Positions 1-64,000 of a DNA stretch of 64,000 nucleotides are shown piece after piece. Where the stretch lies: NCBI RefSeq assembly GCF_900110215.1, contig NZ_FOCX01000004.1, positions 186,001-250,000 of the forward strand, given 5' to 3'. The position numbers and the translations under genes were made by a program. Under the pieces are notes generated by a model. The model saw only the letters and a list, made by a program, of their open reading frames with translations, ran no database searches and was not told where the DNA came from. The DNA is from Halorientalis persicus. GTDB lineage: Archaea > Halobacteriota > Halobacteria > Halobacteriales > Haloarculaceae. Position 1 is the first letter of the stretch; every line of letters begins with the position of its first letter.

Positions 1-103
1 CCCCCACGAGGTGTCCGTGCTGGTCGACGACCAGCCGGTTCCCGAGGATCGGGCGGTCGACGCCGACCACGTCCGTATCCTGCGACTGATCAAGGGCGGG
101 TAG
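1..103 (+). CDS. samp2: SAMP2-like ubiquitin-fold modifier, C-terminal end only
   Basis: Only the last 33 residues lie in the window; the gene begins before base 1. The reading frame starting at base 2 ends in the residues ILRLIKGG. A terminal Gly-Gly after a hydrophobic strand is what ubiquitin-like archaeal modifiers (SAMPs) need for adenylation by the E1-like UbaA and for attachment to lysines or sulfur delivery in tRNA thiolation. The visible part (PHEVSVLVDDQPVPED followed by a valine-rich strand) resembles my recollection of Haloferax SAMP2. A generic ThiS/MoaD-like sulfur carrier is the alternative. The N-terminal half would settle it. Confidence 0.7.
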   Translation, partial: PHEVSVLVDDQPVPEDRAVDADHVRILRLIKGG

Positions 104-163
104 CACCGGCGAGGCGCGCCCGCTCCCACGCGCTCTTTACTCGCGGGCGGAAAGATCGACCCG

Positions 164-529
164 ATGGAGATACGCGAGGCGACGGTCGAGGACCTCCCGG
201 CCGTGATGACGGTCTTCGACGGAGCCATGCTGGCGACCGACGTCGACGCCGTCAGGGAAGCCATCGACCGGGGTGACCTGCTGGTGGCCGCGACCGAGGG
301 CCGCGTGCTCGGGGCCTGTCTGCTGGCCGGCGAGGAGATCGATGCAGTCGCGGTCCGGCGCGCGCGCCGCGATCAGGGCATCGGGGCGGCGCTGGTCGAG
401 GCCGCCGCCGACCGCCGGGGCCGGCTCGTCGCCGAGTTCGACCCGCGGGTGCGGCCGTTCTGGGCGTCGCTCGGGTTCGAGATCGAACCCGCGGACGAAC
501 CGGAGCGGTATCGGGGTGTCCGCGAGTGA
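164..529 (+). CDS. GNAT family N-acetyltransferase
   Basis: A 121-residue protein, short for a GNAT domain but carrying its hallmark acetyl-CoA pyrophosphate-binding loop, RRDQGIG at residues 68-74, followed by a helix. The preceding strand (residues 47-65) and the C-terminal beta-strand region with FWASLGFEIEP (near 100) fit the fold. It should transfer an acetyl group from acetyl-CoA to an amine, but the substrate cannot be read from sequence. The start codon lies 60 bases after the modifier gene, so the two may share a transcript. It stops one base before the convergent GAF-domain gene. Confidence 0.8.
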   Translation: MEIREATVEDLPAVMTVFDGAMLATDVDAVREAIDRGDLLVAATEGRVLGACLLAGEEIDAVAVRRARRDQGIGAALVEAAADRRGRLVAEFDPRVRPFWASLGFEIEPADEPERYRGVRE

Positions 530-530
530 G

Positions 531-1403
531 TCAGTCCTCCAGCGGACGGACGCGTCTGCGGACCCGCTCGATGGCGTCGTCCGGCCGATAGTCGAGTTCC
601 CCTGTCGGCGCGTCGTAGGTGACGACGCCCGCGTCCGCCAGCTTCGGGACGTGTGAGTGGACGAGCGCGATTTCGAGCCGTCCGGGCGACTGTCCGTGCA
701 CGCCGCCCGTGTTCGCGAGGTGGGCGGCGGCCTCCTCGACGGTGATCGGCCCGTCCGCCGTTGCGAGGTACGAAAGCAGGTCCCGACGAGTCCGGTTGGC
801 TAGCAGGTCCAACGCCGTGTCGACGACCGACGGCTCGACGCCCTCGCGGAACGACGCGAGCCGGTCCCCGAGCGGCTCCGCCGGCTCACGACCCGTTCGG
901 TGGGCCAGTTCGTAGCTCGCCCACCGCGCGAGCAACTCGACGAACGCGACGGGCGTCTCGCCGAACGGTTCGTCGCGAGGGGTGTCGTCGGCGAAACAGA
1001 GTGTCCCCCGTGGTTGCCCCGCGAACTCGACCGTCGAGCCGACGTACGTCTCCAGCTCGAACCGTCGGTAGGCTGGATCGTCGTCCCACCCTTCCGCCCT
1101 GGCGTCGGCGACGGTGAGGGTCCCCGAGTCCGACGCGATCGTCTTCCGACAGTACGACTCGGAGAGCGGAGCCGTCTCAGCTTCCCGGAGGTTCCCCGCC
1201 ATGCCCCACGTGAGTGCGATCTCCTGTCTGTCGGCCTCGACGTCGATGTTCGTCAGAAAGCCACACGGCACGTCGAGGTGGTCACTCTCGGTCGCCAGCG
1301 CCGCCTCCAGCCGCTGTTCGAACGGTTGGTTCGGATCGAACACGATCTCCGCGAGGTCGAACAGCTGATCGAGGTGCTGCGCTGCCCGGGGTTGGGCCGC
1401 CAT
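531..1403 (-). CDS. GAF domain protein with DUF7344 winged-helix output
   Basis: A 290-residue soluble protein. Residues 10-170 look like a GAF sensor domain, including SESYCRKT (Cys85) and the strand pair YVGSTVEF...GTLCFAD (Cys136). Residues 190-285 form a haloarchaeal DUF7344-type winged helix, with the signature HSHVPKLADAGVVTYD. The arrangement suggests a one-component regulator that senses a small ligand or redox state through the GAF domain and binds DNA with the C-terminus. The ligand is unknown. Its C-terminal domain is related to the stand-alone DUF7344 protein at 42806. A 12-bp palindrome sits about 50 bases upstream of the start and could be its own operator. Confidence 0.75.
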   Translation of the reverse strand: MAAQPRAAQHLDQLFDLAEIVFDPNQPFEQRLEAALATESDHLDVPCGFLTNIDVEADRQEIALTWGMAGNLREAETAPLSESYCRKTIASDSGTLTVADARAEGWDDDPAYRRFELETYVGSTVEFAGQPRGTLCFADDTPRDEPFGETPVAFVELLARWASYELAHRTGREPAEPLGDRLASFREGVEPSVVDTALDLLANRTRRDLLSYLATADGPITVEEAAAHLANTGGVHGQSPGRLEIALVHSHVPKLADAGVVTYDAPTGELDYRPDDAIERVRRRVRPLED

Positions 1404-1451
1404 AGCGGGTAGTATTCCCCAGTCGTTTCCTTAGCTCTTTGGGGGAAAATC

Positions 1452-1463
1452 GCCTCTAGAGGC
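1452..1463. promoter_or_regulatory. 12-bp perfect palindrome upstream of the GAF regulator
   Basis: GCCTCTAGAGGC is a perfect inverted repeat centred 54 bases upstream of the ATG of the minus-strand regulator gene, in a 96-base gap between it and the upstream phosphohexomutase gene. Next to it on the gene's strand is the AT-rich stretch GATTAAGAGG, which could be a promoter element. The position would suit an operator bound by a dimeric winged-helix protein. That role is inference. Confidence 0.35.
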
Positions 1464-1499
1464 CTCTTAATCCCGGTATTTCCGGTTCCGATACCTGAC

Positions 1500-2873
1500 T
1501 CAGACGAGAGGTTCGACGAGGTCACGGCCGGCCGACAGAAGCGCCGCGACCCGCGCGTCGCTGGTGGCCTCCGCGTACACCCGGAGTTTGGGTTCGGTAC
1601 CGCTGGGGCGGACCAGCAGCCAGGCCCCGTCCGCCAGGAAGATCTTGAACCCGTCCACGTCGTTGACGCGCTCGACGGCTGTGCCGGCGATCTCCTCGGG
1701 CAGTGCCCCGTCCAGATCCGCGATAACCTCGGCTTTGCGCTCGTCGGGACAGTCGACGCTGACACGGTCCTGGTGGACTTCACCGTGGTCGGCCTCCAGT
1801 GCGGAGACGCGCGCGTCGAGCGGGCGCTCGACGGCCGCGGCCGCGGTCAGGAGGGCGAGCGTGACGCCGTCCTTGTTCCGGAGGTGGCCCCGGACCCCGA
1901 AGCCGCCGCTCTCTTCGCCGCCCATCAGGGCGTCGGTCTCTTGCATCGCCTCGGCGACGTGTTTGAATCCGACCGGCGTCTCGGCGACGGTCTCGCCGTG
2001 AGCCTCGGCCACTCGGTCGACGATGGCGCTGGTCGAGACCGTCCGGACCGCCGACCCCGATTCGGATTCGAGCAGGTAGTCGTACACGGCGGCGAAAAAC
2101 AGGGAGGGGTCCAGCACGCCGCGCTCCGGCGTGGCGACGCCGATCCGGTCGGCGTCACCGTCGTTGGCGATCCCGAGGTCGGCGTCGCCGCTCTCGACCC
2201 GCTCGATCAGCCCGCCGAGTTTCTCGGCGCTGGGTTCGGGCGACTCGCCGCCGAACTCGGGGTCGGTCTCACAGCGCAGGCGAACCACGTCCGCACCGGC
2301 GGCCTCCAGCAGGCGGTCGGTCACGTCGCGGCCGCTCCCGTGCATCGCGTCGTAGGCCACGGTCAACCCGTCGAGTTCGGCGTCGACGAACGACAGGGCG
2401 TGGTCGACGTACGGGCCGACGAAGTCGACTTCCTCGACGGTCCCGTGGTCGCTCTCGGGACGCGGGTCGGGTTCGGCCAGGTTGGCTTCGATGCGGTCGG
2501 TCACGTCCGCGGGGGCCGGCGACCCGTCGGCGGGGACGAACTTCACGCCGTTGTACTCCGGCGGGTTGTGCGAGGCGGTCACGACGAGCGCGCCGGCGAG
2601 GTCACGGTCCCGGACGGTCCAGGCTGTGACTGGGGTCGGACAGTCCCGCTCGGGGAGCAAGACGTCGAACCCGTTGACACAGAGGACGCGGGCGAGTTCC
2701 TCCGCGAAGCCACGCGAGTGTTCGCGGGCGTCGTACCCCACTGCCATCGTCCCACCCTCGTGTTCCGCCTGCAATACCGTGGCGACACCCTGTCCCACCA
2801 TCCGGACGCGCCGGTCGGTGAACGTCTCCAGGGTGGCTCGCCACCCGTCGGTCCCGAACGAAATCTGGTCCAT
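1500..2873 (-). CDS. Phosphohexomutase (phosphoglucomutase/phosphomannomutase family)
   Basis: A 457-residue alpha-D-phosphohexomutase, which interconverts hexose 1- and 6-phosphates for sugar-nucleotide supply. All four signature loops are present: the phosphoserine loop TASHNPPEYNG (Ser101), the magnesium loop DGDADR (238-243), the sugar-specificity loop GEESGG (319-324) and the phosphate-binding loop RPSGTEP (422-428). The N-terminal FGTDGWR is also typical. Which sugar it prefers cannot be assigned; GEESGG is seen in phosphoglucomutase/phosphomannomutase-type enzymes. A second family member at 5639 differs in the sugar loop (GGEPSG), so the two probably have different substrates. Confidence 0.9.
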   Translation of the reverse strand: MDQISFGTDGWRATLETFTDRRVRMVGQGVATVLQAEHEGGTMAVGYDAREHSRGFAEELARVLCVNGFDVLLPERDCPTPVTAWTVRDRDLAGALVVTASHNPPEYNGVKFVPADGSPAPADVTDRIEANLAEPDPRPESDHGTVEEVDFVGPYVDHALSFVDAELDGLTVAYDAMHGSGRDVTDRLLEAAGADVVRLRCETDPEFGGESPEPSAEKLGGLIERVESGDADLGIANDGDADRIGVATPERGVLDPSLFFAAVYDYLLESESGSAVRTVSTSAIVDRVAEAHGETVAETPVGFKHVAEAMQETDALMGGEESGGFGVRGHLRNKDGVTLALLTAAAAVERPLDARVSALEADHGEVHQDRVSVDCPDERKAEVIADLDGALPEEIAGTAVERVNDVDGFKIFLADGAWLLVRPSGTEPKLRVYAEATSDARVAALLSAGRDLVEPLV

Positions 2874-2948
2874 ACGTGCTCTCGCTCGTGGCCCTGCAAA
2901 AAGTCACGGTTGCTGACAATCCTGTGGGGGTTCCACGCCGACCGACGC

Positions 2949-3194
2949 TCACTCCGCGATCAGTCGCTCCTTCTTGGCCCGGGAGTACTGTTTGATCTCG
3001 TACTCGCGGGACATGGCGGCCGATTTCGAGTCGAAAGCCTCGACGTGGACGAACTCGACCGGAGTGCGACCGCGGGTGTACTTCGCGCCCTCGCCGGCGT
3101 CGTGTTCGGCGACCCGACGCTCTACGTCGGTCGTGTAGCCCGTATAGAGGGTGTCGTCGGCACAGCGCAGCACGTAGACGTAGTGATCCGGCAC
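2949..3194 (-). CDS. GIY-YIG nuclease domain protein
   Basis: An 81-residue protein consisting of a single GIY-YIG domain. The paired motifs appear as YVYVL (residues 5-9) and YTGYT (17-21), followed by the conserved arginine of VERRVAEH and a C-terminal helix with a glutamate in SREYEIKQY, the usual place of the metal-binding acid. This matches the small UPF0213/UvrC-N-like family, whose members are single-domain endonucleases or their relatives; the cellular role is generally unknown. It sits in the same direction as the phosphohexomutase but on the upstream side with 75 bases between. Confidence 0.85.
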
Positions 3195-3331
3195 GGCCGG
3201 ACGGAGGACGTACTCGGCGGTGAGTGTTACGACGGGAAAGGGCAGTGTCGCCCGGCCCGCTGCCGGAGCAGTGCCGCTGAGATGGGCTTCGCGTGGTGTC
3301 TAGACCACGATTCGGGTGGCCACAGTGGCCG

Positions 3332-3481
3332 TCACGCTTTGTGAGCGCGCTCGCGTGCCACCTCGGCGATGCCAGCGTTCGCCGAGCAACTCGGGCAGGC
3401 GTGGACCTCGCCGTACTCGTCCGCGAAGACCCGAGCGAACTGGTCGGACACGTGCGCGCCGCAGTGATTACAGTCTGGCAT
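3332..3481 (-). CDS. DUF7563-type small zinc-finger protein (copy 1)
   Basis: A 49-residue protein beginning MPDCNHCGAHVS and carrying two CxxC pairs (residues 4/7 and 29/32), which would bind one zinc ion. The middle segment FARVFADEYGEVHACPSC follows the pattern of the haloarchaeal DUF7563 family. No function is known for the family; protein or nucleic-acid contact is a guess. A paralogue with the same layout lies 3.5 kb away at 6985. The start ATG is clear because the first CxxC follows it directly. Confidence 0.8.
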   Translation of the reverse strand: MPDCNHCGAHVSDQFARVFADEYGEVHACPSCSANAGIAEVARERAHKA

Positions 3482-3601
3482 TCGTCACTGCCGGCAGCGA
3501 CCGACTGCCGACACTATACGTAGGGGTCGCGTGTACATATCCTCCATACCGGACCAGTAAGGTATCCTGTCGGGGCCGTGCAGTCCCTCGGTTTTCGGTC
3601 C

Positions 3602-4363
3602 TCACTCCTCGCGGGCGGCGTCGATCGTGCGGGCGATCAGTGCGGCCTGTGCGCCCGCGGTGAAGCCTGCGTCGACGTTGACGACGGTCAGGGCGGTACA
3701 GGATTGGAGCATCCCGTCGAGTGCGGCTTCACCCGCGCCGGCGTGGCCGTAGCCCGTCGAGACGGGGAGGCCGATGACCGGCGTGTCGACGAGACCGGCG
3801 ACCACTGTGGGAAGCGCTCCCTCGCGGCCGGCGGCGACGATCAACACGTCGAGGTCCCGGAGCGCGGGCAACTGGTCGAGCAGGCGGACGATGCTGGCCA
3901 CGCCCACGTCGTCGACGCGGTCGACCTGTGCGCCCATCTCACGGGCGAGTACCGCCGCCTCGCCCGCGGGTTCGGCGTCGGACGTGCCGGCGGTGACGAC
4001 GCCGATGGTGGCGTCTAGCTCCGGGCGCTCGAATCCGTCGGCGTGGGCCACCAGCACGCGGGCGCGCTCGTGGTACGTGTCCGCGGCCTCGTGGCTCTCC
4101 AGTCGCTCTCGCACTGTGGCCAGCGCCTCGGCGTCCAGTCGCGTCACGATGGCACGGCCGGTCGTCTCGATGGCCGTGGCCGCCAGATCGGCCACCTCCG
4201 CCGGCGTCTTCCCGTCGGCCAGAATCGCTTCGGGGACGCCCGATCGCGTCACCCGGGCGGCGTCGAAGCGTCCGGCCTCGCCGGTGGCGTAGCCCGCAAG
4301 TTCTGCCTCGGCCTCGGTGGGGCTCAGTTCGCCCGCCGCGACCGCTTCGAGCAACTCGCGCAT
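3602..4363 (-). CDS. larB: LarB, pyridinium-3,5-biscarboxylic acid mononucleotide synthase
   Basis: A 253-residue protein. The C-terminal half resembles the PurE AIR-carboxylase fold: TAGTSDAEPAGEAA (124-137), GREGALPTVVAGL (169-181) and a terminal block SC-x8-NVDAGF with Cys212 in the place of the catalytic cysteine of LarB. In the known pathway LarB carboxylates the pyridine ring of nicotinic acid adenine dinucleotide and releases AMP, the first step of nickel-pincer nucleotide synthesis. I chose the ATG at 4363 because MRELLEAVAAGELS is the conserved N-terminus; an upstream extension is basic and Trp-rich and unlike the rest. LarE is 13 kb downstream. LarC and LarA are not in the window. 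Confidence 0.88.
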   Translation of the reverse strand: MRELLEAVAAGELSPTEAEAELAGYATGEAGRFDAARVTRSGVPEAILADGKTPAEVADLAATAIETTGRAIVTRLDAEALATVRERLESHEAADTYHERARVLVAHADGFERPELDATIGVVTAGTSDAEPAGEAAVLAREMGAQVDRVDDVGVASIVRLLDQLPALRDLDVLIVAAGREGALPTVVAGLVDTPVIGLPVSTGYGHAGAGEAALDGMLQSCTALTVVNVDAGFTAGAQAALIARTIDAAREE

Positions 4364-4614
4364 ACACCCCCTCCACGCTCGACCCACTCTTACCCATCGA
4401 CTCGGCCACAAAAAGACAACGAATCGACATATATTCTTTCGGACCAAAGCGCGCGCGAGCGACCGGCTGACGGGTGTACACGACCAGTTCGCCGGTTCGC
4501 GAGGGTCGATGTAGGGTGGCCGTTAAATACTGGCCAGTGGGTTTAAAAAGCGGAACCCGCGAAATCGGCTCAGACCCCCGTTAGTACCGGCGAGAAACTG
4601 CACAAACGGGAAAG

Positions 4615-4622
4615 TATTTAAA
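4615..4622 (+). promoter_or_regulatory. TATA box of the DUF1931 histone-fold gene
   Basis: TATTTAAA, centred 28 bases before the ATG and preceded by a purine-rich CGGGAAAG that could serve as BRE. The spacing predicts transcription starting within a few bases of the start codon, as is usual for leaderless haloarchaeal transcripts. The 283-base gap upstream (to the larB start) holds a second AT-rich patch (TTAAATACT near 4523 and TTTAAAAAG near 4542) but no open frame I can support. Confidence 0.55.
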
Positions 4623-4646
4623 CCACCCTCTGGAAAGGCCGCCTGT

Positions 4647-4814
4647 ATGGCAGACCTGATCGTCAAAGCCGCCGTGAAGGAAGCGCTCGATGACATGAAC
4701 GTCGCATCTGACTTCTACGACGCACTCGACGACGAAGTCGACGAACTGCTCGAGGACGCCGCGCGTCGTGCAGAGGAGAACGACCGCAAGACCGTCCAGC
4801 CGCGCGACCTGTAG
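4647..4814 (+). CDS. DUF1931 histone-fold protein
   Basis: A 55-residue protein reading MADLIVKAAVKEALDDM then a long acidic helix and RKTVQPRDL. This is the short haloarchaeal DUF1931 family, which is related to the histone fold: the VKAAVKEAL helix and the C-terminal loop ending in TVQPRDL resemble histone helix 1 and the L2/helix 3 region. It might bind DNA or act as an assembly helper. The sequence is acidic, so DNA wrapping like classical HMf is not assured. It has its own TATA box and is transcribed alone, opposite to the flanking genes. Confidence 0.8.
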   Translation: MADLIVKAAVKEALDDMNVASDFYDALDDEVDELLEDAARRAEENDRKTVQPRDL

Positions 4815-4872
4815 GCTGGCACGTTCATTCGTTTTTTCACCGGGTACAACGACCACCAGCCGCGGGTCTCGC

Positions 4873-5553
4873 CTACGGTTCCCGAACCGTCGCGCCGTCG
4901 TCGGTCCCGACGTAGATCGCGTCGGCCAGGTCCACGAACAGCCCGTGTTCGAGGACGCCGGGTAGTGCCGAGAGGTCGGCGGCCAGACCCGCAGGCTCGT
5001 CGATCTGTCCGAACGCACAGTCCAGCACGAGGTTCCCGTTGTCGGTGACGACGGGGCCGTCCTTCCGTTCGGCGTCGCGCAGTTCGGGGTCGCCGCCCAA
5101 ATCGCGGACGTGGGTGGCGACCGGTTCGCGGGCGTCGGGGAGGACTTCGACTGGAACTGGGGCCGACAGTCGGTCTGTGAGTTTGGACTCGTCGGCGACG
5201 ATCAGCAGGCGGTCGGCGGCGGCGTCGACGAGCTTCTCGCGGGTGTGGGCCGCCCCGCCGCCCTTGATCAGGTTCCCGTCGGCCACCTGATCGGCCCCGT
5301 CGATGGCGATGTCCGGCGTCGCGTCGTCCAGCGTCGTCAGGGGAACCCCGACCTCGCGGGCGAGTGCCCGCGACTGGTAGGACGTGGGGACGCCCTCGAT
5401 GTCCAGCCCCGAGTCCACCGCCCGGCCGAGTGCCCGGATGGCGTGGGCCGCGGTGCTGCCGGTGCCTAGCCCCACGACCTGCCCGTCGTCGACGGCCTCG
5501 GCGGCGGCCTCGCCGGCGCGTCGCTTCTCCTCGTCGCTCCCGCCGCGTTTCAT
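4873..5553 (-). CDS. rpiA: Ribose-5-phosphate isomerase A
   Basis: A 226-residue RpiA, which interconverts ribose 5-phosphate and ribulose 5-phosphate, supplying ribose for nucleotides in a lineage that lacks a full oxidative pentose pathway. The phosphate-binding loop [10 protein letters not shown] (28-37), the DGADQV motif (85-90) and the catalytic loop [11 protein letters not shown] (97-107, with Glu106 as the likely general base) are all in place, as is DESK (121-124). Start ATG at 5553 begins [15 protein letters not shown], the normal N-terminus. It is divergent from the phosphohexomutase gene, with 85 bases between the starts and a shared promoter area. Confidence 0.95.
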
Positions 5554-5638
5554 GTCCGGGGGCACCGCGTCCGCGGACAAAAAGCCGCGGATTCCTATGA
5601 GGTGGATACTTTTGAGGGTCAGACCCGTCGCCCCGCGT

Positions 5639-6946
5639 ATGTTCGGAACCAGCGGCATCAGGGGCCCGGTGGGTGAGACGGTGACTGCGGATCTGGCGCT
5701 CTCGGTCGGGCGTGCCCTCGGGGTCGACACGGCGCGGGTCGTCGTCGGCCGAGACCCCCGCGAGAGCGGCGAACTGCTCACCGATGCCCTGACGGCCGGC
5801 CTGCGCGAGTCCGGGACCGACGTACTGGATCTGGGCCTGGCGGCGACGCCGACCGTCGCCCGCGCCGTGGCGTGGGAAGAGGCCGACGCCGGTGTCTCCA
5901 TCACCGCCTCGCACAACCCCCCACAGGACAACGGGATCAAGCTCTGGCAGGCCAGCGGCCAGGCCTTCGACGCCGACCGCCGCGAGACCATCAGCCAGCG
6001 CGTCCGCGACGAGGTAGCTGACCTGCGGGACTGGGACGGCCTTGGGGACCGCCGCGAGGTCGACGCCCGCGAGCGCCACGTCCGGGCGCTCGTCGACGCC
6101 GTCGAGATCGCGGATCCGCCGTCGGTGATCGTCGACGTGGGCAACGGGGCCGGCGGCGTCACCGTCGACGCCCTGCAGGAACTGGGGTGTACCGTCGAGA
6201 CGCTCAACGCCCAGCCCGACGGCTCGTTCCCGGGCCGTCCCAGCGAACCGACCGCCGAGAACTGCGCGTCGCTGGCGACGCTCGTGGCCGAGACCGACGC
6301 CGACCTCGGGATCGCCCACGACGGGGACGCGGATCGGATGCGCGCCGTCGCGGGGGACGGCACCTATCTCTCGGGCGACGTGACGCTCGCGCTGTTCGCC
6401 CGGGCGGCCGCCGAGCCCGGCCAGTGCGTCGCCGCACCCGTCGACACGAGTCTGGCTGTCGCCGATCACCTCGCCGAGATCGACGTGACCGTCGAGCGCA
6501 CGAAAGTGGGCGACGTGTACGTGGCCGAGCAGGTCGCCGAGGACGGCGTGGCCTTCGGCGGCGAACCCAGCGGGGCCTGGATCTGGCCCGACGCGACGCT
6601 GTGTCCCGACGGGCCGCTGGCGGCCTGCCGGCTGGTCGAACTCGCCGCCGAACGCCCGCTGGCGGAGCGGGCCGCCGAGGTTGACACCTACCCGATCCGC
6701 CGCGACAGCGTCGACGTCGACGACAAGGCCGCCGTGATGGAGCAGGTGCGGGACCTCGTCACCGAGCGCTACGACGCCGTCGAGACGCTGGACGGGGTGC
6801 GCGTCGATCTGGGCGACGGCTGGTTCCTCCTGCGAGCCAGCGGCACCCAGCCGCTGGTCCGGATCACGGCCGAGGCTCGCGAGGCTGGGTGGGCCGAGAC
6901 GATCTTCGCGGACGCTCGGGACCTGCTGGAAACCGCGAGGAAGTGA
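5639..6946 (+). CDS. glmM: Phosphoglucosamine mutase-like phosphohexomutase
   Basis: A 435-residue phosphohexomutase of the phosphoglucosamine mutase type, with FGTSGIRG at the extreme N-terminus (as in GlmM), the phosphoserine loop [11 protein letters not shown] (Ser91), the magnesium loop DGDADR (228-233), the sugar loop GGEPSG (307-312) and the phosphate loop RASGTQP (399-405). GGEPSG rather than GEESGG separates it from the paralogue at 1500 and supports action on glucosamine phosphates for UDP-N-acetylglucosamine. The start is the ATG just before FGTSG; an in-frame extension upstream overlaps rpiA on the other strand and is not credible. Confidence 0.88.
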
Positions 6947-6984
6947 AGGGGTGGTTCCGGGTGGCGGGCGTCCCGCCGGGGTGG

Positions 6985-7143
6985 CTATCCGCGCCGCGTC
7001 GACCGCGCTTGTCGGACGTCAGCGCCGTCGCGAATCTTGTCCTCACACTGCGGGCAGACCCGTGGTGCTTGGATGCCGTTCGGTGTGAAGACACGTGCAT
7101 ACGCGGCAGTGACAAAAGCGCCGCAGTTCTGACATTCCGGCAT
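6985..7143 (-). CDS. DUF7563-type small zinc-finger protein (copy 2)
   Basis: A 52-residue protein beginning MPECQNCGAFVTAAYARVF. Two CxxC pairs (residues 4/7 and 30/33) form a single zinc site, and a short basic tail follows (QARSTRRG). It belongs to the haloarchaeal DUF7563 family, whose function is unknown. It is closer to the family consensus than the copy at 3332. The gene is convergent with the preceding glmM-like gene. The 255 bases that follow, up to the SDR start, hold no frame that I can support. Confidence 0.85.
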   Translation of the reverse strand: MPECQNCGAFVTAAYARVFTPNGIQAPRVCPQCEDKIRDGADVRQARSTRRG

Positions 7144-7398
7144 ACATCCGATGCATAGGAGGGTGTTGTCTTAACTTTGGGTGGTGGTTGTGACACTCTC
7201 CCGCGCCGACGAACGCCTCGGAAACCGCCACGGACCGCCAGTCCGGTCGCTACCGGAACGGCTTGCCGATACGTCGGCACCGCGATGTGCCGGATCGCAG
7301 TCACCGATCGTCGTGCGCGTCTTCTCACACTGCTGTCACGGGAACGCCGGGGGCGACACCGACATAGCCTTTTGCCGGTGGCGGCCCTACGCCGGGCT

Positions 7399-8097
7399 AT
7401 GGCACGTACTGCCGTCGTCGCTGGTGTTGGGCCCGGACTCGGCGAGTCGATCGCCCGACGATTCGCCGACGAGGGCTGTCAGGTCGCCCTGTTCGCCCGC
7501 TCGAAGTCGTATCTGGACGATCTCGCGGCCGAGCTGGACGAGACCGCCGGCGCTGGGCTCGCGGTCCCGACCGATCTGACCGACCCGGACGCCATCGCCG
7601 CCGGGTTCGCGGCCGTTCGCGATGCCTTCGGCCCCGTCGACATCCTCGTCAACCACGCCAGTGCCGCCTCGTGGGATGGCCTCACCGATATCGCCGCCGA
7701 GTCGTTCGACCGCGCGCTCGCCGTCGGACCGAAAGCCGCGCTCCACTGCTCGCAGGAAGCCGTCGGGGATATGCTGGACGGTGAGGGCGGTACGGTGATC
7801 TTCACCGGCGCGACCACCTCCGTCCGGGGTCGGGAGGGCGCGGTCGGGTTCTCCGCCGCGAAGTTCGCCTGTCGCGGAATGGCCGAGTCGATGGCCCGCG
7901 AACTCGGCCCCGAGGGCGTCCACGTCGCCCACGTCGTCCTCGACGGGATGATCCGACCGCCCGACGGCGAGGTCGAGAACGACGCGGACTACCTCGACCC
8001 CGACGCCATCGCCGACAGCTACTGGCACCTGATCGAGCAGGACCGCGGTGCGTGGACGCTGGAGCTCGATTTGCGACCGCACACCGAGAACTTCTGA
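7399..8097 (+). CDS. SDR-family protein lacking the catalytic tyrosine
   Basis: A 232-residue short-chain dehydrogenase/reductase fold. The cofactor loop is AGVGPGLG (8-15), the NNAG equivalent is VNHAS (84-88) and the strand-5 TGATTS motif is present (136-141). The usual Tyr-x3-Lys is FSAAK, so Phe151 replaces the catalytic tyrosine while Lys155 remains. I recall bacterial relatives of this branch with F/A at the same place, so it may be a subfamily trait; NAD(P) binding is likely but ordinary carbonyl reduction is doubtful. The start at MARTAVVAG removes a long upstream in-frame extension that lacks family character. Confidence 0.8.
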   Translation: MARTAVVAGVGPGLGESIARRFADEGCQVALFARSKSYLDDLAAELDETAGAGLAVPTDLTDPDAIAAGFAAVRDAFGPVDILVNHASAASWDGLTDIAAESFDRALAVGPKAALHCSQEAVGDMLDGEGGTVIFTGATTSVRGREGAVGFSAAKFACRGMAESMARELGPEGVHVAHVVLDGMIRPPDGEVENDADYLDPDAIADSYWHLIEQDRGAWTLELDLRPHTENF

Positions 8098-8100
8098 GGG

Positions 8101-9720
8101 TCAGCGATTCCGGCCGAGTTCCTCGTGGCTGGTCACCCAGTCCGAGGCCGAGATGGCCGAGGCCAGCGAGAGTTCGCCCGCCAGCACCACGCCGGCGGCG
8201 ATCTCGGCGAACTTGTTGACGTTGCCCGCGCCGTCACAGTCCAGCATTTCTAGGGCCTCGTTCTGGGTCGGCAGACCCGTCCCGCCGCCGTAGGTCGCGA
8301 CGATGAGTGAGGGAATGGTGACCGAGACGTGGACCGAGTTGTCTTCGAGCAACGTGGCGTTGACCAGCGCCGCCGACGACTCGGCGACGTTGGCCTCGTC
8401 CTGTCCGGTGGCGATGTACAGCGCCGCCAGCCCGTTGGCCGGGTGCGCACCGTTGGTGTTGGCCCCCGCCAGCATCGACCCGAGGTTGGCGACCTCGCCG
8501 TGGTGGACCAGACTCTCCGGATCGGCTCCGAGGTGGTGCGTGAACACCTCTTCGGGGATGGTGGCCTCCGCAGTCACCCGCTTGCCGCGGGTCATCATGT
8601 CGTTGACCTGGGAGTGTTTCTTGTCCGTCGCGAAGTTTCCCTCCAGATAGAAGTTCTCGACGTAGCCGGGGAACTCGCTGAGGATCCAGTTACAGGCCGC
8701 GAAGGTGGCCTTTCCGACCATGTTCTGGCCGGCGGCGTCCCCGGTCTTGAAGTCGAACCGGAGGAACGCGAGGTTGTTGGTGAGATAGTCCTCGATCTCG
8801 ACCAGTTCGGCGACGCTGGAGGTCTCTTCGGCTTTCTCCCTGACGGTGTCGTAGTGGTCGAACACCCAGTCCCGGAAGTCACGGGCGGTGCGGGCGTCCT
8901 CGAAGACGAACACGGGCGCGCGGTTCATCCGGTCGTCGACCACGGTGGCTTTGACGCCGCCGCTGAGGTTCAGCGCCTTCATCCCGCGGCTGTAGGAGGC
9001 GACGAGGGTTCCTTCGGTGGTGGCCAGCGGGATCGGGTACTCGCCGTCTGCGTGTTCGCCGTTCACCTTGAGCGGGCCAGCCAGCCCCATCGGCATCTGG
9101 GCGACGCCGACGAAGTTCTCGATGTTGCCTTCCAGTTCCTGGGGATCGACGGAGTACTCCGCGATGTGTTCGATGTCGGTGTCGGTCCGCTCGGCGAGAT
9201 ACTCGTGGCGCTCGTCGATAGCGGCCTCGCTGTAGTTGTCGGCTTCGTCCCTGGGGACGCTCGGCACCGTCTCCTCGTCGCGAATGGTGTCGGTGACCGA
9301 CAGCGACAGTGAGCCGAACGGATGGGCCACGAAGTCGATCTCGATGTCGTGGTCGCCGGTCGGGAGTTCCAGCTCCGCGACGGTGACGTACACCGTCCGT
9401 CCCACCGGGAACCCCAGCGGGTCGTCCTCGTCGACCTCGGTGAGCCCGTAGGTTTCTCCCTCCGAGGTTTCGAGGGTCACGTCGCTGGGCATGACCTCGT
9501 CGCCGTTGATCTCCAGCCGTTCGAGGCCGCCGAATTCGGCGTCTTGCAACCTGTTTTTCACCTCGAAGCGAACGCCGTCGTCGGTGTTCGTCAGACTCCC
9601 GTACGTGTAGAGCCGTTTCAGCACCTTCTCGGGCACGTCGAGCGAGACGACGCCGCTCCCGCCGACGAGGTTCGCGTAGAGCCTGTTCAGTATACCGCTG
9701 TCTGGCTTCGGGACGACCAT
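8101..9720 (-). CDS. HMG-CoA reductase homologue with N-terminal beta-domain
   Basis: A 539-residue protein. Residues 180-539 match class I HMG-CoA reductase: ENFVGVAQMPMGLAGPL (201-217), the catalytic glutamate in TTEG (Glu236), DAAGQNMV (328-335), the catalytic lysine in TDKK (365-368), the catalytic aspartate in GQDEANV (Asp441) and a histidine in VTSHEELGRN (His532) aligned with the catalytic SH of the family. The reaction would be reduction of HMG-CoA to mevalonate for archaeal isoprenoid lipids. Residues 1-150 are not part of HMGR and look like a beta-sandwich similar to DUF6379/C-glycoside deglycosidase beta subunits (my recollection of that family's pattern). A usual haloarchaeal HMGR is about 400 residues. 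Start at 9720 is chosen from the TATA box spacing. Confidence 0.78.
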   Translation of the reverse strand: MVVPKPDSGILNRLYANLVGGSGVVSLDVPEKVLKRLYTYGSLTNTDDGVRFEVKNRLQDAEFGGLERLEINGDEVMPSDVTLETSEGETYGLTEVDEDDPLGFPVGRTVYVTVAELELPTGDHDIEIDFVAHPFGSLSLSVTDTIRDEETVPSVPRDEADNYSEAAIDERHEYLAERTDTDIEHIAEYSVDPQELEGNIENFVGVAQMPMGLAGPLKVNGEHADGEYPIPLATTEGTLVASYSRGMKALNLSGGVKATVVDDRMNRAPVFVFEDARTARDFRDWVFDHYDTVREKAEETSSVAELVEIEDYLTNNLAFLRFDFKTGDAAGQNMVGKATFAACNWILSEFPGYVENFYLEGNFATDKKHSQVNDMMTRGKRVTAEATIPEEVFTHHLGADPESLVHHGEVANLGSMLAGANTNGAHPANGLAALYIATGQDEANVAESSAALVNATLLEDNSVHVSVTIPSLIVATYGGGTGLPTQNEALEMLDCDGAGNVNKFAEIAAGVVLAGELSLASAISASDWVTSHEELGRNR

Positions 9721-9746
9721 TGTATCTGTTTCTTCCCGAAAAACAA

Positions 9747-9758
9747 GATTAAAATTTT
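9747..9758 (-). promoter_or_regulatory. Probable TATA box of the HMGR-like gene
   Basis: On the minus strand AAATTTTAATCT is centred about 32 bases upstream of the ATG at 9720, in a locally AT-rich patch. The spacing argues for the ATG at 9720 over two in-frame ATGs further upstream, which would lie inside the promoter. Confidence 0.5.
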
Positions 9759-9905
9759 CCATCTCATTCAAGAATGGCCGAAGATATAGCATCTAGGATT
9801 AAAATGCCCGAACAAATCCGGCCGTGCTTGACCCCTCTCAGCTGTCCGGTGCCGCCGCTGGTCGGTGTCGTCGAGTCGAGACACGTCTACCTGGGGCCAC
9901 GACCG

Positions 9906-11042
9906 TCAGGTCTCCAGTCGATCGAGCACGGCGTCGGCGTCGTAGTTCAGCGTCAACTCCCGCGAGCGGCCGCGGCCGTCCACGTCGGTGTAGGTGGCGT
10001 CGATGATCCCGAGCTGGTCGAGTTTGTTGATGATCTCGGAGTAGCGGGTGTAGCCCAGGTCGGTCCGCTCGTGGAAGGTCTCGTAGACTTCGCCGGCCTG
10101 CTCGCCGGAGTGTTCGGCGATCACGGCGACGAGGGCCGCTTCGCTGTCCGAGAGGCCACGGAGCGCTCGCGAGAGGTGGACGAACTTGGACTTGTCGTAG
10201 GCCTCCTCGACGTCCGCGACGCTGACCTCCTTGGCGGCGCGCATCTCGGCGTTGAGCCCGGCCCGCCGGAGCAGGTCGATCCCGACCCGCAGGTCGCCGT
10301 TGGACTCGGCGGTGAGTTCGGCCACCCGGTCCAGCACCGTCGGCGAGATCATGTCGTCGTGAAAGCCCCGGTCGACCCGCTCGCGCAGGATGTCGACGAT
10401 CTCGGCCTCGCCGTACTTCGGGAAGTACACCTCCTCGGGCCGGAACACCGACTGGACGCGGCCGTCGAGTTCCTCGATCACGTCCAGATCGAGGTCCGAG
10501 GAGATACAGATGACGCCGATCTTCGCACCGGCGTGTTCCTCGTGGGCGCGAAGCAGGGAATAGAGCGTGTCCGAGGCCTCGTTCTCGTAGAAGAGGTAGT
10601 TCACGTCGTCCAGGGCCACCACGAGGACTTCCTCGTCGTCGACCAGCCGGTCGGTCACCTGCTCGAACAGCCGCTTGAAGGAGATGCCCGAGGATGGCGG
10701 CTCGTAGTCGAAGATGCCCTCGAAGAGTCTGGAAAAGACCGAATAACGGGTGCCGTTGACCTGGCAGTTGACACGGACTGCCCGCACGTCCGTGGTTTCT
10801 GCCCGCAACTCGGTGAACAGCTTCTGGATCGCCGTCGTCTTCCCCGTTCCGGGCGGGCCGCGGGCGACGACGTTCAGCGGTCGCGAGCCCCGGACCGCCG
10901 GCCGGAGCGCGTACTTCAGGCTCTCCATCTGCGAATCGCGGTGGTGGAACGTCTCGGGCAGGTAGTCGATTTCGAAGACGTGTTCGTCCCGGAACACCGA
11001 CTCGTCCCACGAGAGCATCCCCTCCTCGGGGTCGTCGGTCAT
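9906..11042 (-). CDS. orc: Orc1/Cdc6 replication initiator
   Basis: A 378-residue AAA+ initiator that would bind origin repeats and load the MCM helicase. Walker A GPPGTGKT (62-69), Walker B LVVALDD (140-146), a sensor region ICISSDLDL (near 180) and a C-terminal winged helix (about 290-375, with YTRYSEIINKLDQLGII) are present. The ATG at 11042 is preferred; a GTG nine bases upstream is possible. Haloarchaea carry many orc paralogues and I cannot say which this is. Unlike origin-linked copies, it has no recognisable ORB repeats in the 185-base downstream gap or in the 48 bases upstream, so it may act at an origin elsewhere. Confidence 0.9.
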   Translation of the reverse strand: MTDDPEEGMLSWDESVFRDEHVFEIDYLPETFHHRDSQMESLKYALRPAVRGSRPLNVVARGPPGTGKTTAIQKLFTELRAETTDVRAVRVNCQVNGTRYSVFSRLFEGIFDYEPPSSGISFKRLFEQVTDRLVDDEEVLVVALDDVNYLFYENEASDTLYSLLRAHEEHAGAKIGVICISSDLDLDVIEELDGRVQSVFRPEEVYFPKYGEAEIVDILRERVDRGFHDDMISPTVLDRVAELTAESNGDLRVGIDLLRRAGLNAEMRAAKEVSVADVEEAYDKSKFVHLSRALRGLSDSEAALVAVIAEHSGEQAGEVYETFHERTDLGYTRYSEIINKLDQLGIIDATYTDVDGRGRSRELTLNYDADAVLDRLET

Positions 11043-11090
11043 CACTTTCACCAGGCTCCCCGTCGCACTTAGTGTTTCGCCAGCCTTCGC

Positions 11091-12512
11091 TCAGGCCACC
11101 GGCAACTCGACGACGAACACGGCCCCGGACGTGTCGTCGGGCCGATCCTCGACCCACACGTCGCCGCCGTAGCCCTCGACGAGACAGTACACGAGATAGA
11201 GGCCGATCCCCGAGCCCGGACTGTCCAGTCCCTTCTCGCCTTTCCCGAAGATCGTCTCCTTCTGTGAATCGGGGACGCCGGGTCCGTCGTCGGTCACGCG
11301 GACACGCACCACGTCGCCGTCGCGCTCGGCTCCGACCGACACCGTCGGCGACGGCCCGTCGTTGTGCTGGACGGCGTTGTTCAGCAGGTTCCGAAACACC
11401 GACGGGAGCATCCCGTCGGCCGCGACCCGGGCGTCGGGCAACTCGCCGTCGACCTCGAAGGTCGCGTCCGGGTAGGACTCGCGGTGTTTCTCGATCTCGG
11501 TCCCGAGGGCATCGGTGAGGTCGGTCGGTTCGGGTTCGATCTCCCCGTCGCCGACCACGACGTCGACGTGATCCCGGGCGATCTCGGTGAGTTCCACGAC
11601 GTGTTCGCTGGCCCGCTCGATCCGGTCGAGGGCGTCCCTGCCCCCCTCGTCGACGTGGGCTTCGAGCGCTTCCAGCCACGCCAGCACGACGGTCATGTCG
11701 TTGCGGATGTCGTGGCGCACGACCCGGTTGAGGACCGCCAGTTGTTCGGTCCGTTCGGCCAGTCGTCGCTGGTGTTCGACCCGCTCGGAGATGTCCCTGA
11801 CCGTCGCGACGACCTTCCGTAACTCCCCACCGAACCGGACCGCCGACAGCCGGATGTCGATCACGTCGAAGATACCGCTCGGCGACTCGATGTCGAGCTG
11901 TGTCCGGTCGTCGCCGCTCTCGACGAACGCCTCGAAGGCCCGCTGGAACTGTTCGACGGGCTCCTCGCTGGCTACGCCCTCCTCGGCGAAGACTCGCACC
12001 GTGTTGCCGATCCAGCGCTCCCGTTCGATTCCCGTGACCGTGGCGATCCGCGGGTTGACGTACTCGATCGTCCCGTCGGTGTCGAAGACGTACACCCCGT
12101 CGCTCACGTTCTCGACGATCGTCTCGTAGAGGGTGGCTTCCCGCTCGGAGTCTTTTAGATCGGAAATATCCCTGACTCTGGCACAGACGGTTTCGTCGTC
12201 ACCCGATCCGACGACCGAGAGCGCCACCTCCGTCCAGAACGTCGTGCCGTCGCTGTGCTGGTGGTACCACTCGATCCGCGTCGGTCCGTGTTCCCGCGCC
12301 CGATCGACGAGTTCGTCGGGGCTCGCCGGCCACTCCCAGCCGTCGGCCGTCACGTCCGACAGCGTCACGCCGTCGACCTGGTCCGCACTGTAGCCTAGCA
12401 ACTCGCAGTACCGTTCGTTGGCGTCGAGAATCTCCCCAGTGTCGGGATCGAAGACGACGAGCGCGTCGGCGGCGTGCTCGAAGAGTGCCCGGTAATCTAC
12501 TTCACCCGTCAT
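11091..12512 (-). CDS. Soluble PAS-PAS histidine kinase
   Basis: A 473-residue cytoplasmic sensor kinase with no membrane segment. Two PAS domains (about 5-117 and 127-245) are followed by a HisKA-like helix with the phospho-acceptor in VVRHDIRND (His267), an N-box FRNLLNNAVQH (about 373-383) and G-box DDGPGVP (408-414). It would autophosphorylate on His267 in response to a signal read by the PAS domains and pass the phosphate to a response regulator, none of which is encoded nearby. ATG at 12512 is used; a GTG codon nine bases upstream is an alternative. The gene stops 48 bases from the orc gene start. Confidence 0.88.
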   Translation of the reverse strand: MTGEVDYRALFEHAADALVVFDPDTGEILDANERYCELLGYSADQVDGVTLSDVTADGWEWPASPDELVDRAREHGPTRIEWYHQHSDGTTFWTEVALSVVGSGDDETVCARVRDISDLKDSEREATLYETIVENVSDGVYVFDTDGTIEYVNPRIATVTGIERERWIGNTVRVFAEEGVASEEPVEQFQRAFEAFVESGDDRTQLDIESPSGIFDVIDIRLSAVRFGGELRKVVATVRDISERVEHQRRLAERTEQLAVLNRVVRHDIRNDMTVVLAWLEALEAHVDEGGRDALDRIERASEHVVELTEIARDHVDVVVGDGEIEPEPTDLTDALGTEIEKHRESYPDATFEVDGELPDARVAADGMLPSVFRNLLNNAVQHNDGPSPTVSVGAERDGDVVRVRVTDDGPGVPDSQKETIFGKGEKGLDSPGSGIGLYLVYCLVEGYGGDVWVEDRPDDTSGAVFVVELPVA

Positions 12513-12816
12513 TCTTGGCACCTATGTCGATCCCGCACATGACGCTTTTGCCCGCCTCGGACGCGGTACCGGGGCCTGCCGCTCCCGCCCACCGACACGT
12601 TGCCCGTCGCCAACCGGCGACGACCGCCCGGTTAGCTCGGGCCCTAACCCCGTGGGACGCTGCATCGCGATTCACCACGACCCGGAATCGGCGTCCGACG
12701 CACGCGACTGGCCGGGAGACAGTGTCGCCGTCGGGTGTGCCGGCGGTGGTAAAGAGTTAACAGCACGACACCAGAACCATCGCGACAGGCAACACGTCCG
12801 GGGGACGTGGGGATCA

Positions 12817-13248
12817 ATGCACTGGGTACTCGTCGCCTCGACTCTCGTCGTCGGTACTGGTGTCACACTGCGTGTGCTCGGGTGTGACTCAGCGGGCACG
12901 ACCGCCCGAGTGACTGCGCCGACCGTCGCCGTCCCGCTGTTGGTCGGGACGGCGAGCGCCGGCGCGGTCGATCAGGTGGGAACGGTCGCGTGCCAGCTCG
13001 GCATCGGCGACCTCGTCACCTTCGTGCTGGCGGCCCTCGCGGTCTTCCACGTCGTGGCGGGAGCGATCAAGGCGACGACAGCGTTCAACGCTCTCGGCTC
13101 GACCCGTGCCGACCGCCAGCGCCGGGGCCGCCGCGCCATGATCGGCGCACTCCAGGTGACCGCCGGTGCCTTCTTCCCCGCCGTCGTCGGCGCGATCTTC
13201 ACCGTCGTCCTCGACTTCGAACTCGGCGCGTGTATCCACCTCGTCTGA
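12817..13248 (+). CDS. Four-helix membrane protein, unknown
   Basis: A 143-residue protein with four hydrophobic segments (about 2-20, 33-50, 62-84 and 108-132) and a basic loop RADRQRRGRRAM (98-109), which by the positive-inside rule faces the cytoplasm. Three cysteines (23, 59, 139) lie near the predicted outer face or ends of helices. I do not recognise the family. The start is the ATG before HWVLVAS; the 55 upstream in-frame residues are hydrophilic and unlike a leader. The 300 bases upstream hold an AT-rich AAAGAGTTAAC (about 12760) that might be its promoter, but nothing else. Confidence 0.65.
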   Translation: MHWVLVASTLVVGTGVTLRVLGCDSAGTTARVTAPTVAVPLLVGTASAGAVDQVGTVACQLGIGDLVTFVLAALAVFHVVAGAIKATTAFNALGSTRADRQRRGRRAMIGALQVTAGAFFPAVVGAIFTVVLDFELGACIHLV

Positions 13249-13467
13249 CCCGCTCGCATTTTGGAGGCGCTCCCTGCGGTCGTCCTCGCTCCGCTCGACC
13301 ACATTGCTCGCGGCTCCAGCGGTCGCCGCTCGCGTTCTCGGGGTCTCGCACCGGAAGACTCGCTTTACTCGTCTTCCGAGCACCCGCTCGCTCCGCTCAC
13401 GGGAGCCCCGCTCGACCCCTCTACTCGCGGGTCGTTCCTCTCACGGACTACGTCCGTTCGAGCCTCC
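13249..13467. repeat. Hairpin-rich gap
   Basis: The gap between two convergent genes contains perfect inverted repeats: CGGAAGAC/GTCTTCCG (13352-13359 and 13371-13378, 11-base loop) and ACGGAC/GTCCGT (13443-13448 and 13452-13457, three-base loop), with other imperfect stems rich in CGCTC/GAGCG. No open frame fits a protein. The composition resembles the cloverleaf element at 22695. Confidence 0.5.
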
Positions 13468-15507
13468 CTACTCTTCGAACTTCGCCAACAATCTCCGATA
13501 GAACGCCTTCGACCGCTCGTCCCCGTCCTCGGCCAGTTTCTCCACGATCAACTCCGGCGTCGAGCGCGCCAACTCGCCCTTGACCGGCGACCGATTCACC
13601 CGAAGCTCCCCGTCTTCGAGCCCGACGGCCTGAATCCCGTCGACCTGTACGTCGGAGTCGGCGGCCGCCCGGATCTCCCGGGCGAGGTGGGAGACGAACA
13701 CGGCCGTCGCACCCCGCTCGTCGAGCGCCTCCAGAATCCCAGCCATGATCTTCGCGCTCGCACCCGGTTCGGTGATGGACTCCAGTTCGTCCACCAGCAC
13801 GAGCTTCCGCGCCGAGGCGGGCGTCTCGCCGTCGTCACCATTCCCCCGCTCGTCGCCCACGCCGGTCACCAGCCCGCCGAACTCCCGGAGCGTGGATTCG
13901 AAGGCTCCCGCGTCGAGGGTACCCTGGGTCTTCGCGTGGTAGTGCAGTTCGGCGAGTCGCTCGACGCGGGCCGCCTGGGCCGGCACCGGCAACCCCATGT
14001 GCGCGAGGACGACGATCAGCGCCACCAGATCCAGCGTCGAGGTCTTCCCACCGCTGTTGACGCCCGACAACAGCGTCACGCCGTCGACGCCGTAGTCCAC
14101 GGGCTCGACGGCCTCGAAGGGCACGTCCAGCAGCGGCGAGCGCCCGCCCTCGATCTCGAAGCCGCGTTCCCCGTCGGCGTTCGTCAGCGTCGGCATCGTG
14201 CAGTCGAAATCGCGGGCGAAGCGTGCGACTGCCAGCTCTACGTCCAGATCCAGCGCGGCGTCGACCAGTTCCTCCGCGGCCGGGCGCGCGTCGGCCAGCT
14301 CGCCCGCCAGTTCTCGCTTGCGCCGGGTCGCCCGCCGGTCGCGGGCCGCCGTCAACTCCTCGCGGAGGCGGGAGACGACGGACTCGTCGCGCTCGACCGG
14401 AAAGGTGGGCTCGTCCGGGAACGTCTGCCGGGCGATGCTCTCGGTGTCGCGCAACTGCAGTGCGTCCACGAGGTGGTCGCGGGCCGCCGCCACGGCCTCG
14501 GCGTACTCGTCGGCCAGTTCCCGACCCAAAAGCGAGTCGACGCCCGCGCCGCGCTCGACCAGCGTGAGCAGGTCCGCGCCCTCGATGGTCACGTCGCGCT
14601 CCTCGATGGCCTCGCGGAGTCGGTCGTTGGCCACGGACTCGGCGGTCGAGACCGCGGCGTCCAGGTCGTCGACGGCCGTCGTCAGCCGGTCGAGTTCCTC
14701 GTCGCCCCGGACCTGTCCGTCGTCGTCGAGCTGGGCGAGGGCGTCGGCCAGTTCGTCGAGGTCACAGTCCACGTCGATACCGGCCCGCCGAGCCACTTCG
14801 GCGGCCGCCCGGAGGCTGTCGCGGTTGCGCGCGAAGAAAGTCAGCACGCGCTCGGGAACGACCTCGGCCGGGTTCTCCAGCGCGTCCGGTTCGACGCGCA
14901 CGTCGCCGTCGACCTCGACACCCGTGAAGTTCTCGTCGAGCGCGATCACGGTGGCGTACCCCCGCGCGAGTTCCGAGAGCGTCCGGGCGTCGTCGACGAG
15001 TTCGACGCTGACCTCCGGGATCGCCTCCTGGGCCCGAGCGTAGGTCTCGGCGTCGCCGGTCGCGAGACAGCGGTCGCGGATCCGCACGTCACCGGGCGCG
15101 TCGAGCGGTTCCACGTCCGCGAGCGCGTCCCGGACCGCCGGGTCGGGGTCGCGGTCCATTGCCGCCGTCGCGAACTCGCGGACCTCCTCGATCCGGGATG
15201 CGGTGGCACTGGGATAGATCGTCTCCAGTCGCCGAGCGGCGTAGTCGGTGACCGTCCGTTCCTGGAGCAAGGCGAGCGCTTCGCGGTAGAGTTCGTTCGC
15301 GCGGTCGGTCCCGAGGAAACCGCCGGGATCGTCGTGGTCGCGCCTGATCGCGCCGCGCGCGATCCGGGCCGCCCGTCCCTCGCTGATGCCGGGTGCGCGG
15401 GCGATGGCGGCCACGTCCCCCTCCCGGAGCGCACGCTCGGGATCGTCGAGTTCGGCCAGTCGCTCGGCCGTCTTCGCGCCGACCCCGGGAATCGCTTCCA
15501 GGTCCAT
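13468..15507 (-). CDS. MutS5-like DNA-binding ATPase with helix-hairpin-helix N-terminus
   Basis: A 679-residue member of the MutS family in the haloarchaeal MutS5/MutS2-like branch. Residues 1-60 form helix-hairpin-helix units (IPGVGAKTAERLAEL), a feature not found in MutS1. A long alpha-helical clamp region (70-430) precedes the ATPase: Walker A SGVNSGGKT (481-489), STLREF (538-543), Walker B LVLVDELES (569-577) and a SHLAR histidine motif. It would bind branched or mismatched DNA with ATP, but the mismatch-recognition domain I is missing. No Smr nuclease tail is visible. Target DNA and partners are not known. Confidence 0.85.
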   Translation of the reverse strand: MDLEAIPGVGAKTAERLAELDDPERALREGDVAAIARAPGISEGRAARIARGAIRRDHDDPGGFLGTDRANELYREALALLQERTVTDYAARRLETIYPSATASRIEEVREFATAAMDRDPDPAVRDALADVEPLDAPGDVRIRDRCLATGDAETYARAQEAIPEVSVELVDDARTLSELARGYATVIALDENFTGVEVDGDVRVEPDALENPAEVVPERVLTFFARNRDSLRAAAEVARRAGIDVDCDLDELADALAQLDDDGQVRGDEELDRLTTAVDDLDAAVSTAESVANDRLREAIEERDVTIEGADLLTLVERGAGVDSLLGRELADEYAEAVAAARDHLVDALQLRDTESIARQTFPDEPTFPVERDESVVSRLREELTAARDRRATRRKRELAGELADARPAAEELVDAALDLDVELAVARFARDFDCTMPTLTNADGERGFEIEGGRSPLLDVPFEAVEPVDYGVDGVTLLSGVNSGGKTSTLDLVALIVVLAHMGLPVPAQAARVERLAELHYHAKTQGTLDAGAFESTLREFGGLVTGVGDERGNGDDGETPASARKLVLVDELESITEPGASAKIMAGILEALDERGATAVFVSHLAREIRAAADSDVQVDGIQAVGLEDGELRVNRSPVKGELARSTPELIVEKLAEDGDERSKAFYRRLLAKFEE

Positions 15508-15568
15508 CGCCCCCTCCTACCGAACCCGAGGCCAAAAGCGTTCCCGGGTCGGCACGACGGGCCCGCGT

Positions 15569-16918
15569 TCAGGACCCGTCCGAGCCGAGATCGAACACGT
15601 CGGGCTCGTCTTCGAACGCCGCGGCCGCCCCCTGCTCGTCCGCGTCGGCCGTGTCCGCGGCCGACTCGATCTCGTCGTCCACGTGATCTACGTCCGCGTC
15701 CTGAGCCCTCTCGACCGCGTCGTCGACGAGTTCGAGCACGTCGCCCTCGTCGGCTTCGGTCGCGCTCCCGTCCGTCTCCGCCGTGTCGTCCCCGGCCATC
15801 GCTGTCGCCCGCGGGATCTCGGCCGTCAGCCGCGGCTCTGCCGTCCCGTCCGATCCCGTCTCGGTTTCGGTGTCGCCATCGCTCGTCGCGGCCACGGCGT
15901 CGACAGGTTCGCCCGTATCTCCGCCCCGCTCGTCCGGTTCGGTGTCGTCGGCACCGGCGTCGACCGAGTCGACCCGCTCGTCTGCGCCGGATTCGGCCCC
16001 GTCGCTGGTATCCACCGTCCCGGCGGGGTCGTCGGGGTCGGCGTCGTCGGAGTTGGCATTCTCGGACTCTTCCGGGCCGGTCGTCGCCGGTTCCGCGCCG
16101 GTCTCTCCTGGTTCCGACCCGGCGCTGGGGGTCGCGCCGCTGTCCGTGTCGGCGGTCGCTTCGTCAGTATCGGGTTCGTGTCGGTCCACGTCCGGAACGC
16201 CGTCGGGGCTCGCAGTCTCTCCGTCGGGCACGACGGCCGCCGCGTCGACCGCGGGGAGGGCCGCGCCGATCTGCCGGTAGGCGTCGGCGGCCGCGTCGTC
16301 GGGTGCGGCGGCCGTGATCGGCCCGCCGGTCGTGTGGTGTGGGACGATCCCCAGCAGGTCACTGTCGAGTTCGCTGGCGGCCGCTCGGGCCCGCCGTCCT
16401 CCGCCGTGGGTCACGACCGCGCCGAGCAAATCCGCACCCACGTCGGCGGCGAGTCGACCCGCCCTCTCCATGTCCTCGACGGCGTTCGATTCAGGCGTCG
16501 TCACCAGCACGACCCCGTCGACCTCCTGGTAGGTGATGACCGACTCGTTCTGCAGGCCCGGGGCTGTATCGACCAGGACCACATCGTAGGCGATTCCGAG
16601 CAGATCGAACACCTTCCGGAGGCGGTCCGGGTTCGCGTCGGCGAACGACGCGAGGTCCCGGTCGCCCGGAATCACCGCGAGGCCGCCCGGGCCGTCGACG
16701 ACGGCCTCCCGCACTGCCGCCTCCTCGGCCAGCACGCTGTGGAGCCCCGGTTCGTGCTCGACGTGTACCTGTCGCCCCACGTCCGGCATCGCCAGATCCG
16801 CGTCGACGACGACCACCTCGTAGCCGGCCTGTCCCAGCACGACGCCGAGGTTGATCGCTGCCGTCGTCTTGCCGACGCCTCCCTTGCCGCCGGCGATTGC
16901 GTAAATACCGTCCCCCAT
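15569..16918 (-). CDS. MinD/ParA-type ATPase with long acidic C-terminal tail
   Basis: A 449-residue protein. Residues 1-240 are a MinD-type ATPase with the deviant Walker A KGGVGKTT (12-19), DADLAMPD (about 40-47) and DTAPGLQNES, a variant of the DTPPG switch. The remaining 210 residues are low-complexity and very acidic (Asp, Glu, Ala, Thr, Ser), probably disordered. The tail plus ATPase layout recalls haloarchaeal MinD4, which positions archaella and chemosensory arrays at the pole, but MinD paralogues are many and the assignment is inference. The ATG at 16918 is used; a GTG twelve bases upstream is an alternative. Confidence 0.85.
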   Translation of the reverse strand: MGDGIYAIAGGKGGVGKTTAAINLGVVLGQAGYEVVVVDADLAMPDVGRQVHVEHEPGLHSVLAEEAAVREAVVDGPGGLAVIPGDRDLASFADANPDRLRKVFDLLGIAYDVVLVDTAPGLQNESVITYQEVDGVVLVTTPESNAVEDMERAGRLAADVGADLLGAVVTHGGGRRARAAASELDSDLLGIVPHHTTGGPITAAAPDDAAADAYRQIGAALPAVDAAAVVPDGETASPDGVPDVDRHEPDTDEATADTDSGATPSAGSEPGETGAEPATTGPEESENANSDDADPDDPAGTVDTSDGAESGADERVDSVDAGADDTEPDERGGDTGEPVDAVAATSDGDTETETGSDGTAEPRLTAEIPRATAMAGDDTAETDGSATEADEGDVLELVDDAVERAQDADVDHVDDEIESAADTADADEQGAAAAFEDEPDVFDLGSDGS

Positions 16919-17042
16919 CGTTCGTTTCACGACACTACCGACTGATATAATCGGCGCCGTTACTTGCCGGCAGTTTAAATGATTTCACCGCTGTCGGACG
17001 TGAGACAACGGGCTTTTGCGCCGCGACGGCCAAGCCGGGGTC

Positions 17043-17936
17043 ATGGCAGCCGAGGACACCAGTGTCGACGCGGACGCGGTTTCGGACAAGATCGCGGCCG
17101 TCCGCGACGACCTGGCCGAGATGGACGGCGTGTTGATCGCCTTCTCCGGTGGCGTCGATTCGAGCGTCGTCGCCGCCCTCGCTCACGACGCACTGGGTGA
17201 CGACGCCGTCGCCTGCACAGCCAAAAGCGAGACCCTCCCCGCCGAGGAACTGGAGGACGCGAACCGGGTGACCGACGAGATCGGCATCCGGCACGAGATC
17301 GTCGAGTTCTCGGAACTCACCAGCGACGAGTTCGTCCAGAACGGCGAGGACCGCTGTTATCACTGCCGGTCGCTGCGCCTCTCGGCGATGTACGACCACG
17401 CCCGCGAACTCGACATCGGCGTCGTCTGTGACGGCACGAACGCCTCCGACACCGGCGAGGGCCACCGCCCCGGCCTCCGGGCCGTCGAGGAACTCGACGC
17501 CTACTCGCCGCTCCTGGAACACGGTATCACCAAGCCGGAGGTTCGAGAGATCGCTCGCCGGTACGACCTCTCGGTCGCCGACAAGCCCTCGATGGCCTGT
17601 CTCTCCTCGCGCATCCCGACGGGGCTAGAAGTCACCGAAGAACGGCTCTCCCGGATCGAGAAGGCCGAACGCCTCCTGCGGACGTGGGGCTTCGAGCAGT
17701 TTCGCGTGCGCGACCACGACGACCTCGCCCGGATCGAGGTCGCCGAGGACGAGCTGGACGTGGCACTGGACCCGGACTTCGTGCGAGCGGCACGGGACCA
17801 CATCGGCGACCTCGGCTTCGATCACGTGACGCTGGACCTGCACGGCTACCAGACTGGCAGCGTCAGCCCCGACGACGAGGACGACGAACCACTGGTCGAG
17901 GACGTGTTCGACGCCGACTATCCGACCGGGGAGTGA
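17043..17936 (+). CDS. larE: LarE, sacrificial sulfur transferase for the nickel-pincer cofactor
   Basis: A 297-residue PP-loop ATPase with the SGGVDSS motif (35-41) near the N-terminus. LarE activates carboxylates of the P2CMN intermediate and inserts sulfur to give the dithio ligand that will hold nickel. In the simple type a single cysteine is consumed; here there are three conserved positions, Cys105 and Cys108 in RCYHCR and Cys186 in MACLSSRIP. I recall that three-cysteine LarE enzymes carry a 4Fe-4S cluster that delivers sulfide, which would make this one catalytic instead of sacrificial. It pairs with LarB at 3602. The start is set at MAAEDTSVD. Confidence 0.9.
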   Translation: MAAEDTSVDADAVSDKIAAVRDDLAEMDGVLIAFSGGVDSSVVAALAHDALGDDAVACTAKSETLPAEELEDANRVTDEIGIRHEIVEFSELTSDEFVQNGEDRCYHCRSLRLSAMYDHARELDIGVVCDGTNASDTGEGHRPGLRAVEELDAYSPLLEHGITKPEVREIARRYDLSVADKPSMACLSSRIPTGLEVTEERLSRIEKAERLLRTWGFEQFRVRDHDDLARIEVAEDELDVALDPDFVRAARDHIGDLGFDHVTLDLHGYQTGSVSPDDEDDEPLVEDVFDADYPTGE

Positions 17937-17994
17937 CTGTCCGCGAAACTGGATCCAAAACGACGAGCCGGTCGCGCAGTCACGGGCGCGTGAA

Positions 17995-18243
17995 CTACTC
18001 GGATCGCTCTTCGATGGCCTCTATCCGTTGGTTCAGCTCCGCCACGGAACGAGACAGGGCCCACAACTGAAAGACGATCACGACGAGAAGCGAGACGACG
18101 ATGGCTGCGACCGCGTACTCGATCGGTGCCACGACCGCGGTCCCGACGACGACCGAACCGAGCAAGAGTGCGAGCAACAGCCTCGCGAACGACTCCGAAC
18201 TGATTCCGCTGGACGGGTTCGATTCCTCGTCGTAACTGGACAT
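17995..18243 (-). CDS. Small two-helix membrane protein
   Basis: An 82-residue protein with a hydrophilic, serine-rich N-terminus (1-19), two adjoining membrane helices (about 20-39 and 41-62) and a charged C-terminal helix (63-82, RSVAELNQRIEAIEE) with a heptad pattern that could form a short coiled coil. I do not recognise the family. The pattern fits small haloarchaeal membrane proteins that may oligomerise. It lies 58 bases downstream of larE on the opposite strand. Confidence 0.6.
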   Translation of the reverse strand: MSSYDEESNPSSGISSESFARLLLALLLGSVVVGTAVVAPIEYAVAAIVVSLLVVIVFQLWALSRSVAELNQRIEAIEERSE

Positions 18244-18339
18244 CGGTAGTCGCCAAATCAGTCAGTGGGTCAATACTTCTTTCGCTCCGAAAACCATCTC
18301 TTCGACAGCCGATCTGTCTCTCAGAACGGACACCGTCGC

Positions 18340-18978
18340 TCACTCCGTCGCCTCGATGTCCCGATACCCGGTCTCGTTCTCCCGGACGACGTCGGTCTCA
18401 CCGGTCTCGTGATCGTAGCGGAGTTCGTTCACCGCGCAGTTGCGCTGTGAGAGCGTCGTGATCGCCGTCGGGAGGTCCATCCCGCGGACGTGCGCGAGCA
18501 ACACGTAGATCGGGCCGCCGTGGGTCACCACCAGCACCTCCTCGTCCGGGCTGGCCTGCTCCAGCAGGTCCTCCCACGCCACGAGGACGCGCTCGCGGGC
18601 CTGCAAGAGGCTCTCACCGCCCGCAGGGACGCTTTCGAGGCCGAGCATCCCGGTCGACCCGCGGTGTTCCGGGAACTCGCCGAACACCTGTTCGTAGGTC
18701 AGTCCCTGAAACTCGCCGAAGGAGCGTTCGCGCCACCCTTTCGTGAACTCCGGCTCGGGGAGCTCGCCGCCCTCGCGAGCCATGGCTGTGGTCTCGCGGG
18801 TACGCCGGAGATCGGAGGCGACGATACGGTCGAGGCCGTAGGTGTCGTCGAGGTGGCGGCCGACGGCGCGTGCCTGCCGGCGGCCGCGCTCGTTCAGCGG
18901 CGAGGCGGCCCAGCCCTGGATGCGCCCCTCGCGGTTCCACTCGGTCTCACCGTGTCGGACCACCACGACCGTCGTCAT
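18340..18978 (-). CDS. Histidine phosphatase family protein
   Basis: A 212-residue phosphoglycerate-mutase-like phosphatase. The catalytic RHGETEWN is at residues 8-15 (His9), the second arginine is in SDLRRTRET (55-63), the acid in ERSFGEFQG and the second histidine in VVTHGG (about 149-154). These form a two-histidine phosphate pocket. The FGEFQG region resembles broad-specificity phosphatases (PhoE, GpmB). The substrate is not known. It stops 96 bases from the small membrane protein gene. Confidence 0.88.
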   Translation of the reverse strand: MTTVVVVRHGETEWNREGRIQGWAASPLNERGRRQARAVGRHLDDTYGLDRIVASDLRRTRETTAMAREGGELPEPEFTKGWRERSFGEFQGLTYEQVFGEFPEHRGSTGMLGLESVPAGGESLLQARERVLVAWEDLLEQASPDEEVLVVTHGGPIYVLLAHVRGMDLPTAITTLSQRNCAVNELRYDHETGETDVVRENETGYRDIEATE

Positions 18979-19021
18979 CGGGTGGGGGTTCGGCGGGGGT
19001 CGAAAAGAGTGTGCAGGTTTG

Positions 19022-20353
19022 CTACCGACTGCGTCGCCAGCGCCACAGCGCCAGGCCGCCCTCGTAGAGCACGACGACCGCCCCGACGGCGACGGCCGTC
19101 TCCGCCGACGAGAGGTAGGTTACGTCCAGATCCTGGAGCAGTGTCGGGTCCGGACTGGCGAGGTAGCCGAGGACGACCGCGCCGAGCCAGACCGGGACCC
19201 GGGCGCGGGCCAGCAGTCGCCGGACCCGGTAGTCACGGGTGACGCGTCGGACGAGGCGGTTGAGCCCCTCGAAGGCACCGATGATGGCGAGGCCGACGAT
19301 GATCGGCGTGGCCGAGGTCAGCCCGAGGGCGGCGAGCCCGTCGATCACGACCGCCGGGAACTGGCCGAAGTAGCCCGCCGGCATCGGGGCCGGGCTGACG
19401 ACGTAGGCGACGGCGGCGGTGACCGTGTACAGGAGCGGGCGCAGCGACGCCACCTGCTCGACGGCCGAGGTCCGTGCGTCCGTCCCCGTCCACCGGAGCA
19501 GGCCCAGCGTCCCCTCGAACAGGACGATCATCGTCGACGCGACGAGGATCGGTGCCATCCCGGTCGGGTCGGGACTGAAGAAGAAGGCGATGGTGAGGAA
19601 ACCACCCCAGAAGTAGAGCCGTCGGGCTTCGAGCCAGCGCCGGGTCACGAGCCCCATCATGATCGCCAGCATCACGAACAGCGGAATCTGGAAGATGAAG
19701 GCGAACAGGCCGAGCATCATCACCATCAGGTTGAACGTCTCGCTCAGGCCGAAGGCGATGACGGCGGCGCTTTCCGAGTAGTAGAGGAAGTAGGTGAAGA
19801 TGGCCGGCAAGACCAAAAAGAAAGCGAAGGCGACGCCGACGCCCGCGAGGACCAGGCTGGTCGGGACCGCCGCGAGGTAGTACTTCCGTTCGCGGGGGTA
19901 GAGCCCCGGGCGCATGAACAGGTACGTCTCGTAGACGAACACTGGGAGCGCGATGATGAAGCCGGCCAGCGTCGAGACCTTCAGGCGGGCGATCATCAGC
20001 GAGAGCGGGTGGTACACCCGCGGACAGGACGAGGCGGTTGCGCCGGCCGGCGGGGGACACTGCGAGGCCACGCCCGGCAGGAAGGAGAACCACAGGAACG
20101 TGATCAGGCGGTCGGCGAACGGAAAGGCGACGCCGGCGACGACGGCCATGGCGAGGACGACGACGCCCAGTCGACGGACCATCTCCTCGATGTGTTCCGT
20201 CAGGGGCATCTCCTCGTCGTCGGGCGCGCCCGGGGTGCCGGTGCCCGTCCCTGCCCCCGGCGGATCACCGCCGGGCGGGTTCGGGTCCGGCTCCGGGCGG
20301 TCGGGGCCCTCGATATCCATCTCCGAGTAGAGCCCCGGTTCGCCGTCGCTCAT
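19022..20353 (-). CDS. tatC1: TatC, single-domain twin-arginine translocase with C-terminal extension
   Basis: A 443-residue protein. Residues about 48-290 are the TatC receptor for twin-arginine signal peptides: MPLTEHIEEMVRRL precedes the first helix, and FVYETYLFMRPGLYPRERKYY is the conserved first-cytoplasmic-loop pattern. Residues 1-45 are an acidic, Gly/Pro-rich leader. The remaining 150 residues add about four more hydrophobic segments not found in the ordinary six-helix TatC. This is the TatCo-type gene of haloarchaea, which use Tat as the main export route. It is divergent from the double TatC, with 109 bases between starts. Start ATG 20353 begins MSDGEPGL; the upstream in-frame region is unlike the family. 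Confidence 0.85.
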   Translation of the reverse strand: MSDGEPGLYSEMDIEGPDRPEPDPNPPGGDPPGAGTGTGTPGAPDDEEMPLTEHIEEMVRRLGVVVLAMAVVAGVAFPFADRLITFLWFSFLPGVASQCPPPAGATASSCPRVYHPLSLMIARLKVSTLAGFIIALPVFVYETYLFMRPGLYPRERKYYLAAVPTSLVLAGVGVAFAFFLVLPAIFTYFLYYSESAAVIAFGLSETFNLMVMMLGLFAFIFQIPLFVMLAIMMGLVTRRWLEARRLYFWGGFLTIAFFFSPDPTGMAPILVASTMIVLFEGTLGLLRWTGTDARTSAVEQVASLRPLLYTVTAAVAYVVSPAPMPAGYFGQFPAVVIDGLAALGLTSATPIIVGLAIIGAFEGLNRLVRRVTRDYRVRRLLARARVPVWLGAVVLGYLASPDPTLLQDLDVTYLSSAETAVAVGAVVVLYEGGLALWRWRRSR

Positions 20354-20462
20354 GTGAGGACCAGTAGCTGGTGGGCTGTTGTAAACTTTCTTTTCCCGGC
20401 CCCGGCGCGGCCACGCGCATCGAAAAGGTTGATAACCGGGTGTCGGCAATCACCGCACGATA
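20354..20462. promoter_or_regulatory. Shared promoter region of the divergent tatC genes
   Basis: The 109-base space between the two tatC starts contains the AT-rich TTGTAAACTTTCTTTTC (about 20379-20395) on one side and AAAAGGTTGATAACC (about 20422-20436) on the other. The second lies about 35 bases upstream of the plus-strand ATG and could be a TATA/BRE pair for the double tatC. A single divergent promoter block would let both translocases be regulated together. I see no operator palindrome. Confidence 0.4.
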
Positions 20463-22679
20463 ATGTCCGGGGCGATCGACGATGACACCCGCCGAGCCGT
20501 CACTAGCGGTCGGCAGACCATCGGGGCGATGCTGTCGGCCGCCCAATCGCACCTCCAGAAGGTGTTCATCGTCGCTGTCCTCGGTCTCATGGGGACGATC
20601 TACGCCCTCCGGGAGTTCGGCTGGGCGATCCTGAAACGGGACCTGTTCGCCCGGCTGGCCGCAAAACATCCCGAAGCCTTCGAGTCGACCGAGATCGTCG
20701 CCCGCACGCCCTTCGACGTCATCCTGTTGCAAGTGAAGATTGGCCTCGCCGTCGGGATCCTGCTCGGCCTCCCGCTTTTCCTGTGGTACTCGCGGGACGG
20801 CCTCCGCCAGCGCGGTCTCTGGCCCGGCGAGCGCGTCGCCCGCTGGAAGATCGCCCTGATCGTTTGTATGTCGATTCTCCTGCTCGCCGTCGGGGTCTCC
20901 TATGGCTATTACATCTTCTTCCCCATCATGTTCGACTTCCTGGCCGCGAACGCCTACAACGTCGGGTTCCAGCCGACCTACTCCATCGTCAAGTGGGCCG
21001 AGTTCGTCTTCCTGCTGACCATCTCGTTTGGCCTGGCGGCCCAGTTGCCCCTGGCGATGAGCGCGCTGGCGTACTCGGGCATCGTCCCCTACGAGACCTT
21101 CCGGGACAAGTGGCGACACGCCGTCGTCGCGATCTTCGTCTTCGGTGCGCTGTTCTCCCCGCCCGAACCGTTCACCCAGATCATGTGGGCGATCCCGCTG
21201 TTGATCCTCTATGCCTTCTCGCTCCAGTTGACGAAGATCGTCGTCATCGCCAAACGGAGCGGGAGCGAGATCGACGTGCCCGGTGTCGCTCGCGCCAACT
21301 GGAACGTCTTGGCGGGCGTGGCGTTCCTCGCCGGCGTCGCCGTCTACGGCTTCTTCACTCGCGGTGGTGTCGCCGCGGCCAACCGGGCCATCGCGTCCCT
21401 GCCGTTCGACACGTCCTTCCGCGTGGCCCGGGCCTCCCAGTTGCTCGGCCTGCCCGACGCCATCGCGGCGGCGTTGCTCGGCCTCGTCGTCGCGCTGGTC
21501 GCGGTCGGTGTCGCCCTTCTCGTCTTCGTCTCGCGGGCCCTCGGCGCGGCCGACCGGGCCAGGGTCACCGGTCCCGCTCCGGCCAGCGCCGGCGCGCCCT
21601 CCGAGATTAGCCTCGACGCCCTCGACGCCGGCGGCGTGCGAGCCGCCCCGCCCGAGGCCTTCGCCGACCTCTCGGAGGACGACGCCGTCGCCAAGGCCCG
21701 GGCGGCCATGGACGAGGACGATCACGAGAAGGCTGAGGCCATCCTCGACCGCTACGACGAGGTGCAAGAACAGCTCGAAGCCCGCGAGCAAGCGGCCGAG
21801 GGCGACGATGAAGACGACGAAGACGAAGCCGGCACGGCCACCGCGACCGCCGCGGGCATGGTCGACGCCTTCACCGAAGAGGAGACGACCGAGGAGGACA
21901 TCGGCGGCTACTACTACGACATCGCCTTCATCCTCGAGTCGTTGACCTCCAAGGCCTTCCGGCTGGTCGGCCTGTTCATGGCCGTGCTGGCCGGCTCGTT
22001 CATCTGGCTCTACCAGGGTGGGATCAGGACGGTGAAGGATACCTTCTTCCGCCAGGTCCCCGAGGGCGTCGGCGGGAGCATCGAGATCGTGACGCTCCAC
22101 CCCGTCGAGGCGCTCATCTTCCAGATCAAGTTCTCGACCCTGCTGGCCATCGTGACGACGCTGCCGCTCTTGCTGTACTACGCCTGGCCGTCGATGAAAG
22201 CGCGGGGCTGGGTCCGCGGCGACGCCCGCGTGATGCTCGTCTGGGGCGGGTCGCTGATCCTCGGGCTGATCGTCGGGAGCATCGTCGGCTTCCTGTTCGT
22301 CGCGCCCGCCGTCATCTCCTGGCTGGCCGCCGACGCCATCGCCGCCAACATGGTGATCGCCTACCGGATCAACAACTTCGGCTGGCTGGTCATCTACACG
22401 ACCGTCGGGATCGGTCTGCTGCTGGAGGTCCCCGTCTCGATGGCGCTGTTCCACGTCGGCGGGGTCGCCTCCTACCACACCCAGCGCAAGTACTGGCGGG
22501 AGGTCGTCGTCGCCATCTTCGGCCTCGCGGCCTTTATCTCGCCCCGTGGCGTGTTCACGATGCTGTTGATGGCGATCCCCGCCGCGCTGGCGTATCTCGC
22601 CGGCCTGGGCCTGCTGTGGCTGATCACCCTCGGCGGGCGTCGGGGTCGCCCACAACCCCAGGAACCCAGCGTGGAGTGA
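20463..22679 (+). CDS. tatC2: TatCt, fused double TatC translocase
   Basis: A 738-residue protein with two TatC domains in one chain, as known from haloarchaeal TatCt. The first domain (about 20-275) carries AAQSHLQKVFIVAVLGLMG at its start and a WYSRDGLRQRGLWPGER loop; additional helices follow (280-370). A hydrophilic acidic linker of about 90 residues (380-465, rich in Glu and Asp) lies before the second domain (about 470-735, with PLLLYYAWPSMKARGW). About 14 membrane helices in all. It would bind twin-arginine precursors with TatA-type subunits. TatCo and TatCt are both needed in haloarchaea according to published work. Confidence 0.9.
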   Translation: MSGAIDDDTRRAVTSGRQTIGAMLSAAQSHLQKVFIVAVLGLMGTIYALREFGWAILKRDLFARLAAKHPEAFESTEIVARTPFDVILLQVKIGLAVGILLGLPLFLWYSRDGLRQRGLWPGERVARWKIALIVCMSILLLAVGVSYGYYIFFPIMFDFLAANAYNVGFQPTYSIVKWAEFVFLLTISFGLAAQLPLAMSALAYSGIVPYETFRDKWRHAVVAIFVFGALFSPPEPFTQIMWAIPLLILYAFSLQLTKIVVIAKRSGSEIDVPGVARANWNVLAGVAFLAGVAVYGFFTRGGVAAANRAIASLPFDTSFRVARASQLLGLPDAIAAALLGLVVALVAVGVALLVFVSRALGAADRARVTGPAPASAGAPSEISLDALDAGGVRAAPPEAFADLSEDDAVAKARAAMDEDDHEKAEAILDRYDEVQEQLEAREQAAEGDDEDDEDEAGTATATAAGMVDAFTEEETTEEDIGGYYYDIAFILESLTSKAFRLVGLFMAVLAGSFIWLYQGGIRTVKDTFFRQVPEGVGGSIEIVTLHPVEALIFQIKFSTLLAIVTTLPLLLYYAWPSMKARGWVRGDARVMLVWGGSLILGLIVGSIVGFLFVAPAVISWLAADAIAANMVIAYRINNFGWLVIYTTVGIGLLLEVPVSMALFHVGGVASYHTQRKYWREVVVAIFGLAAFISPRGVFTMLLMAIPAALAYLAGLGLLWLITLGGRRGRPQPQEPSVE

Positions 22680-22694
22680 CCCGCAAGTGAACCG

Positions 22695-22769
22695 CCTCGG
22701 GGTCAAGTGGTTCGAGAGACGGAGTCTCTCGTCATCACGGAAATCTTCGATTTCCGAACGACCCCGAGG
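22695..22769. repeat. Cloverleaf-like intergenic element
   Basis: The outer arms CCTCGGGGTC (22695-22704) and GACCCCGAGG (22760-22769) are perfect 10-base inverted repeats. Inside lie two perfect 8-base hairpins with three-base loops: CGAGAGAC-gga-GTCTCTCG (22713-22731) and CGGAAATC-ttc-GATTTCCG (22738-22756). The four-way shape is exact. It follows the end of tatC2 by 15 bases and precedes the HalOD1 gene by about 100. It could be a terminator/attenuator or a small mobile palindromic repeat. The latter is inference. Confidence 0.7.
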
Positions 22770-22867
22770 CACTCGGCCTACTCCGCCTGTAGATCCGGGG
22801 CTTCGGGTATCCACTCCGGAACTATCACGACAATTGTCACTTTTACCGGCGTGAACAATCACCTCGC

Positions 22868-23206
22868 ATGGGACCTGACGGCCCGGCCGACGGTGACGAC
22901 CGAGTGGATCGCGGCGAGGGAGCCGACCGCGAGGACGAGATCGTTCACCGGCGGATCGAACCCAAAGCCGGCGACGCCGACTACCGACTCCTGCGGTTGA
23001 TCGCCGAGGTCGAGGGGATCGACGTGACGGAACTCCCGCCGATCTACGACCGGATCGATCACCTCGTGACCAAGATGTACGAGAACCCGCCTTCGCCCGA
23101 AGCGCAGGCGCAACTCTCCTTCTCGTACGCCGGCTACCGCATCACCATCGATCAGGACGGCAAGGTCTCGCTCATCAAGATCGCCGACGGCCTGCCGCCG
23201 GAGTGA
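22868..23206 (+). CDS. HalOD1 output-domain protein
   Basis: A 112-residue protein. After an acidic, probably disordered stretch (1-35), residues 37-110 match the haloarchaeal HalOD1 output domain: LLRLIAEVEGIDVTELPPIYDRID (41-64, short of the usual consensus) and a C-terminal strand pair FSYAGYRITIDQDGKVSL. HalOD1 occurs as a stand-alone module or fused to response-regulator receivers; its function is unknown. Here it is alone, and the neighbouring gene is an RHH regulator 57 bases downstream. The ATG at 22868 is the only reasonable start. Confidence 0.75.
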   Translation: MGPDGPADGDDRVDRGEGADREDEIVHRRIEPKAGDADYRLLRLIAEVEGIDVTELPPIYDRIDHLVTKMYENPPSPEAQAQLSFSYAGYRITIDQDGKVSLIKIADGLPPE

Positions 23207-23263
23207 TCCCCAGTCCAGCGACCGACGAAAACCGTTAAGCCGCGCTTGCGGTATTATCTCGGT

Positions 23264-23437
23264 ATGCCCAAGATAAGCGTGGAGGTGCCCGAGGAGTTGT
23301 TGCAGGATCTGGACGATCACGTCGGCGAGGACGGGAAGTTCGTCAACCGGAGCGAGGCGATCCGGGCGTCGATCCGCAAGACGCTGGATCTGCTGGACGA
23401 GATCGACCAGCGGCAGGGCCGACTCGACGATGAGTGA
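23264..23437 (+). CDS. Ribbon-helix-helix transcriptional regulator
   Basis: A 57-residue MetJ/Arc/CopG-type DNA-binding protein. PKISVEVPEELLQDLD forms the beta-ribbon and helix A, FVNRSEAIRASIRKTL the helix-turn and helix B. It would bind operators as dimers of dimers. The stop overlaps the start of the VUT transporter gene by eight bases (ATGA within GACGATGAGTGA), so the two are very likely translationally coupled and the regulator probably controls this operon. The ATG just before PKIS is the start; an extra six in-frame residues upstream are unlike the family. A TATA-like TTATCTC lies close upstream. Confidence 0.85.
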   Translation: MPKISVEVPEELLQDLDDHVGEDGKFVNRSEAIRASIRKTLDLLDEIDQRQGRLDDE

Positions 23438-24152
23438 GCGGGCTGACTCACTCGCGGTCCCGCAGGTCGCTTTGATCGCGCTGTTCGTCACCGCGCTGGT
23501 GACCGCGCAGGTGACCGCCGCGAAGATCCTGGCGTTCTCGCTCCCGTTCTCGCTGCCGGTCACGGGAGCGACGCTCTCCCTGCCGGGGGCGGCGCTAGCT
23601 TACGCCGTGACGTTCTTCGCCTCGGACTGTTACGCCGAACTGTACGGCAAGCGGGCCGCGCAGGTGATGGTCAACGTCGCCTTCGTGATGAACTTCGTCC
23701 TGCTGGCGCTGGTCTGGAGTACGATCCTCGCACCGGCGGCCCCGACCAGCATCGACCCGGCCCAGTTCCGGCAGGTGCTGGGTGCGAGCACGAACATCGT
23801 CATCGCGAGTCTGGCGGCCTACCTCGTGAGCCAGAACTGGGACGTGATCGTCTTCCACCGACTCCGGGAAGCCACCGACGGCGACCGACTGTGGCTCCGC
23901 AACATCGCCTCGACGGCCTCCAGCCAGTTGCTCGATACGGTGATATTCGTCACGCTCGGCTTTCTGGTCGTCCCCGAACTGCTGGGCGTCGGCGTCGCAC
24001 CGCCGCTTCCCGTGATCGCCAGTCTGATCGTCGGCCAGTACCTCCTCAAACTCCTGATCGCGCTGGTCGACACCCCCTTCGTCTACGCCGTCGTCGGGTT
24101 CGTCCGGTCACGTGACTCGCCGGTCGTTTCGGCCGAGAGCGAGCCCCGGTGA
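23430..24152 (+). CDS. VUT-family (YhhQ) transporter, probably preQ0 or queuosine precursor uptake
   Basis: A 240-residue protein with about six membrane helices. The VUT/YhhQ family motifs include TAQVTAAKILAF (24-35), FFASDCYAELYGKR (62-75) and LDTVIFVTLGF (about 167-177). Bacterial YhhQ imports queuosine precursors (preQ0/preQ1). In haloarchaea preQ0 is used for archaeosine in tRNA, so uptake of preQ0 is the natural inference. Translational coupling to an RHH regulator suggests substrate- or metal-dependent control. The C-terminus is hydrophilic. Confidence 0.82.
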   Translation: MSERADSLAVPQVALIALFVTALVTAQVTAAKILAFSLPFSLPVTGATLSLPGAALAYAVTFFASDCYAELYGKRAAQVMVNVAFVMNFVLLALVWSTILAPAAPTSIDPAQFRQVLGASTNIVIASLAAYLVSQNWDVIVFHRLREATDGDRLWLRNIASTASSQLLDTVIFVTLGFLVVPELLGVGVAPPLPVIASLIVGQYLLKLLIALVDTPFVYAVVGFVRSRDSPVVSAESEPR

Positions 24153-24911
24153 TCACTCGACGGGCTGTGCGAACCCGTACTTCGGCTTGATTTCGTCGAT
24201 CCGCACCTCGACTTCCTCGCCCGTCTCGGCTCCGGAGACGAACAGCGTGTAGCCCTCGACCTTGGCGATGCCGTCGCCCTCGTGGCCCGTGTCGACGATC
24301 TCGACGGTTACCGTGTCGCCCTCGGCGACGGGCGCGGTCAACCGCCCCTTCCCGACCAGGAACAGTTCCGAAGACGACTCCCGGGAGGCGTCGGGCCGGA
24401 CTTCGCGGACGTACTCGAACTCCGGTTCGATGTCCGCTTTCAGGTCGTCCAGGTCCTGCCCGTCGAACACCTTGGCGACGAAGTCCCCGCCCGGCCCGAG
24501 CAGGTCGAGCGCGACCTCGAGGGCCTGCCGGACGAGGTGGACCGACCGGGCGTGGTCGAGGTCGTACTCGCCGGTCATGTTCGGGGCCATGTCCGAGAGG
24601 ACCACGTCCGCTTCGCCAACGATCTCGCGGACCTCGTCTTTGGTCGACTCCTCGGTCATGTCGCCACGGACCGTCTCGACGCCGTCGAGGGCGTCGATCC
24701 GCTGGCGGTCGACCCCGACCACGGTGCCGGTCTCGCCGACCTCCTGCTGGGCGACCTGGAGCCAGCCGCCGGGGGCGGCCCCGAGGTCCACGACGGTCGC
24801 GCCCTCGTCGAGGAGGTTCGCCGTCCGATCCAGCTGTTTGAGCTTGTAGGCCGACCGCGATCGGTACCCCTCCTGTTTGGCACGGTTGTAGTATTCGTCT
24901 TTCCCGGTCAT
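24153..24911 (-). CDS. rlmE: RlmE/FtsJ-type rRNA 2'-O-methyltransferase with TRAM domain
   Basis: A 252-residue S-adenosylmethionine-dependent methyltransferase. The SAM-binding DLGAAPGG (42-49), the catalytic aspartate in VLSDMAPNMTG (Asp107), the lysine in VAKVFDG (Lys147) and the following glutamate SSSELFLVG (about 170-178) make the K-D-K-E tetrad of the FtsJ family. In bacteria RlmE methylates U2552 of 23S rRNA. Residues about 190-252 form a TRAM RNA-binding domain, an archaeal addition that should help hold the rRNA. It stops one base after the transporter gene, which is convergent. Confidence 0.92.
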   Translation of the reverse strand: MTGKDEYYNRAKQEGYRSRSAYKLKQLDRTANLLDEGATVVDLGAAPGGWLQVAQQEVGETGTVVGVDRQRIDALDGVETVRGDMTEESTKDEVREIVGEADVVLSDMAPNMTGEYDLDHARSVHLVRQALEVALDLLGPGGDFVAKVFDGQDLDDLKADIEPEFEYVREVRPDASRESSSELFLVGKGRLTAPVAEGDTVTVEIVDTGHEGDGIAKVEGYTLFVSGAETGEEVEVRIDEIKPKYGFAQPVE

Positions 24912-25080
24912 GGTTCGCTCACCGAATGACGTGGCGCGGTGCCCGCGGCGACTGCGGACGAAGCTGCGTTCATACGAGGGCAGACGCCGTCGAAGCGGAA
25001 AGGGACATCGGATGTGGCGTCCGTCCCGTGCGATCCGCTCTCGTCACGTCCTCGGACGGCCGAGGCTGACGAACTCGGCG

Positions 25081-25290
25081 CTACAACCCCCAGAAGGCGG
25101 CGATCCCGACGGTCGTCACGACTGCCAGCAGTACCTGGAGTGGGCCGCCGACGCGGACGAAATCCCGGAACTCGTACTGTCCGGGTCCGTAGACGAAGCG
25201 GTTGGTCTGGTAGCCGACCGGCTCCTCTCGCTCGCGTCTGCCACGGTTTGGGGGATACGACACCGCGGCGTTAACTCATCTCTGCTGTGG
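25081..25290 (-). pseudogene. Relic of an SLC13-family anion transporter
   Basis: On the minus strand a 60-codon frame ends in [17 protein letters not shown] then [18 protein letters not shown], which I recognise as the C-terminal end of SLC13/DASS transporters (where PxGYQTN and GPGGY-x2-DF are conserved). Upstream only VNAAV remains, matching the TNNAAV of the same family, and an in-frame TGA stops the frame at that point. The rest of the transporter is missing. The 450-base gap in which it sits has no other gene that I can support; bases 25264-25363 show no family sequence in any frame. Confidence 0.6.
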
Positions 25291-25363
25291 CGCTCACCGA
25301 ACACTGGCCACGCCGGCCGCTTGCGGAACGGTTCGACGGTACCGGCGAGGCTCGCTGGCGCCC

Positions 25364-25927
25364 TCAGACCTTCGAGAAGTTCGAGTCGGGGTAGACCTTC
25401 CCGTCCGCGAGGTCGACCACGTCCAGGTCGGCGAGTCGGGCCAGCCGGTCCGCGGCGGCGTCCTCGGGAACGTCGAGGTCGACGGCCCGGGCGATCACCC
25501 GCTCGCGAGTGGGCACTGACTCGATGAGGCCGTCGCCGTCGGTTTCGGTCTCCTCGGCGACGATGGCCTTCAGGATCGCGCCGTTGTGACGCCGCTCCCG
25601 GACGGTCTCGCGCTCGTCCCACTGCACCGTCAGTGTCCCGTCCTCGTTGACGTGTTCGACGACGAACCCGTCGGGGAGGTGGTCGTTCAGGGCCGCGACG
25701 AGGGCGGCCCGATCGAAGCGGGGCCGGAGCGTCTGGTGGGTCCCGTCCGAGGACGCGTGGACGACCTCGACGTTGAGCCCGGTCTCCTCGACGGCGTCGG
25801 CGACGCTGTCGGCCAGCTGCCGGCTCACCGTGCCGAGTACGTCGCCTTTCTCCCGGCGGTACTTCGCCTCCTCGGCCGCCAGTTCAGCGTAGGACTCCAT
25901 CAACTCGTGTGCGGTCTGTTCGCTCAT
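25364..25927 (-). CDS. Hypothetical protein divergent from PCNA
   Basis: A 187-residue soluble protein that I do not recognise. The N-terminal 45 residues are an acidic helix with a KYRREK patch (22-27), the middle (50-110) is alternating strands and helices with [11 protein letters not shown] and GTLTVQWDE, and the C-terminal region (120-187) could be a small winged-helix ([25 protein letters not shown]). The gene starts 149 bases from the PCNA start, pointing away, so its promoter could be shared with pcn. A replication-linked role is possible from context only. Confidence 0.6.
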
Positions 25928-26076
25928 ACCACGTCTTTCGGTGGCCGGACACGAAACTTCGGGGGTGGTCGCCCGTGACCCCGCTGTGGCCGCCGTCGTT
26001 CACCTCGCCGTGGCGACGCCGCCGGGGAACGGAAAGACGGGACTTTTTAACAGATGCGGGCGTAGCCCGGGTCAAG

Positions 26077-26820
26077 ATGTTCAACGCCATCGTGAGTGCA
26101 GACACGCTCCGGGCGACGCTCGACTCCGTGAGCGTCCTGGTGGACGAGTGCAAGATCCACCTCACGGACGAGGGCATCGAGATCCGGGCGGTCGACCCGG
26201 CCAACGTCGGGATGGTCGACCTGCGGCTCGACGCCGCGGCCTTCGAGTCCTACGAGACCGACGGCGGGATCATCGGTGTCAACCTCTCGCGGCTGGAGGA
26301 GTTCGCCGGCATGGCCGACGCGGGCCAGCTCATCCAGCTGGAACTCGACGAAGAGACCCGGAAGCTTCACGTCCAGATCGATGGGCTAGAGGGGACCCTT
26401 GCGCTGATCGACCCCGATTCGATCCGGCAGGAACCCGACCTGCCCGACCTGGACCTGCCCGCGAGGGTCGTCCTCGAAGGCAAGGATATCGACCGCGCCG
26501 TGACGGCCGCCGACATGGTCTCCGATCACATCGCGCTCGGTGTCGAGACCGACGAGGAGGTGTTCTACGTCGACGCCGAGGGCGACACCGACGACGTCCA
26601 CTTCGAGCTCGGTCGGGACGACCTCATCGACCTCGTGGCTGGTGACGCCCACTCGCTGTTCTCGCTCGACTATCTGAAGGACATGAACAAGGCCATCCCG
26701 AAAGACGCCGAGATCGAGATGGAACTCGGCGAGGAGTTCCCCGTCAAGATGCACTTCGACATCGCGGAGGGCGACGGGACGGTAACGTATATGCTCGCGC
26801 CGCGTATCCAGAGCGACTGA
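26077..26820 (+). CDS. pcn: PCNA, DNA polymerase sliding clamp
   Basis: A 247-residue PCNA. It begins [34 protein letters not shown] and has the two-domain repeat, with the interdomain connector (about 115-130) and the conserved [26 protein letters not shown] end. It forms the trimeric ring that holds replicative polymerases, Fen1 and ligase by their PIP motifs. Its surface is strongly acidic, as in other halophilic clamps. The ATG before FNAI is the start; the in-frame extension upstream of it is basic and unlike the family. PriL is 2.6 kb downstream in the same direction. Confidence 0.96.
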
Positions 26821-26885
26821 CCCCGCTGTCTACCACAGCCCTTTTCATCACGTTGCCCTCGCTTCTATCCGAGCACTGACCCGTC

Positions 26886-28715
26886 ATGGCTGGACCCGAC
26901 GACGGACCGACCGACCGCGAGCCCGATCCCGAAGAATCCGTTCGCGAGGCCGTCGAACGCTCCCGGAGCGGCGCGCCGGCGGTCGGCCGGGTCGTCCGTG
27001 ACCGCTTCTCGACCGACGAGGTGTTCCAGCGGATCATCGCGGCGGCCGACGAGGAGATCACCGCTGGCAGCCGGGAACTGTTCTTCAGCGGCCTCGCCGC
27101 GGGCTTTGCGATCACCATTACGTTCCTCATGTACGCCTCCCTGACGGCCTCGACCGACGGGGACACGGTGTTGAGCGTGATGCTCTACCCGCTGGGGTTC
27201 ATCTACATCATCATCGGCGGGTACCAGCTGTACACCGAGAACACGTTGCCGCCGGTGGCGCTGACGCTGGAGCGACTGGCGTCGATCCCCGCACTCCTGC
27301 GCAACTGGACCGTGGTGCTGCTGGGGAACTTCGCCGGGGGCGCGCTCGGCGCAGTGGCGCTCGTCTTCGGCGGCGTCCTCTCGCCGGAAGCCGCGACGGC
27401 GGCGACCTATCTGGCCGAGAAAGGGATCGCCACGGAGTGGTGGTCGCTGTTCTCCAAGGCCGCGTTCGCCGGCCTCATCGTCGCCGGCGTCGTCTGGGTG
27501 GAGTACGCCGCCCGCGACACCATCTCGCGGCTGGTGGTCATCTATCTGGCCTTCCTGTCGATCCCGCTGGGCGGCCTCTATCACTCCGTGGTCTCCTTCA
27601 CGGAGATGGTGTACCTGGTGTTGCGCGGCGACCTCCTCTTCGTGACCGGGATGGTCGAGTTCGTCCTCCCGGTACTGCTGGGCAACACCCTCGGCGGCGT
27701 CGTGCTGGTGACGCTGGTCAACTACTTCCAGACGACCGAGACCCGGCTGGAGTCGGCCCGCTTCGAGGGCGCGACCCGTCAGCTCTCGATCCGTGAGTGG
27801 CTGTTCGGCGGCTTCGTCGGTCGCTCGTACGTCCCCCTGATCGACACCGTCGAGCCAGCCGCCGAGAACGGCGATCACCACCGCGTGATCGTCCCCATCG
27901 CCAACCCCCGGACGGAGACGCATCTCGTCGAACTGGCCTGTATGCTCGCGCGCGGTCACGACGAGGCGACCGTCCACGCCGTCCACATCGTCCAGAAACC
28001 CGACCGGGGCGTGCGGGGGTACGGCGGCCCGAACCGTCGGCGGATCGTCGACGAGTCCGAGAATCTCCTCGAACCGCTCCACGAGACCGCCGCGGGCTAC
28101 GACGTGGGATTCGAGACGTCGACGGTCGTCTCCCACCGCTCGTTCGAGGAAATCTTCGACATCGTCCGGCGCAAGGACGCCGACACCGTGGTCATGGGCT
28201 GGAGCGACGACCGTCTCTGGACGGCGGCCCGCTCGGATCGGTCGCTGAGCGACCTCACCCGCCGGCTCCCCAGCGACTTCTTGATCCTCAAAGACCGCGG
28301 GCTGGACACCTCGAACGTCCTCTTGCCGACCGACGGCGGGCCGAACTGCGAGTTGAGCGCGTCGGTGGCCCGGACCCTCCAGGCCGTCTCGGGGGCGTCG
28401 GTGGAGTTACTCCACGTCGTCGACGGGCCCGGGGAGCGCGAGGCCGGCGAGCAGTTCCTCGCCGACTGGGCCGTCGAGCAGGACCTCGCCGAGGCGACGA
28501 TGACCGTCGACGACTCCGGCGATCTGGAGACGGCCATCGAGAACGCGGCCGAGGACGCGTCGCTCGTGATCATGGGCGCGACCGAGCGCGGCCTCCTCTC
28601 GCGACTCGTCTCCGACTCCCTGCACATGGACGTGATCGACGACGTCGACGTGTCGGTACTCATGGCCGAGCGCAAGGGTGGCGGGATCCTCGAGCGGCTG
28701 TTCGGCCGCCGATAG
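26886..28715 (+). CDS. Formate/nitrite transporter fused to two universal stress domains
   Basis: A 609-residue fusion. Residues 1-40 are hydrophilic, 45-290 are a formate/nitrite-channel-like domain with six membrane helices and the helix-break pattern GNFAGGALGAV (about 145-155) and GNTLGGVVLV (about 262-271). Residues about 300-605 are two USP domains; the second contains the nucleotide loop MGATERGLLSRLVSDS. An FNT channel would carry small monovalent anions such as formate, nitrite or hydrosulfide; the USP units could gate it by nucleotide. Substrate is unknown. It follows pcn by 65 bases. Confidence 0.85.
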   Translation: MAGPDDGPTDREPDPEESVREAVERSRSGAPAVGRVVRDRFSTDEVFQRIIAAADEEITAGSRELFFSGLAAGFAITITFLMYASLTASTDGDTVLSVMLYPLGFIYIIIGGYQLYTENTLPPVALTLERLASIPALLRNWTVVLLGNFAGGALGAVALVFGGVLSPEAATAATYLAEKGIATEWWSLFSKAAFAGLIVAGVVWVEYAARDTISRLVVIYLAFLSIPLGGLYHSVVSFTEMVYLVLRGDLLFVTGMVEFVLPVLLGNTLGGVVLVTLVNYFQTTETRLESARFEGATRQLSIREWLFGGFVGRSYVPLIDTVEPAAENGDHHRVIVPIANPRTETHLVELACMLARGHDEATVHAVHIVQKPDRGVRGYGGPNRRRIVDESENLLEPLHETAAGYDVGFETSTVVSHRSFEEIFDIVRRKDADTVVMGWSDDRLWTAARSDRSLSDLTRRLPSDFLILKDRGLDTSNVLLPTDGGPNCELSASVARTLQAVSGASVELLHVVDGPGEREAGEQFLADWAVEQDLAEATMTVDDSGDLETAIENAAEDASLVIMGATERGLLSRLVSDSLHMDVIDDVDVSVLMAERKGGGILERLFGRR

Positions 28716-28769
28716 CGTCACACGCGCGTCTGACGCATCGTTTTGTAGGAGGAGCGACCATACGGACGT

Positions 28770-29384
28770 ATGCCGAGCCTCTCGGAGGCCTACACCGACC
28801 GACGCGACCGCGGGAAGCGTGACCCACGCCGGGTCGCGCTGGGCGCGGCCGTGTCGCTGTCGGGCGCGCTCGCGCTCGTCGTCGCCCTGCTCGTGGTGAC
28901 GACGCCGCTCGGGGACCTCCTCGGGGCCACCGACGCCATCGCCGCCAAACACATGGGCGGCGTCCTCGCGGGGCTGGGCGGCCCGGCCGTCCTGCTCGGG
29001 GTCGTCGCCGTCTTGCCCTCGAAGCGCCGCCAGCAACTCGGGGTCGTCGCCGGCTCGCTCGTCTCGGTCGCCGGCGTCTCTCTGTTCTCCGTCGCTTACC
29101 CGCAACGCTGGGTCCGGGCGGCCGACTCCCTCGTCTTCGAGACGGCTGTCGTCTACTTCGTCGGCGCGTTCGTCGCGCTCTGGTACGTCTTCGTCGCCGT
29201 CGCGAACTTCCGCCGGCGCAACGACCCTCACGGCACCGTCACCCTCGAGATCGAGAAGGGCGGCGAGACACGCCGCATGGAGGTTACGCCCGCCGAACTG
29301 CAGGAGTACCGGTCGAAACTGGCCGACGGTGGTCCTGAGAACGAGGAGATCGTCACCGAGATCGAACACCGCCACGAGCGGTGA
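28770..29384 (+). CDS. Four-helix membrane protein, haloarchaeal family
   Basis: A 204-residue protein with a charged N-terminus (1-22), four membrane helices (about 24-46, 62-82, 87-108 and 120-143) and a soluble C-terminal region (148-204) with a short beta-rich part TVTLEIEKGGETRRMEVTPAEL. It is of a haloarchaeal membrane family next to priL, recalled as DUF7139, but I am not sure of the number. It lies 55 bases after the transporter and 61 before priL, so these may be one transcript. Confidence 0.7.
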   Translation: MPSLSEAYTDRRDRGKRDPRRVALGAAVSLSGALALVVALLVVTTPLGDLLGATDAIAAKHMGGVLAGLGGPAVLLGVVAVLPSKRRQQLGVVAGSLVSVAGVSLFSVAYPQRWVRAADSLVFETAVVYFVGAFVALWYVFVAVANFRRRNDPHGTVTLEIEKGGETRRMEVTPAELQEYRSKLADGGPENEEIVTEIEHRHER

Positions 29385-29445
29385 CGCGGCGACTCACTCC
29401 CCGGACCGTCGGGTTTATTCGGACCCGGCGGCAACCAAGGCGTCG

Positions 29446-30540
29446 ATGAAGGCGCTTCACGCCCGCTACCCGTTCCTGTCGGCCGCCCGGGAGGCGGTCG
29501 AGACCGCCGGCGTCGATCTGGCCGAGCTGGTCGCCAGCGACTCGGCGGCGGTCGAGCGCGGCCTGGAGCGCGTCGAGTGGGCGGTCACCGAGGGCACCGT
29601 CGGCGAGCCACACCGTCGCACCCGCGTCGAGTTGCTCTCCTATCCCGTCGCCAGAGTCCTCGTGTCGCTGGTCGACGAACACATCCTGTTGCGCCGCTAC
29701 GCCCGCGCGGAGGCGGCGACGGCCTACGATCGCTTCTCCGAGGAACTGACCGCGACGGCGGAGTTCCAGAGCACTCGCACCGAGCGGCTGGACCTGCAGG
29801 ACCTGCTCGCCGAATTCGATCTGGCGGGGCACGTCCACGCGGTCGCGGGTGAAGACGGAGACTACCGGGTGGACGTGGGAACCTACCTCGAACACACGGC
29901 CGGGCAGTTCGGCGACGAGTGGCGGCTGGTCAACCGCCCGCTGTCCGACGGTCAGGTCCCGGTCGCCGAGGACGAACTCCTCCTGCTCGTCCGCCAGGCC
30001 GTCCGTCGCCGCGTCGAGGACGGGCTCCCTCTCTCGGTGCCCGACGCCATCGCCGCTGAACTCGAGGACGAAGCCGAACGTGTCCGGGAGGTGCTGGCCG
30101 ATCTGGACCTGACCCGCGATATCGACACGGTGGTCCCGGACCTGTTCCCGCCGTGTATGCGCCACCTGCTCGACAAGGTCCAGAAGGGCGAACACCTCGA
30201 ACACCACTCCCGGTTCGCCATCGCCGCCTTCCTGACGAGTATCGGGATGACAACCGACGAGATCGTCGACCTCTTTCAGGTCAACCCCGGCTTCGGCGAG
30301 GAGGCCACGCGCTACCAGGTCGATCACATCCGCGGGGAGACCAGTCCGACCGAGTACTCCGCGCCGGCGTGTGCGACGATGCAGTCCTACGGCGACTGCG
30401 TGAACAAAGACGACATCTGCGAGGACGTGATCAACGAGTCACACCCGCTGAACTACTACGAACACCGGCTGGAGGAGGCCGACGAGGAGGAACTGGTGGA
30501 CTGGCGAGAGGGCGAGGACGAGGACGACGACGCGGAGTAA
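29446..30540 (+). CDS. priL: DNA primase large subunit
   Basis: A 364-residue PriL. The C-terminal domain carries four cysteines for a 4Fe-4S cluster: Cys237 (FPPCMRHL), Cys309 (APACATM), Cys318 (YGDCVN) and Cys325 (DICEDV). In archaea PriL regulates and supports the catalytic PriS subunit, which is not in this window. The N-terminus MKALHARYPFL is typical and picks the start; an upstream frame of 39 residues is not credible. The C-terminus is acidic (EGEDEDDDAE). It is near pcn, a common haloarchaeal arrangement. Confidence 0.95.
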   Translation: MKALHARYPFLSAAREAVETAGVDLAELVASDSAAVERGLERVEWAVTEGTVGEPHRRTRVELLSYPVARVLVSLVDEHILLRRYARAEAATAYDRFSEELTATAEFQSTRTERLDLQDLLAEFDLAGHVHAVAGEDGDYRVDVGTYLEHTAGQFGDEWRLVNRPLSDGQVPVAEDELLLLVRQAVRRRVEDGLPLSVPDAIAAELEDEAERVREVLADLDLTRDIDTVVPDLFPPCMRHLLDKVQKGEHLEHHSRFAIAAFLTSIGMTTDEIVDLFQVNPGFGEEATRYQVDHIRGETSPTEYSAPACATMQSYGDCVNKDDICEDVINESHPLNYYEHRLEEADEEELVDWREGEDEDDDAE

Positions 30541-30567
30541 CGGCTGTGGGTCACCGGCCCGGACCGA

Positions 30568-30777
30568 TCACTCCTGAGAGGAGAGCCAGTAGCCGACGCC
30601 GGTCATGACGGCGATGAACAGCACGACTGCGCCGAGGACGGCGAGACCGCCGGTTCCCGAGAGGTTGCCACCGTCGGTCCCGAACGCCGTGCCGACGCCC
30701 ACGACGGCCGCGATGAAGACGAGTACTGCCGCGAACGAGACGCCCGCTTCGACGACCGTCTCCCGCTCGATGTTCAT
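30568..30777 (-). CDS. Small two-helix membrane protein (DUF7472-like)
   Basis: A 69-residue protein beginning MNIERETVVEAGVSFAAV, with two membrane helices (about 14-34 and 45-65) linked by a glycine-rich loop with GTDGGNLSGTGG. I believe it is the haloarchaeal DUF7472 family, of unknown function. The ATG at 30777 is chosen because the in-frame leader upstream is short and hydrophilic. The gene is convergent with priL. A further 200 bases without a gene lie between its start and the SWIM protein. Confidence 0.6.
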   Translation of the reverse strand: MNIERETVVEAGVSFAAVLVFIAAVVGVGTAFGTDGGNLSGTGGLAVLGAVVLFIAVMTGVGYWLSSQE

Positions 30778-30978
30778 ATGCGCGGCTTTCACCGGCCCGT
30801 GCAAAAGGGCTTCGATGCCGCCGGACGCGGCCGTTTTCGACACTCTCTGGGCGCGGGGAATTACCCTCTACAGCCCGTCTACCCCGCTGATTTCGGCCAG
30901 GCCGGGCGTATCACTTAGGTAGCTCGGGCACCTCACTTCGAACGGACGCGACGGAAACCAGCAGCGTCCTGATCGCCG

Positions 30979-31590
30979 ATGTCACGAGCTTCCAAGACCC
31001 CGCTCGCACCCGACCTCCGGGACTGTGACGAGCGGACCGTTCGCGCATGGACCGAGTCGATGGCCGTCACGCCGCTGGGCGGCGGCTGTTACCGCGTCGA
31101 CACCGACGACGACACCTACACCGTCGACGTGCCCGGCCACCGCTGTACCTGCCCCGACTACCGCTACCGGGGCACGAACTGCAAACACCGACGCCGGGTC
31201 GCCATCGAGATCACGCAGGGTCGGCTCCCCGCCCCGGGCCAGCGGCGGGCCGACTGCGCCGTCTGCGGCCACGAGTCGTTCGTCCCCGAGACCGACGCGG
31301 TTCCGCTGTGTGCGGACTGCCGGCTCGCCGACGGCGACGTGGCCGTCGACCGCGAGACCGCCGATACCCTCGTCGTCCGCCGGGTGCACCCCGACCGCGC
31401 CGACGAGTACGTCATCGAGGCCACGGGGGCGAGCGTGGCCGAACACGACACGAACGAGGCGTACCCGGCCGACGACCTGGTGGTCGAGGCTGTCTATCTC
31501 GGCGATCAGTTACGCAACGACGACCCTCGCGTGTACGCGTTCCCCTACTCGCGACTCCGGCAGGTCGAGGATGCGGAACTCGTCGATTAG
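30979..31590 (+). CDS. SWIM zinc-finger protein with a second zinc ribbon
   Basis: A 203-residue protein. The SWIM pattern CxCxnCxH is [16 protein letters not shown] (Cys56, Cys58, Cys68, His70). A second zinc site CAVC...CADC (Cys93/96 and 111/114) follows. SWIM domains bind DNA or proteins, and the haloarchaeal SWIM family is not characterised. The C-terminal part (120-203) is beta-rich. The stop overlaps the stop of the hjc gene by four bases, convergent. Confidence 0.85.
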
Positions 31591-32120
31591 AGCATCTCGA
31601 CGGCATCTTCGAGCGTGATGTCGCCGCGCTCGAACGCTTCGAGTACGTCGCGGACGGCCTCGTCGTCCGCGTCGTCGCCCTCGCTGTCGGCCGCCTGTGC
31701 GGCCTCTTCGAGCGTGACCTTCTGGGTGTCGCCGACGAACTCCGCAAAGTCGGTGCCCTCGGCGAGTGCGGTCGCTTTCTTGACGCGGTAGTTGCCGCCG
31801 TCGGTCGTGTAGAGGTCGCCGGGGTGGAAGAAGTACCAGTCCTCGCGGTCGAAGCGGACGCCGACGCGGGGTTTCGCGCCGAAGTTCTGGGCGAAGTACA
31901 GCAGGGCTTCGATCTCCTCGCCGTCGAGGTAGATGGGATCGCCCGCGGAGGATTTCGCCTCGATGGCGTAGAAGGCCTCGCCGTCGCCAGCGAGTACGTC
32001 CGGGAGTTCCCGCTCGGTGGCGCTCCCGCTGGCGGGGGCACGCATCACCGCGAACCCGGACTCGTCGAGGGCGTTGACGAGTTCCCGCTCGCGCCGGTCG
32101 CCTTTCCGGTTCGAGGACAT
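31587..32120 (-). CDS. hjc: Holliday junction resolvase Hjc
   Basis: A 177-residue archaeal resolvase with a C-terminal extension. The restriction-like active site is seen in ERELVNAL (Glu11/Glu13), LPDVLA (Asp41) and AIEAKSS (Glu54, Lys56), matching E-x-D-ExK. It cuts four-way DNA junctions during recombination. The core is about 125 residues; the extra 50 (acidic, with a C-terminal [19 protein letters not shown]) are not part of the catalytic fold. Start at [13 protein letters not shown] is supported by the family N-terminus. Confidence 0.92.
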
Positions 32121-32231
32121 ACCACGGCTTGGCCGGGTGGGGGCAAAAGGGACACGGGAGCGGGGCGGAACTGAACGGAAACCACTTGAGCGGGCCACCC
32201 CGAGGACCGACGTGATCGGAGTGAGCCGTCG

Positions 32232-33128
32232 GTGACGGGGACACCACTCGCCGTGTACGCGCTGGCACTGTTGCCCGCCGTTCTCTGGGGGTTCGGGCCT
32301 ATCTTCGACAAGCGCGGGATGGACGCCGGCGGGACGGCGACCCAGGCCGCCATCGTCGTCGTAGTCGTCGACGCCGTCCTGTACTGGCTGGCCCTGCTGG
32401 TGACCTCCTGGCCGAACCCGCTCTCGGGGCTAACGCTCGATCTCGTCGCGATTTTCGCCGTCGCCGGCCTCTTCGGTACTGCGATGGGGCGCATCCTCGT
32501 GTTCGCCGGCGTCGAGCGGGTCGGGGCGAGCATCAACAGCGCCGGCATCAGTACGCGTCCGCTGTTCGCCACCCTGCTCGCGCTGGGCTTTCTCGGCGAA
32601 CCCCTCGGTCCGCTCACCGGGGTCGGAATCGTCGTCCTCGTCGGCGGACTGGTCGTCCTGACCTACTCCAAGGGCGGGGACGTGTCGGGGTGGAAGCCCC
32701 GGGACCTGCTGTTCCCGGTCGGCGCGGCGGCGGTGTTCGGGGCCGGGAACGTCCTCCGGCGCTACGGCTTCGGGGACACCGTCGCGACGCCCCTGCAGGC
32801 CGTCACGATCAACGAGACCGCCGCCCTCGTCGCGCTGGCGGCCTACGCCCTCGCCACGAAGGGGGTCGACGCTCTGGACACGCCCCGTGCGTCCTACGCG
32901 TACTTCAGCGGGAGCGGGCTCGTCACGGCCGTCGCCCTGCTGTCCTTTTTCACTGCGCTCTCGATGGAGGCCGGACGGGTCGCCGTCGTCGACTCGCTGG
33001 CGGCGACGGCCCCGCTGTTCACGACCGTCTTCGCCGCCCTCTTGTTGCGGGACGTGGAGCGGGTGACCCGCGGCGTCGTCCTCGGCGCGGCGCTGGTCGT
33101 GGTCGGGGCCGTCCTGATCACGCTTTAG
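32232..33128 (+). CDS. EamA/DMT-superfamily permease
   Basis: A 298-residue protein with about ten membrane helices in two EamA halves (about 5-135 and 150-298). GWGFGPIF-like [16 protein letters not shown] (near 14-29) and [11 protein letters not shown] (about 97-107) are typical of the drug/metabolite transporter superfamily. Substrate unknown. It starts with GTG at 32232, and I see no ATG nearby. The end overlaps the convergent zinc-protein gene by four bases. Confidence 0.82.
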
Positions 33129-33292
33129 TCCCACTCTTCGACCACGACGGCCTCGGAGCTACAGAGGATGCAAGAGCCGCCGTGGCGGATCGCGACGACC
33201 TGCCCGCCACAGTCGAGACAGTGAAGCAAGCGGCGGTGGTCCTTCGACATCTCGGCGCGGATCTCGTCGGTCTGCGGTGGGATCAGCGGCAT
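33125..33292 (-). CDS. Small zinc-ribbon protein
   Basis: A 55-residue protein with two CxxC pairs, HCLDCGG (Cys25/28) and CILC (Cys41/44), separated by a strand QVVAIRHG. This is a zinc ribbon of the kind found in many haloarchaeal small proteins. Function unknown. The start is the ATG before PLIPPQTDE, 13 residues downstream of another in-frame candidate that lacks support. Confidence 0.7.
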   Translation of the reverse strand: MPLIPPQTDEIRAEMSKDHRRLLHCLDCGGQVVAIRHGGSCILCSSEAVVVEEWD

Positions 33293-33420
33293 GGTCGATG
33301 CTGTCACCCTGTGTACGGGCCACACGACCAAGAATTACCTGCCGGCTCGGCGTCCCGAACGGCTCACGTCCCGACACCGCAGGGACCGTTATGTGGTTGT
33401 CCAGTCTCCCCCTCGATAGG

Positions 33421-33780
33421 ATGGGGTCGGAATCGGGGTCGCCGCCGGACGGGCCAGACCCGCTCGAACGCTTCGAGCGGGAGTTGCCCGAGTCCCACGC
33501 CGTGCTGTGGACGGTCATCATCGTCGCGGCGGCGTTCGACGTGGTGACGACGCTCACCGGTCTCGGGGCCGGACTGGCAGAGGGTAACGGTGTCGCCCGC
33601 GCGTTCCTGGCGACCTACGGCAGTTCCGGGATCGGCCTGCTGAAGTTCGCCGCGCTGGTCGTCCTCGTGGTCACCTGGCATTTCCTCCCGGACCGGCCGG
33701 CCGAACTGGTCCTGACCGGCTTCGCCGTCATCTCCGTGCTCACCGTCGGGCTCAACGCCCTGACACTGCTCTCACTCTGA
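33421..33780 (+). CDS. DUF5658-type membrane protein
   Basis: A 119-residue protein with three hydrophobic segments (about 28-45, 58-79 and 93-118). The DVVTTLTGLGAGLAEGNGVARAFL region (about 40-63) matches the DUF5658 pattern of an Asp-x2-TT helix followed by E-x2-P/G, common in haloarchaea. Function unknown. The 28 N-terminal residues are acidic and Pro-rich. The gene overlaps the end of the convergent methyltransferase gene by nine bases. Confidence 0.72.
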   Translation: MGSESGSPPDGPDPLERFERELPESHAVLWTVIIVAAAFDVVTTLTGLGAGLAEGNGVARAFLATYGSSGIGLLKFAALVVLVVTWHFLPDRPAELVLTGFAVISVLTVGLNALTLLSL

Positions 33781-34554
33781 GCGGACGGCGAGAAAGCGCA
33801 GTCGCCGGTAGTCCGCCGTCCACGTCTCGCCGTCGAACAGATCCGGTCGGAGCCGGTCTTCGACGGCTTCGACGACGGCCGCGCGCTCGTCGTCGGGCAC
33901 GCCCGCGAAGATGCTGTCGCCGAACATGGAGAGCCAGTTGGCGAGCCCGCCCGCGCCGCCGTCGAGTTCCGTGGGCCGGTCGAACAGTCGCACGTGGCGG
34001 ACCTCGAAGCCGTGGGTCTCCAGCCGCGGGGCGTACTCGCCGACCGTCGGGAAGTACCACGGGTGTGTCGCGTCGTAGCCCCGGGCGTCGAGTTCGGCGA
34101 GCGTCGCGGTGACGATCCGGTCGACGTTGCCCGCGCCGCCCATTTCGACGACGAAGCGGCCGCCCGGACGGAGCGCGTTGGCCACGCCCGCCAGCACCCG
34201 GTTCTGGTCTACGTCGGAGATCCAGTGGAGCGCGGCGTTGGAGAAGACGGCGTCGAACGGTTCGCGTGCGTGAAACGACCGTGCGTCGGTCCGCTGGAAA
34301 GAGAGGTCGGGATAGGTCTCGCGGGCCTCCCGGACCATCTCGGCCGACCGGTCGATGCCGACGACGGTCCCCGACTCGCCCACCGCATCCGCGATCTCGG
34401 CGGTCAGGTGGCCGGTCCCACAGCCGAGATCGAGGATGCGCTCCCCCGGTTTCGGGTCGAGCAAGTCGACCACCCCCTCACCGTACTCGGTGACGTAGTC
34501 GTGGTCACCGTCGTAGTCGTCCGGGTTCCAGCGGTTCCGGGCACCGTCGTCCAT
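33772..34554 (-). CDS. Class I SAM-dependent methyltransferase
   Basis: A 260-residue methyltransferase with motif I ILDLGCGTGHLTAE (40-53), the acidic post-I residue in VVGIDRS (63-69), and AVFSNAALHWI (about 100-110), which resembles trans-aconitate 2-methyltransferase and related small-molecule enzymes. It would use S-adenosylmethionine, with substrate unknown. It ends near the DUF5658 gene and starts 40 bases from the ahcY end, in the same direction, so it may be co-transcribed with the SAH-hydrolase gene. Confidence 0.82.
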   Translation of the reverse strand: MDDGARNRWNPDDYDGDHDYVTEYGEGVVDLLDPKPGERILDLGCGTGHLTAEIADAVGESGTVVGIDRSAEMVREARETYPDLSFQRTDARSFHAREPFDAVFSNAALHWISDVDQNRVLAGVANALRPGGRFVVEMGGAGNVDRIVTATLAELDARGYDATHPWYFPTVGEYAPRLETHGFEVRHVRLFDRPTELDGGAGGLANWLSMFGDSIFAGVPDDERAAVVEAVEDRLRPDLFDGETWTADYRRLRFLAVRSE

Positions 34555-34593
34555 ACTTGCCGATTCACAGGGCGACAGGAAAAATCGACCGGC

Positions 34594-35871
34594 CTAGGTC
34601 CCGTGTTGCCACGAGCCCATGTACTCCGCCTGGGCCTCGCTCAGGTCGTCGAAGGCGACGCCCTCCGCGTCGAGTTTGATCTCCGCGACTTCCCGGTCCA
34701 GATCGTCGGGTACGTCGTGGACGCCGGCGTCGTACGCCTCGCCGGACTCGACGAGCTCGCGGACGCAGACCGCCTGCACGCCGAAGCTCTGGTCCATGAC
34801 CTCGACGGGGTGGCCCAGCGCCACGGGCGTCGCGAGGTTGACGAGGCGCCCCTCCGCCAGCACGTTCAACTCGCGGCCGTCGGGCATGACGTAGGCCTCG
34901 ATACCGTCGCGGGGTTCGGTGACCTCCGCGGCCATCTCCTCCAGTGCGACGAGGTCGATCTCCACGTCGAAGTGGCCGGCGTTGGCCAGCAAGACGCCGT
35001 CCTGCATGACCTCGAAGTCCTCGGCGGTAATCACGTCGCGATTGCCCGTCGTCGTGATGAACACGTCGCCCTCCGTGGCGGCCTCCTGCATCGGCATGAC
35101 CTCGTAGCCCTCCATGTGGGCCTCCAGCGCGCGGCGGGCGTCGACCTCGGTGACGATCACGCGGGCGTTCTGGCCGGCGGCCTTCTTTGCGACACCGCGG
35201 CCGCAGTCTCCGTAGCCGCCGACGACGACGGTCTTGCCGGCGTAGGAGAGGTTCGTCGTCATGGCGATGCTCGCCAGTGCGGACTCGCCGGTGCCGTGGA
35301 CGTTGTCGAACAGCCGTTTCATCGGCGTGTCGTTGACGGCGAAGACGGGGTACTCCAGCGCGCCGTCGTCGTCCATCGCGCGCAGGCGGTGGACGCCGGT
35401 GGTGGTCTCCTCACACCCGCCGACGATGGTGTCGATGAGTTCGGGGTAGTCCTCGTGGATGGCGGCGATGAGGTCCATCCCGTCGTCGACGGTGATGGTC
35501 GGGTCGTGCTCGATGACGGCCTCCATGGCGGCGTAGTAGGCGTCGTCGTCGACGCCGCGCTCGGCGTAGGAGGTGACGTTCTCGTGGGAATCGAGCGCCG
35601 CGGACACGTCGTCGTGGGTCGAGAGTGGGTTACAGCCAGTGATGGCGACCTCGGCACCGCCTTCGGCGAGCAGTTCGGCCAGTACGGCCGTCTTGGCCTC
35701 GACGTGCATCGCCATCCCGATCACCTCGCCCGCGAAGGGCTGGCTCTCGGTGAACTCCTCGCGGAGCGAGGCGAGGATCGGCATATGTTCGCGCGCCCAG
35801 TCCATCTTCCGGCGGCCCTCTTCCCGTGCAGTCTCGGGGTCGTCGAGCCGCTCGCTGATCGGCGCAGTCAT
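34594..35871 (-). CDS. ahcY: S-adenosylhomocysteine hydrolase
   Basis: A 425-residue NAD-dependent AhcY, which splits S-adenosylhomocysteine to adenosine and homocysteine and so keeps methylation going. The NAD-binding VVVGGYGDCGRGVAKKA (215-231), NDTPMKRLFDN (180-190), the N-terminal HVEAKTA (56-62, with His56), and the C-terminal QAEYMGSW end are family features. It lacks the eukaryote-type insert, as archaeal enzymes do. A separate SAH/MTA deaminase lies at 37807, giving a second route. Confidence 0.95.
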   Translation of the reverse strand: MTAPISERLDDPETAREEGRRKMDWAREHMPILASLREEFTESQPFAGEVIGMAMHVEAKTAVLAELLAEGGAEVAITGCNPLSTHDDVSAALDSHENVTSYAERGVDDDAYYAAMEAVIEHDPTITVDDGMDLIAAIHEDYPELIDTIVGGCEETTTGVHRLRAMDDDGALEYPVFAVNDTPMKRLFDNVHGTGESALASIAMTTNLSYAGKTVVVGGYGDCGRGVAKKAAGQNARVIVTEVDARRALEAHMEGYEVMPMQEAATEGDVFITTTGNRDVITAEDFEVMQDGVLLANAGHFDVEIDLVALEEMAAEVTEPRDGIEAYVMPDGRELNVLAEGRLVNLATPVALGHPVEVMDQSFGVQAVCVRELVESGEAYDAGVHDVPDDLDREVAEIKLDAEGVAFDDLSEAQAEYMGSWQHGT

Positions 35872-35985
35872 TGTCCGAGAGTTGGACAGCAGCGTGAAAA
35901 CGCTGCCGAAGCGGGGTCGGCGAGGACCCGGCTCACGGATCGAGACGGTCGAAAACGATTACTCAGTGCGACCCCACGTTCAGAT

Positions 35986-36918
35986 ATGCGAGGCTTCGGT
36001 CGGGGTCGGGGGCAGTCGGAGGTCATCGGGAGCCTCCTGCTCGTCGCGGTCGGCGTCGTCCTGATCGGTGCGGTCGCCGTCCTCGGATTCTCGCTCGCCG
36101 ATGACACGAACCGGGACCCGACGACGGCGTCGCTCTCGTCGTCTGTCTCCGCGGGGAACGTCACCCTCGTCCACACCGCCGGGGACGGTCTGTCGGCCGC
36201 CGAGACGGTCGCGGTCCTGCGTCACAGCGACGACGCGCGGCGCGTCAGGCTGTCGTCGCTCGCCCCAGTCGCTGGCGGTGACGACGACCAGATCACCGCC
36301 GGTGACCGGTACCGGCTCCCCCACGACGTGATCCGGGGCGAACTCGCGGTTACGGTCGTCCACGAGGAAAGCGGTGCGGTCCTGCACACCCGGCAGTTCT
36401 GGATCGCGGACGGCATCGCCGGCGAACTGATCACCGCCGACGCCGACTCGCTCAGTGACTTCCAGGGGAACGTCAACGACCCGTCGGCGACGACGACGAT
36501 CTCGGACGGCGGGCGACGCATCGAAGTGACCGGCAACAAGTGGCAACTGATCGGGAACAACTACACGGTCACCGAGGACACGGTGTTGACCTTCGAGTTC
36601 AGGAGTACGACGGAAGGCGCGATCCACGGCATCGGGTTCCAGAACGCCGGGAGTGGGCAGGACAGCGGCCGGGTCGTCCAGCTCTCGGGCGTCCAGAAAT
36701 GGGGTGTCAACGTCAGCGATTACGGTGGATCGTACTACAAGACCGGCGACGGCTGGACCCGCTACGAAGTCCCCATCGGCGAAGTGTACCGGGACAGGAA
36801 CAACCTCGGCGCCGCCGACTCACTGCTCATCGTCAACGACTGCGATGGGAACGAGGGGATCAGTTGCGGCTCGCACGATTCGGCGTACCGGAACGTCGCC
36901 GTCTCCGAGTCCGACTGA
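35986..36918 (+). CDS. Archaeal pilin-like protein with appended CBM-like domain
   Basis: A 310-residue exported protein. GRGQSEVIGSLLLVAVGVVLI (residues 8-28) is a class III pilin signal: PibD would cut after Gly8 or Gly9, leaving QSEVIG and a hydrophobic assembly helix. Residues 30-155 are a beta-rich pilin-type domain (DUF1628-like). Residues 165-310 differ: EFRSTTEGAIHGIGFQN, VQKWGVNVSDY and DGWTRYEVPIGE repeat a pattern that I recall from beta-sandwich domains next to polysaccharide-degrading enzymes (CBM-like). The domain assignment is inference. It has no pilin-gene neighbours; both flanking genes belong to methyl-group metabolism or surface proteins. Confidence 0.75.
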   Translation: MRGFGRGRGQSEVIGSLLLVAVGVVLIGAVAVLGFSLADDTNRDPTTASLSSSVSAGNVTLVHTAGDGLSAAETVAVLRHSDDARRVRLSSLAPVAGGDDDQITAGDRYRLPHDVIRGELAVTVVHEESGAVLHTRQFWIADGIAGELITADADSLSDFQGNVNDPSATTTISDGGRRIEVTGNKWQLIGNNYTVTEDTVLTFEFRSTTEGAIHGIGFQNAGSGQDSGRVVQLSGVQKWGVNVSDYGGSYYKTGDGWTRYEVPIGEVYRDRNNLGAADSLLIVNDCDGNEGISCGSHDSAYRNVAVSESD

Positions 36919-36963
36919 GCCGTCAGAGCGCGCGACGAATCGGCGCGTCAGAAAAGAGTCGGC

Positions 36964-37674
36964 CTATCGACCGTTACCGCCGGCGTTCGCGGGCGGACCG
37001 CCGCCACCGTTACCGCCGCCGTTACCGCCACCGTTACCGCCGGCGTTCGCGGGCGGACCGCCGCCGTCGCCGCCGTCGTCGCCGTCGCTCTCGGTGTCTG
37101 CGTCGTCGTCACGGTCGGGTCCGCGGTCCGCGGGCGGGCCGCGACGGTCGTCGTCACCGTCGGGACCGCGGTCCTCCGGCGGGCCCTGTCGCCTGTCCTC
37201 GCTGGGGCCGCGGTTCTCGGGTGGGCCGCGCTCGCTCGCGTTCGTCTCGTTGCCGCCGGGGCCGGCGTGTGCGGGCGGTCCCGCGTGGTCGGGTGCGTTC
37301 CCGGGGTTGTTCTCCGTGACGAACGCCGCGACCAGTAGCCCGAACGGAGTGCTGGACCCGTTCGTGCTGTTCGTGCTGTTCATCTGGGAACGCGTGTTCT
37401 CGATGAACGCAGACACGAGCTGACCGAACGGGACCCGGGTCTCGTTGGACTCAGTCTCGTTGTCGTCGTCAGTTTCGTTGAGATCGGTTTCGTTGCCGTC
37501 GGCAGTTTCGTTGAGTTCGCTTCCGTTCGTGGCTGTCTCGTTGGTCTCGTCCTGTGCGAGCGCGGCCCCGCTCGACACGGCGGTCGGCGAGCCGGCGGCC
37601 ACGGCCGGCCCGAGCGCCGCGCCGACGAGCAGTGCCACGGACACGAGTGCGAACAGTGTACTTCTCGATTGCAT
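36964..37674 (-). CDS. Secreted low-complexity acidic protein
   Basis: A 236-residue exported protein. Residues 1-27 (MQSRSTLFALVSVALLVGAALGPAVA) are a signal peptide. Then come many N-x-T sequons (NET, NGS, NES), two copies of a PFGxLVxAF unit (VPFGQLVSAF about 80-90, TPFGLLVAAF about 110-120), Pro/Gly/Asp repeats and a C-terminal GGPPANAGGNGGG repeat. No anchor or enzyme motif is visible. I do not recognise a family. The position next to the pilin gene (45 bases from its stop, convergent) suggests a surface role, but this is only context. Confidence 0.7.
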   Translation of the reverse strand: MQSRSTLFALVSVALLVGAALGPAVAAGSPTAVSSGAALAQDETNETATNGSELNETADGNETDLNETDDDNETESNETRVPFGQLVSAFIENTRSQMNSTNSTNGSSTPFGLLVAAFVTENNPGNAPDHAGPPAHAGPGGNETNASERGPPENRGPSEDRRQGPPEDRGPDGDDDRRGPPADRGPDRDDDADTESDGDDGGDGGGPPANAGGNGGGNGGGNGGGGPPANAGGNGR

Positions 37675-37806
37675 CTCACCTGTATCCAGGCGAGAGACCC
37701 GCATAAACCCGGATTCCCGTTCAGTGAATTCACTGCGGTCCAAAACGTTGCTAGAACGGCGAAGAACGTTCAAAAGCACCTCTGGGCGTTTAATTCACAC
37801 GCCAAG

Positions 37807-39111
37807 CTACGATTCGGCGCGGTCGATCAGCGCCTGTGCGCGCTCGCGAGCGTCTGCCAGCACCGCCTGTTCGTCCAGCGTCTGCACCGTCCGATCACGC
37901 ATGAGTACCTGCCCGTCACAGACGGTGTGGCGCACGTCCGACCCGCTGGCGGCGTAGGTGAGGTGGCTCACGAGATCGTGGTCCGGCGTCAGGTGTGGCT
38001 GGTCCAGATCCAGCACCGCCAGATCGGCGTTCGCGCCGGCTTCGAGTCGGCCCGAAGCCAGCCCGAGCGCCTCCGCGCCGCCCTGTGTGGCCATCTCGAC
38101 GACCGCGTCGGCGGCGACCGCGCTGGCGTCGTCGGCCGCCAGTTTGCCGAGCATGGCGGCGTCGCGCATCTCGTCGAACAGCGAGAGGTCGTTGTTGGAG
38201 GCCGCGCCGTCTGTGCCCAGGCCGACCGTCACACCCCGATCTCGCATCGCCTGCACGGGGGCCATCCCGCTGGCGAGTTTCATGTTCGAGGCCGGGCAGT
38301 GGATCACGGCGGTGTCGCGCTCGGCCAGCAACTCGTGTTCGGTCCGATCGGTGTGGACGCCGTGGGCCAGGAAGGAGGTGTCGGCGAGCATCCCGATGTC
38401 GTCGGCGTATTCCAGCGGCCGCTCGTCGTGGTCCGCGACCAGTGGGTCGACCTCGCCGGCGGTCTCGTTGGCGTGGAAGTGGATCGGGATTCCGGCCTCG
38501 CGGGCCTCGGGCACGTACTCCCGGAGGTAGTCCTCGCCGACCGTGGTGAGGCTGTGGGGCATGAACGCCGTCGAGACGCGGCCGTCGGCCGCGCCGTCGT
38601 AGCCCTCGGCGAAGTCCAGGCCGTCCCGCATCTCCTGGTGGGCGGCCTCGTCGTCGTTGCCGACGGTGATCGCGCCGTAGCCGAGCAGTGCGCGCATCCC
38701 CGACTCCTCGACGGCGGCGACGACCTCGGGCATGAAGAAGTACATATCCGCGAAGGCGGTGGTGCCCGACCGGATCATCTCCAGGATACCCAGTCGTGCC
38801 CCCGCTCGCACGTCCTCGGCGGTGAGTTCGGCCTCGACCGGCCAGATGTCCTCCTGGAGCCAGGCGTCCAGCGGTTTGTCGTCGGCGTAGCCCCGCAACA
38901 GCGTCATCGCGACGTGTGTGTGGGCGTTGACCAGCCCAGGGATCACGAGGCTACCCTCGGCGTCGAGACGGTCGTCGGCGCTGGCACGCCCCTCGCCCTC
39001 GGGTTCGACCGCCAGAATCTCGCCGCTCGCCTGGTCGACGAGGACGTCCGCCCGCTCGACGGTGTGGTCGGGGCGGAGGACGCGACCGTCCGCGATTCGC
39101 AGTGTCGTCAT
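37807..39111 (-). CDS. mtaD: SAH/MTA/5'-deoxyadenosine deaminase
   Basis: A 434-residue amidohydrolase of the MtaD/DadD family, which deaminates S-adenosylhomocysteine, methylthioadenosine or 5'-deoxyadenosine. Metal ligands are visible as HTH (His64, His66), HFHANE (His211, His213), AH (His250) and GTDGAASNND (Asp301). Substrate preference within this family varies, so the exact one cannot be told; I would call it SAH/MTA deaminase. In this window it complements AhcY. The 132-base gap before it contains part of the promoter of the neighbouring secreted protein. Confidence 0.88.
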   Translation of the reverse strand: MTTLRIADGRVLRPDHTVERADVLVDQASGEILAVEPEGEGRASADDRLDAEGSLVIPGLVNAHTHVAMTLLRGYADDKPLDAWLQEDIWPVEAELTAEDVRAGARLGILEMIRSGTTAFADMYFFMPEVVAAVEESGMRALLGYGAITVGNDDEAAHQEMRDGLDFAEGYDGAADGRVSTAFMPHSLTTVGEDYLREYVPEAREAGIPIHFHANETAGEVDPLVADHDERPLEYADDIGMLADTSFLAHGVHTDRTEHELLAERDTAVIHCPASNMKLASGMAPVQAMRDRGVTVGLGTDGAASNNDLSLFDEMRDAAMLGKLAADDASAVAADAVVEMATQGGAEALGLASGRLEAGANADLAVLDLDQPHLTPDHDLVSHLTYAASGSDVRHTVCDGQVLMRDRTVQTLDEQAVLADARERAQALIDRAES

Positions 39112-39157
39112 GTCCGGGCGTCCGCGGCCGGACGGTATAAAGACGGGGTCTCCCGGC

Positions 39158-40741
39158 TCAGTCGCCGCGACCGTCCGCCGCGAGTGTCGCGCGCTCGGTG
39201 TCGGCGTCGACCTCGAAGTAGTCGGCCAGGTCGCGCAATTCGTCGGTCCGGTCGGCGACGCCGTCCACCGTGTCGGTCGCCGCCTCCAGCGTCTCCTGCT
39301 GGCGGTCGACGGCTTCGGTCGCGGCGTCGGTCTCCTCGCGCGTCCGCTCGCTGATGTCGGCGACTTCCTCGACGGTCGCGACGATCTCCTGCGTGCGGGC
39401 GGCCTGCTCGTCGGTCGTCGCGTCGATCTCCTGAACCCCCTGATTGGCGTCGCCGACGAGTTCCGCCATCTGCTCCAGCGAGTCGAGGCCGGCCGCGATG
39501 GTCTCTACCCCCTCCTCGACGTGGTCGCTGGTCTCGTGCATCCCGTCGACGGCCGATTCCGTCCGCCGCTGGATGCGCTCGACGCGCTCGGCGATTCTGG
39601 TGGTCGCCGCCTGGGTCTCCTCCGCGAGGTCTTTCACTTCGTCGGCGACGACGGCGAACCCGGAGCCGGCCTCGCCCGCGCGAGCGGCCTCGATGGAAGC
39701 GTTCAGCGCCAGCACGGAGGTCTGCTCGGCGATGTCCTCGATGATGCCGACCACCTCGTCGATCTCGGCCATCTCGTCGTCGAGTTCCTCGACCTCCTCG
39801 ACGGCCTCGGTGGTCTGGGTGGTGATCCGATCCATCTCGCCGACGGCCGCCTCGGCGGCCTCTCTGGCCTGGTCGCCCGCCTCCGCGGCGCGGTCGGACA
39901 CGTCGGCCACCTCGTCGGCGGTGGCCGCGATCTCCTCGACCGTCGCCGAGAGCTGGCTCATCTCGTCGGAGGCGGACTGGAGTTTTCGATCCTGCTCGCT
40001 CGCCCCGTCGGCGATATCTGTGATGTGTTCCCGGACTTCCGAGCCGACCTCGCGGGCCGCGTCGGTGCCCGATCTGGCGTCGTCGCTCGCGGCCGCCACG
40101 TCGTCCGTGAACGCTCGTAGGTCGAGGATGGTCGCCTCGATCTCGTCCATCATCTCGTTGAACTCCGTGGCGATCCGGGCCAGCGCCTCGCTCTCGCCGT
40201 CGGCGTCGAGCCGGCGGGTCAGGTCGCCGTCGGCACAGGCCGCCATGGTCTCGCCGAACTCGCCTGCTTTCCGTTCGAGGTGGTCGTTTAACTCCTCGGC
40301 CTCCGCGCTCAGTGCCTCGGCTTTCTCCCGCTCACGCTCGGCAGCCGCCTCGGCCTGCTCGGCCTCCTCGATGCGCTCCTGAAGCTTGTCACGCATCGTC
40401 GCCAGTGCGTCGAAGACCTCCCCCACTTCGTCCTCACGGGGCGTCGTCACCCGCGTGTCAAACTCGCCCTGCCCGATGGCCTTGGCCTTGCGCTCGACGC
40501 GTTGCATCTGCCCGATGAAGTCCGCGCCGACGTAGATACTGGTCCCGGTCGCCAGCCCGATCAGGATCGCCCACTGCAACAGCAGGGGCACCCACGGCAG
40601 GTCGAAAACCACGATGAGGCCCGCCGTGAGAAGAACCGAGAGGACCGCGACCGTCCCGAGTGCGAACGCGAATTTTCCCCAGAGCCGCTCCCGAACCGGA
40701 TCGGGGAGTGAGAGAAAGAGCCTATCCAGTACGTTTGCCAT
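39158..40741 (-). CDS. Chemotaxis transducer (methyl-accepting protein)
   Basis: A 527-residue haloarchaeal transducer. Two membrane helices (about 25-45 and 50-72) are joined by a loop of only about five residues, so there is no external sensor domain. A HAMP domain follows (72-125), then a coiled-coil and a second HAMP-like part (about 150-200), then a methyl-accepting signalling domain with the tip [19 protein letters not shown] (about 360-378). It would signal to CheA/CheW with input from the membrane, cytoplasm or a partner protein. Start at MANVLDRLF; upstream residues are unlike the family. Confidence 0.88.
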
Positions 40742-40872
40742 GTTCTCCCGTGATCCAGCGCCGTATAAGTCGATTGCTCCGGCAGTATCGCGGCTGATAA
40801 CGATTTTCCGGGCGGTCGAGCGCTCGGGGCGGCGTGCGAAAAGCAATTGCCCGCGGGTCCGGAAGAGTCGGT

Positions 40873-41721
40873 ATGCGCATCGCCGTGCCCAACAAGGGGC
40901 GTTTACACGATCCGTCGGTCGATCTGCTCGAACGGGCCGGCCTCCACGTCGTCGACGGGGCCGACCGGAAACTCTACGCCGACACCGTCGACCCCGAGGT
41001 GACGATCCTCTACGCCCGGGCCGCCGACATCCCCGAGTACGTCAGCGACGGGGCCGCCGACGTGGGGATCACCGGTCTCGACCAGGTACGGGAGGCCGAC
41101 ACGGGCGACCTCGTGGATCTGCTCGATCTGGAGTTCGGGGCCTGTCGGCTCGTGCTGGCCGCGCCCGAGGACGGTCCCGTCGAGTCCGTGCGCGATCTGG
41201 ACGGTGGAACCGTCGCCACCGAGTTCCCCAACGTCACCCGGGCGTACCTCGACGAACGGGGCGTCGACGCCGACATCGCGGAGGTCTCGGGTGCGACCGA
41301 ACTCACGCCACACGTCGACATCGCCGACGCTATCGTCGACATCACGAGCACGGGCACGACCCTTCGGATGAACCGGTTAGCGGTGATCGACGACGTGCTG
41401 GAGAGTTCGGTGCGACTGTTCGCCCGCGAGGACGTGACCGACGACCCGAAGGTCGAACAGGTACGAACCGCACTCTCGTCGGTCAAGACCGCCGAGGGGA
41501 AACGCTACCTGATGATGAACGTCCCCGAGGAGAACGTCGAGGCGGTGAAAGACGTGATTCCGGGCATGGGCGGGCCGACGGTGATGGACATCGCGGGCGA
41601 GGACATGGTCGCGGTGCACGCGGTCGTCGACGAGCGGTCGGTGTTCGAGACGATCACCGATCTCAAGGCAGAGGGGGCGACGGACGTGCTGGTGACCGAG
41701 ATCGAGCGGCTGGTCGAGTGA
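40873..41721 (+). CDS. hisG: ATP phosphoribosyltransferase, long form
   Basis: A 282-residue HisG catalysing the first step of histidine synthesis, joining ATP and PRPP. The N-terminus [19 protein letters not shown], the [10 protein letters not shown] motif (about 65-74), the PRPP loop [12 protein letters not shown] (about 156-167) and a C-terminal regulatory ACT-like domain (about 210-282, with NVPEEN and [12 protein letters not shown]) identify the long form, which is feedback inhibited by histidine. The other his genes are not here. The start is the ATG at 40873, with an upstream frame of 13 residues rejected. Confidence 0.95.
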
Positions 41722-41773
41722 CCGTCACGGCGTGTGTGGTTTTATGTGTCGCTGGTTTGAATAGAACGGCGAC

Positions 41774-42715
41774 ATGGACGAGCCGACAGACGGTGGGCGG
41801 CCGGACGAGTGGACCGAGGAGCGGGCGTCGGAGGCTGACGGGGCGACGGGTACCGAACGGACGGACGGCGGGACGGCTGGCGGTGCGACGCCGGGGGCCG
41901 GCGGTGAGCGACCGATGCCGACGACGGCGGGCGACCGGAGCGACGCCATCGGGGCTGTCGAGTTCCTCGCGCGGTCGGAGACGCGAGTCCGGATCCTGGA
42001 CGCGCTGGCCGAATCGGGGCCGCTGACGCGTGACGACCTCCAGCGACGGTTCGACGCCGCCCGGACGACGGTCCAGCGAAACCTCGACGCGCTGGTCGAA
42101 CGGGGCTGGGTCCGGGAACGAAACCGTGAGTACGACGCCACACAGGCCGGTGAGTGGGTCGCCGAGGACTTCGGTCACCTCGTGCGGACCGTCGACACCG
42201 CGACGGAACTCGCGCCGGTCTACGAGCACGTCGATACGGACGCGGTCGACCTGGACCTCCGACACATGGACGTGTCGGTGACGACGCCGGATCCGGCCGA
42301 CCCGCTGAAGATGATCCACGAGCAGGTCAAACACATCGAGGGGGCCGAGTACCTCCGGATGCTGTTCCCGCTGACCTGCGCGCAGGCACTGGACGCACTC
42401 CACCAGCAGGTCACCGAAGCCGGGGCGGATCTCGAACTGGTGGTCACGCCTGCCGTCGCGGAGAACGTCCGGAGCGAACCGGACTACCGCGAACAGGTCG
42501 CGGACCTGCAGGCGGCCGAGACGGCCTCGCTGTGGGTCTACGAGGGGCAGTTCCCCTACTACCTCGGTCGGTACGCCGACACCGTCGAACTCGGCCTGGT
42601 CGACGACGGGCAACCCGCCGCACTGGTGGCGACCGAGGACGCGCGTGCCCGCCGGTGGGCCGAACGCACCGTCGAGGAGTACCGCACCGAAGCGACGGCG
42701 TTCGGGCAGTGGTGA
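41774..42715 (+). CDS. Winged-helix regulator with FilR1-like middle domain
   Basis: A 313-residue transcription regulator. After a disordered acidic region (1-55), residues 56-120 form a winged helix (EFLARSETRVRILDALAESGPLTRDDL, TVQRNLDALVERGWV). The remaining residues form the alpha/beta effector domain seen in haloarchaeal relatives of the methanogen FilR1 regulator (MLFPLTCAQALDAL, LVVTPAVAENVRS). A small-molecule ligand is likely but unknown. It is next to the hisG gene in the same direction, with 52 bases between, which include TTTTATGTG as a possible TATA box. Confidence 0.82.
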   Translation: MDEPTDGGRPDEWTEERASEADGATGTERTDGGTAGGATPGAGGERPMPTTAGDRSDAIGAVEFLARSETRVRILDALAESGPLTRDDLQRRFDAARTTVQRNLDALVERGWVRERNREYDATQAGEWVAEDFGHLVRTVDTATELAPVYEHVDTDAVDLDLRHMDVSVTTPDPADPLKMIHEQVKHIEGAEYLRMLFPLTCAQALDALHQQVTEAGADLELVVTPAVAENVRSEPDYREQVADLQAAETASLWVYEGQFPYYLGRYADTVELGLVDDGQPAALVATEDARARRWAERTVEEYRTEATAFGQW

Positions 42716-42805
42716 CCGCGACGCGGTGCTGCCGTCGCGGCACGTGCAACCCCTGCACACTGTGCACGGGATACCCTGATTGGGCAGTCGACCGCTATCG
42801 GGCGT

Positions 42806-43207
42806 ATGGGCCAGGACTCCCCGGCGACCGAGTGGACGGCGACCCGGACCACGCTGGACGGGCGGCGTCGGACAGCTACCCCCCTGAACGCCGACGACAT
42901 CACGTGGATGCTCGACGCACTGGCACATCCCCATCGCCGTGCGGCGCTCAGAGTCCTCCAGGACGCCGGGTGGCTCTCGCTCGACGTTCTCGCACGGGGG
43001 GTCCTGGCCCGGCGTGACGTGCCCGCGACCGGTGACGACCGACCCCCGCTGGCGGCGATCCGCATCCAACTCCACCACACCCACCTGCCGAAACTCGACG
43101 CTGCGGACGTGATCACGTACGATCCGGACGACGGGCGAGCCCGCTACACCGTCGAGGACGACCGGTTCCACCGCTTGCTCGACGACGTGGCTTTCGAGGA
43201 GGCCTAG
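42806..43207 (+). CDS. DUF7344-type winged-helix protein
   Basis: A 133-residue protein. Residues 30-125 match the DUF7344 haloarchaeal winged helix: ALAHPHRRAALRVL (about 37-50) and LHHTHLPKLDAADVITYDPDDG (about 87-108). It is related to the C-terminus of the GAF protein at 531. It probably binds DNA as a one-component or partner regulator. It is separated by 90 bases from the preceding regulator and overlaps the convergent membrane-protein gene by four bases. Confidence 0.78.
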   Translation: MGQDSPATEWTATRTTLDGRRRTATPLNADDITWMLDALAHPHRRAALRVLQDAGWLSLDVLARGVLARRDVPATGDDRPPLAAIRIQLHHTHLPKLDAADVITYDPDDGRARYTVEDDRFHRLLDDVAFEEA

Positions 43208-43599
43208 AGCAGGCCGAAGATATTGTTCAGGGCGAAGCCGAGAATCGCGGCGAACCCGAAGTGCAACAGGGTGAGCGGGAGCGCCGACGACCACTTGAGC
43301 CGGTAGACGTAGCTGATAGCGATGGCGTCGGCGGCCAGGATCGCCAGGATGGCGATGCCGGCGGCGAGACTCGGTGACAGGGGACCGAACCCACGCAGGC
43401 CCCACTGCTGGAGCAACAGGGAGGCCAGTGCCGGGGCTGGGGCGACGTAGGCGGCGCGCTGGCTGGGCACGTCACCGATGAAAAACGTCGCCGCCAGGTG
43501 GAGGGTGACGGCGTAGAAGGCGGCGACGAGCAGGAAGGTGACGACGATCGCCAGCGGCCCACCACCCGTCGCCGTCGCGTCGACCTGTAGCGGTAGCAT
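43204..43599 (-). CDS. Four-helix membrane protein next to TBP
   Basis: A 131-residue protein of four hydrophobic helices (about 13-38, 48-66, 78-97 and 106-128). I recall a haloarchaeal family of this type numbered DUF7473 and located near TBP genes; function unknown. It starts at the ATG before LPLQVDATATGG. It lies 36 bases downstream of the TBP gene in the same direction and so may be read from the TBP promoter. Confidence 0.65.
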   Translation of the reverse strand: MLPLQVDATATGGGPLAIVVTFLLVAAFYAVTLHLAATFFIGDVPSQRAAYVAPAPALASLLLQQWGLRGFGPLSPSLAAGIAILAILAADAIAISYVYRLKWSSALPLTLLHFGFAAILGFALNNIFGLL

Positions 43600-43635
43600 A
43601 CCCGCGCTTGGTGTGGCGTGGGTATGTAGCCTGTG

Positions 43636-44199
43636 CTATCCGTCGAGCAGGCCCAGTTCTTCGAGCCGGGAGACGATCCGGTCGACGGCTTCCTCGGCGT
43701 CTTCGGGCTGTTTGCCGCCCGTGATGACGAGCTTGCCCGAGCCAAAGAGGAGCGCGACCACGTCGGGGTCGTCCAGTCGGTAGACGAGGCCGGGGAACTG
43801 CTCGGGCTCGTACTCGATGTTCTCCAGCCCCAGCCCGATGGCGATGGCGTTGAGGTTGAGGTTCCGGCCCAGGTCGGCCGAGGTGACGATGTTCTGGACG
43901 ACGATCTCGGGGTCCTCGTCGACCTGAATGTTCAGGTCACGCAGCTTGTCGAAGACGATCCGCAGGCTCTCGTGCACGTCGTCCGTGCTTTTCGCGCCAG
44001 TACAGACGATCTTGCCCGACCGGAAGATGAGTGCCGCCGACTTGGGCTCTTGGGTCCGGTAGACGAGGCCGGGGAACTGCTCGGGGTCGTAATCCGCTCC
44101 CTCGAGGTCCATCGCGACGCTCTGGAGGTCCAGCTCCTGCCCGATGCCGGTCGAGGCGACGACGTTCTCAATATTGATTGTTTCCTTGGGGTCAACCAT
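43636..44199 (-). CDS. tbp: TATA-box-binding protein
   Basis: A 187-residue TBP with two direct repeats: VVASTGIGQELDLQSVAM...PGLVYRTQEPKSAALIF (about 13-60) and IVTSADLGRNLNLNAIAI...PGLVYRLDDPDVVALLF (about 105-150). Each half forms the DNA-binding saddle, with intercalating phenylalanines in FRSGK and FGSGK. Haloarchaea have several TBPs and TFBs; this acidic 187-residue form is of the general type. It has two possible TATA boxes just upstream, so it could be autoregulated. Confidence 0.95.
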   Translation of the reverse strand: MVDPKETINIENVVASTGIGQELDLQSVAMDLEGADYDPEQFPGLVYRTQEPKSAALIFRSGKIVCTGAKSTDDVHESLRIVFDKLRDLNIQVDEDPEIVVQNIVTSADLGRNLNLNAIAIGLGLENIEYEPEQFPGLVYRLDDPDVVALLFGSGKLVITGGKQPEDAEEAVDRIVSRLEELGLLDG

Positions 44200-44217
44200 G
44201 TCTCGACTTAAAACACG

Positions 44218-44234
44218 TATTTAAGGGTTATAAA
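44218..44234 (-). promoter_or_regulatory. Two overlapping TATA-like boxes upstream of the TBP gene
   Basis: On the minus strand TTTATAA (complement of 44228-44234) and TTAAATA (complement of 44218-44224) lie about 32 and 22 bases upstream of the ATG. The first is the likely promoter element, because its spacing predicts a start of transcription about six bases before the ATG. The second sits where TBP or another regulator might block the promoter. That is inference. Confidence 0.45.
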
Positions 44235-44361
44235 GTTTGGTACCTGTCGATGATAGGTCGCTGTGCTTAGGGGTCCCGCCGGGGTCGTCGCTGTCGGCCG
44301 ACCGGCGGGCCCGGCACGCCCGACCGGAAGGCGTATAGGCCACAGGACGCCATCTGCGGGC

Positions 44362-45369
44362 GTGTACCTGCTGGAACTGGCCGGCGAGGACGACGCCTTC
44401 GCCGCCCGGGAGGCTGCGGCCGTCGCGACGGACGTGAGCCGGCTCGCACCGGGGCTGGCGACCGCTCGTGGCATCGATGCGCGGACACGGGGGCTCGCGT
44501 ACACCCACCGCGCCAGCGAGTACGTCGGCCGGACCGACCCGGACGTGGCGAGCGCTCGGGCGTTGCTGGAGGCCGTCGCTATCGAGCGGTCGGGGACGGT
44601 CGCGGTTCGGGCCCGGGACGTTCGGAGTCTCGCCGGTATCGACACCCAGCACGCCGAGCGGGAACTCGGCGCGGTCCTCGTGGACCGCGGATTCGCCGTC
44701 GACCTCGACGACCCGGACCACGAACTCCGCGCGGTGTTCTCGTCGGACGCCTGTGTGATCGGGTGGCTCGCCGAGGAGAGTATCCGGGACTTCGGCGACC
44801 GCCAGCCCACCGACCGCCCCTTCTTCCAGCCCGGGAGCATGGACCCGCTCCTGGCCCGTGCGCTGGCGAACATCGCGGGGGCGGGCCCCGAAGCGACAAT
44901 CCTGGACCCGATGTGTGGCACCGGCGGGGGCCTGATCGAGGCCGGGCTGGTCGGGGCCGATGTCATCGGAGTCGACGCCCAGTCGAAGATGGTCAGCGGT
45001 GCGGCCGAGAACCTCGAACACTGCCTCACGGCCGCACGGTCGCCCGCCGGTCTACCCGAGCCGGGTGCCTGGCACACGCTCCGCGGGGACGCGACCGCGC
45101 TTGCCCTCCCCGACGACGCGGTCGACGGCGTGGTCTTCGATGCGCCCTACGGCCGCCAGTCCAAGATCGCCAATCAGCCACTCGCGGACCTCGTGGCCGG
45201 CGCGCTCGCCGAGGCCCGCCGGGTCGCACCGCGGGCCGTCGTCGTCGCCGACCGGGCCTGGGACGACGCCGCCCGCGAGGCCGACTGGCGGGTGACCGAC
45301 CGGTTCGAGCGCCGCGTCCACCGGTCGCTGACCCGGCACGTCCTCGTACTGGTTCGGGCTGACAGCTGA
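44362..45369 (+). CDS. tRNA guanosine-10 N2-methyltransferase (Trm-G10)
   Basis: A 335-residue enzyme starting with GTG at the residues YLLELAGEDDAFAAREA, the conserved N-terminus of archaeal Trm-G10. Residues about 40-150 form a THUMP domain, and 170-330 a methyltransferase domain with ILDPMCGTGGG (about 181-191) and the catalytic DAPYG (about 263-267) in place of N/DPPY. It dimethylates G10 in tRNA. A longer in-frame version starting at 44263 exists but is Pro/Gly-rich and unlike the family. A GTATAGG promoter-like box sits about 30 bases upstream. Confidence 0.85.
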   Translation: MYLLELAGEDDAFAAREAAAVATDVSRLAPGLATARGIDARTRGLAYTHRASEYVGRTDPDVASARALLEAVAIERSGTVAVRARDVRSLAGIDTQHAERELGAVLVDRGFAVDLDDPDHELRAVFSSDACVIGWLAEESIRDFGDRQPTDRPFFQPGSMDPLLARALANIAGAGPEATILDPMCGTGGGLIEAGLVGADVIGVDAQSKMVSGAAENLEHCLTAARSPAGLPEPGAWHTLRGDATALALPDDAVDGVVFDAPYGRQSKIANQPLADLVAGALAEARRVAPRAVVVADRAWDDAAREADWRVTDRFERRVHRSLTRHVLVLVRADS

Positions 45370-45417
45370 ACTGTGCAAGGGATTAACAAGGGTCGGTGAC
45401 GTTGCTTGCACTGAGGA

Positions 45418-45558
45418 ATGCCACTGAGCGAACCGACGCCGGACACGGACCCCTACTACGAGTGTCTGGACTGTGATCGGCGCATCACCGAGGCGGTCGA
45501 CGACCGGCTCTGCCCCGACTGTGGTGGGTATCTGGAGGATTTGACGGTGCCGCGTTGA
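45418..45558 (+). CDS. Rubrerythrin-like zinc-ribbon protein
   Basis: A 46-residue protein with ECLDCDRRI (Cys16, Cys19) and LCPDCGGYLEDLTVPR (Cys32, Cys35). Two CxxC knuckles 13 residues apart give a rubredoxin/rubrerythrin-like zinc or iron site, common as stand-alone small proteins in haloarchaea. Function unknown; redox or metal storage is possible. Its stop lies 18 bases before the convergent RFC gene's end. Confidence 0.75.
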   Translation: MPLSEPTPDTDPYYECLDCDRRITEAVDDRLCPDCGGYLEDLTVPR

Positions 45559-45576
45559 CGAATGGCCACAGGTCGA

Positions 45577-46587
45577 TCAGGCTGTCTGGGCCAGTTTCGA
45601 GAGGAGGTGGGAGACGTGGAGGCGCTCGTTGGTCCCGTCTTTCAGGTCCACGTCGATCTCGCCGGCCAGTTGGTAGAGTCGGGCCAGCCGGTCGGCCTCG
45701 TAGCGCGAGCGAGCGACCCGTAACAGGTCTTCCATGACTTCCTCGCCGCTGTAGCCCTCGTCGACCAGCAGGTCGTCCAGCGTCTTCCGGGCATCGGTGA
45801 ATTCGCCGGCTTCGGCGTCGTCGAGCATCTCTTTGATGCGGTCGTCGGTGCCGACCTCTCCGAGCGCCGCGTAGGCGGTGTCCATCGTGATCTCGCCCTC
45901 GGTCTCGGCGGTGGTCTGGGCCGAAAGCAGGGCCTTCCGGAGGTCGCCGTCGGCGTAGCCGGCGACGTACTCCAGGCCGTCGGCGTCGTACTCGACACCC
46001 TCGTCCTCGACGACCGATTGGAGGACAGAGACGGTCTCGTCGTGGGTCGGCGCGCGCACGGGGACGGGGAAACACCGCGAGCGGATCGGCGGGATCAGCG
46101 CCGACGGCTGGCGGGTCGCGATGACGAACTGTGTGGTCTCGTAGTACTTCTCCATCACGCGGCGCAGCGCCTGCTGGAAGTCCTCGCGGATCGACTCGGC
46201 GTTGTCGAGCAGGATCGTCTTGTACTCGCCCGAGACCGGGGAGTAGCTGGCCGACTCCTTGAGCACGTGGTTGATGAGGTCGGCCTTCGAGGACTCGCGG
46301 CGACGTTTGGGTGTGATGAACGAACTGAACCGTGGGTCCTCGCTCACCTCCTTTTTGGTCATCCCGAAGAAGTCGTCGACGTTGATCTCCACGAAGTCGT
46401 TGTCGGGGTCGGCGTGGGTCTCGCGGGCCAGTGCGCGCACGGCGGCGGTCTTGCCGCTCCCGCGCGGGCCGTGGACGACGAGATTGAGGGGTTCGTCGAC
46501 CGCTCGCCACAGCGACTCGCGGACCCCGGACTGTGGGAGATCGTCGATCTCCGGCGCGTGCGCCTCGGTCCACAGTGGGGCGTCCAT
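45577..46587 (-). CDS. rfcC: RFC-like clamp-loader AAA+ subunit
   Basis: A 336-residue AAA+ protein of the replication factor C type. Walker A HGPRGSGKT (39-47), Walker B ILLDNAE (125-131) and the SRC motif RSRCF (169-173) are recognisable. The second acidic residue of Walker B is Asn instead of Glu (DNAE), which departs from the DEAD/DEAE of active RFC small subunits, so ATP hydrolysis may be weak. A third, divergent RFC subunit (RfcC) is known in haloarchaea and this is the likely identity. The usual RFC partners are not in this window. Confidence 0.78.
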   Translation of the reverse strand: MDAPLWTEAHAPEIDDLPQSGVRESLWRAVDEPLNLVVHGPRGSGKTAAVRALARETHADPDNDFVEINVDDFFGMTKKEVSEDPRFSSFITPKRRRESSKADLINHVLKESASYSPVSGEYKTILLDNAESIREDFQQALRRVMEKYYETTQFVIATRQPSALIPPIRSRCFPVPVRAPTHDETVSVLQSVVEDEGVEYDADGLEYVAGYADGDLRKALLSAQTTAETEGEITMDTAYAALGEVGTDDRIKEMLDDAEAGEFTDARKTLDDLLVDEGYSGEEVMEDLLRVARSRYEADRLARLYQLAGEIDVDLKDGTNERLHVSHLLSKLAQTA

Positions 46588-46666
46588 TGGGGTCGGCTAC
46601 GGGGACCCGCGGTAAGAATCGGTCGGTCGCGGACCGACCGCGACCGCGCTTCACCGCCCGGGCCGC

Positions 46667-47884
46667 TCAGGATTCGTCGCCGTTCTCTTCGTCGCCGTTT
46701 TCGCCGTTCTCGTCGCCTCCACCGCCGTCTTCCTCGTCACTGCCATCTTCTTCGTCGGCACCGTTCCCATCCTCTTCTCCGTCACCGCCATTTTCCTCGC
46801 CCTCACCGCCGTCTTCTTCGTCGCCGTTCTCTTCGTCGCCGTCTTCTTCGTCGGCACCGTTTTCATCGTCCTCGTCCGCGCCGGTCTCGTCGCTCTCGTC
46901 TTCGTCGACACCGTTCTCGTCACCGTTGGCTTCCCCGTCGTCCTCTTCAGCGCCCTCCTGGTCCTCACCGTCGGCGTCCTCGTCTTCGTCGGCTTCGTCG
47001 TCCGGCGTTCCGATGTCGACATCGGGCGTCTCAGTGTCGTCCTCGGGCGTGTCCGGCTCGGGGGTATCCGGTTCCGCGGGTTCGGGCGTCGTCGTCGTAT
47101 CGATGTCGTCCCCGATCGGTAGCGTCGTGGTCTCGTTGTCGTCCGTCGTGGTCTCGTTGTTGGGGGCCGTCGTCGTGTTGTCGTCCGTCGTGGTCGTGTT
47201 GTTCGGGGTCGTGGTGTTGGTCGTCGGGGTATCGTCGTCCTCGTCCTCGTCCTCGTCATCGCCGTCATCGTCGTCATCGTCGTCGGGTGGCTGGATGACG
47301 ATGTCAAGCACGTCCCTGTCGTCCCCGCCGTCCCCATCGTCGTCGGGTTCGTCGACGGAGACGAGTGCGCCGTCCATGATCGGCCATCCGGCGTCGGTGG
47401 CGTAGGGCGGGTCGACCTCGCCGTCGCTGGTCACGAAGTCGAACGTCTCGTTGCCGTTCGAGTCCTCGTGGGCCATCGCGATCAACAGTGAGTCGCTCGC
47501 CAGTTCGTCGTCGTCGAACTCCGCGCCCTCGACGTCGTACAGGTCCACCGTCACGTTCTCGTGCGTGCCGGGGTCGAGGTACTCGGAGACGCCGATAGTG
47601 CTCCCGACGGCCTCCCCGTCGAGCAGGCTCCCGTCGTGGATCACCACGTAGCCACCGTCGGGGAGGCGAACCTGATCGACCGTGACCGTGTCGCCCTCGG
47701 TCTCCTGATTCTCCACGGTGACGCCCGGATCCTCCGGGGGTGTCTGCTGTGCGACCTGCGCGTTCTGGGCCGCCGTGGGACCGCTCGTGCCGGCGTTGAC
47801 CGCCATCGCACCGGCCACGCCGAGGCCCAGCACGACGACGACCGCGACGGCTGTCGCCACTGTGCGCTCCGTTGTCTGTCTCAT
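46667..47884 (-). CDS. DUF7282 surface protein with acidic tail
   Basis: A 405-residue exported protein. A hydrophobic N-terminal segment (8-30) is a signal or anchor. Residues about 52-170 form a DUF7282 beta-domain with the signature GGYVVIHD (about 75-82), STIGVSEYLDPGTHENV and LIAMAHEDSNGNETFDF. The remaining 230 residues are a Thr-rich (NTTTPNNTTTTDDN) and then very acidic Asp/Glu/Gly run (with many EEDGGENG) and no C-terminal anchor. The Thr-rich part would be heavily glycosylated. It is paralogous to the protein at 48153, which is 268 bases upstream in the same direction. Confidence 0.8.
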   Translation of the reverse strand: MRQTTERTVATAVAVVVVLGLGVAGAMAVNAGTSGPTAAQNAQVAQQTPPEDPGVTVENQETEGDTVTVDQVRLPDGGYVVIHDGSLLDGEAVGSTIGVSEYLDPGTHENVTVDLYDVEGAEFDDDELASDSLLIAMAHEDSNGNETFDFVTSDGEVDPPYATDAGWPIMDGALVSVDEPDDDGDGGDDRDVLDIVIQPPDDDDDDDGDDEDEDEDDDTPTTNTTTPNNTTTTDDNTTTAPNNETTTDDNETTTLPIGDDIDTTTTPEPAEPDTPEPDTPEDDTETPDVDIGTPDDEADEDEDADGEDQEGAEEDDGEANGDENGVDEDESDETGADEDDENGADEEDGDEENGDEEDGGEGEENGGDGEEDGNGADEEDGSDEEDGGGGDENGENGDEENGDES

Positions 47885-48152
47885 GTCCGTCGGCAGGTCA
47901 ACGAAGGCGTGATTAAATCGGCCCAACCGTTGCACGTGAGTCTCTGCCCGTCAACAACTGGAACCCGGTCTTACCGGACGGTAAGACCGCGTTTCCCCCG
48001 AGCGTGACCCACGAAACTGCGGGGCCGACTGCTCCGCTGGCGGCACCGATCCGAGCCACAAACCGCGTTCGCGCCGACGAGTCCCGGACATCGACGGCCG
48101 CGCTGTCCGGAGTCGACGGGGCTGGTCGACGACCGAGACGGCCGCGGCGGCG

Positions 48153-50300
48153 TCACTCCTCGCTTTCGACTACGAGATTGCCGTCGTCGACGATGGCGTT
48201 ACCGTCTTCGTCGGCGTAGGGGCCGTCGGTGGATCCGTTGGTCGCGACGAAGTCGTACGCTTCGTCGTCGTCGGTGTCGCGGTGCGGCATCGCGTAGAGC
48301 GTCTGACCGACCGCCAGCCGATCCCGCTCGTACTCGACGCCAGGCACGTCGAAGAGTTCGATCTCCACGTCCTCGTACTCGCCGGGATCGAGGTATTCGG
48401 AGACGCCGATCACGCTCCCGACCGCGTCCCCGTCGAGCAGTGACACGTTGTGGACGGCCACGTAGCCGCCCTCGGAGATGTCGACGCTATCGACCGTGAC
48501 GGTCGTCCCGTTGCTCGCCTGATCTCCGAGGTCGACGGTCGCGGTCGCGTTGGACTCCTCGTCCTGTGGCGTCTCGGTCTCATCGTCCGCGGTCTCGTTC
48601 TCCTCGGTAGCCGGTTCTTCAGTCTCTTCTTCCGTTTCAGTGTCCGGCGCTACGGGTGCCGGCTCTTCAGTTTCCTCTGCGGTTGCTTCCTCGGTTTCCT
48701 CTGCGGTTGCTTCCTCGGTTGCTTCCTCGGTTTCCTCTGCGGTTGCTTCCTCGGTTGCTTCCTCGGTTTCCTCTGCGGTTGCTTCCTCGACGGTCACGGC
48801 CGCGTCGTCGAGCGTCGCGTTACCGTCTTCGTCGGTGTAGGGGCCGTCCGCCGCCCCGTCCGTGGCGACGAAGTCGTAGGTCTCGTTGTCGTTCGTGTCG
48901 AGGTGTGGCATCGCGATCAGTGTCCCGTTCCCGTCGAGCGTCTCGTTCTCGAAGTCGGCCCCTGGCACGTCGAAGAGTTCGACCTCCAGGTCCTCGTACT
49001 CGCCGGGGTCGAGGTATTCGGAGACGCCGATCACGCTTCCGACCGCGTCCCCGTCGAGCAGCGAGTCGTCGTGGATCGCGACGAACCCGCCCTCCTCGAC
49101 GGACACCGAATCGATCGTGACGGTGTCGTTGTCGACGGGCTGGTCGTCGAAGTCGATCGAGGCCTCGGGCGGTGCCGGCACGAGCTCGATGTCGGCGAAG
49201 GCACCCTCGGTCACCGTGAAGACGCCGTGGGTGTAGTTCCCGGGATCGACCCCGCTAGAGTTCACGTCCAGCGAGACGGTCTCTTCCTCGCCCCCGTCGA
49301 GATCGACGTCGGTGCTATCCGCGACCGCGCCGTCGAAGCGGAACGCGACGGTCTGGGTCGTCTCCGCCTCGTTGGGGTTCCGGACGGTCGCGTCGGCCGT
49401 CACGGTCTCACCGACGGTCGCGTTCGCGGGCGCGTCCAGGTCCACCAGCTCGAACGACTCTTCGATGTCGATCGAGGCCAGTTGCCAGTCGCTCTCGGTG
49501 AACACGCCGTGGCGGAACTCGCCCTCGCTGCGGTTCCGGAGGCCGCTGTCGACCGCGAAGCTGACGGTCGCTTCCTCGTCAGCCTCGGCGGTCACGTCCT
49601 GATTCGCGACCAGTTGCCCGTCGAGGCGGAACTCCACCCGCTCGGTCGTCTCCGAGTCGCCCTGGTTCTCGACCGTGGCGGTGACGGTCAGCGTCTCACC
49701 GACGACCGCGTCCGCGGGCGCGTCGAGTTCGGTCACTGCGAGCCCGTCGACCGCTGCCTCGTCGGTTTCATCGTCGTCCGCCTCTTCGTCAGGCGGGTCG
49801 GCGTCCTCCGCCGGTCCGGCCTCCTCGGGCGGACCGCCCTCGTCCTCTTGGTCTTCGGCGGTGACGGTCGCGCTGTCGACCACGGCCTCACCGTCGGTCG
49901 TGTACGGGCCGTCTTCCTCGCCGTCGGTCTCGACGAAGTCGAAGGCCTCGTCGCCGTCGGAGTCGAGGTGGGCCATCGCGACGAGGTCCTCCTCGTCCTC
50001 GACGTCGTCGTCGAGTTCCACCGCGATGTCCGCCGACTCGCCGGATTCGAGGTACTCGGAGACGCCGACGACGTCACCCGCATCGCCGTCGTCGGATTCG
50101 TGAATCACCACGAACCCGCCCTCGGGGAGGGTGGCCGACTCGACCGTGACGGTGTCGTCGTCGACGGTTTGATCTGTGAACGATACGCTCGCTGTCTCCT
50201 GAGCCTGACTGCCGAGTGCCCCCGCGGGGAGGATTGCCGCTGCCCCTGCCGAGAGCGCGACGAAGCCGGCGATCAAGACTGCGTACTGTCGTGTATTCAT
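48153..50300 (-). CDS. Large DUF7282/CARDB surface protein
   Basis: A 715-residue exported protein. A signal peptide (1-34) is followed by DUF7282 domain 1 (about 36-150), an acidic linker, two CARDB-like domains (about 185-295 and 300-400, with VGETLTVTATVENQG and [11 protein letters not shown]), DUF7282 domain 2 (about 405-525), a linker of EEATAEET repeats (about 525-570), an acidic link and DUF7282 domain 3 (about 605-715). All three DUF7282 domains carry IGVSEYL and DxDxDxxxDF motifs reminiscent of calcium loops. There is no C-terminal anchor, so retention at the envelope is not explained. Function unknown; adhesion is plausible. Confidence 0.82.
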   Translation of the reverse strand: MNTRQYAVLIAGFVALSAGAAAILPAGALGSQAQETASVSFTDQTVDDDTVTVESATLPEGGFVVIHESDDGDAGDVVGVSEYLESGESADIAVELDDDVEDEEDLVAMAHLDSDGDEAFDFVETDGEEDGPYTTDGEAVVDSATVTAEDQEDEGGPPEEAGPAEDADPPDEEADDDETDEAAVDGLAVTELDAPADAVVGETLTVTATVENQGDSETTERVEFRLDGQLVANQDVTAEADEEATVSFAVDSGLRNRSEGEFRHGVFTESDWQLASIDIEESFELVDLDAPANATVGETVTADATVRNPNEAETTQTVAFRFDGAVADSTDVDLDGGEEETVSLDVNSSGVDPGNYTHGVFTVTEGAFADIELVPAPPEASIDFDDQPVDNDTVTIDSVSVEEGGFVAIHDDSLLDGDAVGSVIGVSEYLDPGEYEDLEVELFDVPGADFENETLDGNGTLIAMPHLDTNDNETYDFVATDGAADGPYTDEDGNATLDDAAVTVEEATAEETEEATEEATAEETEEATEEATAEETEEATAEETEEPAPVAPDTETEEETEEPATEENETADDETETPQDEESNATATVDLGDQASNGTTVTVDSVDISEGGYVAVHNVSLLDGDAVGSVIGVSEYLDPGEYEDVEIELFDVPGVEYERDRLAVGQTLYAMPHRDTDDDEAYDFVATNGSTDGPYADEDGNAIVDDGNLVVESEE
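48671..48789. repeat. Tandem 24-base repeat inside the DUF7282/CARDB gene
   Basis: Four near-identical 24-base units (TTTCCTCTGCGGTTGCTTCCTCGG, given here in two parts as TTTCCTCTGCGG and TTGCTTCCTCGG) lie in tandem with two extra 12-base half-units. Translated from the minus strand the repeat encodes EEATAEET. The near-perfect base identity points to recent slippage or unequal recombination. Confidence 0.8.
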
Positions 50301-50566
50301 CGTCCTGCGACGGAACGAGTGGGGATTTAGGAGGATAAACTGGACAGTTACTTCAAGATATTTCACCGTAGAATTATGGACGTACGCTGACCCCAACGTG
50401 TCTAAGACGGGATTGTTCCGTCCCGTGGACCGCGAAACCGAATAGGGCTACCTTTCGAGCGAGAAATCTGGAATTTCGAGCCGCGCAACGGTCGGAAACG
50501 GCCCGCAGTCCGCCAGCATGGGGCCGTTTCGAAGCGGGTTTACCGCCGACGGACTTCCCGACGGAT

Positions 50567-51499
50567 ATGCACGTGACCTTTCTCGGGACCAGCGGGGCCG
50601 TTCCGACGACGATGCGCAACCCGAGCGCGGTGATGGTTCGACGGGAAGGGGAGCGCTTCCTCTTCGACGCCGGCGAGGGGACCCAGCGCCAGATGATGCG
50701 CTTTTCCACCGGCTTCGCCGTCTCCCACGTCTTCGTCTCCCACCTCCACGGCGACCACGTCCTCGGCCTCCCCGGCCTGATCCAGACCTGGGACTTCAAC
50801 GACCGGGAAGAGCCCGTGGCAATCCACACGCCGGCGGGCACCCGTCGCCGGATCCGGGACCTGATCACCGTGACCGGCAACGAACCGTCCTTTCCCGTCC
50901 GCGTCAACGAAGTCTCGCCCGGCGACGTGGCACTGGACGGCGGGGAGTTCGAGGTCCGGGCGTTCGAGACCGACCACCGGACCACGTCGGTCGGCTACGC
51001 CATCGTCGAGGACGACCGGAAGGGCCGGTTCGACCGCGAGAAAGCCCAGCAGGAACTCGGTATCGAACCCGGCCCGAAGTACAGCAAGCTCCACAACGGC
51101 GAGTCGGTGGAACTCGACGACGGCACCGTCGTCCAGCCCGAACAGGTCGTCGGCCCGCCACGGCCGGGCCGGCGGGTCGTCTACACCGGCGACACCTGTC
51201 CCACCGAGGGCGTCGTCGAAGCCGCCGAGGACGCGGACCTGTTGATCCACGACGCGACCTTCGCCGAGGACCGCCGGGAACGGGCGGGCCAGACCGGCCA
51301 CGCGACGGCGAAACAGGCCGCCGAGATCGCCAACCGCGCGGGAGCCAAACGGCTGGCGCTGACCCACGTCTCGACGCGCTACGCCGGCCAGTCCGGCCGA
51401 CTGGAGAAGGAGGCCTGCGAGGTGTTCGACGGCGAGGCCTTCCTCCCCGACGACGGCGACGAACTCGACGTGCCCTTCCCGGACACTGCCGGGGACTGA
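50567..51499 (+). CDS. rnz: Ribonuclease Z
   Basis: A 310-residue tRNA 3'-processing nuclease. MHVTFLGTSGAVPTTMRNPSA at the N-terminus, the zinc-binding SHLHGDHVLGLPG (58-70: His59, His61, Asp63, His64), TGDTCPTEG (about 205-213), HDATF (about 225) and LTHVSTRYAG make a full metallo-beta-lactamase active site. It cuts the 3' trailer from tRNA precursors. It is about 30 bases upstream of the HIT gene in the same direction. Confidence 0.95.
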   Translation: MHVTFLGTSGAVPTTMRNPSAVMVRREGERFLFDAGEGTQRQMMRFSTGFAVSHVFVSHLHGDHVLGLPGLIQTWDFNDREEPVAIHTPAGTRRRIRDLITVTGNEPSFPVRVNEVSPGDVALDGGEFEVRAFETDHRTTSVGYAIVEDDRKGRFDREKAQQELGIEPGPKYSKLHNGESVELDDGTVVQPEQVVGPPRPGRRVVYTGDTCPTEGVVEAAEDADLLIHDATFAEDRRERAGQTGHATAKQAAEIANRAGAKRLALTHVSTRYAGQSGRLEKEACEVFDGEAFLPDDGDELDVPFPDTAGD

Positions 51500-51529
51500 A
51501 CTTTTCACCTCGCCCGCCCCATCGCCGGT

Positions 51530-51946
51530 ATGCCCGACGACTGCCCGTTCTGTGCCATCGTCAGCGGCGACGCGCCGGCCAGCGTCGTCCACGAGACTGA
51601 CGACACGCTCGCGTTCATGGACATCGCGCCCGTCACGGTGGGGCACGCGCTGGTGATTCCGAAGATCCACTCGGCGGGGCTCGACGGACTGGACCACGAC
51701 ACCGGCGGCCGACTGTTTCGGGTGGGCCAGGAGATCGCGGCGGCGCTGCGGGCGTCGGACGTGCCGACCGAGGGGATCAACCTCTTCCTGGCGGACGGCG
51801 CAGTCGCGGGCCAGGAGGTCTTTCACGTCCACCTGCACGTCATTCCCCGGACGGCCGACGACGACGTGACGCTCGGATTCGAGCGGTCCGAGCCCGGACG
51901 CGAACGGCTGGACGCCCTCGCCGACGCTGTCGCCGCGGAACTGTAG
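51530..51946 (+). CDS. HIT family hydrolase
   Basis: A 138-residue histidine-triad protein. CPFCAIVSG (Cys5, Cys8) begins a zinc-associated N-terminus; the catalytic HVHLHV is at residues 99-104 with the nucleophile in the middle (His101). It hydrolyses AMP-linked compounds such as AMP-lysine or dinucleoside polyphosphates. GHALVIPK (38-45) is the nucleotide-binding strand. The 30-base gap after rnz suggests co-transcription. Confidence 0.93.
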   Translation: MPDDCPFCAIVSGDAPASVVHETDDTLAFMDIAPVTVGHALVIPKIHSAGLDGLDHDTGGRLFRVGQEIAAALRASDVPTEGINLFLADGAVAGQEVFHVHLHVIPRTADDDVTLGFERSEPGRERLDALADAVAAEL

Positions 51947-52006
51947 ATCGCCGGAGCGAGCGAGAGCGACCCGGCACGAAGTTTATGCCGCGCAGGTCCC
52001 TAGCCC

Positions 52007-53992
52007 GTGGTAGTCGTGAACGCCCGTACGAGCGCGCTCGATGCAGTCGTCTTCGGGGTGGACATTCAGAGCGGTGACGTACGCGGGTCGGCACCGTCGT
52101 ACGCACTGGTCGTCTTCGACGGCGAGTCCGTGAGCCGAGACGTGGTCTCCCGCCGGAAACTCCGCCGGCTGATCGACGACCGGGAGCCGGCCATCGTCGC
52201 GACGGACAACACGTACGAACTCGCAGAGGACAAGGACGCCCTGATCCACTTTCTGGGCGAACTTCCCGACGAGACGACACTCGTCCAGGTCACGGGGGCG
52301 GAGCGCCCGGAACCGCTCTCGCGGGTCGCCGGCCGGCACAACGTCCCATACGGCAAGGATCCGATGAAGGAAGCCGAAGCCGCGGCACGACTCGCCGCGA
52401 TGAACGTCGGGCAGGAAGTCTCGGCCTTCACGAACACCACCCGTGTGAAGGTCGCTCGCGGGCGCTCGACCGGCAAGGGCGGCTGGTCGGAGGACCGCTA
52501 CACCCGCCGCATCCACGGCGCAGTCAAGAAACGGACCCGCGAGGTCGAGTCCGAACTCGACGAGGCCGGGCTCGACTACGACCGGGACGCGACCGAGAAG
52601 TACGGCGGGTTCTCGAACGCGGTCTTCGAGGTCGAGGGGCGGCCGACCGACATTCCCGTCTCGGCACACCGCTCGGGCGACGTGCGGGTCGAAATCGAGC
52701 GCGAGCGCCGCGACGGCATCGAGTTCCAGCCGCTGGTCAAGCGACGGGATCACGTCATCGTCGGCATCGATCCCGGGACGACGACCGCGGCGGCCGTCGT
52801 CGACGTGCACGGCGACGTACTGGACGTGTTCAGCACCCGGACTGCCGACACCGCGGACGTGATCGAGTGGATCATCGAGCGCGGCCGGCCCATCGTCGTC
52901 GCCGCCGACGTGGAGCCGATGCCCGAGACCGTCGAGAAGATCCGGCGGAGCTTCGAGGCGGCCGCGTGGGTGCCCGCCAGCGACCTCCCGGTCGACGAGA
53001 AGAAACACCGCACCCGCGAGGAGGGGTACGACGACGACCACCAGCGCGACGCCCTGGCGGCGGCGCTGTCGGCGTTCGACGCTCACGAGGGCCAGTTCGA
53101 GCGGATCGCCGAGAAGGTGCCGCCCCAGTTCGACCTCGGGGAGGTGCTGGCCCGCGTCGTCGCCGGCGAGGAATCCGTCGAGGCCGTGATCTCGGAGCTG
53201 GAACGCGATCCCGAAGAGGACGAGGAGACGACCGAGCACACGCCCCGGGAACTCACCGCCGAGGAGAAAAAGATCAAGCGACTCGAAGCGCGGGTCGACA
53301 GGCTAGAGGACCACAACGAGGACCTGAAAGACACCATCGCGCGCAAGGACGAGCGGATCGAGGAGTACGAGCAGGAGCTCTCGGAGGCCCGCCGCGAGGA
53401 ACGCCGCGAGGCTCGCGAGCGGCGGGAGATCACCCGCCTCGAACGGGAGAACGAACGGCTCGAACGGGAACTCGACGCGGAGCGCGAGCGGGTCGACGAC
53501 CTGGAGACCAAACTCGAACGGCTGAAGTCGCTGTGGAAACTCGACCACTCGAACTTCGCGGATGTCTCGGAGAAACAGGCCGATCTCGTCCCGGTGAAGG
53601 TCATCGAGGAGTTCACCAGAGACGCCATCGAGCACGCCGACGAGGCCTTCGGACTCGCCGAGGGTGACGTGCTCTACCTGCGAGACGGGAGCGGTGCCGG
53701 GCGGTCGACCGCTCAGCGACTCACGGACGTGAACCCGCGTGTGGTCCTGCGGGACGGCGGCCAGCTCTCCGAGGCCGCCGACGACCTGCTCTTCGAACAC
53801 GACGTGCCGGTCGGCCCCGCAGAGGACGTGCGGATTCAGGAGGTCGACGAACTCGCGGTGGCTCGCGAAAGCGAGGTCGAGACCGTGATCGACGACTGGG
53901 AGGACCGGGCCGAGGAACGCGAGAAACAGAACAACGAGCAGATGGTGGATCGACTGATCAGCGAACACCGGGCCGACCGCCCGGAGAGCTAG
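52007..53992 (+). CDS. DUF460-family RNase H-like/coiled-coil protein
   Basis: A 661-residue archaeal DUF460 protein. The N-terminal region (10-110) and the middle (about 245-375) have RNase H-like folds; the second contains IVGIDPGTTTAAAVVD, the typical acidic strand, AADVEP and DDDHQRDALAAAL near its end. A long coiled coil (about 420-525, Arg/Glu-rich) and a C-terminal strand-rich region (about 530-661) follow. It might be a nuclease that acts on nucleic acids, but its function is unknown. Start is a GTG; the alternatives at 52007 and 52016 cannot be separated. Confidence 0.82.
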   Translation: MVVVNARTSALDAVVFGVDIQSGDVRGSAPSYALVVFDGESVSRDVVSRRKLRRLIDDREPAIVATDNTYELAEDKDALIHFLGELPDETTLVQVTGAERPEPLSRVAGRHNVPYGKDPMKEAEAAARLAAMNVGQEVSAFTNTTRVKVARGRSTGKGGWSEDRYTRRIHGAVKKRTREVESELDEAGLDYDRDATEKYGGFSNAVFEVEGRPTDIPVSAHRSGDVRVEIERERRDGIEFQPLVKRRDHVIVGIDPGTTTAAAVVDVHGDVLDVFSTRTADTADVIEWIIERGRPIVVAADVEPMPETVEKIRRSFEAAAWVPASDLPVDEKKHRTREEGYDDDHQRDALAAALSAFDAHEGQFERIAEKVPPQFDLGEVLARVVAGEESVEAVISELERDPEEDEETTEHTPRELTAEEKKIKRLEARVDRLEDHNEDLKDTIARKDERIEEYEQELSEARREERREARERREITRLERENERLERELDAERERVDDLETKLERLKSLWKLDHSNFADVSEKQADLVPVKVIEEFTRDAIEHADEAFGLAEGDVLYLRDGSGAGRSTAQRLTDVNPRVVLRDGGQLSEAADDLLFEHDVPVGPAEDVRIQEVDELAVARESEVETVIDDWEDRAEEREKQNNEQMVDRLISEHRADRPES

Positions 53993-54183
53993 GTCACGTC
54001 ACCCATTCCCATCCCGAGCGTGCCCAGTATCGTCGTCACGAACCCGTAGGCGACCAGCAACAGTCCGGCGATCACGAAACAGATGCCAGCCGCGATGAGG
54101 GGGTTCTCTATCGCAACGACGCCGATCCCACCGAGCAGGAGGACCAGCCCCAGAACTCCTGCCGTCCCAATCTTGTCCAGCAT
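53989..54183 (-). CDS. Small two-helix membrane protein (DUF7470-like)
   Basis: A 64-residue protein starting MLDKIGTAGVLGLVLLLGGIGVVAIENPLIAAG, with two membrane helices (about 9-25 and 29-52). I recall a haloarchaeal DUF7470 family of this kind. Function unknown. Its stop overlaps the stop of DUF460 by four bases, convergent. Confidence 0.65.
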   Translation of the reverse strand: MLDKIGTAGVLGLVLLLGGIGVVAIENPLIAAGICFVIAGLLLVAYGFVTTILGTLGMGMGDVT

Positions 54184-54284
54184 ACACTCCCCTCCCGTCT
54201 CGGATAGCTTAAAAACGGTGACTCGACACGAGAGGGCCGGTACCGTCGGCTGTAACGGAGATCTCAGCGACGGGAACACGACAC

Positions 54285-54338
54285 AGGTTTATAATTAAAT
54301 CAGACAGAAAAATTTTAAGCAAAAAATATAGAAATTAA
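54285..54338 (+). promoter_or_regulatory. Very AT-rich promoter region of the surface protein
   Basis: About 54 bases with more than four-fifths A/T, including TTTATAATTAAAT (54287-54299), AATTTTAAG and AAAAAATATAG, directly before the start codon. There are several possible TATA boxes; AATTTTAAG (54311-54319) is at the right distance (about 30 bases) from the ATG at 54348. The contrast with the GC-rich surroundings is stark. Confidence 0.55.
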
Positions 54339-55991
54339 GTGAACACTATGGGGGAGATACGAATCGCAGCAGTAGTCGCCACCCTTGCACTCGGTATCGC
54401 AGCTGTGGGGGTTGCGGGTGCAGTCGGTGGCGACACCGTGACAGCAGCCGGCGCGGTTGACGCGTCGCTCGGGACGGTACAGACGAACACGACCGATGGG
54501 ACGACGAACACCACCGATACGACGAACGGCACGGACTCGACGGACACGACGAACGAGACTGCGACGGGGACTGTCGCGGGGACGGTGACCGACGAGGGTG
54601 GCTCGGCGGTGGCGGACGCGACCGTCACGGTCGGATCGGCGACGACGACCAACGCGACCGGGGAGTACGCGGTCACGGTACCGACCGGGACGGACACGCT
54701 CGCGGTGTCGGTCGCCGGCGAGCAGGTCGCCACGCGGTCGGTGAACGTGACGGCGAACGCGACGACGGCCGTCGACCTGACCGTCGCGGTGACCGCGACG
54801 ATCAAGGGGCGGGTGACCGACAGCGACGGCCAGCCGATCAGTCCGGTGCTCGTCGAACTGCGCGAACCCGGCAGGTTCGAGGACATGGCCCAGTTCCCGA
54901 CCGAGTACGTGGCGCGGACGCAACCGGACACCGACGGGTACTATCAGCTCGCCGCCGACCCGGGCGAATACGACCTCGGTGCCGGGAGCGTCGAGTACGA
55001 GATCGAGGTAACGTCCGTCTCGCTCTCGCCGGGTGCGACGCTGACCCGGAACTTCACGATCGAACGGGCTGACGGGGGAATCGCCGGGACGGTCACCGAC
55101 GAGAGCGGGACGCCGATCCCGAACGCGACCGTGACGACGCTGAACGGCACGGCGTCGGCCGCGACCGATACCGACGGTGCCTTCGATCTCACGATCGCCG
55201 AAGGCTCGTACACGGTGGTCGCCGACGCCGACGGCTACCAGCCGACCACCAGCGAGGTCGCCGTGCAGGCGGGCCAGACCACGGAGACCGACCTCTCGCT
55301 CACCGCACGGAACGCCTCGGCGTCGCCACTCGGGGTTGCAATCGCCGACACGTCCGATCCGGTCGCGCCGGGCGGGACGGTCGCCGTCGACGCGTCGCTG
55401 ACCAACCGGCGCGACGAGACGGTCAGCCAGACCGTGGCGCTCGTCGTCGACGGCGAGACCGTCGACGACACGTTCGCCTCGGTGGCCGCCGGTGCGAGCG
55501 AGTCGGTCACGCTCGTCTGGACGGCGAGCGCCGACGCCGACGGGAGTTACACGGCGACGGTGCAAAGCGGCGACGCGGCCGCGTCGACCGTCCTCACCGT
55601 CGATCCGTCGCTGAACACGTCCGACGGTAGCGGGACCGACGACGGGGCCACCAACGGCGGCACCGACGACACCGGCGGTGCCGACCCGACGTTCGGGACT
55701 GGCAACGACTCCAGTGGCGACCTGTTCGAGGGGATCGGGAAGGACTCGGCCGACGCAAACCTGTCGTTCGAGGGGATCGGGAACGACACTGACCCGACGT
55801 TCGATGGCGTCAACACGAGCGATTCGGACGCGCCGACGTTCGAGTTCGACACCGGCTCCGATGGCCCGGATTTCGACTTCGAGACCGGATCGGACGCGCC
55901 GACGTTCGACTTCGGCACCGACAGCGGGGGGCCGGATTTCGACTTCGAGGCCGGATCGGACGCGCCGGCGTTCGAGTTCCCGTCGGACTAG
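54339..55991 (+). CDS. Large surface protein with carboxypeptidase-regulatory-like domains and F-D-F tail
   Basis: About 550 residues. A signal peptide (4-30) is followed by a Thr/Asn-rich part (N-T-T sequons), then two or three carboxypeptidase-regulatory-like beta domains (about 76-145, 150-240, 245-315: VAGTVTDEGGSAVADATVTV, IAGTVTDESGTPIPNATVTT), a CARDB-like domain (about 325-425), an acidic linker and a tail of repeats such as DAPTFEFDTGSDGPDFDFE (about 495-550). The tail units of about ten residues (DxPxFxFxTGSD) are unlike a known anchor. The start may be the GTG at 54339 or the ATG at 54348; the ATG is the better choice. Function unknown. Confidence 0.8.
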   Translation: MNTMGEIRIAAVVATLALGIAAVGVAGAVGGDTVTAAGAVDASLGTVQTNTTDGTTNTTDTTNGTDSTDTTNETATGTVAGTVTDEGGSAVADATVTVGSATTTNATGEYAVTVPTGTDTLAVSVAGEQVATRSVNVTANATTAVDLTVAVTATIKGRVTDSDGQPISPVLVELREPGRFEDMAQFPTEYVARTQPDTDGYYQLAADPGEYDLGAGSVEYEIEVTSVSLSPGATLTRNFTIERADGGIAGTVTDESGTPIPNATVTTLNGTASAATDTDGAFDLTIAEGSYTVVADADGYQPTTSEVAVQAGQTTETDLSLTARNASASPLGVAIADTSDPVAPGGTVAVDASLTNRRDETVSQTVALVVDGETVDDTFASVAAGASESVTLVWTASADADGSYTATVQSGDAAASTVLTVDPSLNTSDGSGTDDGATNGGTDDTGGADPTFGTGNDSSGDLFEGIGKDSADANLSFEGIGNDTDPTFDGVNTSDSDAPTFEFDTGSDGPDFDFETGSDAPTFDFGTDSGGPDFDFEAGSDAPAFEFPSD

Positions 55992-56031
55992 CCGGACTCC
56001 CGTTTTTGCGAGAAAGTGGTCGGAAAAGCCG

Positions 56032-57099
56032 CTAGAACTCGTTGCAGACGGGGATGCCGACGGTTTCGTAGTTCCCCATGTTGCCGATCACGTCCGGCAC
56101 TTCTTCGAGCGAGACGGTCTCGGTGACGATCTGGCCGGGGTCGATCTTGCCGCGGGACATCATGCGGAAGATCTGGTCGTACTCGTTGGGTGGCATCCCG
56201 AAGGAGCCGTAGAACTCGCGCTCGTCCATGACCATGTTGTCGACCGGCAGTTCGACGTTCCCGTCGTTCTCGCCGGTTGTGAGCCCGATCTGGAGGTGCT
56301 GGCCAGCCTTCCCGAGGGAGTTGATGGCGGCCTTGCAGGTTTCGGCGACGCCCAGCGCGTCCACGGCCACGTCGACGCCCTGGGAGGAATCGGTGTGGGC
56401 CTTGACCGCCTGGGCGGCGTCCTTTACATCGGTCGCGTTGATGATCTCGTCGGCACCGAGTTCCTCGGCGGCCCAGAGCTGTTCGTCCTTGATGTCGACG
56501 GCGATCACGTTTGCCCCGAGCGCGTCGGCGATGTGGACCGCCGAGAGCCCGACCCCGCCACAGCCGTGGACGGCGACCCAGTCGCCGGGCGTGACGTCGA
56601 CGCGGCTGACCAGGCCGTGGAACGCGGTGGCGAACCGACAGCCCAGACCGGCGACGTTGACCGGATCCACGTCGTCGGGTAGTTTCACGACGTTGTGGTC
56701 GGCCTCCCGGACGGGGAACCGCTCGGCGAAAGCCCCGGGGGCCATCCCCAGGAAGCCGAGCGGGACCATGCGGTCACAGATGTTCCCGCGGCCGTCACGG
56801 CAGTGCTGACAGGTACCGTCCGAGAGGTTGAACGGGACGGTCACCATGTCGCCCTCGCGGAACCGCTCGACGTTGTCCCCCACCTCGACGACGCGGCCGG
56901 CCGGTTCGTGGCCGAAGATCAGTCCTTCCGTCGGGACCACGCCGATGTGTCCCCAGTCCCCCTTCCAGGCGTGCCAGTCGCTCCGGCAGATCCCGCAGGC
57001 TTCTGTCTCGACGACCACCTGGTCTTCGTCGGCCGTCGGCTCTTCGACATCCTGAATCTCAAGGGGCTCTTCTACCCCCTGAAAGACTGCTGCTTTCAT
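56032..57099 (-). CDS. adh: Zinc-dependent alcohol dehydrogenase
   Basis: A 355-residue medium-chain dehydrogenase. Catalytic zinc ligands are in GICRSD (Cys38) and GHEPAG (His64, Glu65); the NAD(P) loop is HGCGGVGLSAV (about 174-184). The structural zinc loop reads DGTCQHCRDGRGNIC, with Asp94 where the first cysteine usually is and Cys97, Cys100 and Cys108 remaining. The substrate is unknown; alcohols or aldehydes are likely. TTTTATTA about 28 bases upstream of the ATG at 57099 is a good TATA box. It is divergent from the aIF1A gene. Confidence 0.88.
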   Translation of the reverse strand: MKAAVFQGVEEPLEIQDVEEPTADEDQVVVETEACGICRSDWHAWKGDWGHIGVVPTEGLIFGHEPAGRVVEVGDNVERFREGDMVTVPFNLSDGTCQHCRDGRGNICDRMVPLGFLGMAPGAFAERFPVREADHNVVKLPDDVDPVNVAGLGCRFATAFHGLVSRVDVTPGDWVAVHGCGGVGLSAVHIADALGANVIAVDIKDEQLWAAEELGADEIINATDVKDAAQAVKAHTDSSQGVDVAVDALGVAETCKAAINSLGKAGQHLQIGLTTGENDGNVELPVDNMVMDEREFYGSFGMPPNEYDQIFRMMSRGKIDPGQIVTETVSLEEVPDVIGNMGNYETVGIPVCNEF

Positions 57100-57273
57100 A
57101 CAGCCCCTATCAATAGAGACACCGTAATAAAACATTGGTAGGCCTTTTCATACCCCCAATTTTTGAGGTCTATCCGGTTATATGGGGCCGTATTTCATGG
57201 GGCGTGCTATCATGCGTGTGCGGGCGGTATCGGACGCTTCGGGGGCTGTTCGTCCGTCTCCTGGTGTTGAAAA

Positions 57274-57280
57274 ACTTAAA
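57274..57280 (+). promoter_or_regulatory. TATA-like box of the aIF1A operon
   Basis: ACTTAAA, preceded by GTTGAAAA, sits about 29 bases upstream of the aIF1A ATG. Transcription from it would start within a few bases of the start codon. I see no other promoter before the downstream kinase and KH genes, so it probably drives all three. Confidence 0.5.
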
Positions 57281-57305
57281 CCGTCTGCCCGCCGAAGGGG
57301 CGACT

Positions 57306-57593
57306 ATGAGTGACAACGAGGGACGCAAAGACCTTCGGATGCCCGACGACGACGAGGTCTTTGCGGTCGTCACGAATATGCTCGGTGCGAACCGGGTACG
57401 TGTCCGGTGTATGGACGGTGTCGAACGCACAGCACGCATCCCCGGGAAGATGCAGAAACGCATCTGGATCCGCGAAGACGACGTGGTACTGGTCGAACCG
57501 TGGGACTGGCAAGACGAGAAGGCGGACATCACCTGGCGCTACGAGAAACAGGAGGCGGACCAGCTTCGGCAGGAGGGTCACATCCAAGAGTGA
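57306..57593 (+). CDS. eif1A: Translation initiation factor aIF1A
   Basis: A 95-residue OB-fold initiation factor. [45 protein letters not shown] and [21 protein letters not shown] are the conserved strands. It binds the 30S A site and supports start-codon selection. It heads a tight run with the Rio1 kinase and the KH-domain gene, which both act in small-subunit maturation. The ATG is chosen after a 57-residue in-frame upstream region that lacks family sequence. Confidence 0.95.
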
Positions 57594-57654
57594 TGTGTTC
57601 CATCGCGGGGTGTGCCGACGGGACTGACTCGCGGGCACGCCGAGAGAGGGCACG

Positions 57655-58536
57655 ATGACCACCGAGTTCGATCTCGTCGACACCGACGATATCGACTCAC
57701 CGGGCGACGAGTGGGAAGAGATCGACGTCGCCGACACCGAGGCCGACCGTATCGCCCGGAGCCGCGACCGGGAGTTCAGCCAGTTCCGCGAACGGATCAA
57801 AGATGCAGACCAGTTCAAGGTCGAAGCATCCGTTTTCGACGACGCGACGTTCGGTGCCCTCTACAAACTCGTCCAGGACGGCCACATCGACGCGTTCGGC
57901 GGGCCGATCTCGACGGGCAAGGAAGCCAACGTCTACTCCGCGCTGGGCGGGTCGGCGGCCGCCGACGCGCTGGACGCCGCGGACTCGCCCGAAGTCGCCG
58001 TCAAGGTCTACCGGATCAACGCTTCCGATTTTCGGGATATGCGCGGGTACCTCGACGGCGACCCCCGGTTCGACGGCATCGGCTCGAACAAGAGCGATGT
58101 CGTCAAGGCGTGGGTCCGCAAGGAGTTCGCCAACCTCAGGCGCGCGCAGGCGGCCGGCGTCCGCGTCCCCGAACCCATCGCCGTCGAGCGCAACGTCCTC
58201 GTGATGGAACTGCTGGGGATCGACGAGGGTCGGGCCAAGCGACTGGCGGAGGTCCACGTCGAGAACCCCGAGACCGCATTCGAGGTGGTCCGGGAGTATA
58301 TGCGCCGCCTCCACAGCGCCGGGCTGGTCCACGGCGACCTCTCCGAGTACAACATTATCCTCCACGGCGAGGAACTGGTCGTCATCGACCTGGGGCAGGC
58401 GGTCACTGTCCACCACCCCAACAGCCGCGACTTCCTCGAACGGGACTGTCACAACGTCGCCTCGTTTTTCCGCCGGCAGGGACTGGCGGTCGAGGACGAC
58501 GACCTGCTGGCGTTCGTGACCGGCGGTGCGGACTGA
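57655..58536 (+). CDS. rio1: Rio1 serine/threonine kinase
   Basis: A 293-residue atypical kinase. The glycine-loop equivalent STGKEANVY (86-94), the lysine in VAVKVYR (Lys117), the catalytic HGDLSEYN (226-233) and the metal-binding IDLGQ (244-248) are all Rio1-type. Rio1 takes part in late 40S/30S maturation by an ATPase-dependent release step. An N-terminal acidic region (1-35) is unusual. It lies 61 bases after aIF1A and 84 bases before the KH gene. Confidence 0.95.
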   Translation: MTTEFDLVDTDDIDSPGDEWEEIDVADTEADRIARSRDREFSQFRERIKDADQFKVEASVFDDATFGALYKLVQDGHIDAFGGPISTGKEANVYSALGGSAAADALDAADSPEVAVKVYRINASDFRDMRGYLDGDPRFDGIGSNKSDVVKAWVRKEFANLRRAQAAGVRVPEPIAVERNVLVMELLGIDEGRAKRLAEVHVENPETAFEVVREYMRRLHSAGLVHGDLSEYNIILHGEELVVIDLGQAVTVHHPNSRDFLERDCHNVASFFRRQGLAVEDDDLLAFVTGGAD

Positions 58537-58620
58537 TTGGCGGCCACGGACCGCGACGGTTCAGTGGCGGCCACCGTGCGAAGGCTTGAAAACGCGTGGT
58601 ATCGTAGTGACGAGCATATT

Positions 58621-59169
58621 ATGCAGCACGTGAAGATACCGCAGGACCGCATCGGCGTGCTCATCGGCGAAGGTGGGGAGACGATGCGCGAGATCGAAGA
58701 GCGCGCGGAGGTTCGCCTCGACATCGACTCCGAGAGCGGCTCGGTAAAGGTCGAGACGGTCGGTGACCCCATCGTGGGGCTGAACGGCCCGGACATCGTG
58801 AAGGCCATCGGCCGCGGGTTCGCTCCCGAGGACGCACTGGAACTGCTCGAAGACGACCTGATGATGTTCGACGTGGTCGACCTGAAGGCCGCCGCCCGGA
58901 ACAAGAAAGATATGCGACGGAAGAAAGGGCGGCTCATCGGTGAAGACGGCCGGACGCGGGAGCTGATGGAGGAGTTGTCCGGCGCGGCCGTCGTCATCTA
59001 CGGCTCGACGCTGTCGATCATCGGCGAGCCAGAACAGGTCGACACCGTCCGGGAGGCCGCCGAGATGATCCTCGACGGCGCGCCCCACGGCTCGGTCTAC
59101 TCGTTCCTGGAGCGCCGCCACAACGAGATGAAACAGAAGGGTATGGAGTACCACCAGTTCACGGGCTGA
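58621..59169 (+). CDS. KH-domain RNA-binding protein (Dim2/Pno1-like)
   Basis: A 182-residue protein with two KH-like domains (about 5-70 and 90-165). The GxxG loops are IGEGGET (residues 15-21) and IGEDGRT (about 105-111). This is the archaeal Dim2/Pno1 homologue, which acts with Rio1 in 16S rRNA 3'-end maturation. The gene order aIF1A-Rio1-KH is common to euryarchaea and supports the function. The start ATG at 58621 begins MQHVKIPQDRIGV; an in-frame region before it (28 residues) is not of the family. Confidence 0.93.
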   Translation: MQHVKIPQDRIGVLIGEGGETMREIEERAEVRLDIDSESGSVKVETVGDPIVGLNGPDIVKAIGRGFAPEDALELLEDDLMMFDVVDLKAAARNKKDMRRKKGRLIGEDGRTRELMEELSGAAVVIYGSTLSIIGEPEQVDTVREAAEMILDGAPHGSVYSFLERRHNEMKQKGMEYHQFTG

Positions 59170-59175
59170 CGCCGG

Positions 59176-60729
59176 TTACTCTTCGTTCGTCGTCTCCGCC
59201 GAATCCGCCGCTCCTCGTCCGAACCAGTTCGCCCACAGCGGCTGGAAGGCGTCCTCGGCCTCGGAGATGCGGTCCCAGTCGCTGAGCCCGCGCTCCTCGT
59301 CGCTCCCGGGGATCGTGTTGTCGAACACCAGCGCCGTGAGGCCGCCGACGGCCATGCCGGTCGTGCCGATCACGTAGGCCGTGTTGGCGACCGCCTCCGT
59401 GCCCAGGACCGAGCCGGCGAGGGGGATCCCGGCCAGTCCCGCCTGGAACGTGGCCACGTCGCCGACGTTGGCCATGTACTCGGGGATGGCGAGGCCGACG
59501 AAAAGCGAGATGCCGAGGACGAACACGTTCCGCGAGGAGTCCAGATCGACGTACTTCAGGTTCGAGAGGCCGACGGCGACGATCTGGCCGAACATGGCGA
59601 CGAACAGGCCGCCGACGATGGGGTCGGGCACGGTCGCGACCAGCCGGCCGAAGTAGCCGACGAACCCGACCACCAGCATCACGATCGCGCCGATCTGGAC
59701 GACTGCGCGCGAGGCCACGCCCGTCAGGCCGATCGCGCCGATGTTCTCCGAATAGGAGGTCGCGCCCCCGGTCCCCATGATTCCGGAGAAGACGTTGGTG
59801 AGTCCCTCCATGCCGATGCCGTGGTTGATGCGGCGCTCGCTGGGCATCCCGCTCCCGGTCAGGCGCGCGACGGCGTGGTAGTCGCCGAAGCTCTCGACGA
59901 TGGAGGCGAGGACGCCGGCGAACATCCCGATGGCGAAGGCCAGCTCGAAGCGGGGCAGCCCCCACTGGAGCGGGTAGATGGGGAACAGCGGCCGGCCGTC
60001 GGTGACCGCGCCGAGGTCCACGAAGCCCGGCGCATTCGGGGCGATGACGCCGGTCACGGAGAGGGCGGCTGCGACGACCCAGGCGATCACCACGCCCAGC
60101 AGGACGGGGAACAGGCTGAACACGCGGTGACTGCGGTCGAGGTACTGGGAGAACAGCACGATCAGGCCCAGGGTCAGGCCGAGCAACCACCAGTTCGTGG
60201 TGGCGGCGGTGACCTGGGGGGTGTCGAACAGCGCCAGGCCGATGAGGGTGATCGTGGGGGCGACGACGACCGGCGAGAGGAAGGCTCTGAGTTTTCCGAC
60301 GATTCCCAGGTAGCCGATAGCGACCTCCGCCAGCGCGGCGACGATGATCGCGCCCTGGAGGACCTGGAGTTTGGCCTGCCAGCCCGGGAGCCCGGCCGTG
60401 GCGGTCGCGGTGGTGACGATGGCGATCGCCGGTGCGAGCATCGAGAAGGGCGCGCCCTGCACGATCGGATAGCGGTTCCCCAGGGTGGTCTGGGCCAGCG
60501 TCGCCACGCCGGAGACGACGAAGAAGGTGCCGACGAACCGCGCGGTCACGTCGGTCGGCATCCCCATCGCGCCCGCGAGGATCAGCGGGACGGCGACGTT
60601 GGCCCCGACCATCGTCAGGTAGTGCTGGAGGCCGAGCAGTATCGACGGCCAGGTTCCCGGCCAGTCGTCGACCCCGTACTCGACGAACGACGCTTCCGAA
60701 CTCTCGTCGGCCTCGGCCTCAGTACCCAT
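59176..60729 (-). CDS. NCS2-family nucleobase permease
   Basis: A 517-residue permease with 12-14 membrane helices of the uracil-xanthine permease family. QGAPFSMLAP (about 89-98), SFGDYHAVARL (about 280-290), GTGGATSYSENIGAIGLTGVASR (about 319-341) are family motifs. It would import uracil or a purine with protons or sodium. It stops six bases after the convergent KH gene. The start is ATG at 60729. Confidence 0.9.
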   Translation of the reverse strand: MGTEAEADESSEASFVEYGVDDWPGTWPSILLGLQHYLTMVGANVAVPLILAGAMGMPTDVTARFVGTFFVVSGVATLAQTTLGNRYPIVQGAPFSMLAPAIAIVTTATATAGLPGWQAKLQVLQGAIIVAALAEVAIGYLGIVGKLRAFLSPVVVAPTITLIGLALFDTPQVTAATTNWWLLGLTLGLIVLFSQYLDRSHRVFSLFPVLLGVVIAWVVAAALSVTGVIAPNAPGFVDLGAVTDGRPLFPIYPLQWGLPRFELAFAIGMFAGVLASIVESFGDYHAVARLTGSGMPSERRINHGIGMEGLTNVFSGIMGTGGATSYSENIGAIGLTGVASRAVVQIGAIVMLVVGFVGYFGRLVATVPDPIVGGLFVAMFGQIVAVGLSNLKYVDLDSSRNVFVLGISLFVGLAIPEYMANVGDVATFQAGLAGIPLAGSVLGTEAVANTAYVIGTTGMAVGGLTALVFDNTIPGSDEERGLSDWDRISEAEDAFQPLWANWFGRGAADSAETTNEE

Positions 60730-60780
60730 CGGTCGGGGCTGTGGCCTGGCGGGCAAAACCCCGTCGGTCTCGGCCGACGC

Positions 60781-61275
60781 TCACTCCTCGTCGTCGTCTT
60801 CCAGTGATACGTCCCCGATGGCCTCGGCGATGTCGTCGTCGGCCGCGGCCTCCTCCTCGCTCTCCTCGTCCTCGTCGAGGTCCATCGCCTCTTGCTCGGG
60901 CTCGATGTCCTCGTCCAGGCTCGCGGGCTCGCCGCCGGCGGTGTCGTCCGGCTCGCTCGTGGTACTCGGCTCCAGTTCCGCGCCGCCGGTATCGGCACCC
61001 GTCGACGCCGTCCCCGTGCCGCCGGATTGCCCGAGGTCGGTGTCGGGGTTCGTCGGTTCGTCCAGGTCGAGCTGTCGTTCGAGCAGTTTCACGCGCTCTT
61101 CCAGTTCCGAGACGCGGCTCGCGACCGCCGGGGCCTGTGTCGTCGCCAGATCCGACATCGGGCGGTTGGCGACGATCCATCGGAGGTACGCACCCCGGTC
61201 GTCGAACCCCTGGAGCTGTGCCTCCTCGTCCAACTCGGCGACCAGATCGTCGTCCAGACGTAGGCGAATCTCCAT
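60781..61275 (-). CDS. RHH-like protein with acidic tail
   Basis: A 164-residue protein. MEIRLRLDDDLVAELDEEAQLQGFDDRGAYLRWIVANRP (in parts, residues 1-39) has the shape of a ribbon-helix-helix DNA-binding domain. A coiled-coil region (50-75, SRVSELEERVKLLERQL) could dimerise it, followed by a long acidic low-complexity tail (80-164). It lies 52 bases upstream of the NCS2 permease gene in the same direction and may regulate it. Confidence 0.7.
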   Translation of the reverse strand: MEIRLRLDDDLVAELDEEAQLQGFDDRGAYLRWIVANRPMSDLATTQAPAVASRVSELEERVKLLERQLDLDEPTNPDTDLGQSGGTGTASTGADTGGAELEPSTTSEPDDTAGGEPASLDEDIEPEQEAMDLDEDEESEEEAAADDDIAEAIGDVSLEDDDEE

Positions 61276-61438
61276 CGGTCGAACGTATGTCAACGGGTCA
61301 CGTAAATCCCGGTGCCTGCCGACCCCTGGGGACTGGAACGGTCGCCTTCGGGCTGTTTAAACCCTGTCGTGGTATCCGGTGACACGCCAGACGGACGGGC
61401 CGCCCGTTGGCGGTTTCGACTGTGGGGTACCACAACAG

Positions 61439-61446
61439 TTATATAG
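61439..61446 (+). promoter_or_regulatory. TATA box of the thermosome gene
   Basis: TTATATAG, centred about 32 bases upstream of the ATG at 61474. Upstream of it is CGACTGTGGGGTACCACAACAG, which carries the inverted repeat TGTGG...CCACA (about 61421-61434) around GGTACC, a possible regulator site just upstream of the BRE. This could relate to heat-shock control, but that is inference. Confidence 0.6.
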
Positions 61447-61473
61447 AATGGCAATACAATCTTTTGCTTGACT

Positions 61474-63168
61474 ATGGCTCAGCAGATGGGTAACCAGCCC
61501 CTCATCGTACTCTCCGAGGAGAGTCAGCGGACATCCGGGAAGGACGCACAGTCGATGAACATCACGGCCGGGAAGGCCGTCGCCGAGTCCGTTCGGACCA
61601 CCCTCGGTCCGAAGGGGATGGACAAGATGCTCGTGGGCGACACGGGTAGTGTCGTCGTCACGAACGACGGTGTCACCATCCTTGACGAGATGGACATCGA
61701 GCACCCCGCGGCCAACATGATCGTCGAGGTCGCCCAGACCCAGGAGGACGAGGTGGGCGACGGCACGACGACTGCGGTCGTCATCTCCGGTGAACTCCTC
61801 GCGAAGGCAGAAGACCTGCTGGACCAGGACATCCACGCCACCATCCTGGCTCAGGGGTACCGCCAGGCCGCCGAGAAGGCAAAGGAGATCCTCGAGGACA
61901 TGGCCATCGAGGTCGACGAGGACGACACCGACATCCTCGAGCAGATCGCCGCCACCGCCATGACCGGCAAGGGCGCGGAGAACGCCAAGGACACGCTGGC
62001 CTCGCTCGTCGTCGATTCGGTTCGCGCCGTCGCCGACGACGAGGGCATCGACACGGACAACATCAAAGTCGAAAAGGTCGTCGGCGGCTCCATCGACGAG
62101 TCCGAACTCGTCGAGGGCGTCATCGTCGACAAGGAACGCGTCCACGACAATATGCCCTACGCCGTCGAGGACGCCAACGTGGCCCTGCTCGACACGGCCA
62201 TCGAGGTCCCCGAGACCGAACTCGACACCGAGGTCAACGTCACCGACCCCGACCAGCTCCAGCAGTTCCTCGACCAGGAGGAGAAACAGCTCAAGGAGAT
62301 GGTCGACAACCTGAAGGAAGCCGGTGCTGACGTCGTCTTCTGCCAGAAAGGCATCGACGACATGGCCCAGCACTACCTCGCTCAGGAGGGTATTCTCGCA
62401 GTCCGTCGGGCCAAGAAGTCCGACATCAAGGCCCTCTCGCGCTCGACCGGCGCTCGCGTCGTCTCCAACATCGACGACGTCACCGAGGACGACCTCGGCT
62501 TCGCCGGCTCCGTCGCCGAGAAAGACATCGGCGGCGACCAGCGCATCTTCGTCGAGGACGTCGAGGACGCCAAGGCCGTCACGATGATCCTGCGCGGCGG
62601 TACCGACCACGTCGTCGACGAGGTCGAACGCGCAATCGAGGACTCGCTGGGCGTCGTGTCCGTCACCCTCGAAGACGGGCAGGTCCTGCCCGGCGGCGGT
62701 GCCCCCGAGACCCAGCTCGCCCTCGGTCTGCGTGACTACGCCGACTCCGTGGGTGGCCGCGAACAGCTCGCCGTCGAGGCCTTCGCGGACGCCATCGACG
62801 TCGTCCCGCGCACGCTCGCAGAGAACGCCGGGCTCGACCCCATCGACTCGCTGGTCGAGCTCCGCAGTCAGCACGACGGCGGCTCCACCACGTCCGGGCT
62901 GGACGCCTACACCGGTGAGGTCGTCGACATGGAGGAAGACGGTGTCGTCGAACCCCTCCGCGTCAAGACCCAGGCCGTCGAGAGCGCGACCGAAGCCGCA
63001 GTCATGATCCTGCGCATCGACGACGTCATCGCGGCCGGCGACCTCAAGGGTGGCCAGAGCGACGACGACGGTGACGAAGGACCACCTGCCGGCGGACCCG
63101 GCGGCGCGCCCGGCGGTATGGGCGGCGGCATGGGCGGCATGGGCGGCGGCATGGGCGGCATGATGTAA
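61474..63168 (+). CDS. ths: Thermosome (group II chaperonin) subunit
   Basis: A 564-residue CCT/thermosome subunit. The ATP-binding GPKGMDKM (about 46-53) and DGTTT (about 98-102), the LPGGGAPE (about 409-416) and the C-terminal Gly-Gly-Met repeats of this family are present. It forms the two-ring chaperonin that folds cytosolic proteins. Haloarchaea have up to three paralogous subunits; which one this is cannot be told. The ATG at 61474 is used, with a TTG six bases before it as a weak alternative. There is a TATA box upstream. Confidence 0.95.
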
Positions 63169-63389
63169 GCCCACTTTTTGCACGCTCGTCGCGCCAGAGG
63201 CGCGACTCGCGGCAAAAACTTGGGGAAAATCTCGGCGTCCTCCCGTTCGTCGGACGCCGAGGTTCCGCGCGCTCGGGCCTGACGGCCCTCGCGTGCGGTA
63301 CGATACCCAAGTGTCCGCCGCACCGCACCCGCATCGCTCCGTCGAACGCAACGTACGCTTTCTTTCGGTACCGCTCGACCAGCGACGGC
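63169..63389. repeat. Hairpin cluster after the thermosome gene
   Basis: After the stop codon there is a short T run (63175-63179), then two perfect stems: GTCGCGCC-aga-GGCGCGAC (63188-63206) and CTCGGCGTCC/GGACGCCGAG (63231-63240 and 63252-63261, 11-base loop). A third, imperfect stem lies around 63265-63300 (CGCTCGGGCC/GGCCCTCGCG). The T run could terminate transcription. No protein-coding frame fits here. Confidence 0.5.
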
Positions 63390-64000
63390 TCAGTCGTTCC
63401 CGAACCAGACCGCCCCGTAGTTCAGGCGCTCGACCACTCGTTCGCCGGTCCCGACCCGCTCGTAGCGCAGTCGGTAGGACATCACGACGCCGCTGGGCTC
63501 GACTTCCAGCAGGACCGAGACGTTCCGCGCTCGCTCCCCGAACACCGTTGCCGTCGTCGCGTTGGCCCGGTAGTAGTACGTCGTCGTCCGCAGTGGGACC
63601 CCGCTGGGATTGTCGGCCCGAACCAGTTCGACCGCCGAGAGAACCGGCCCCAGTCGATCCCGGAACGACGGTGAGAACGACCGGTTGTCCCCCGACCGTG
63701 CTTCGGTTCTGGTGCCGTCGTCGCTCGCCGTCGTCACGGTCCAGGTCGTCGTGGTGTTCGCGCCGCGGTCGACACGACCGTCGATCACCCGGCGCCGGAC
63801 CGTCCCGTTCGCGGCGGTGACCGTCCGCTCGTAGGTGAACAGGGCCGAGGCGTTCCGGAGTCGCTCGACGTGCCCGGTCACGAGTGCGTCGGGGTCGACG
63901 ACCCCAGCACGAGTCGCGCCCGGAGCGATCCGCGAGCGTGCGGTCGCGGTCGGCGTCGCCTCGGGCGTCGGGACCGTGACCTCTGGCACGGAGACGGGCC
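63390..64000 (-). CDS. Exported protein, C-terminal part (DUF7537-like)
   Basis: The N-terminus lies beyond the window edge; at least the last 200 residues are here. Residues PTPEATPTATARSRIAPG look like the Thr/Pro-rich linker after a lipoprotein signal. The rest is strand-rich: HVERLRNASALFTYERTV, NTTTTWTVTTA, LRTTTYYYRAN, YRLRYERVGTGERVVERL. The pattern is that of a haloarchaeal lipoprotein family, recalled as DUF7537, of unknown role. The frame stays open to base 64000 on this strand; the lipobox is outside. Confidence 0.6.
   Translation of the reverse strand, partial: PVSVPEVTVPTPEATPTATARSRIAPGATRAGVVDPDALVTGHVERLRNASALFTYERTVTAANGTVRRRVIDGRVDRGANTTTTWTVTTASDDGTRTEARSGDNRSFSPSFRDRLGPVLSAVELVRADNPSGVPLRTTTYYYRANATTATVFGERARNVSVLLEVEPSGVVMSYRLRYERVGTGERVVERLNYGAVWFGND

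Follow-up and report, generated by a model that had tools for sequence, protein, structure and literature searches.

What is the function of a second, longer homologue of HMG-CoA reductase (HMGR) in an archaeon that already possesses an ordinary one? The question is raised by the 4.87-Mb draft genome of Halorientalis, in which an earlier reading made from the letters alone (the sequence-only reading) had surmised two HMGRs; an ordinary HMGR of 403 amino acids is indeed encoded on another contig. The longer homologue lies in a window of 64 kb, by which we mean the whole stretch of DNA that was analysed. Our findings indicate that it is very probably FcrA, a predicted fatty acyl-CoA reductase evolved from class-I HMGR. 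FcrA has been described as an HMGR-derived fatty acyl-CoA reductase which occurs in Halobacteriales as a second HMGR-like copy with an N-terminal Lad domain, a domain present in certain FcrA only (Grossi et al., ISME J 2025; PMC11948995). The gene and the parts of its product are as follows.

8101-9720, minus strand: fcrA-type gene for a predicted fatty acyl-CoA reductase of 539 amino acids, stop codon included
9625-9720, minus strand: residues 1-32, N-terminal segment with a predicted helix at residues 9-20, low confidence (pLDDT below 50)
9280-9624, minus strand: residues 33-147, PF25653 or Lad domain, with the beta-sandwich fold of C-glycoside deglycosidase (CGD) beta subunits (CGDB, DUF6379)
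9229-9279, minus strand: residues 148-164, inter-domain linker
8104-9228, minus strand: residues 165-539, catalytic domain of the class-I HMGR type (PF00368; VIA Z 33.5 to 6hr8_A)

The open reading frame comprises 539 codons and a stop. An alternative in-frame ATG upstream would lengthen it to 9792, but the start at 9720 is preferred, since the beginning MV[IV]PxPDSG is common to 13 other aligned fused genes. Purifying selection acts on the gene as a whole (dN/dS 0.065-0.246 in all nine pairs), with values of 0.043-0.354 for the N-domain alone. The adjacent genes are not related to it: an SDR gene in convergent orientation (7285-8097, plus strand; Pfam adh_short) ends 3 bases away, and upstream lies a P-loop ATPase frame (9906-11051, minus strand), putatively of the Orc1/Cdc6 type as judged by reading. 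No lipid genes adjoin fcrA within the 64-kb window. A conserved fcrA operon was rejected, the neighbours of the 14 fused loci varying by genus and the shared ones being mostly intra-genus; a phasin gene upstream of fcrA in genome G025 was not supported either (Phasin E 0.11). PF25653 occurs in 15 of the 391 genomes of the class, 13 of them with a fused gene, and genome G015 additionally has a fused gene; an ordinary HMGR accompanies it in all 14 genomes that have one. An fcrA match is absent from G001 and G006, and G007, a close relative, carries a broken copy (L121, G007:C55:1-4000) in the form of two open fragments in different frames. The function of fcrA is therefore an accessory one.

The order of domains, a beta-domain ahead of an HMGR catalytic domain, had been recognised in the sequence-only reading, and Pfam places PF25653 ('HMG-CoA_red_N') at residues 33-147 (E 4.3e-39) and PF00368 at residues 167-537 (E 3.5e-125). 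The accompanying statement that the N-terminal part belongs to no familiar HMGR is outdated, since the domain is covered by that Pfam family and was given the name Lad in 2025 (PMC11948995). In a model of the full-length protein, the catalytic part compares with HMGR (Z 33.5) and the segment from residue 32 to 148 with the CGD beta subunit (Z 13.8). The model is mediocre (pLDDT 72.5, with residues 362-370 below 50), and what we say of the pocket is therefore based on sequence. The relevant positions, all assigned by alignment and with numbering as in PMC11948995, are these.

9013-9015, minus strand: catalytic Glu236 (human Glu559)
8620-8622, minus strand: catalytic Lys367 (human Lys691)
8398-8400, minus strand: catalytic Asp441 (human Asp767)
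8125-8127, minus strand: catalytic His532 (human His866)
8641-8643, minus strand: Glu360, replacing the HMG-binding Ser684
8488-8490, minus strand: Ala411, replacing the HMG-carboxylate-binding Lys735
8137-8139, minus strand: Trp528, replacing Leu862

These positions were compared in 74 HMGR-type sequences of more than 300 amino acids, 6 shorter ones out of 80 having been dropped. The catalytic set named in the sequence-only reading (Glu236, Lys367/368, Asp441, His532) proved correct throughout by alignment, and Glu236, Lys367, Asp441 and His532 are kept in all 15 fused sequences. The equivalents of Arg590, Lys692 and Asn755 are retained as well. The window protein thus shares the fold and the catalytic Glu, Lys, Asp and His of class-I HMGR (PF00368; TIGR00533), but it differs by the replacement of Ser684, Lys735 and Leu862, by its extra N-terminal beta-domain and by its place in a separate clade. 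Among the 15 fused sequences the Ser684 position is occupied by Glu (12) or Asp (3), the Lys735 position never by Lys but by a small residue, and the Leu862 position always by Trp. Ser684, Lys735 and Leu862 are intact in every one of the 50 archaeal HMGRs of the ordinary kind. The same Ser, Lys and Leu are found in the three Streptomyces HMGRs of the L086 type (L086, L117 and L118), of which L086 is annotated in a mevalonate gene cluster together with mevalonate kinase, diphosphomevalonate decarboxylase and HMG-CoA synthase, the records of L117 and L118 being without informative annotation. Ala411 adjoins a one-residue deletion, so that the residue paired with Lys735 is 410 or 411 according to the alignment program. 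Lys735 forms a salt bridge to the carboxylate of HMG (PMC9500038). The haloarchaeon G010 has two HMGRs (L106 and L110), both with the ordinary Ser/Lys/Leu pocket.

Could the protein nevertheless be an additional HMG-CoA reductase isozyme under regulation, one that serves isoprenoid or carotenoid production and has the N-domain as its regulatory module? The intact catalytic residues, the retained Arg590, Lys692 and Asn755 equivalents and the Pfam and NCBI names, which read HMG-CoA reductase, speak for this possibility. We consider it most improbable, since the residues that hold the HMG carboxylate are missing from all 15 fused sequences, the protein scores 335 bits against the TIGR00533 cut-off of 442, the fused set forms a clade separate from ordinary HMGR, and the published homologue does not reduce HMG-CoA (PMC11948995). 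The separate clade was obtained in a main tree of 46 of the 74 rows, from which 28 archaeal rows were left out. The fused set formed one clade (97/93) with an Alteromonas homologue beside it (100/99), separated from the ordinary haloarchaeal and other archaeal HMGRs at 97/95; a long-branch warning applies to Alteromonas, Sinorhizobium and Streptomyces NBC_01435. A recent duplication of the haloarchaeal HMGR was rejected by an AU test on 30 rows, in which forcing the fused and haloarchaeal HMGRs together cost 118 log units (p ~1e-98). The tree holds no sequence labelled FcrA in print, and membership in FcrA rests on residues, domains and genome G134.

The published FcrA of N. pharaonis has Glu236, Lys367, Asp441 and His532, with Glu360 for Ser684, Trp528 for Leu862, and Gly411 in place of a lysine printed as 'Lys795', which we read as Lys735 (PMC11948995). 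The window protein agrees with it in domain order, in its length of 539 amino acids and in the numbered residues, namely Glu236, Glu360, Lys367, a small residue at 411, Asp441, Trp528 and His532. Genome G134, which we take to be N. pharaonis, partly from the residue pattern itself, shows exactly the published residues. Since domains and residues match, we regard the window gene as a further member of the known FcrA kind, with the same domain order, the same catalytic residues under the same numbers and the same pocket replacements, present likewise as a second copy beside an ordinary HMGR in the same haloarchaeal host family (PMC11948995). The kind of enzyme is thus already known, and the window gene adds a member from Halorientalis, a genus which the main text of that paper names only in its reference list. 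An acyl-CoA reductase activity is assigned here by analogy, as it has been shown in print for one bacterial homologue, Pb-FcrA: fatty alcohol was made in E. coli, and the enzyme used NADPH with acyl-CoA of at least C14, left HMG-CoA unreduced and was insensitive to simvastatin (PMC11948995). The changed pocket in 15 of 15 sequences, the separate clade and this homologue all speak in favour of a substrate other than HMG-CoA, one of the two functions offered by the sequence-only reading; the other, a controlled isozyme for lipid or carotenoid output, found no support.

As an FcrA, the catalytic domain would convert a long-chain acyl-CoA to a fatty alcohol and CoA in two NADPH steps, the reduction being carried out by the HMGR catalytic set of Glu236, Lys367, Asp441 and His532. 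The loss of the Lys and Ser that hold the HMG carboxylate, and the gain of an acidic residue and a Trp, would shut the site to HMG-CoA, and the same changes would open it to an alkyl chain. The Lad domain probably holds this chain or passes it on, and in Halorientalis the alcohol may end up in a wax ester, an ether lipid or another ester. Archaeal membranes are isoprenoid, and the FcrA reading directs attention to archaeal neutral lipids that derive from fatty acids. The database name HMG-CoA reductase would mislead models of haloarchaeal isoprenoid metabolism.

What, then, is the Lad domain? The resemblance to DUF6379 proposed from the letters held up, with PF19906 matches, a profile search of the PDB and Foldseek all in agreement. 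When scanned singly, 18 of 21 aligned family members matched PF19906 (CGDB), with a best E of 5e-6; the window protein itself gives E 0.016 and 15.5 bits, below the curated cut-off of 27.6 bits. A PF19906 search of 57 genomes of the family returned a single match (E 1.3e-5), the N-domain of the fused gene of G022, which scores 26.8 bits against the same cut-off. A search of PDB sequences with a profile of the 21 domains put three CGD beta (DgpB/DUF6379) chains at the top (9m3b_B, E 9.1e-5; 8umc_B, 0.068; 8qvc_B, 0.071), the next match being unrelated at E 1.2. With an AlphaFold2 model of residues 1-150 (pLDDT 72.6, residues 1-33 below 50), all 17 Foldseek matches in the PDB at E 0.001 or better were C-glycoside deglycosidases, and VIA-align superposed 112 residues at 2.6 A with Z 12.9, the best protein of any other kind reaching Z 9.2. 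In this comparison, the CGD beta subunits came out on top and not the N-domain of ordinary HMGR. The possibility that we are dealing with that usual N-domain was accordingly rejected, the matches listed for residues 1-150 being CGD beta subunits and other beta-sandwiches.

Lad is thus homologous to the CGD beta subunit (PF19906; DgpB, CarC) and folds like it, with a common beta-sandwich and a weak but specific sequence similarity. There is a precedent for N-terminal fusion among the CGDs, in the single chain of 8qrz/8un2, with the domain at residues 6-138. In contrast to the CGD subunit, Lad is here fused to a reductase rather than paired with a xylose-isomerase-like barrel, and it falls below the PF19906 cut-off; no such barrel was noticed among the adjacent genes that were read. 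The FcrA paper calls Lad undescribed, and its main text contains no words starting with glycosid, deglycos or DUF and does not mention the DUF6379 relation (PMC11948995); the kinship is an addition to the published account of FcrA. The CGD beta subunit contributes to the binding of the aromatic aglycone at the subunit interface (PMC12141560), and from this role and the kinship we infer a shared module for hydrophobic ligands. The solved CGD-beta structures offer templates for testing the alkyl-carrier idea.

The same role in aglycone binding (PMC12141560) lends itself to another explanation, in which the protein is an FcrA-lineage acyl-thioester reductase whose substrate, other than the common C14-C18 acyl-CoA, is chosen by the N-domain; the acyl group might be hydroxy, branched, aromatic or carrier-bound. 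This would fit with the Streptomyces NBC_01435 relative, whose gene adjoins one for a GH3-type acyl-adenylating enzyme, with a very divergent Sinorhizobium relative beside acyl-CoA carboxylase genes, and with the lack of WS/DGAT in Halorientalis. The halophile clade is, however, compact and has its Trp/Glu pocket and its domain in common with the wax-ester maker N. pharaonis, and we hold this explanation to be very unlikely. The pocket is changed in the bacterial relatives too, which show Asp, no Lys and Phe (two Vibrio and one Photobacterium), Glu, no Lys and Phe (Streptomyces NBC_01435), Ala and so no acidic residue, no Lys and Trp (Alteromonas), or Phe, no Lys and Phe (the very divergent Sinorhizobium relative). 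The Ala of Alteromonas counts against the FcrA reading, as do the missing strong WS/DGAT match in the five fcrA-bearing Halorientalis genomes and the missing lipid gene beside fcrA in the window.

As to the surroundings of these genes, the FcrA-like gene of Streptomyces NBC_01435 (L085:1194-5316) directly follows those of the GH3-type enzyme and a DUF6182 protein. The Sinorhizobium medicae homologue (L084:5013-6257; pocket Phe, Cys, DKR) is on a plasmid, where it is surrounded by genes for acyl-CoA carboxylase and indolepyruvate ferredoxin oxidoreductase. The Alteromonas macleodii 'plasmid' pBGP9 (L016, NZ_OX359244.1 64002-95216) has the usually chromosomal rpsI, rplM, relA, recO and xerD around its FcrA-like gene; an AMP-binding enzyme, an iron redox enzyme and an SDR in the neighbourhood were set aside as a possible pathway, the HMGR-like gene being separated from them by two genes.

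If FcrA makes fatty alcohol in Halorientalis, which enzyme could esterify it? N. pharaonis makes wax esters by a pathway of FcrA and WS/DGAT. A strong WS/DGAT (PF03007) match was found in 9 of 9 genomes with fcrA outside Halorientalis, and in none of the five fcrA-bearing Halorientalis genomes, four of which have only weak matches near 1e-5. No WS/DGAT (PF03007 with PF06974, or TIGR02946) is recognisable in the window genome, which differs in this from the published case (PMC11948995). It has two weak PF03007 matches (E 1.1e-5 and 1.6e-5), the first scoring 40.7 bits against the TIGR02946 cut-off of 310. The main one is a protein of 437 amino acids with the motif NHxxxDG, whose nearest Pfam family is Condensation (1e-12), followed by WS_DGAT_cat and PapA_C. 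In the PDB, the profile of its family picks out condensation domains together with a PapA-type transferase. Two genes of this kind are of interest.

C51:154370-155677, on a contig other than that of fcrA: acyltransferase of 437 amino acids of the Condensation/PapA/WS-DGAT superfamily, window genome
L042:8409-9770, plus strand: Condensation/PapA-like acyltransferase of genome G004, back to back with fcrA

Searched by itself, the acyltransferase was found in 15 of the 391 class genomes (in one, G406, weakly). The carriers are all five fcrA-bearing Halorientalis genomes, G007 with its broken fcrA, G006 with two tandem copies and no fcrA, four of the eight other fcrA genomes in the sample (five with G406), and also G371, G056 and G400. 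Its co-occurrence with fcrA gives a Fisher value of 3e-12, or 3e-6 without Halorientalis, with the genomes treated as independent, which they are not. In G004 (L042), fcrA starts at 8161 (minus strand) and the acyltransferase at 8409 (plus strand), and a gene for an SCP2-like lipid-transfer protein (match below cut-off) follows fcrA. We hypothesize that this acyltransferase may be the ester synthase partner of FcrA in place of WS/DGAT. Against such a role, the two genes are on different contigs in the window genome, the back-to-back linkage was seen in one examined genome only, and the first motif residue is neither Asn nor His in most other members of the family. The Halorientalis case, with FcrA, no recognisable WS/DGAT and a candidate acyltransferase, allows the idea of a second archaeal ester synthase to be put to a direct test.

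The Lad domain also occurs on its own, in a protein of about 285 amino acids present in 9 of the 15 PF25653 genomes (among 391), 7 of which also have the fused gene.

L044-L050, for example L049:7970-8827: stand-alone Lad/PF25653 protein with a winged-helix-like C-terminus

The C-terminus gives TrmB and MarR Pfam matches below cut-off, and helix-turn-helix proteins are prominent in its PDB list, each of them weak (best regulator E 0.019; top match a methyltransferase, 0.0046). A metallo-beta-lactamase-fold gene adjoins the stand-alone gene in five of seven loci, and in G400 the stand-alone gene and one of the acyl-CoA-synthetase type stand back to back. Strong WS/DGAT matches are found in 8 of the 9 genomes with the stand-alone protein, against 11 of 391 overall (Fisher 1e-13, the genomes again being counted as independent, which they are not). 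The protein may thus be a regulator tied to neutral-lipid metabolism. It is tempting to speculate, though the odds are rather against it, that the beta-domain moves between proteins as a module for hydrophobic ligands and serves the CGDs, FcrA and an acyl- or alkyl-sensing winged-helix protein controlling neutral-lipid genes, and that Halorientalis makes fatty-alcohol esters by a condensation/PapA-like acyltransferase replacing WS/DGAT. The link between Lad and CGD-beta, the stand-alone Lad protein and the Halorientalis FcrA without WS/DGAT are additions to what the main text of the FcrA paper reports (PMC11948995). Genome G015 likewise has both the stand-alone Lad protein and the fused gene, and beside its ordinary and fused HMGRs it encodes a third homologue (L120:6468-7781), which is divergent from class I and looks like class II.

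Follow-up and report, generated by a model that had tools for sequence, protein, structure and literature searches.

The window analysed here is a 64-kb stretch of the Halorientalis persicus genome. On its plus strand, at positions 35986..36918, lies an open reading frame with an ATG start that encodes a predicted modular type IV pilin of 310 aa, with exactly the boundaries given in the first-pass annotation. The gene is flanked upstream by the divergent S-adenosylhomocysteine hydrolase gene ahcY (34594..35871, minus strand; Pfam AdoHcyase) and downstream by a convergent gene for a secreted low-complexity protein (36964..37779, minus strand), which tblastn found conserved at this locus in other genera, followed by a gene for an mtaD-like amidohydrolase (37807..39111, minus strand; Pfam Amidohydro_1). 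A longer, 974-aa reading in the same frame as the pilin was rejected as antisense read-through over ahcY; alignments with the relatives begin at the ATG at 35986.

Orthologs of the pilin in H. regularis and H. pallida are 86-89% identical and occupy the same locus. The gene order, including the pilin, is shared by H. regularis, H. pallida and H. marina, and Haloarchaeobius and other genera have the same locus with the pilin, either with extra genes or rearranged. In three Halorientalis genomes (G075, G079, G080), ahcY, the secreted gene and mtaD are present and the pilin is absent from this place; the pilin is thus a unit gained or lost at a fixed position. The product of the secreted gene is rich in Asn, Glu, Gly and Pro, and the gene is kept between ahcY and mtaD in Halorientalis and other genera whether the pilin is present or absent. 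Longer homologs of this product (L103, L100) contain weak fn3 or DUF4198-like parts.

Sequence and structural model both indicate that residues 1-141 constitute a normal archaeal type IV pilin. The protein begins with a class III (prepilin) signal peptide, MRGFGRGRG (35986..36012, plus strand), recognized by an R-G-Q-S motif ahead of a hydrophobic stretch, and the prepilin peptidase PibD would be expected to cut before QSEV (MRGFGRGRG^QSEVIG). The cleavage site is followed, in the sequence as well as in the model, by a predicted hydrophobic assembly helix of 32 residues (residues 11-42; 36016..36111, plus strand). The Pilin_N profile (PF07790) scored 37 bits over residues 11-77, above its cut-off of 25.2 bits (E 6.3e-9), in agreement with the pilin signal and hydrophobic helix proposed in the first-pass annotation. 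In the full-length AlphaFold2 model (mean pLDDT 88.2), helix 11-42 is followed by a beta-head reaching to residue 141 and by a separate domain at residues 142-310. The beta-head (residues about 43-141, or about 49-141; 36112..36408, plus strand) was assigned by fold and profile matches to the Haloferax volcanii type IV pilus structure 8fj5: residues 8-140 of the model aligned with it at Z 11.1 and rmsd 5.7 over 124 residues in VIA-align, and a profile built from the relatives retrieved 8fj5 from the PDB with E 9.3e-12 and Natrinema PilA2 with E 6.7e-5. The head is thus predicted to have the fold of an archaeal type IV pilin. The bacterial N-methylation motif IPR012902 is absent, the only models matched up to E 10 being archaeal Pilin_N and DUF72xx pilin-like ones; hence, the protein would work like a modular pilin, yet stands outside the bacterial set.

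The remainder of the protein, residues 142-310 (about 169 residues; 36409..36915, plus strand), is predicted from the structural model and the homologs to be a jelly-roll module of an uncatalogued family. An extra domain had been proposed earlier, as about 145 residues fused directly to the signal and helix. The domain itself is there, but it comprises 169 residues, and the whole beta-head lies between it and the helix, so that it is joined to a complete pilin rather than to a helix. The opposite outcome, a pilin domain running through the whole C-terminus, which had been named beforehand as the one that would overturn the proposal, is ruled out by the structural model.

Because Foldseek alignments of the full-length model crossed both domains with high rmsd, the module was also modeled alone, with pLDDT 91.7 and pTM 0.88. 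The best Foldseek match of this model was the CBM30 structure 1wzx (E 2.3e-5). VIA-align produced a tied group of matches with Z 8.4-9.9, mostly CBMs and glycosidase modules, including the C-terminal module of a GH85 enzyme, CBM30 (Z 9.0-9.2), CBM29, CBM15, CBM86 and CBM70, which lie at Z 9.0-9.9, together with CBM8 and the hyaluronan-binding module 4d0q. Matches from outside the carbohydrate-binding proteins are tied with these at Z 8-10, among them MAM domains such as that of meprin, as well as reelin and the cleaved-adhesin domains of Kgp. The beta-sandwich of CBM-like fold recognized in the first-pass annotation is thereby borne out as a beta-jelly-roll like that of CBM30 and other CBMs, tied with non-CBM jelly-rolls; jelly-roll likeness alone is no proof of sugar binding. 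Another tied match of model residues 141-309 (36406-36912), at Z 8.6, is the 8qpg turret protein from Haloferax tailed virus 1, possibly reflecting no more than the common jelly-roll, and the matches of the module in BFVD were just scattered beta-sandwiches of phage tails and fibers.

At the sequence level, no Pfam, NCBIfam or PHROG model matched residues 142-310, and a PDB sequence search with the C-terminal module, alone or as a profile, gave no match. The comparison with CBM families that the first-pass annotation had called for therefore ends in a match of fold, to CBM30 and others; in Pfam, the window module gave no match to CBM30 (PF21582) or any other CBM model. The sole sequence-level link between the module family and CBMs that passes a cut-off is a bacterial relative with two module copies (L052), which matches Pfam CBM30 over the module with 30.5 vs 27 bits (E 4.1e-7, whole protein). 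Among single module copies, CBM30 was reached by one of 39 members, at best with E 0.0011, and weak CBM_4_9 matches occur in relatives; NCBIfam and PHROGs yielded stray matches only on the same 39 members. Kinship with MAM (PF00629) was rejected, given the lack of a Pfam match and an hhalign probability of 0.8% against five MAM domains taken from the same proteins.

The module alignment reveals a signature motif, G-[E/A]-I-H-G-I-G-F, at residues 211-218 (36616..36639, plus strand), in which G211 and I216 are conserved at 100% and E212 and H214 at 95%, and a D285-x-D287 motif (36838..36846, plus strand) that is invariant (100%). The window protein and two relatives have A at position 212, which is E in 95% of the family, and this substitution may alter binding by the window protein. 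The patterns GIGFQN and WTRYEVPIGE, which had been singled out from the sequence at the outset, fall within the best-conserved stretches of a family found in both archaea and bacteria, and thus are not chance resemblances.

The module was found in 14 of the 146 genomes of the same family as the window genome and, in an alignment search across the phylum in which the first few candidates per genome were scored, in at least four of 393 genomes. By homology, its association with pilins in haloarchaea is uniform: all 17 haloarchaeal carriers examined (window, L004-L016, L032, L048, L105) begin with a pilin start, as the search for haloarchaeal homologs and their neighbors suggested in the first-pass annotation revealed, and the ahcY-mtaD locus is common to several of the genera. 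Pilin_N scored above the cut-off at the carrier gene in at least 10 of the 14 relatives searched, and also in L014, L032 and L048. Most haloarchaeal carriers contain one copy of the module, with two in Halorhabdus-type proteins, a module-PKD-module arrangement in Salinarchaeum laminariae and four PKD domains in one other protein. In another family of the same phylum, a 747-aa protein (L024) has a pilin-like N-terminal helix, as judged by eye, with the module located about 150 residues in.

Outside the archaea, the module is homologous to accessory domains of bacterial exoproteins. More than 40 bacterial loci, from at least six phyla, carry it, and the carriers come from Bacteroidota, Verrucomicrobiota, Planctomycetota, Chloroflexota, Cyanobacteriota, Pseudomonadota and Acidobacteriota. 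Secreted peptidases (S8, M12B, M28, M36, M43 or trypsin-type), often with MAM and fn3 domains, account for 16 of the 31 bacterial carriers scanned; the remainder include multicopper oxidases, surface proteins of RTX or cadherin type, one RHS protein, and a single enzyme of apiosidase type (L073), which is the only glycoside hydrolase-type carrier among the 31. The module is therefore not confined to pili, being found also in bacterial peptidases, oxidases and RTX proteins. A Phycisphaerales subtilase (L051, ORF 5242-9498) contains six tandem copies at residues 83-1098, ahead of its S8 domain. In the maximum-likelihood tree, the haloarchaeal modules mostly form one group, whereas the Halorhabdus first copies and the two Salinarchaeum copies fall on the bacterial side; this placement suggests that the module passed between bacteria and archaea, with the direction and number of the transfers uncertain.

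No pilus machinery or operon is present within the 64-kb window, as the first-pass annotation had noted in calling the gene isolated, but this isolation does not extend to the relatives, because the Salinarchaeum homolog directly follows a cluster of T2SSF and four pilin-like genes (DUF7289/7263/7262/7261). This neighborhood independently ties the homolog to pilus biology. Archaeal pilin genes commonly stand by themselves (PMC4858521), so that the isolation of the window gene is no argument against a role in pili. Homology searches of the whole genome detected the machinery that such a role would call for: 16 Pilin_N places, including the window gene, five genes of PilC type, each on a different contig, and a single prepilin peptidase of the A24 type. 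Four tandem pilin genes elsewhere in the genome (C45:24692-26966) are the strongest Pilin_N matches and are likely to encode the main adhesion pilins.

We infer from these observations that the helix would serve to insert the prepilin, that PibD, the only prepilin peptidase of the genome, would cleave it, and that one of the PilB/PilC-type machines of the genome would build it in as a minor subunit, with the jelly-roll displayed on the pilus, at the tip or on the side. The likely processing, the minor-subunit role and the presentation of the jelly-roll to a ligand are proposed by analogy with PilB and PilC of Streptococcus sanguinis. The ligand of the displayed module would then be a polymer outside the cell, and most likely a glycan belonging to a surface, the matrix or a neighboring cell. 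Judging from the model, the module looks like the built-in sticky head of a surface pilin, and this mechanism as a whole, a modular type IV pilin with a displayed module binding a polymer, probably a glycan, appears to us reasonably probable.

Concerning the ligand, the fold favors sugar, and the company of peptidases in bacteria favors a protein or a mixed matrix; with most bacterial carriers being secreted peptidases, the ligand may be either glycan or protein. A modular pilin whose module binds protein, as matrix or substrate, and which in bacteria would tether secreted peptidases to a proteinaceous substrate, would account for the 16 peptidases among 31 scanned carriers, with their frequent MAM and fn3 domains, and for the presence of the meprin MAM, reelin and Kgp domains among the structural matches. 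However, the best of these matches are mostly sugar-binding, relatives of the module show the CBM30 and weak CBM_4_9 sequence matches, and an apiosidase-type enzyme carries the module too, so we regard specific binding of protein rather than sugar as unlikely. Many jelly-rolls do not bind ligands, and the extra domain could accordingly be a structural or decorating beta-sandwich; given the strong conservation of the signature motif across phyla and the tandem duplication, both unusual for an inert spacer, and given that PKD domains already fill the spacer role in some homologs, this seems highly improbable.

Another alternative concerns the site of action. The protein could be processed by PibD but remain in the membrane or form part of a short pseudopilus and, like a bindosome, capture ligands close to the cell. 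In archaea, large binding proteins with pilin signals have a precedent in the Sulfolobus bindosome, and some adhesion is achieved by membrane-associated pilins on their own (PMC4371748); the solitary position of the window gene and the existence of large tandem forms are compatible with such a role. Against it, the protein retains a complete pilin head with a filament-forming pilin fold, and the Salinarchaeum homolog adjoins a pilus cluster. We therefore consider a membrane-anchored protein somewhat unlikely and prefer the modular pilin with a displayed module. More broadly, the module might found an undescribed, CBM-like family of ligand-binding domains common to bacteria and archaea that haloarchaea use almost solely to provide modular adhesive pilins with a head; we put this proposal forward tentatively.

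Descriptions of modular pilins bearing grafted binding heads have so far come from bacteria, and a search of the open-access literature, with subscription papers outside its scope, retrieved no report of archaeal pilins with carbohydrate-binding domains. The modular-pilin design itself is already known; what is new here is its archaeal form, with an added jelly-roll that belongs to no catalogued family. A set of haloarchaeal pilins sharing one defined, recurring head would extend the design to archaea and supply a concrete candidate adhesin in a cultivable group. As many secreted bacterial enzymes carry this unnamed domain, a ligand found here would annotate those enzymes as well.

The closest known systems differ from the window protein in distinct respects. 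Through residues 8-140, it resembles the PilA-type pilins of Haloferax volcanii (Pilin_N/DUF1628; 8fj5) in signal, helix and beta-head fold, but the solved 8fj5 chain, of 145 aa, ends where the extra 169-residue module starts. That module shares the jelly-roll with CBM30 (1wzx, 2c24) and the related CBM29, CBM15, CBM86 and CBM70 at Z of about 9, in contrast to an identity of about 8-15%, the lack of a match above the cut-off of any CBM model, and carriers that are mostly peptidases. With the sugar-binding proteins of the Sulfolobus bindosome, it has in common a pilin-type signal on a putative binding protein (PMC4371748), a likeness of signal type; the subunits of the bindosome, unlike the window protein, are at least four times the size of a pilin. 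In S. sanguinis PilB (vWA) and PilC (lectin), a module grafted on a pilin mediates adhesion (PMC8179133, PMC9934059). The window protein likewise combines a small pilin module with a C-terminal domain of binding type that is not pilus-specific, and has a predicted adhesive function. It differs from PilB and PilC in having the archaeal Pilin_N instead of IPR012902, a different, uncatalogued module, and a gene that stands alone in the genome, not in a pil operon, with binding only predicted here. By this analogy, the protein is best read as an archaeal counterpart of those bacterial modular pilins whose head is a lectin or vWA module.
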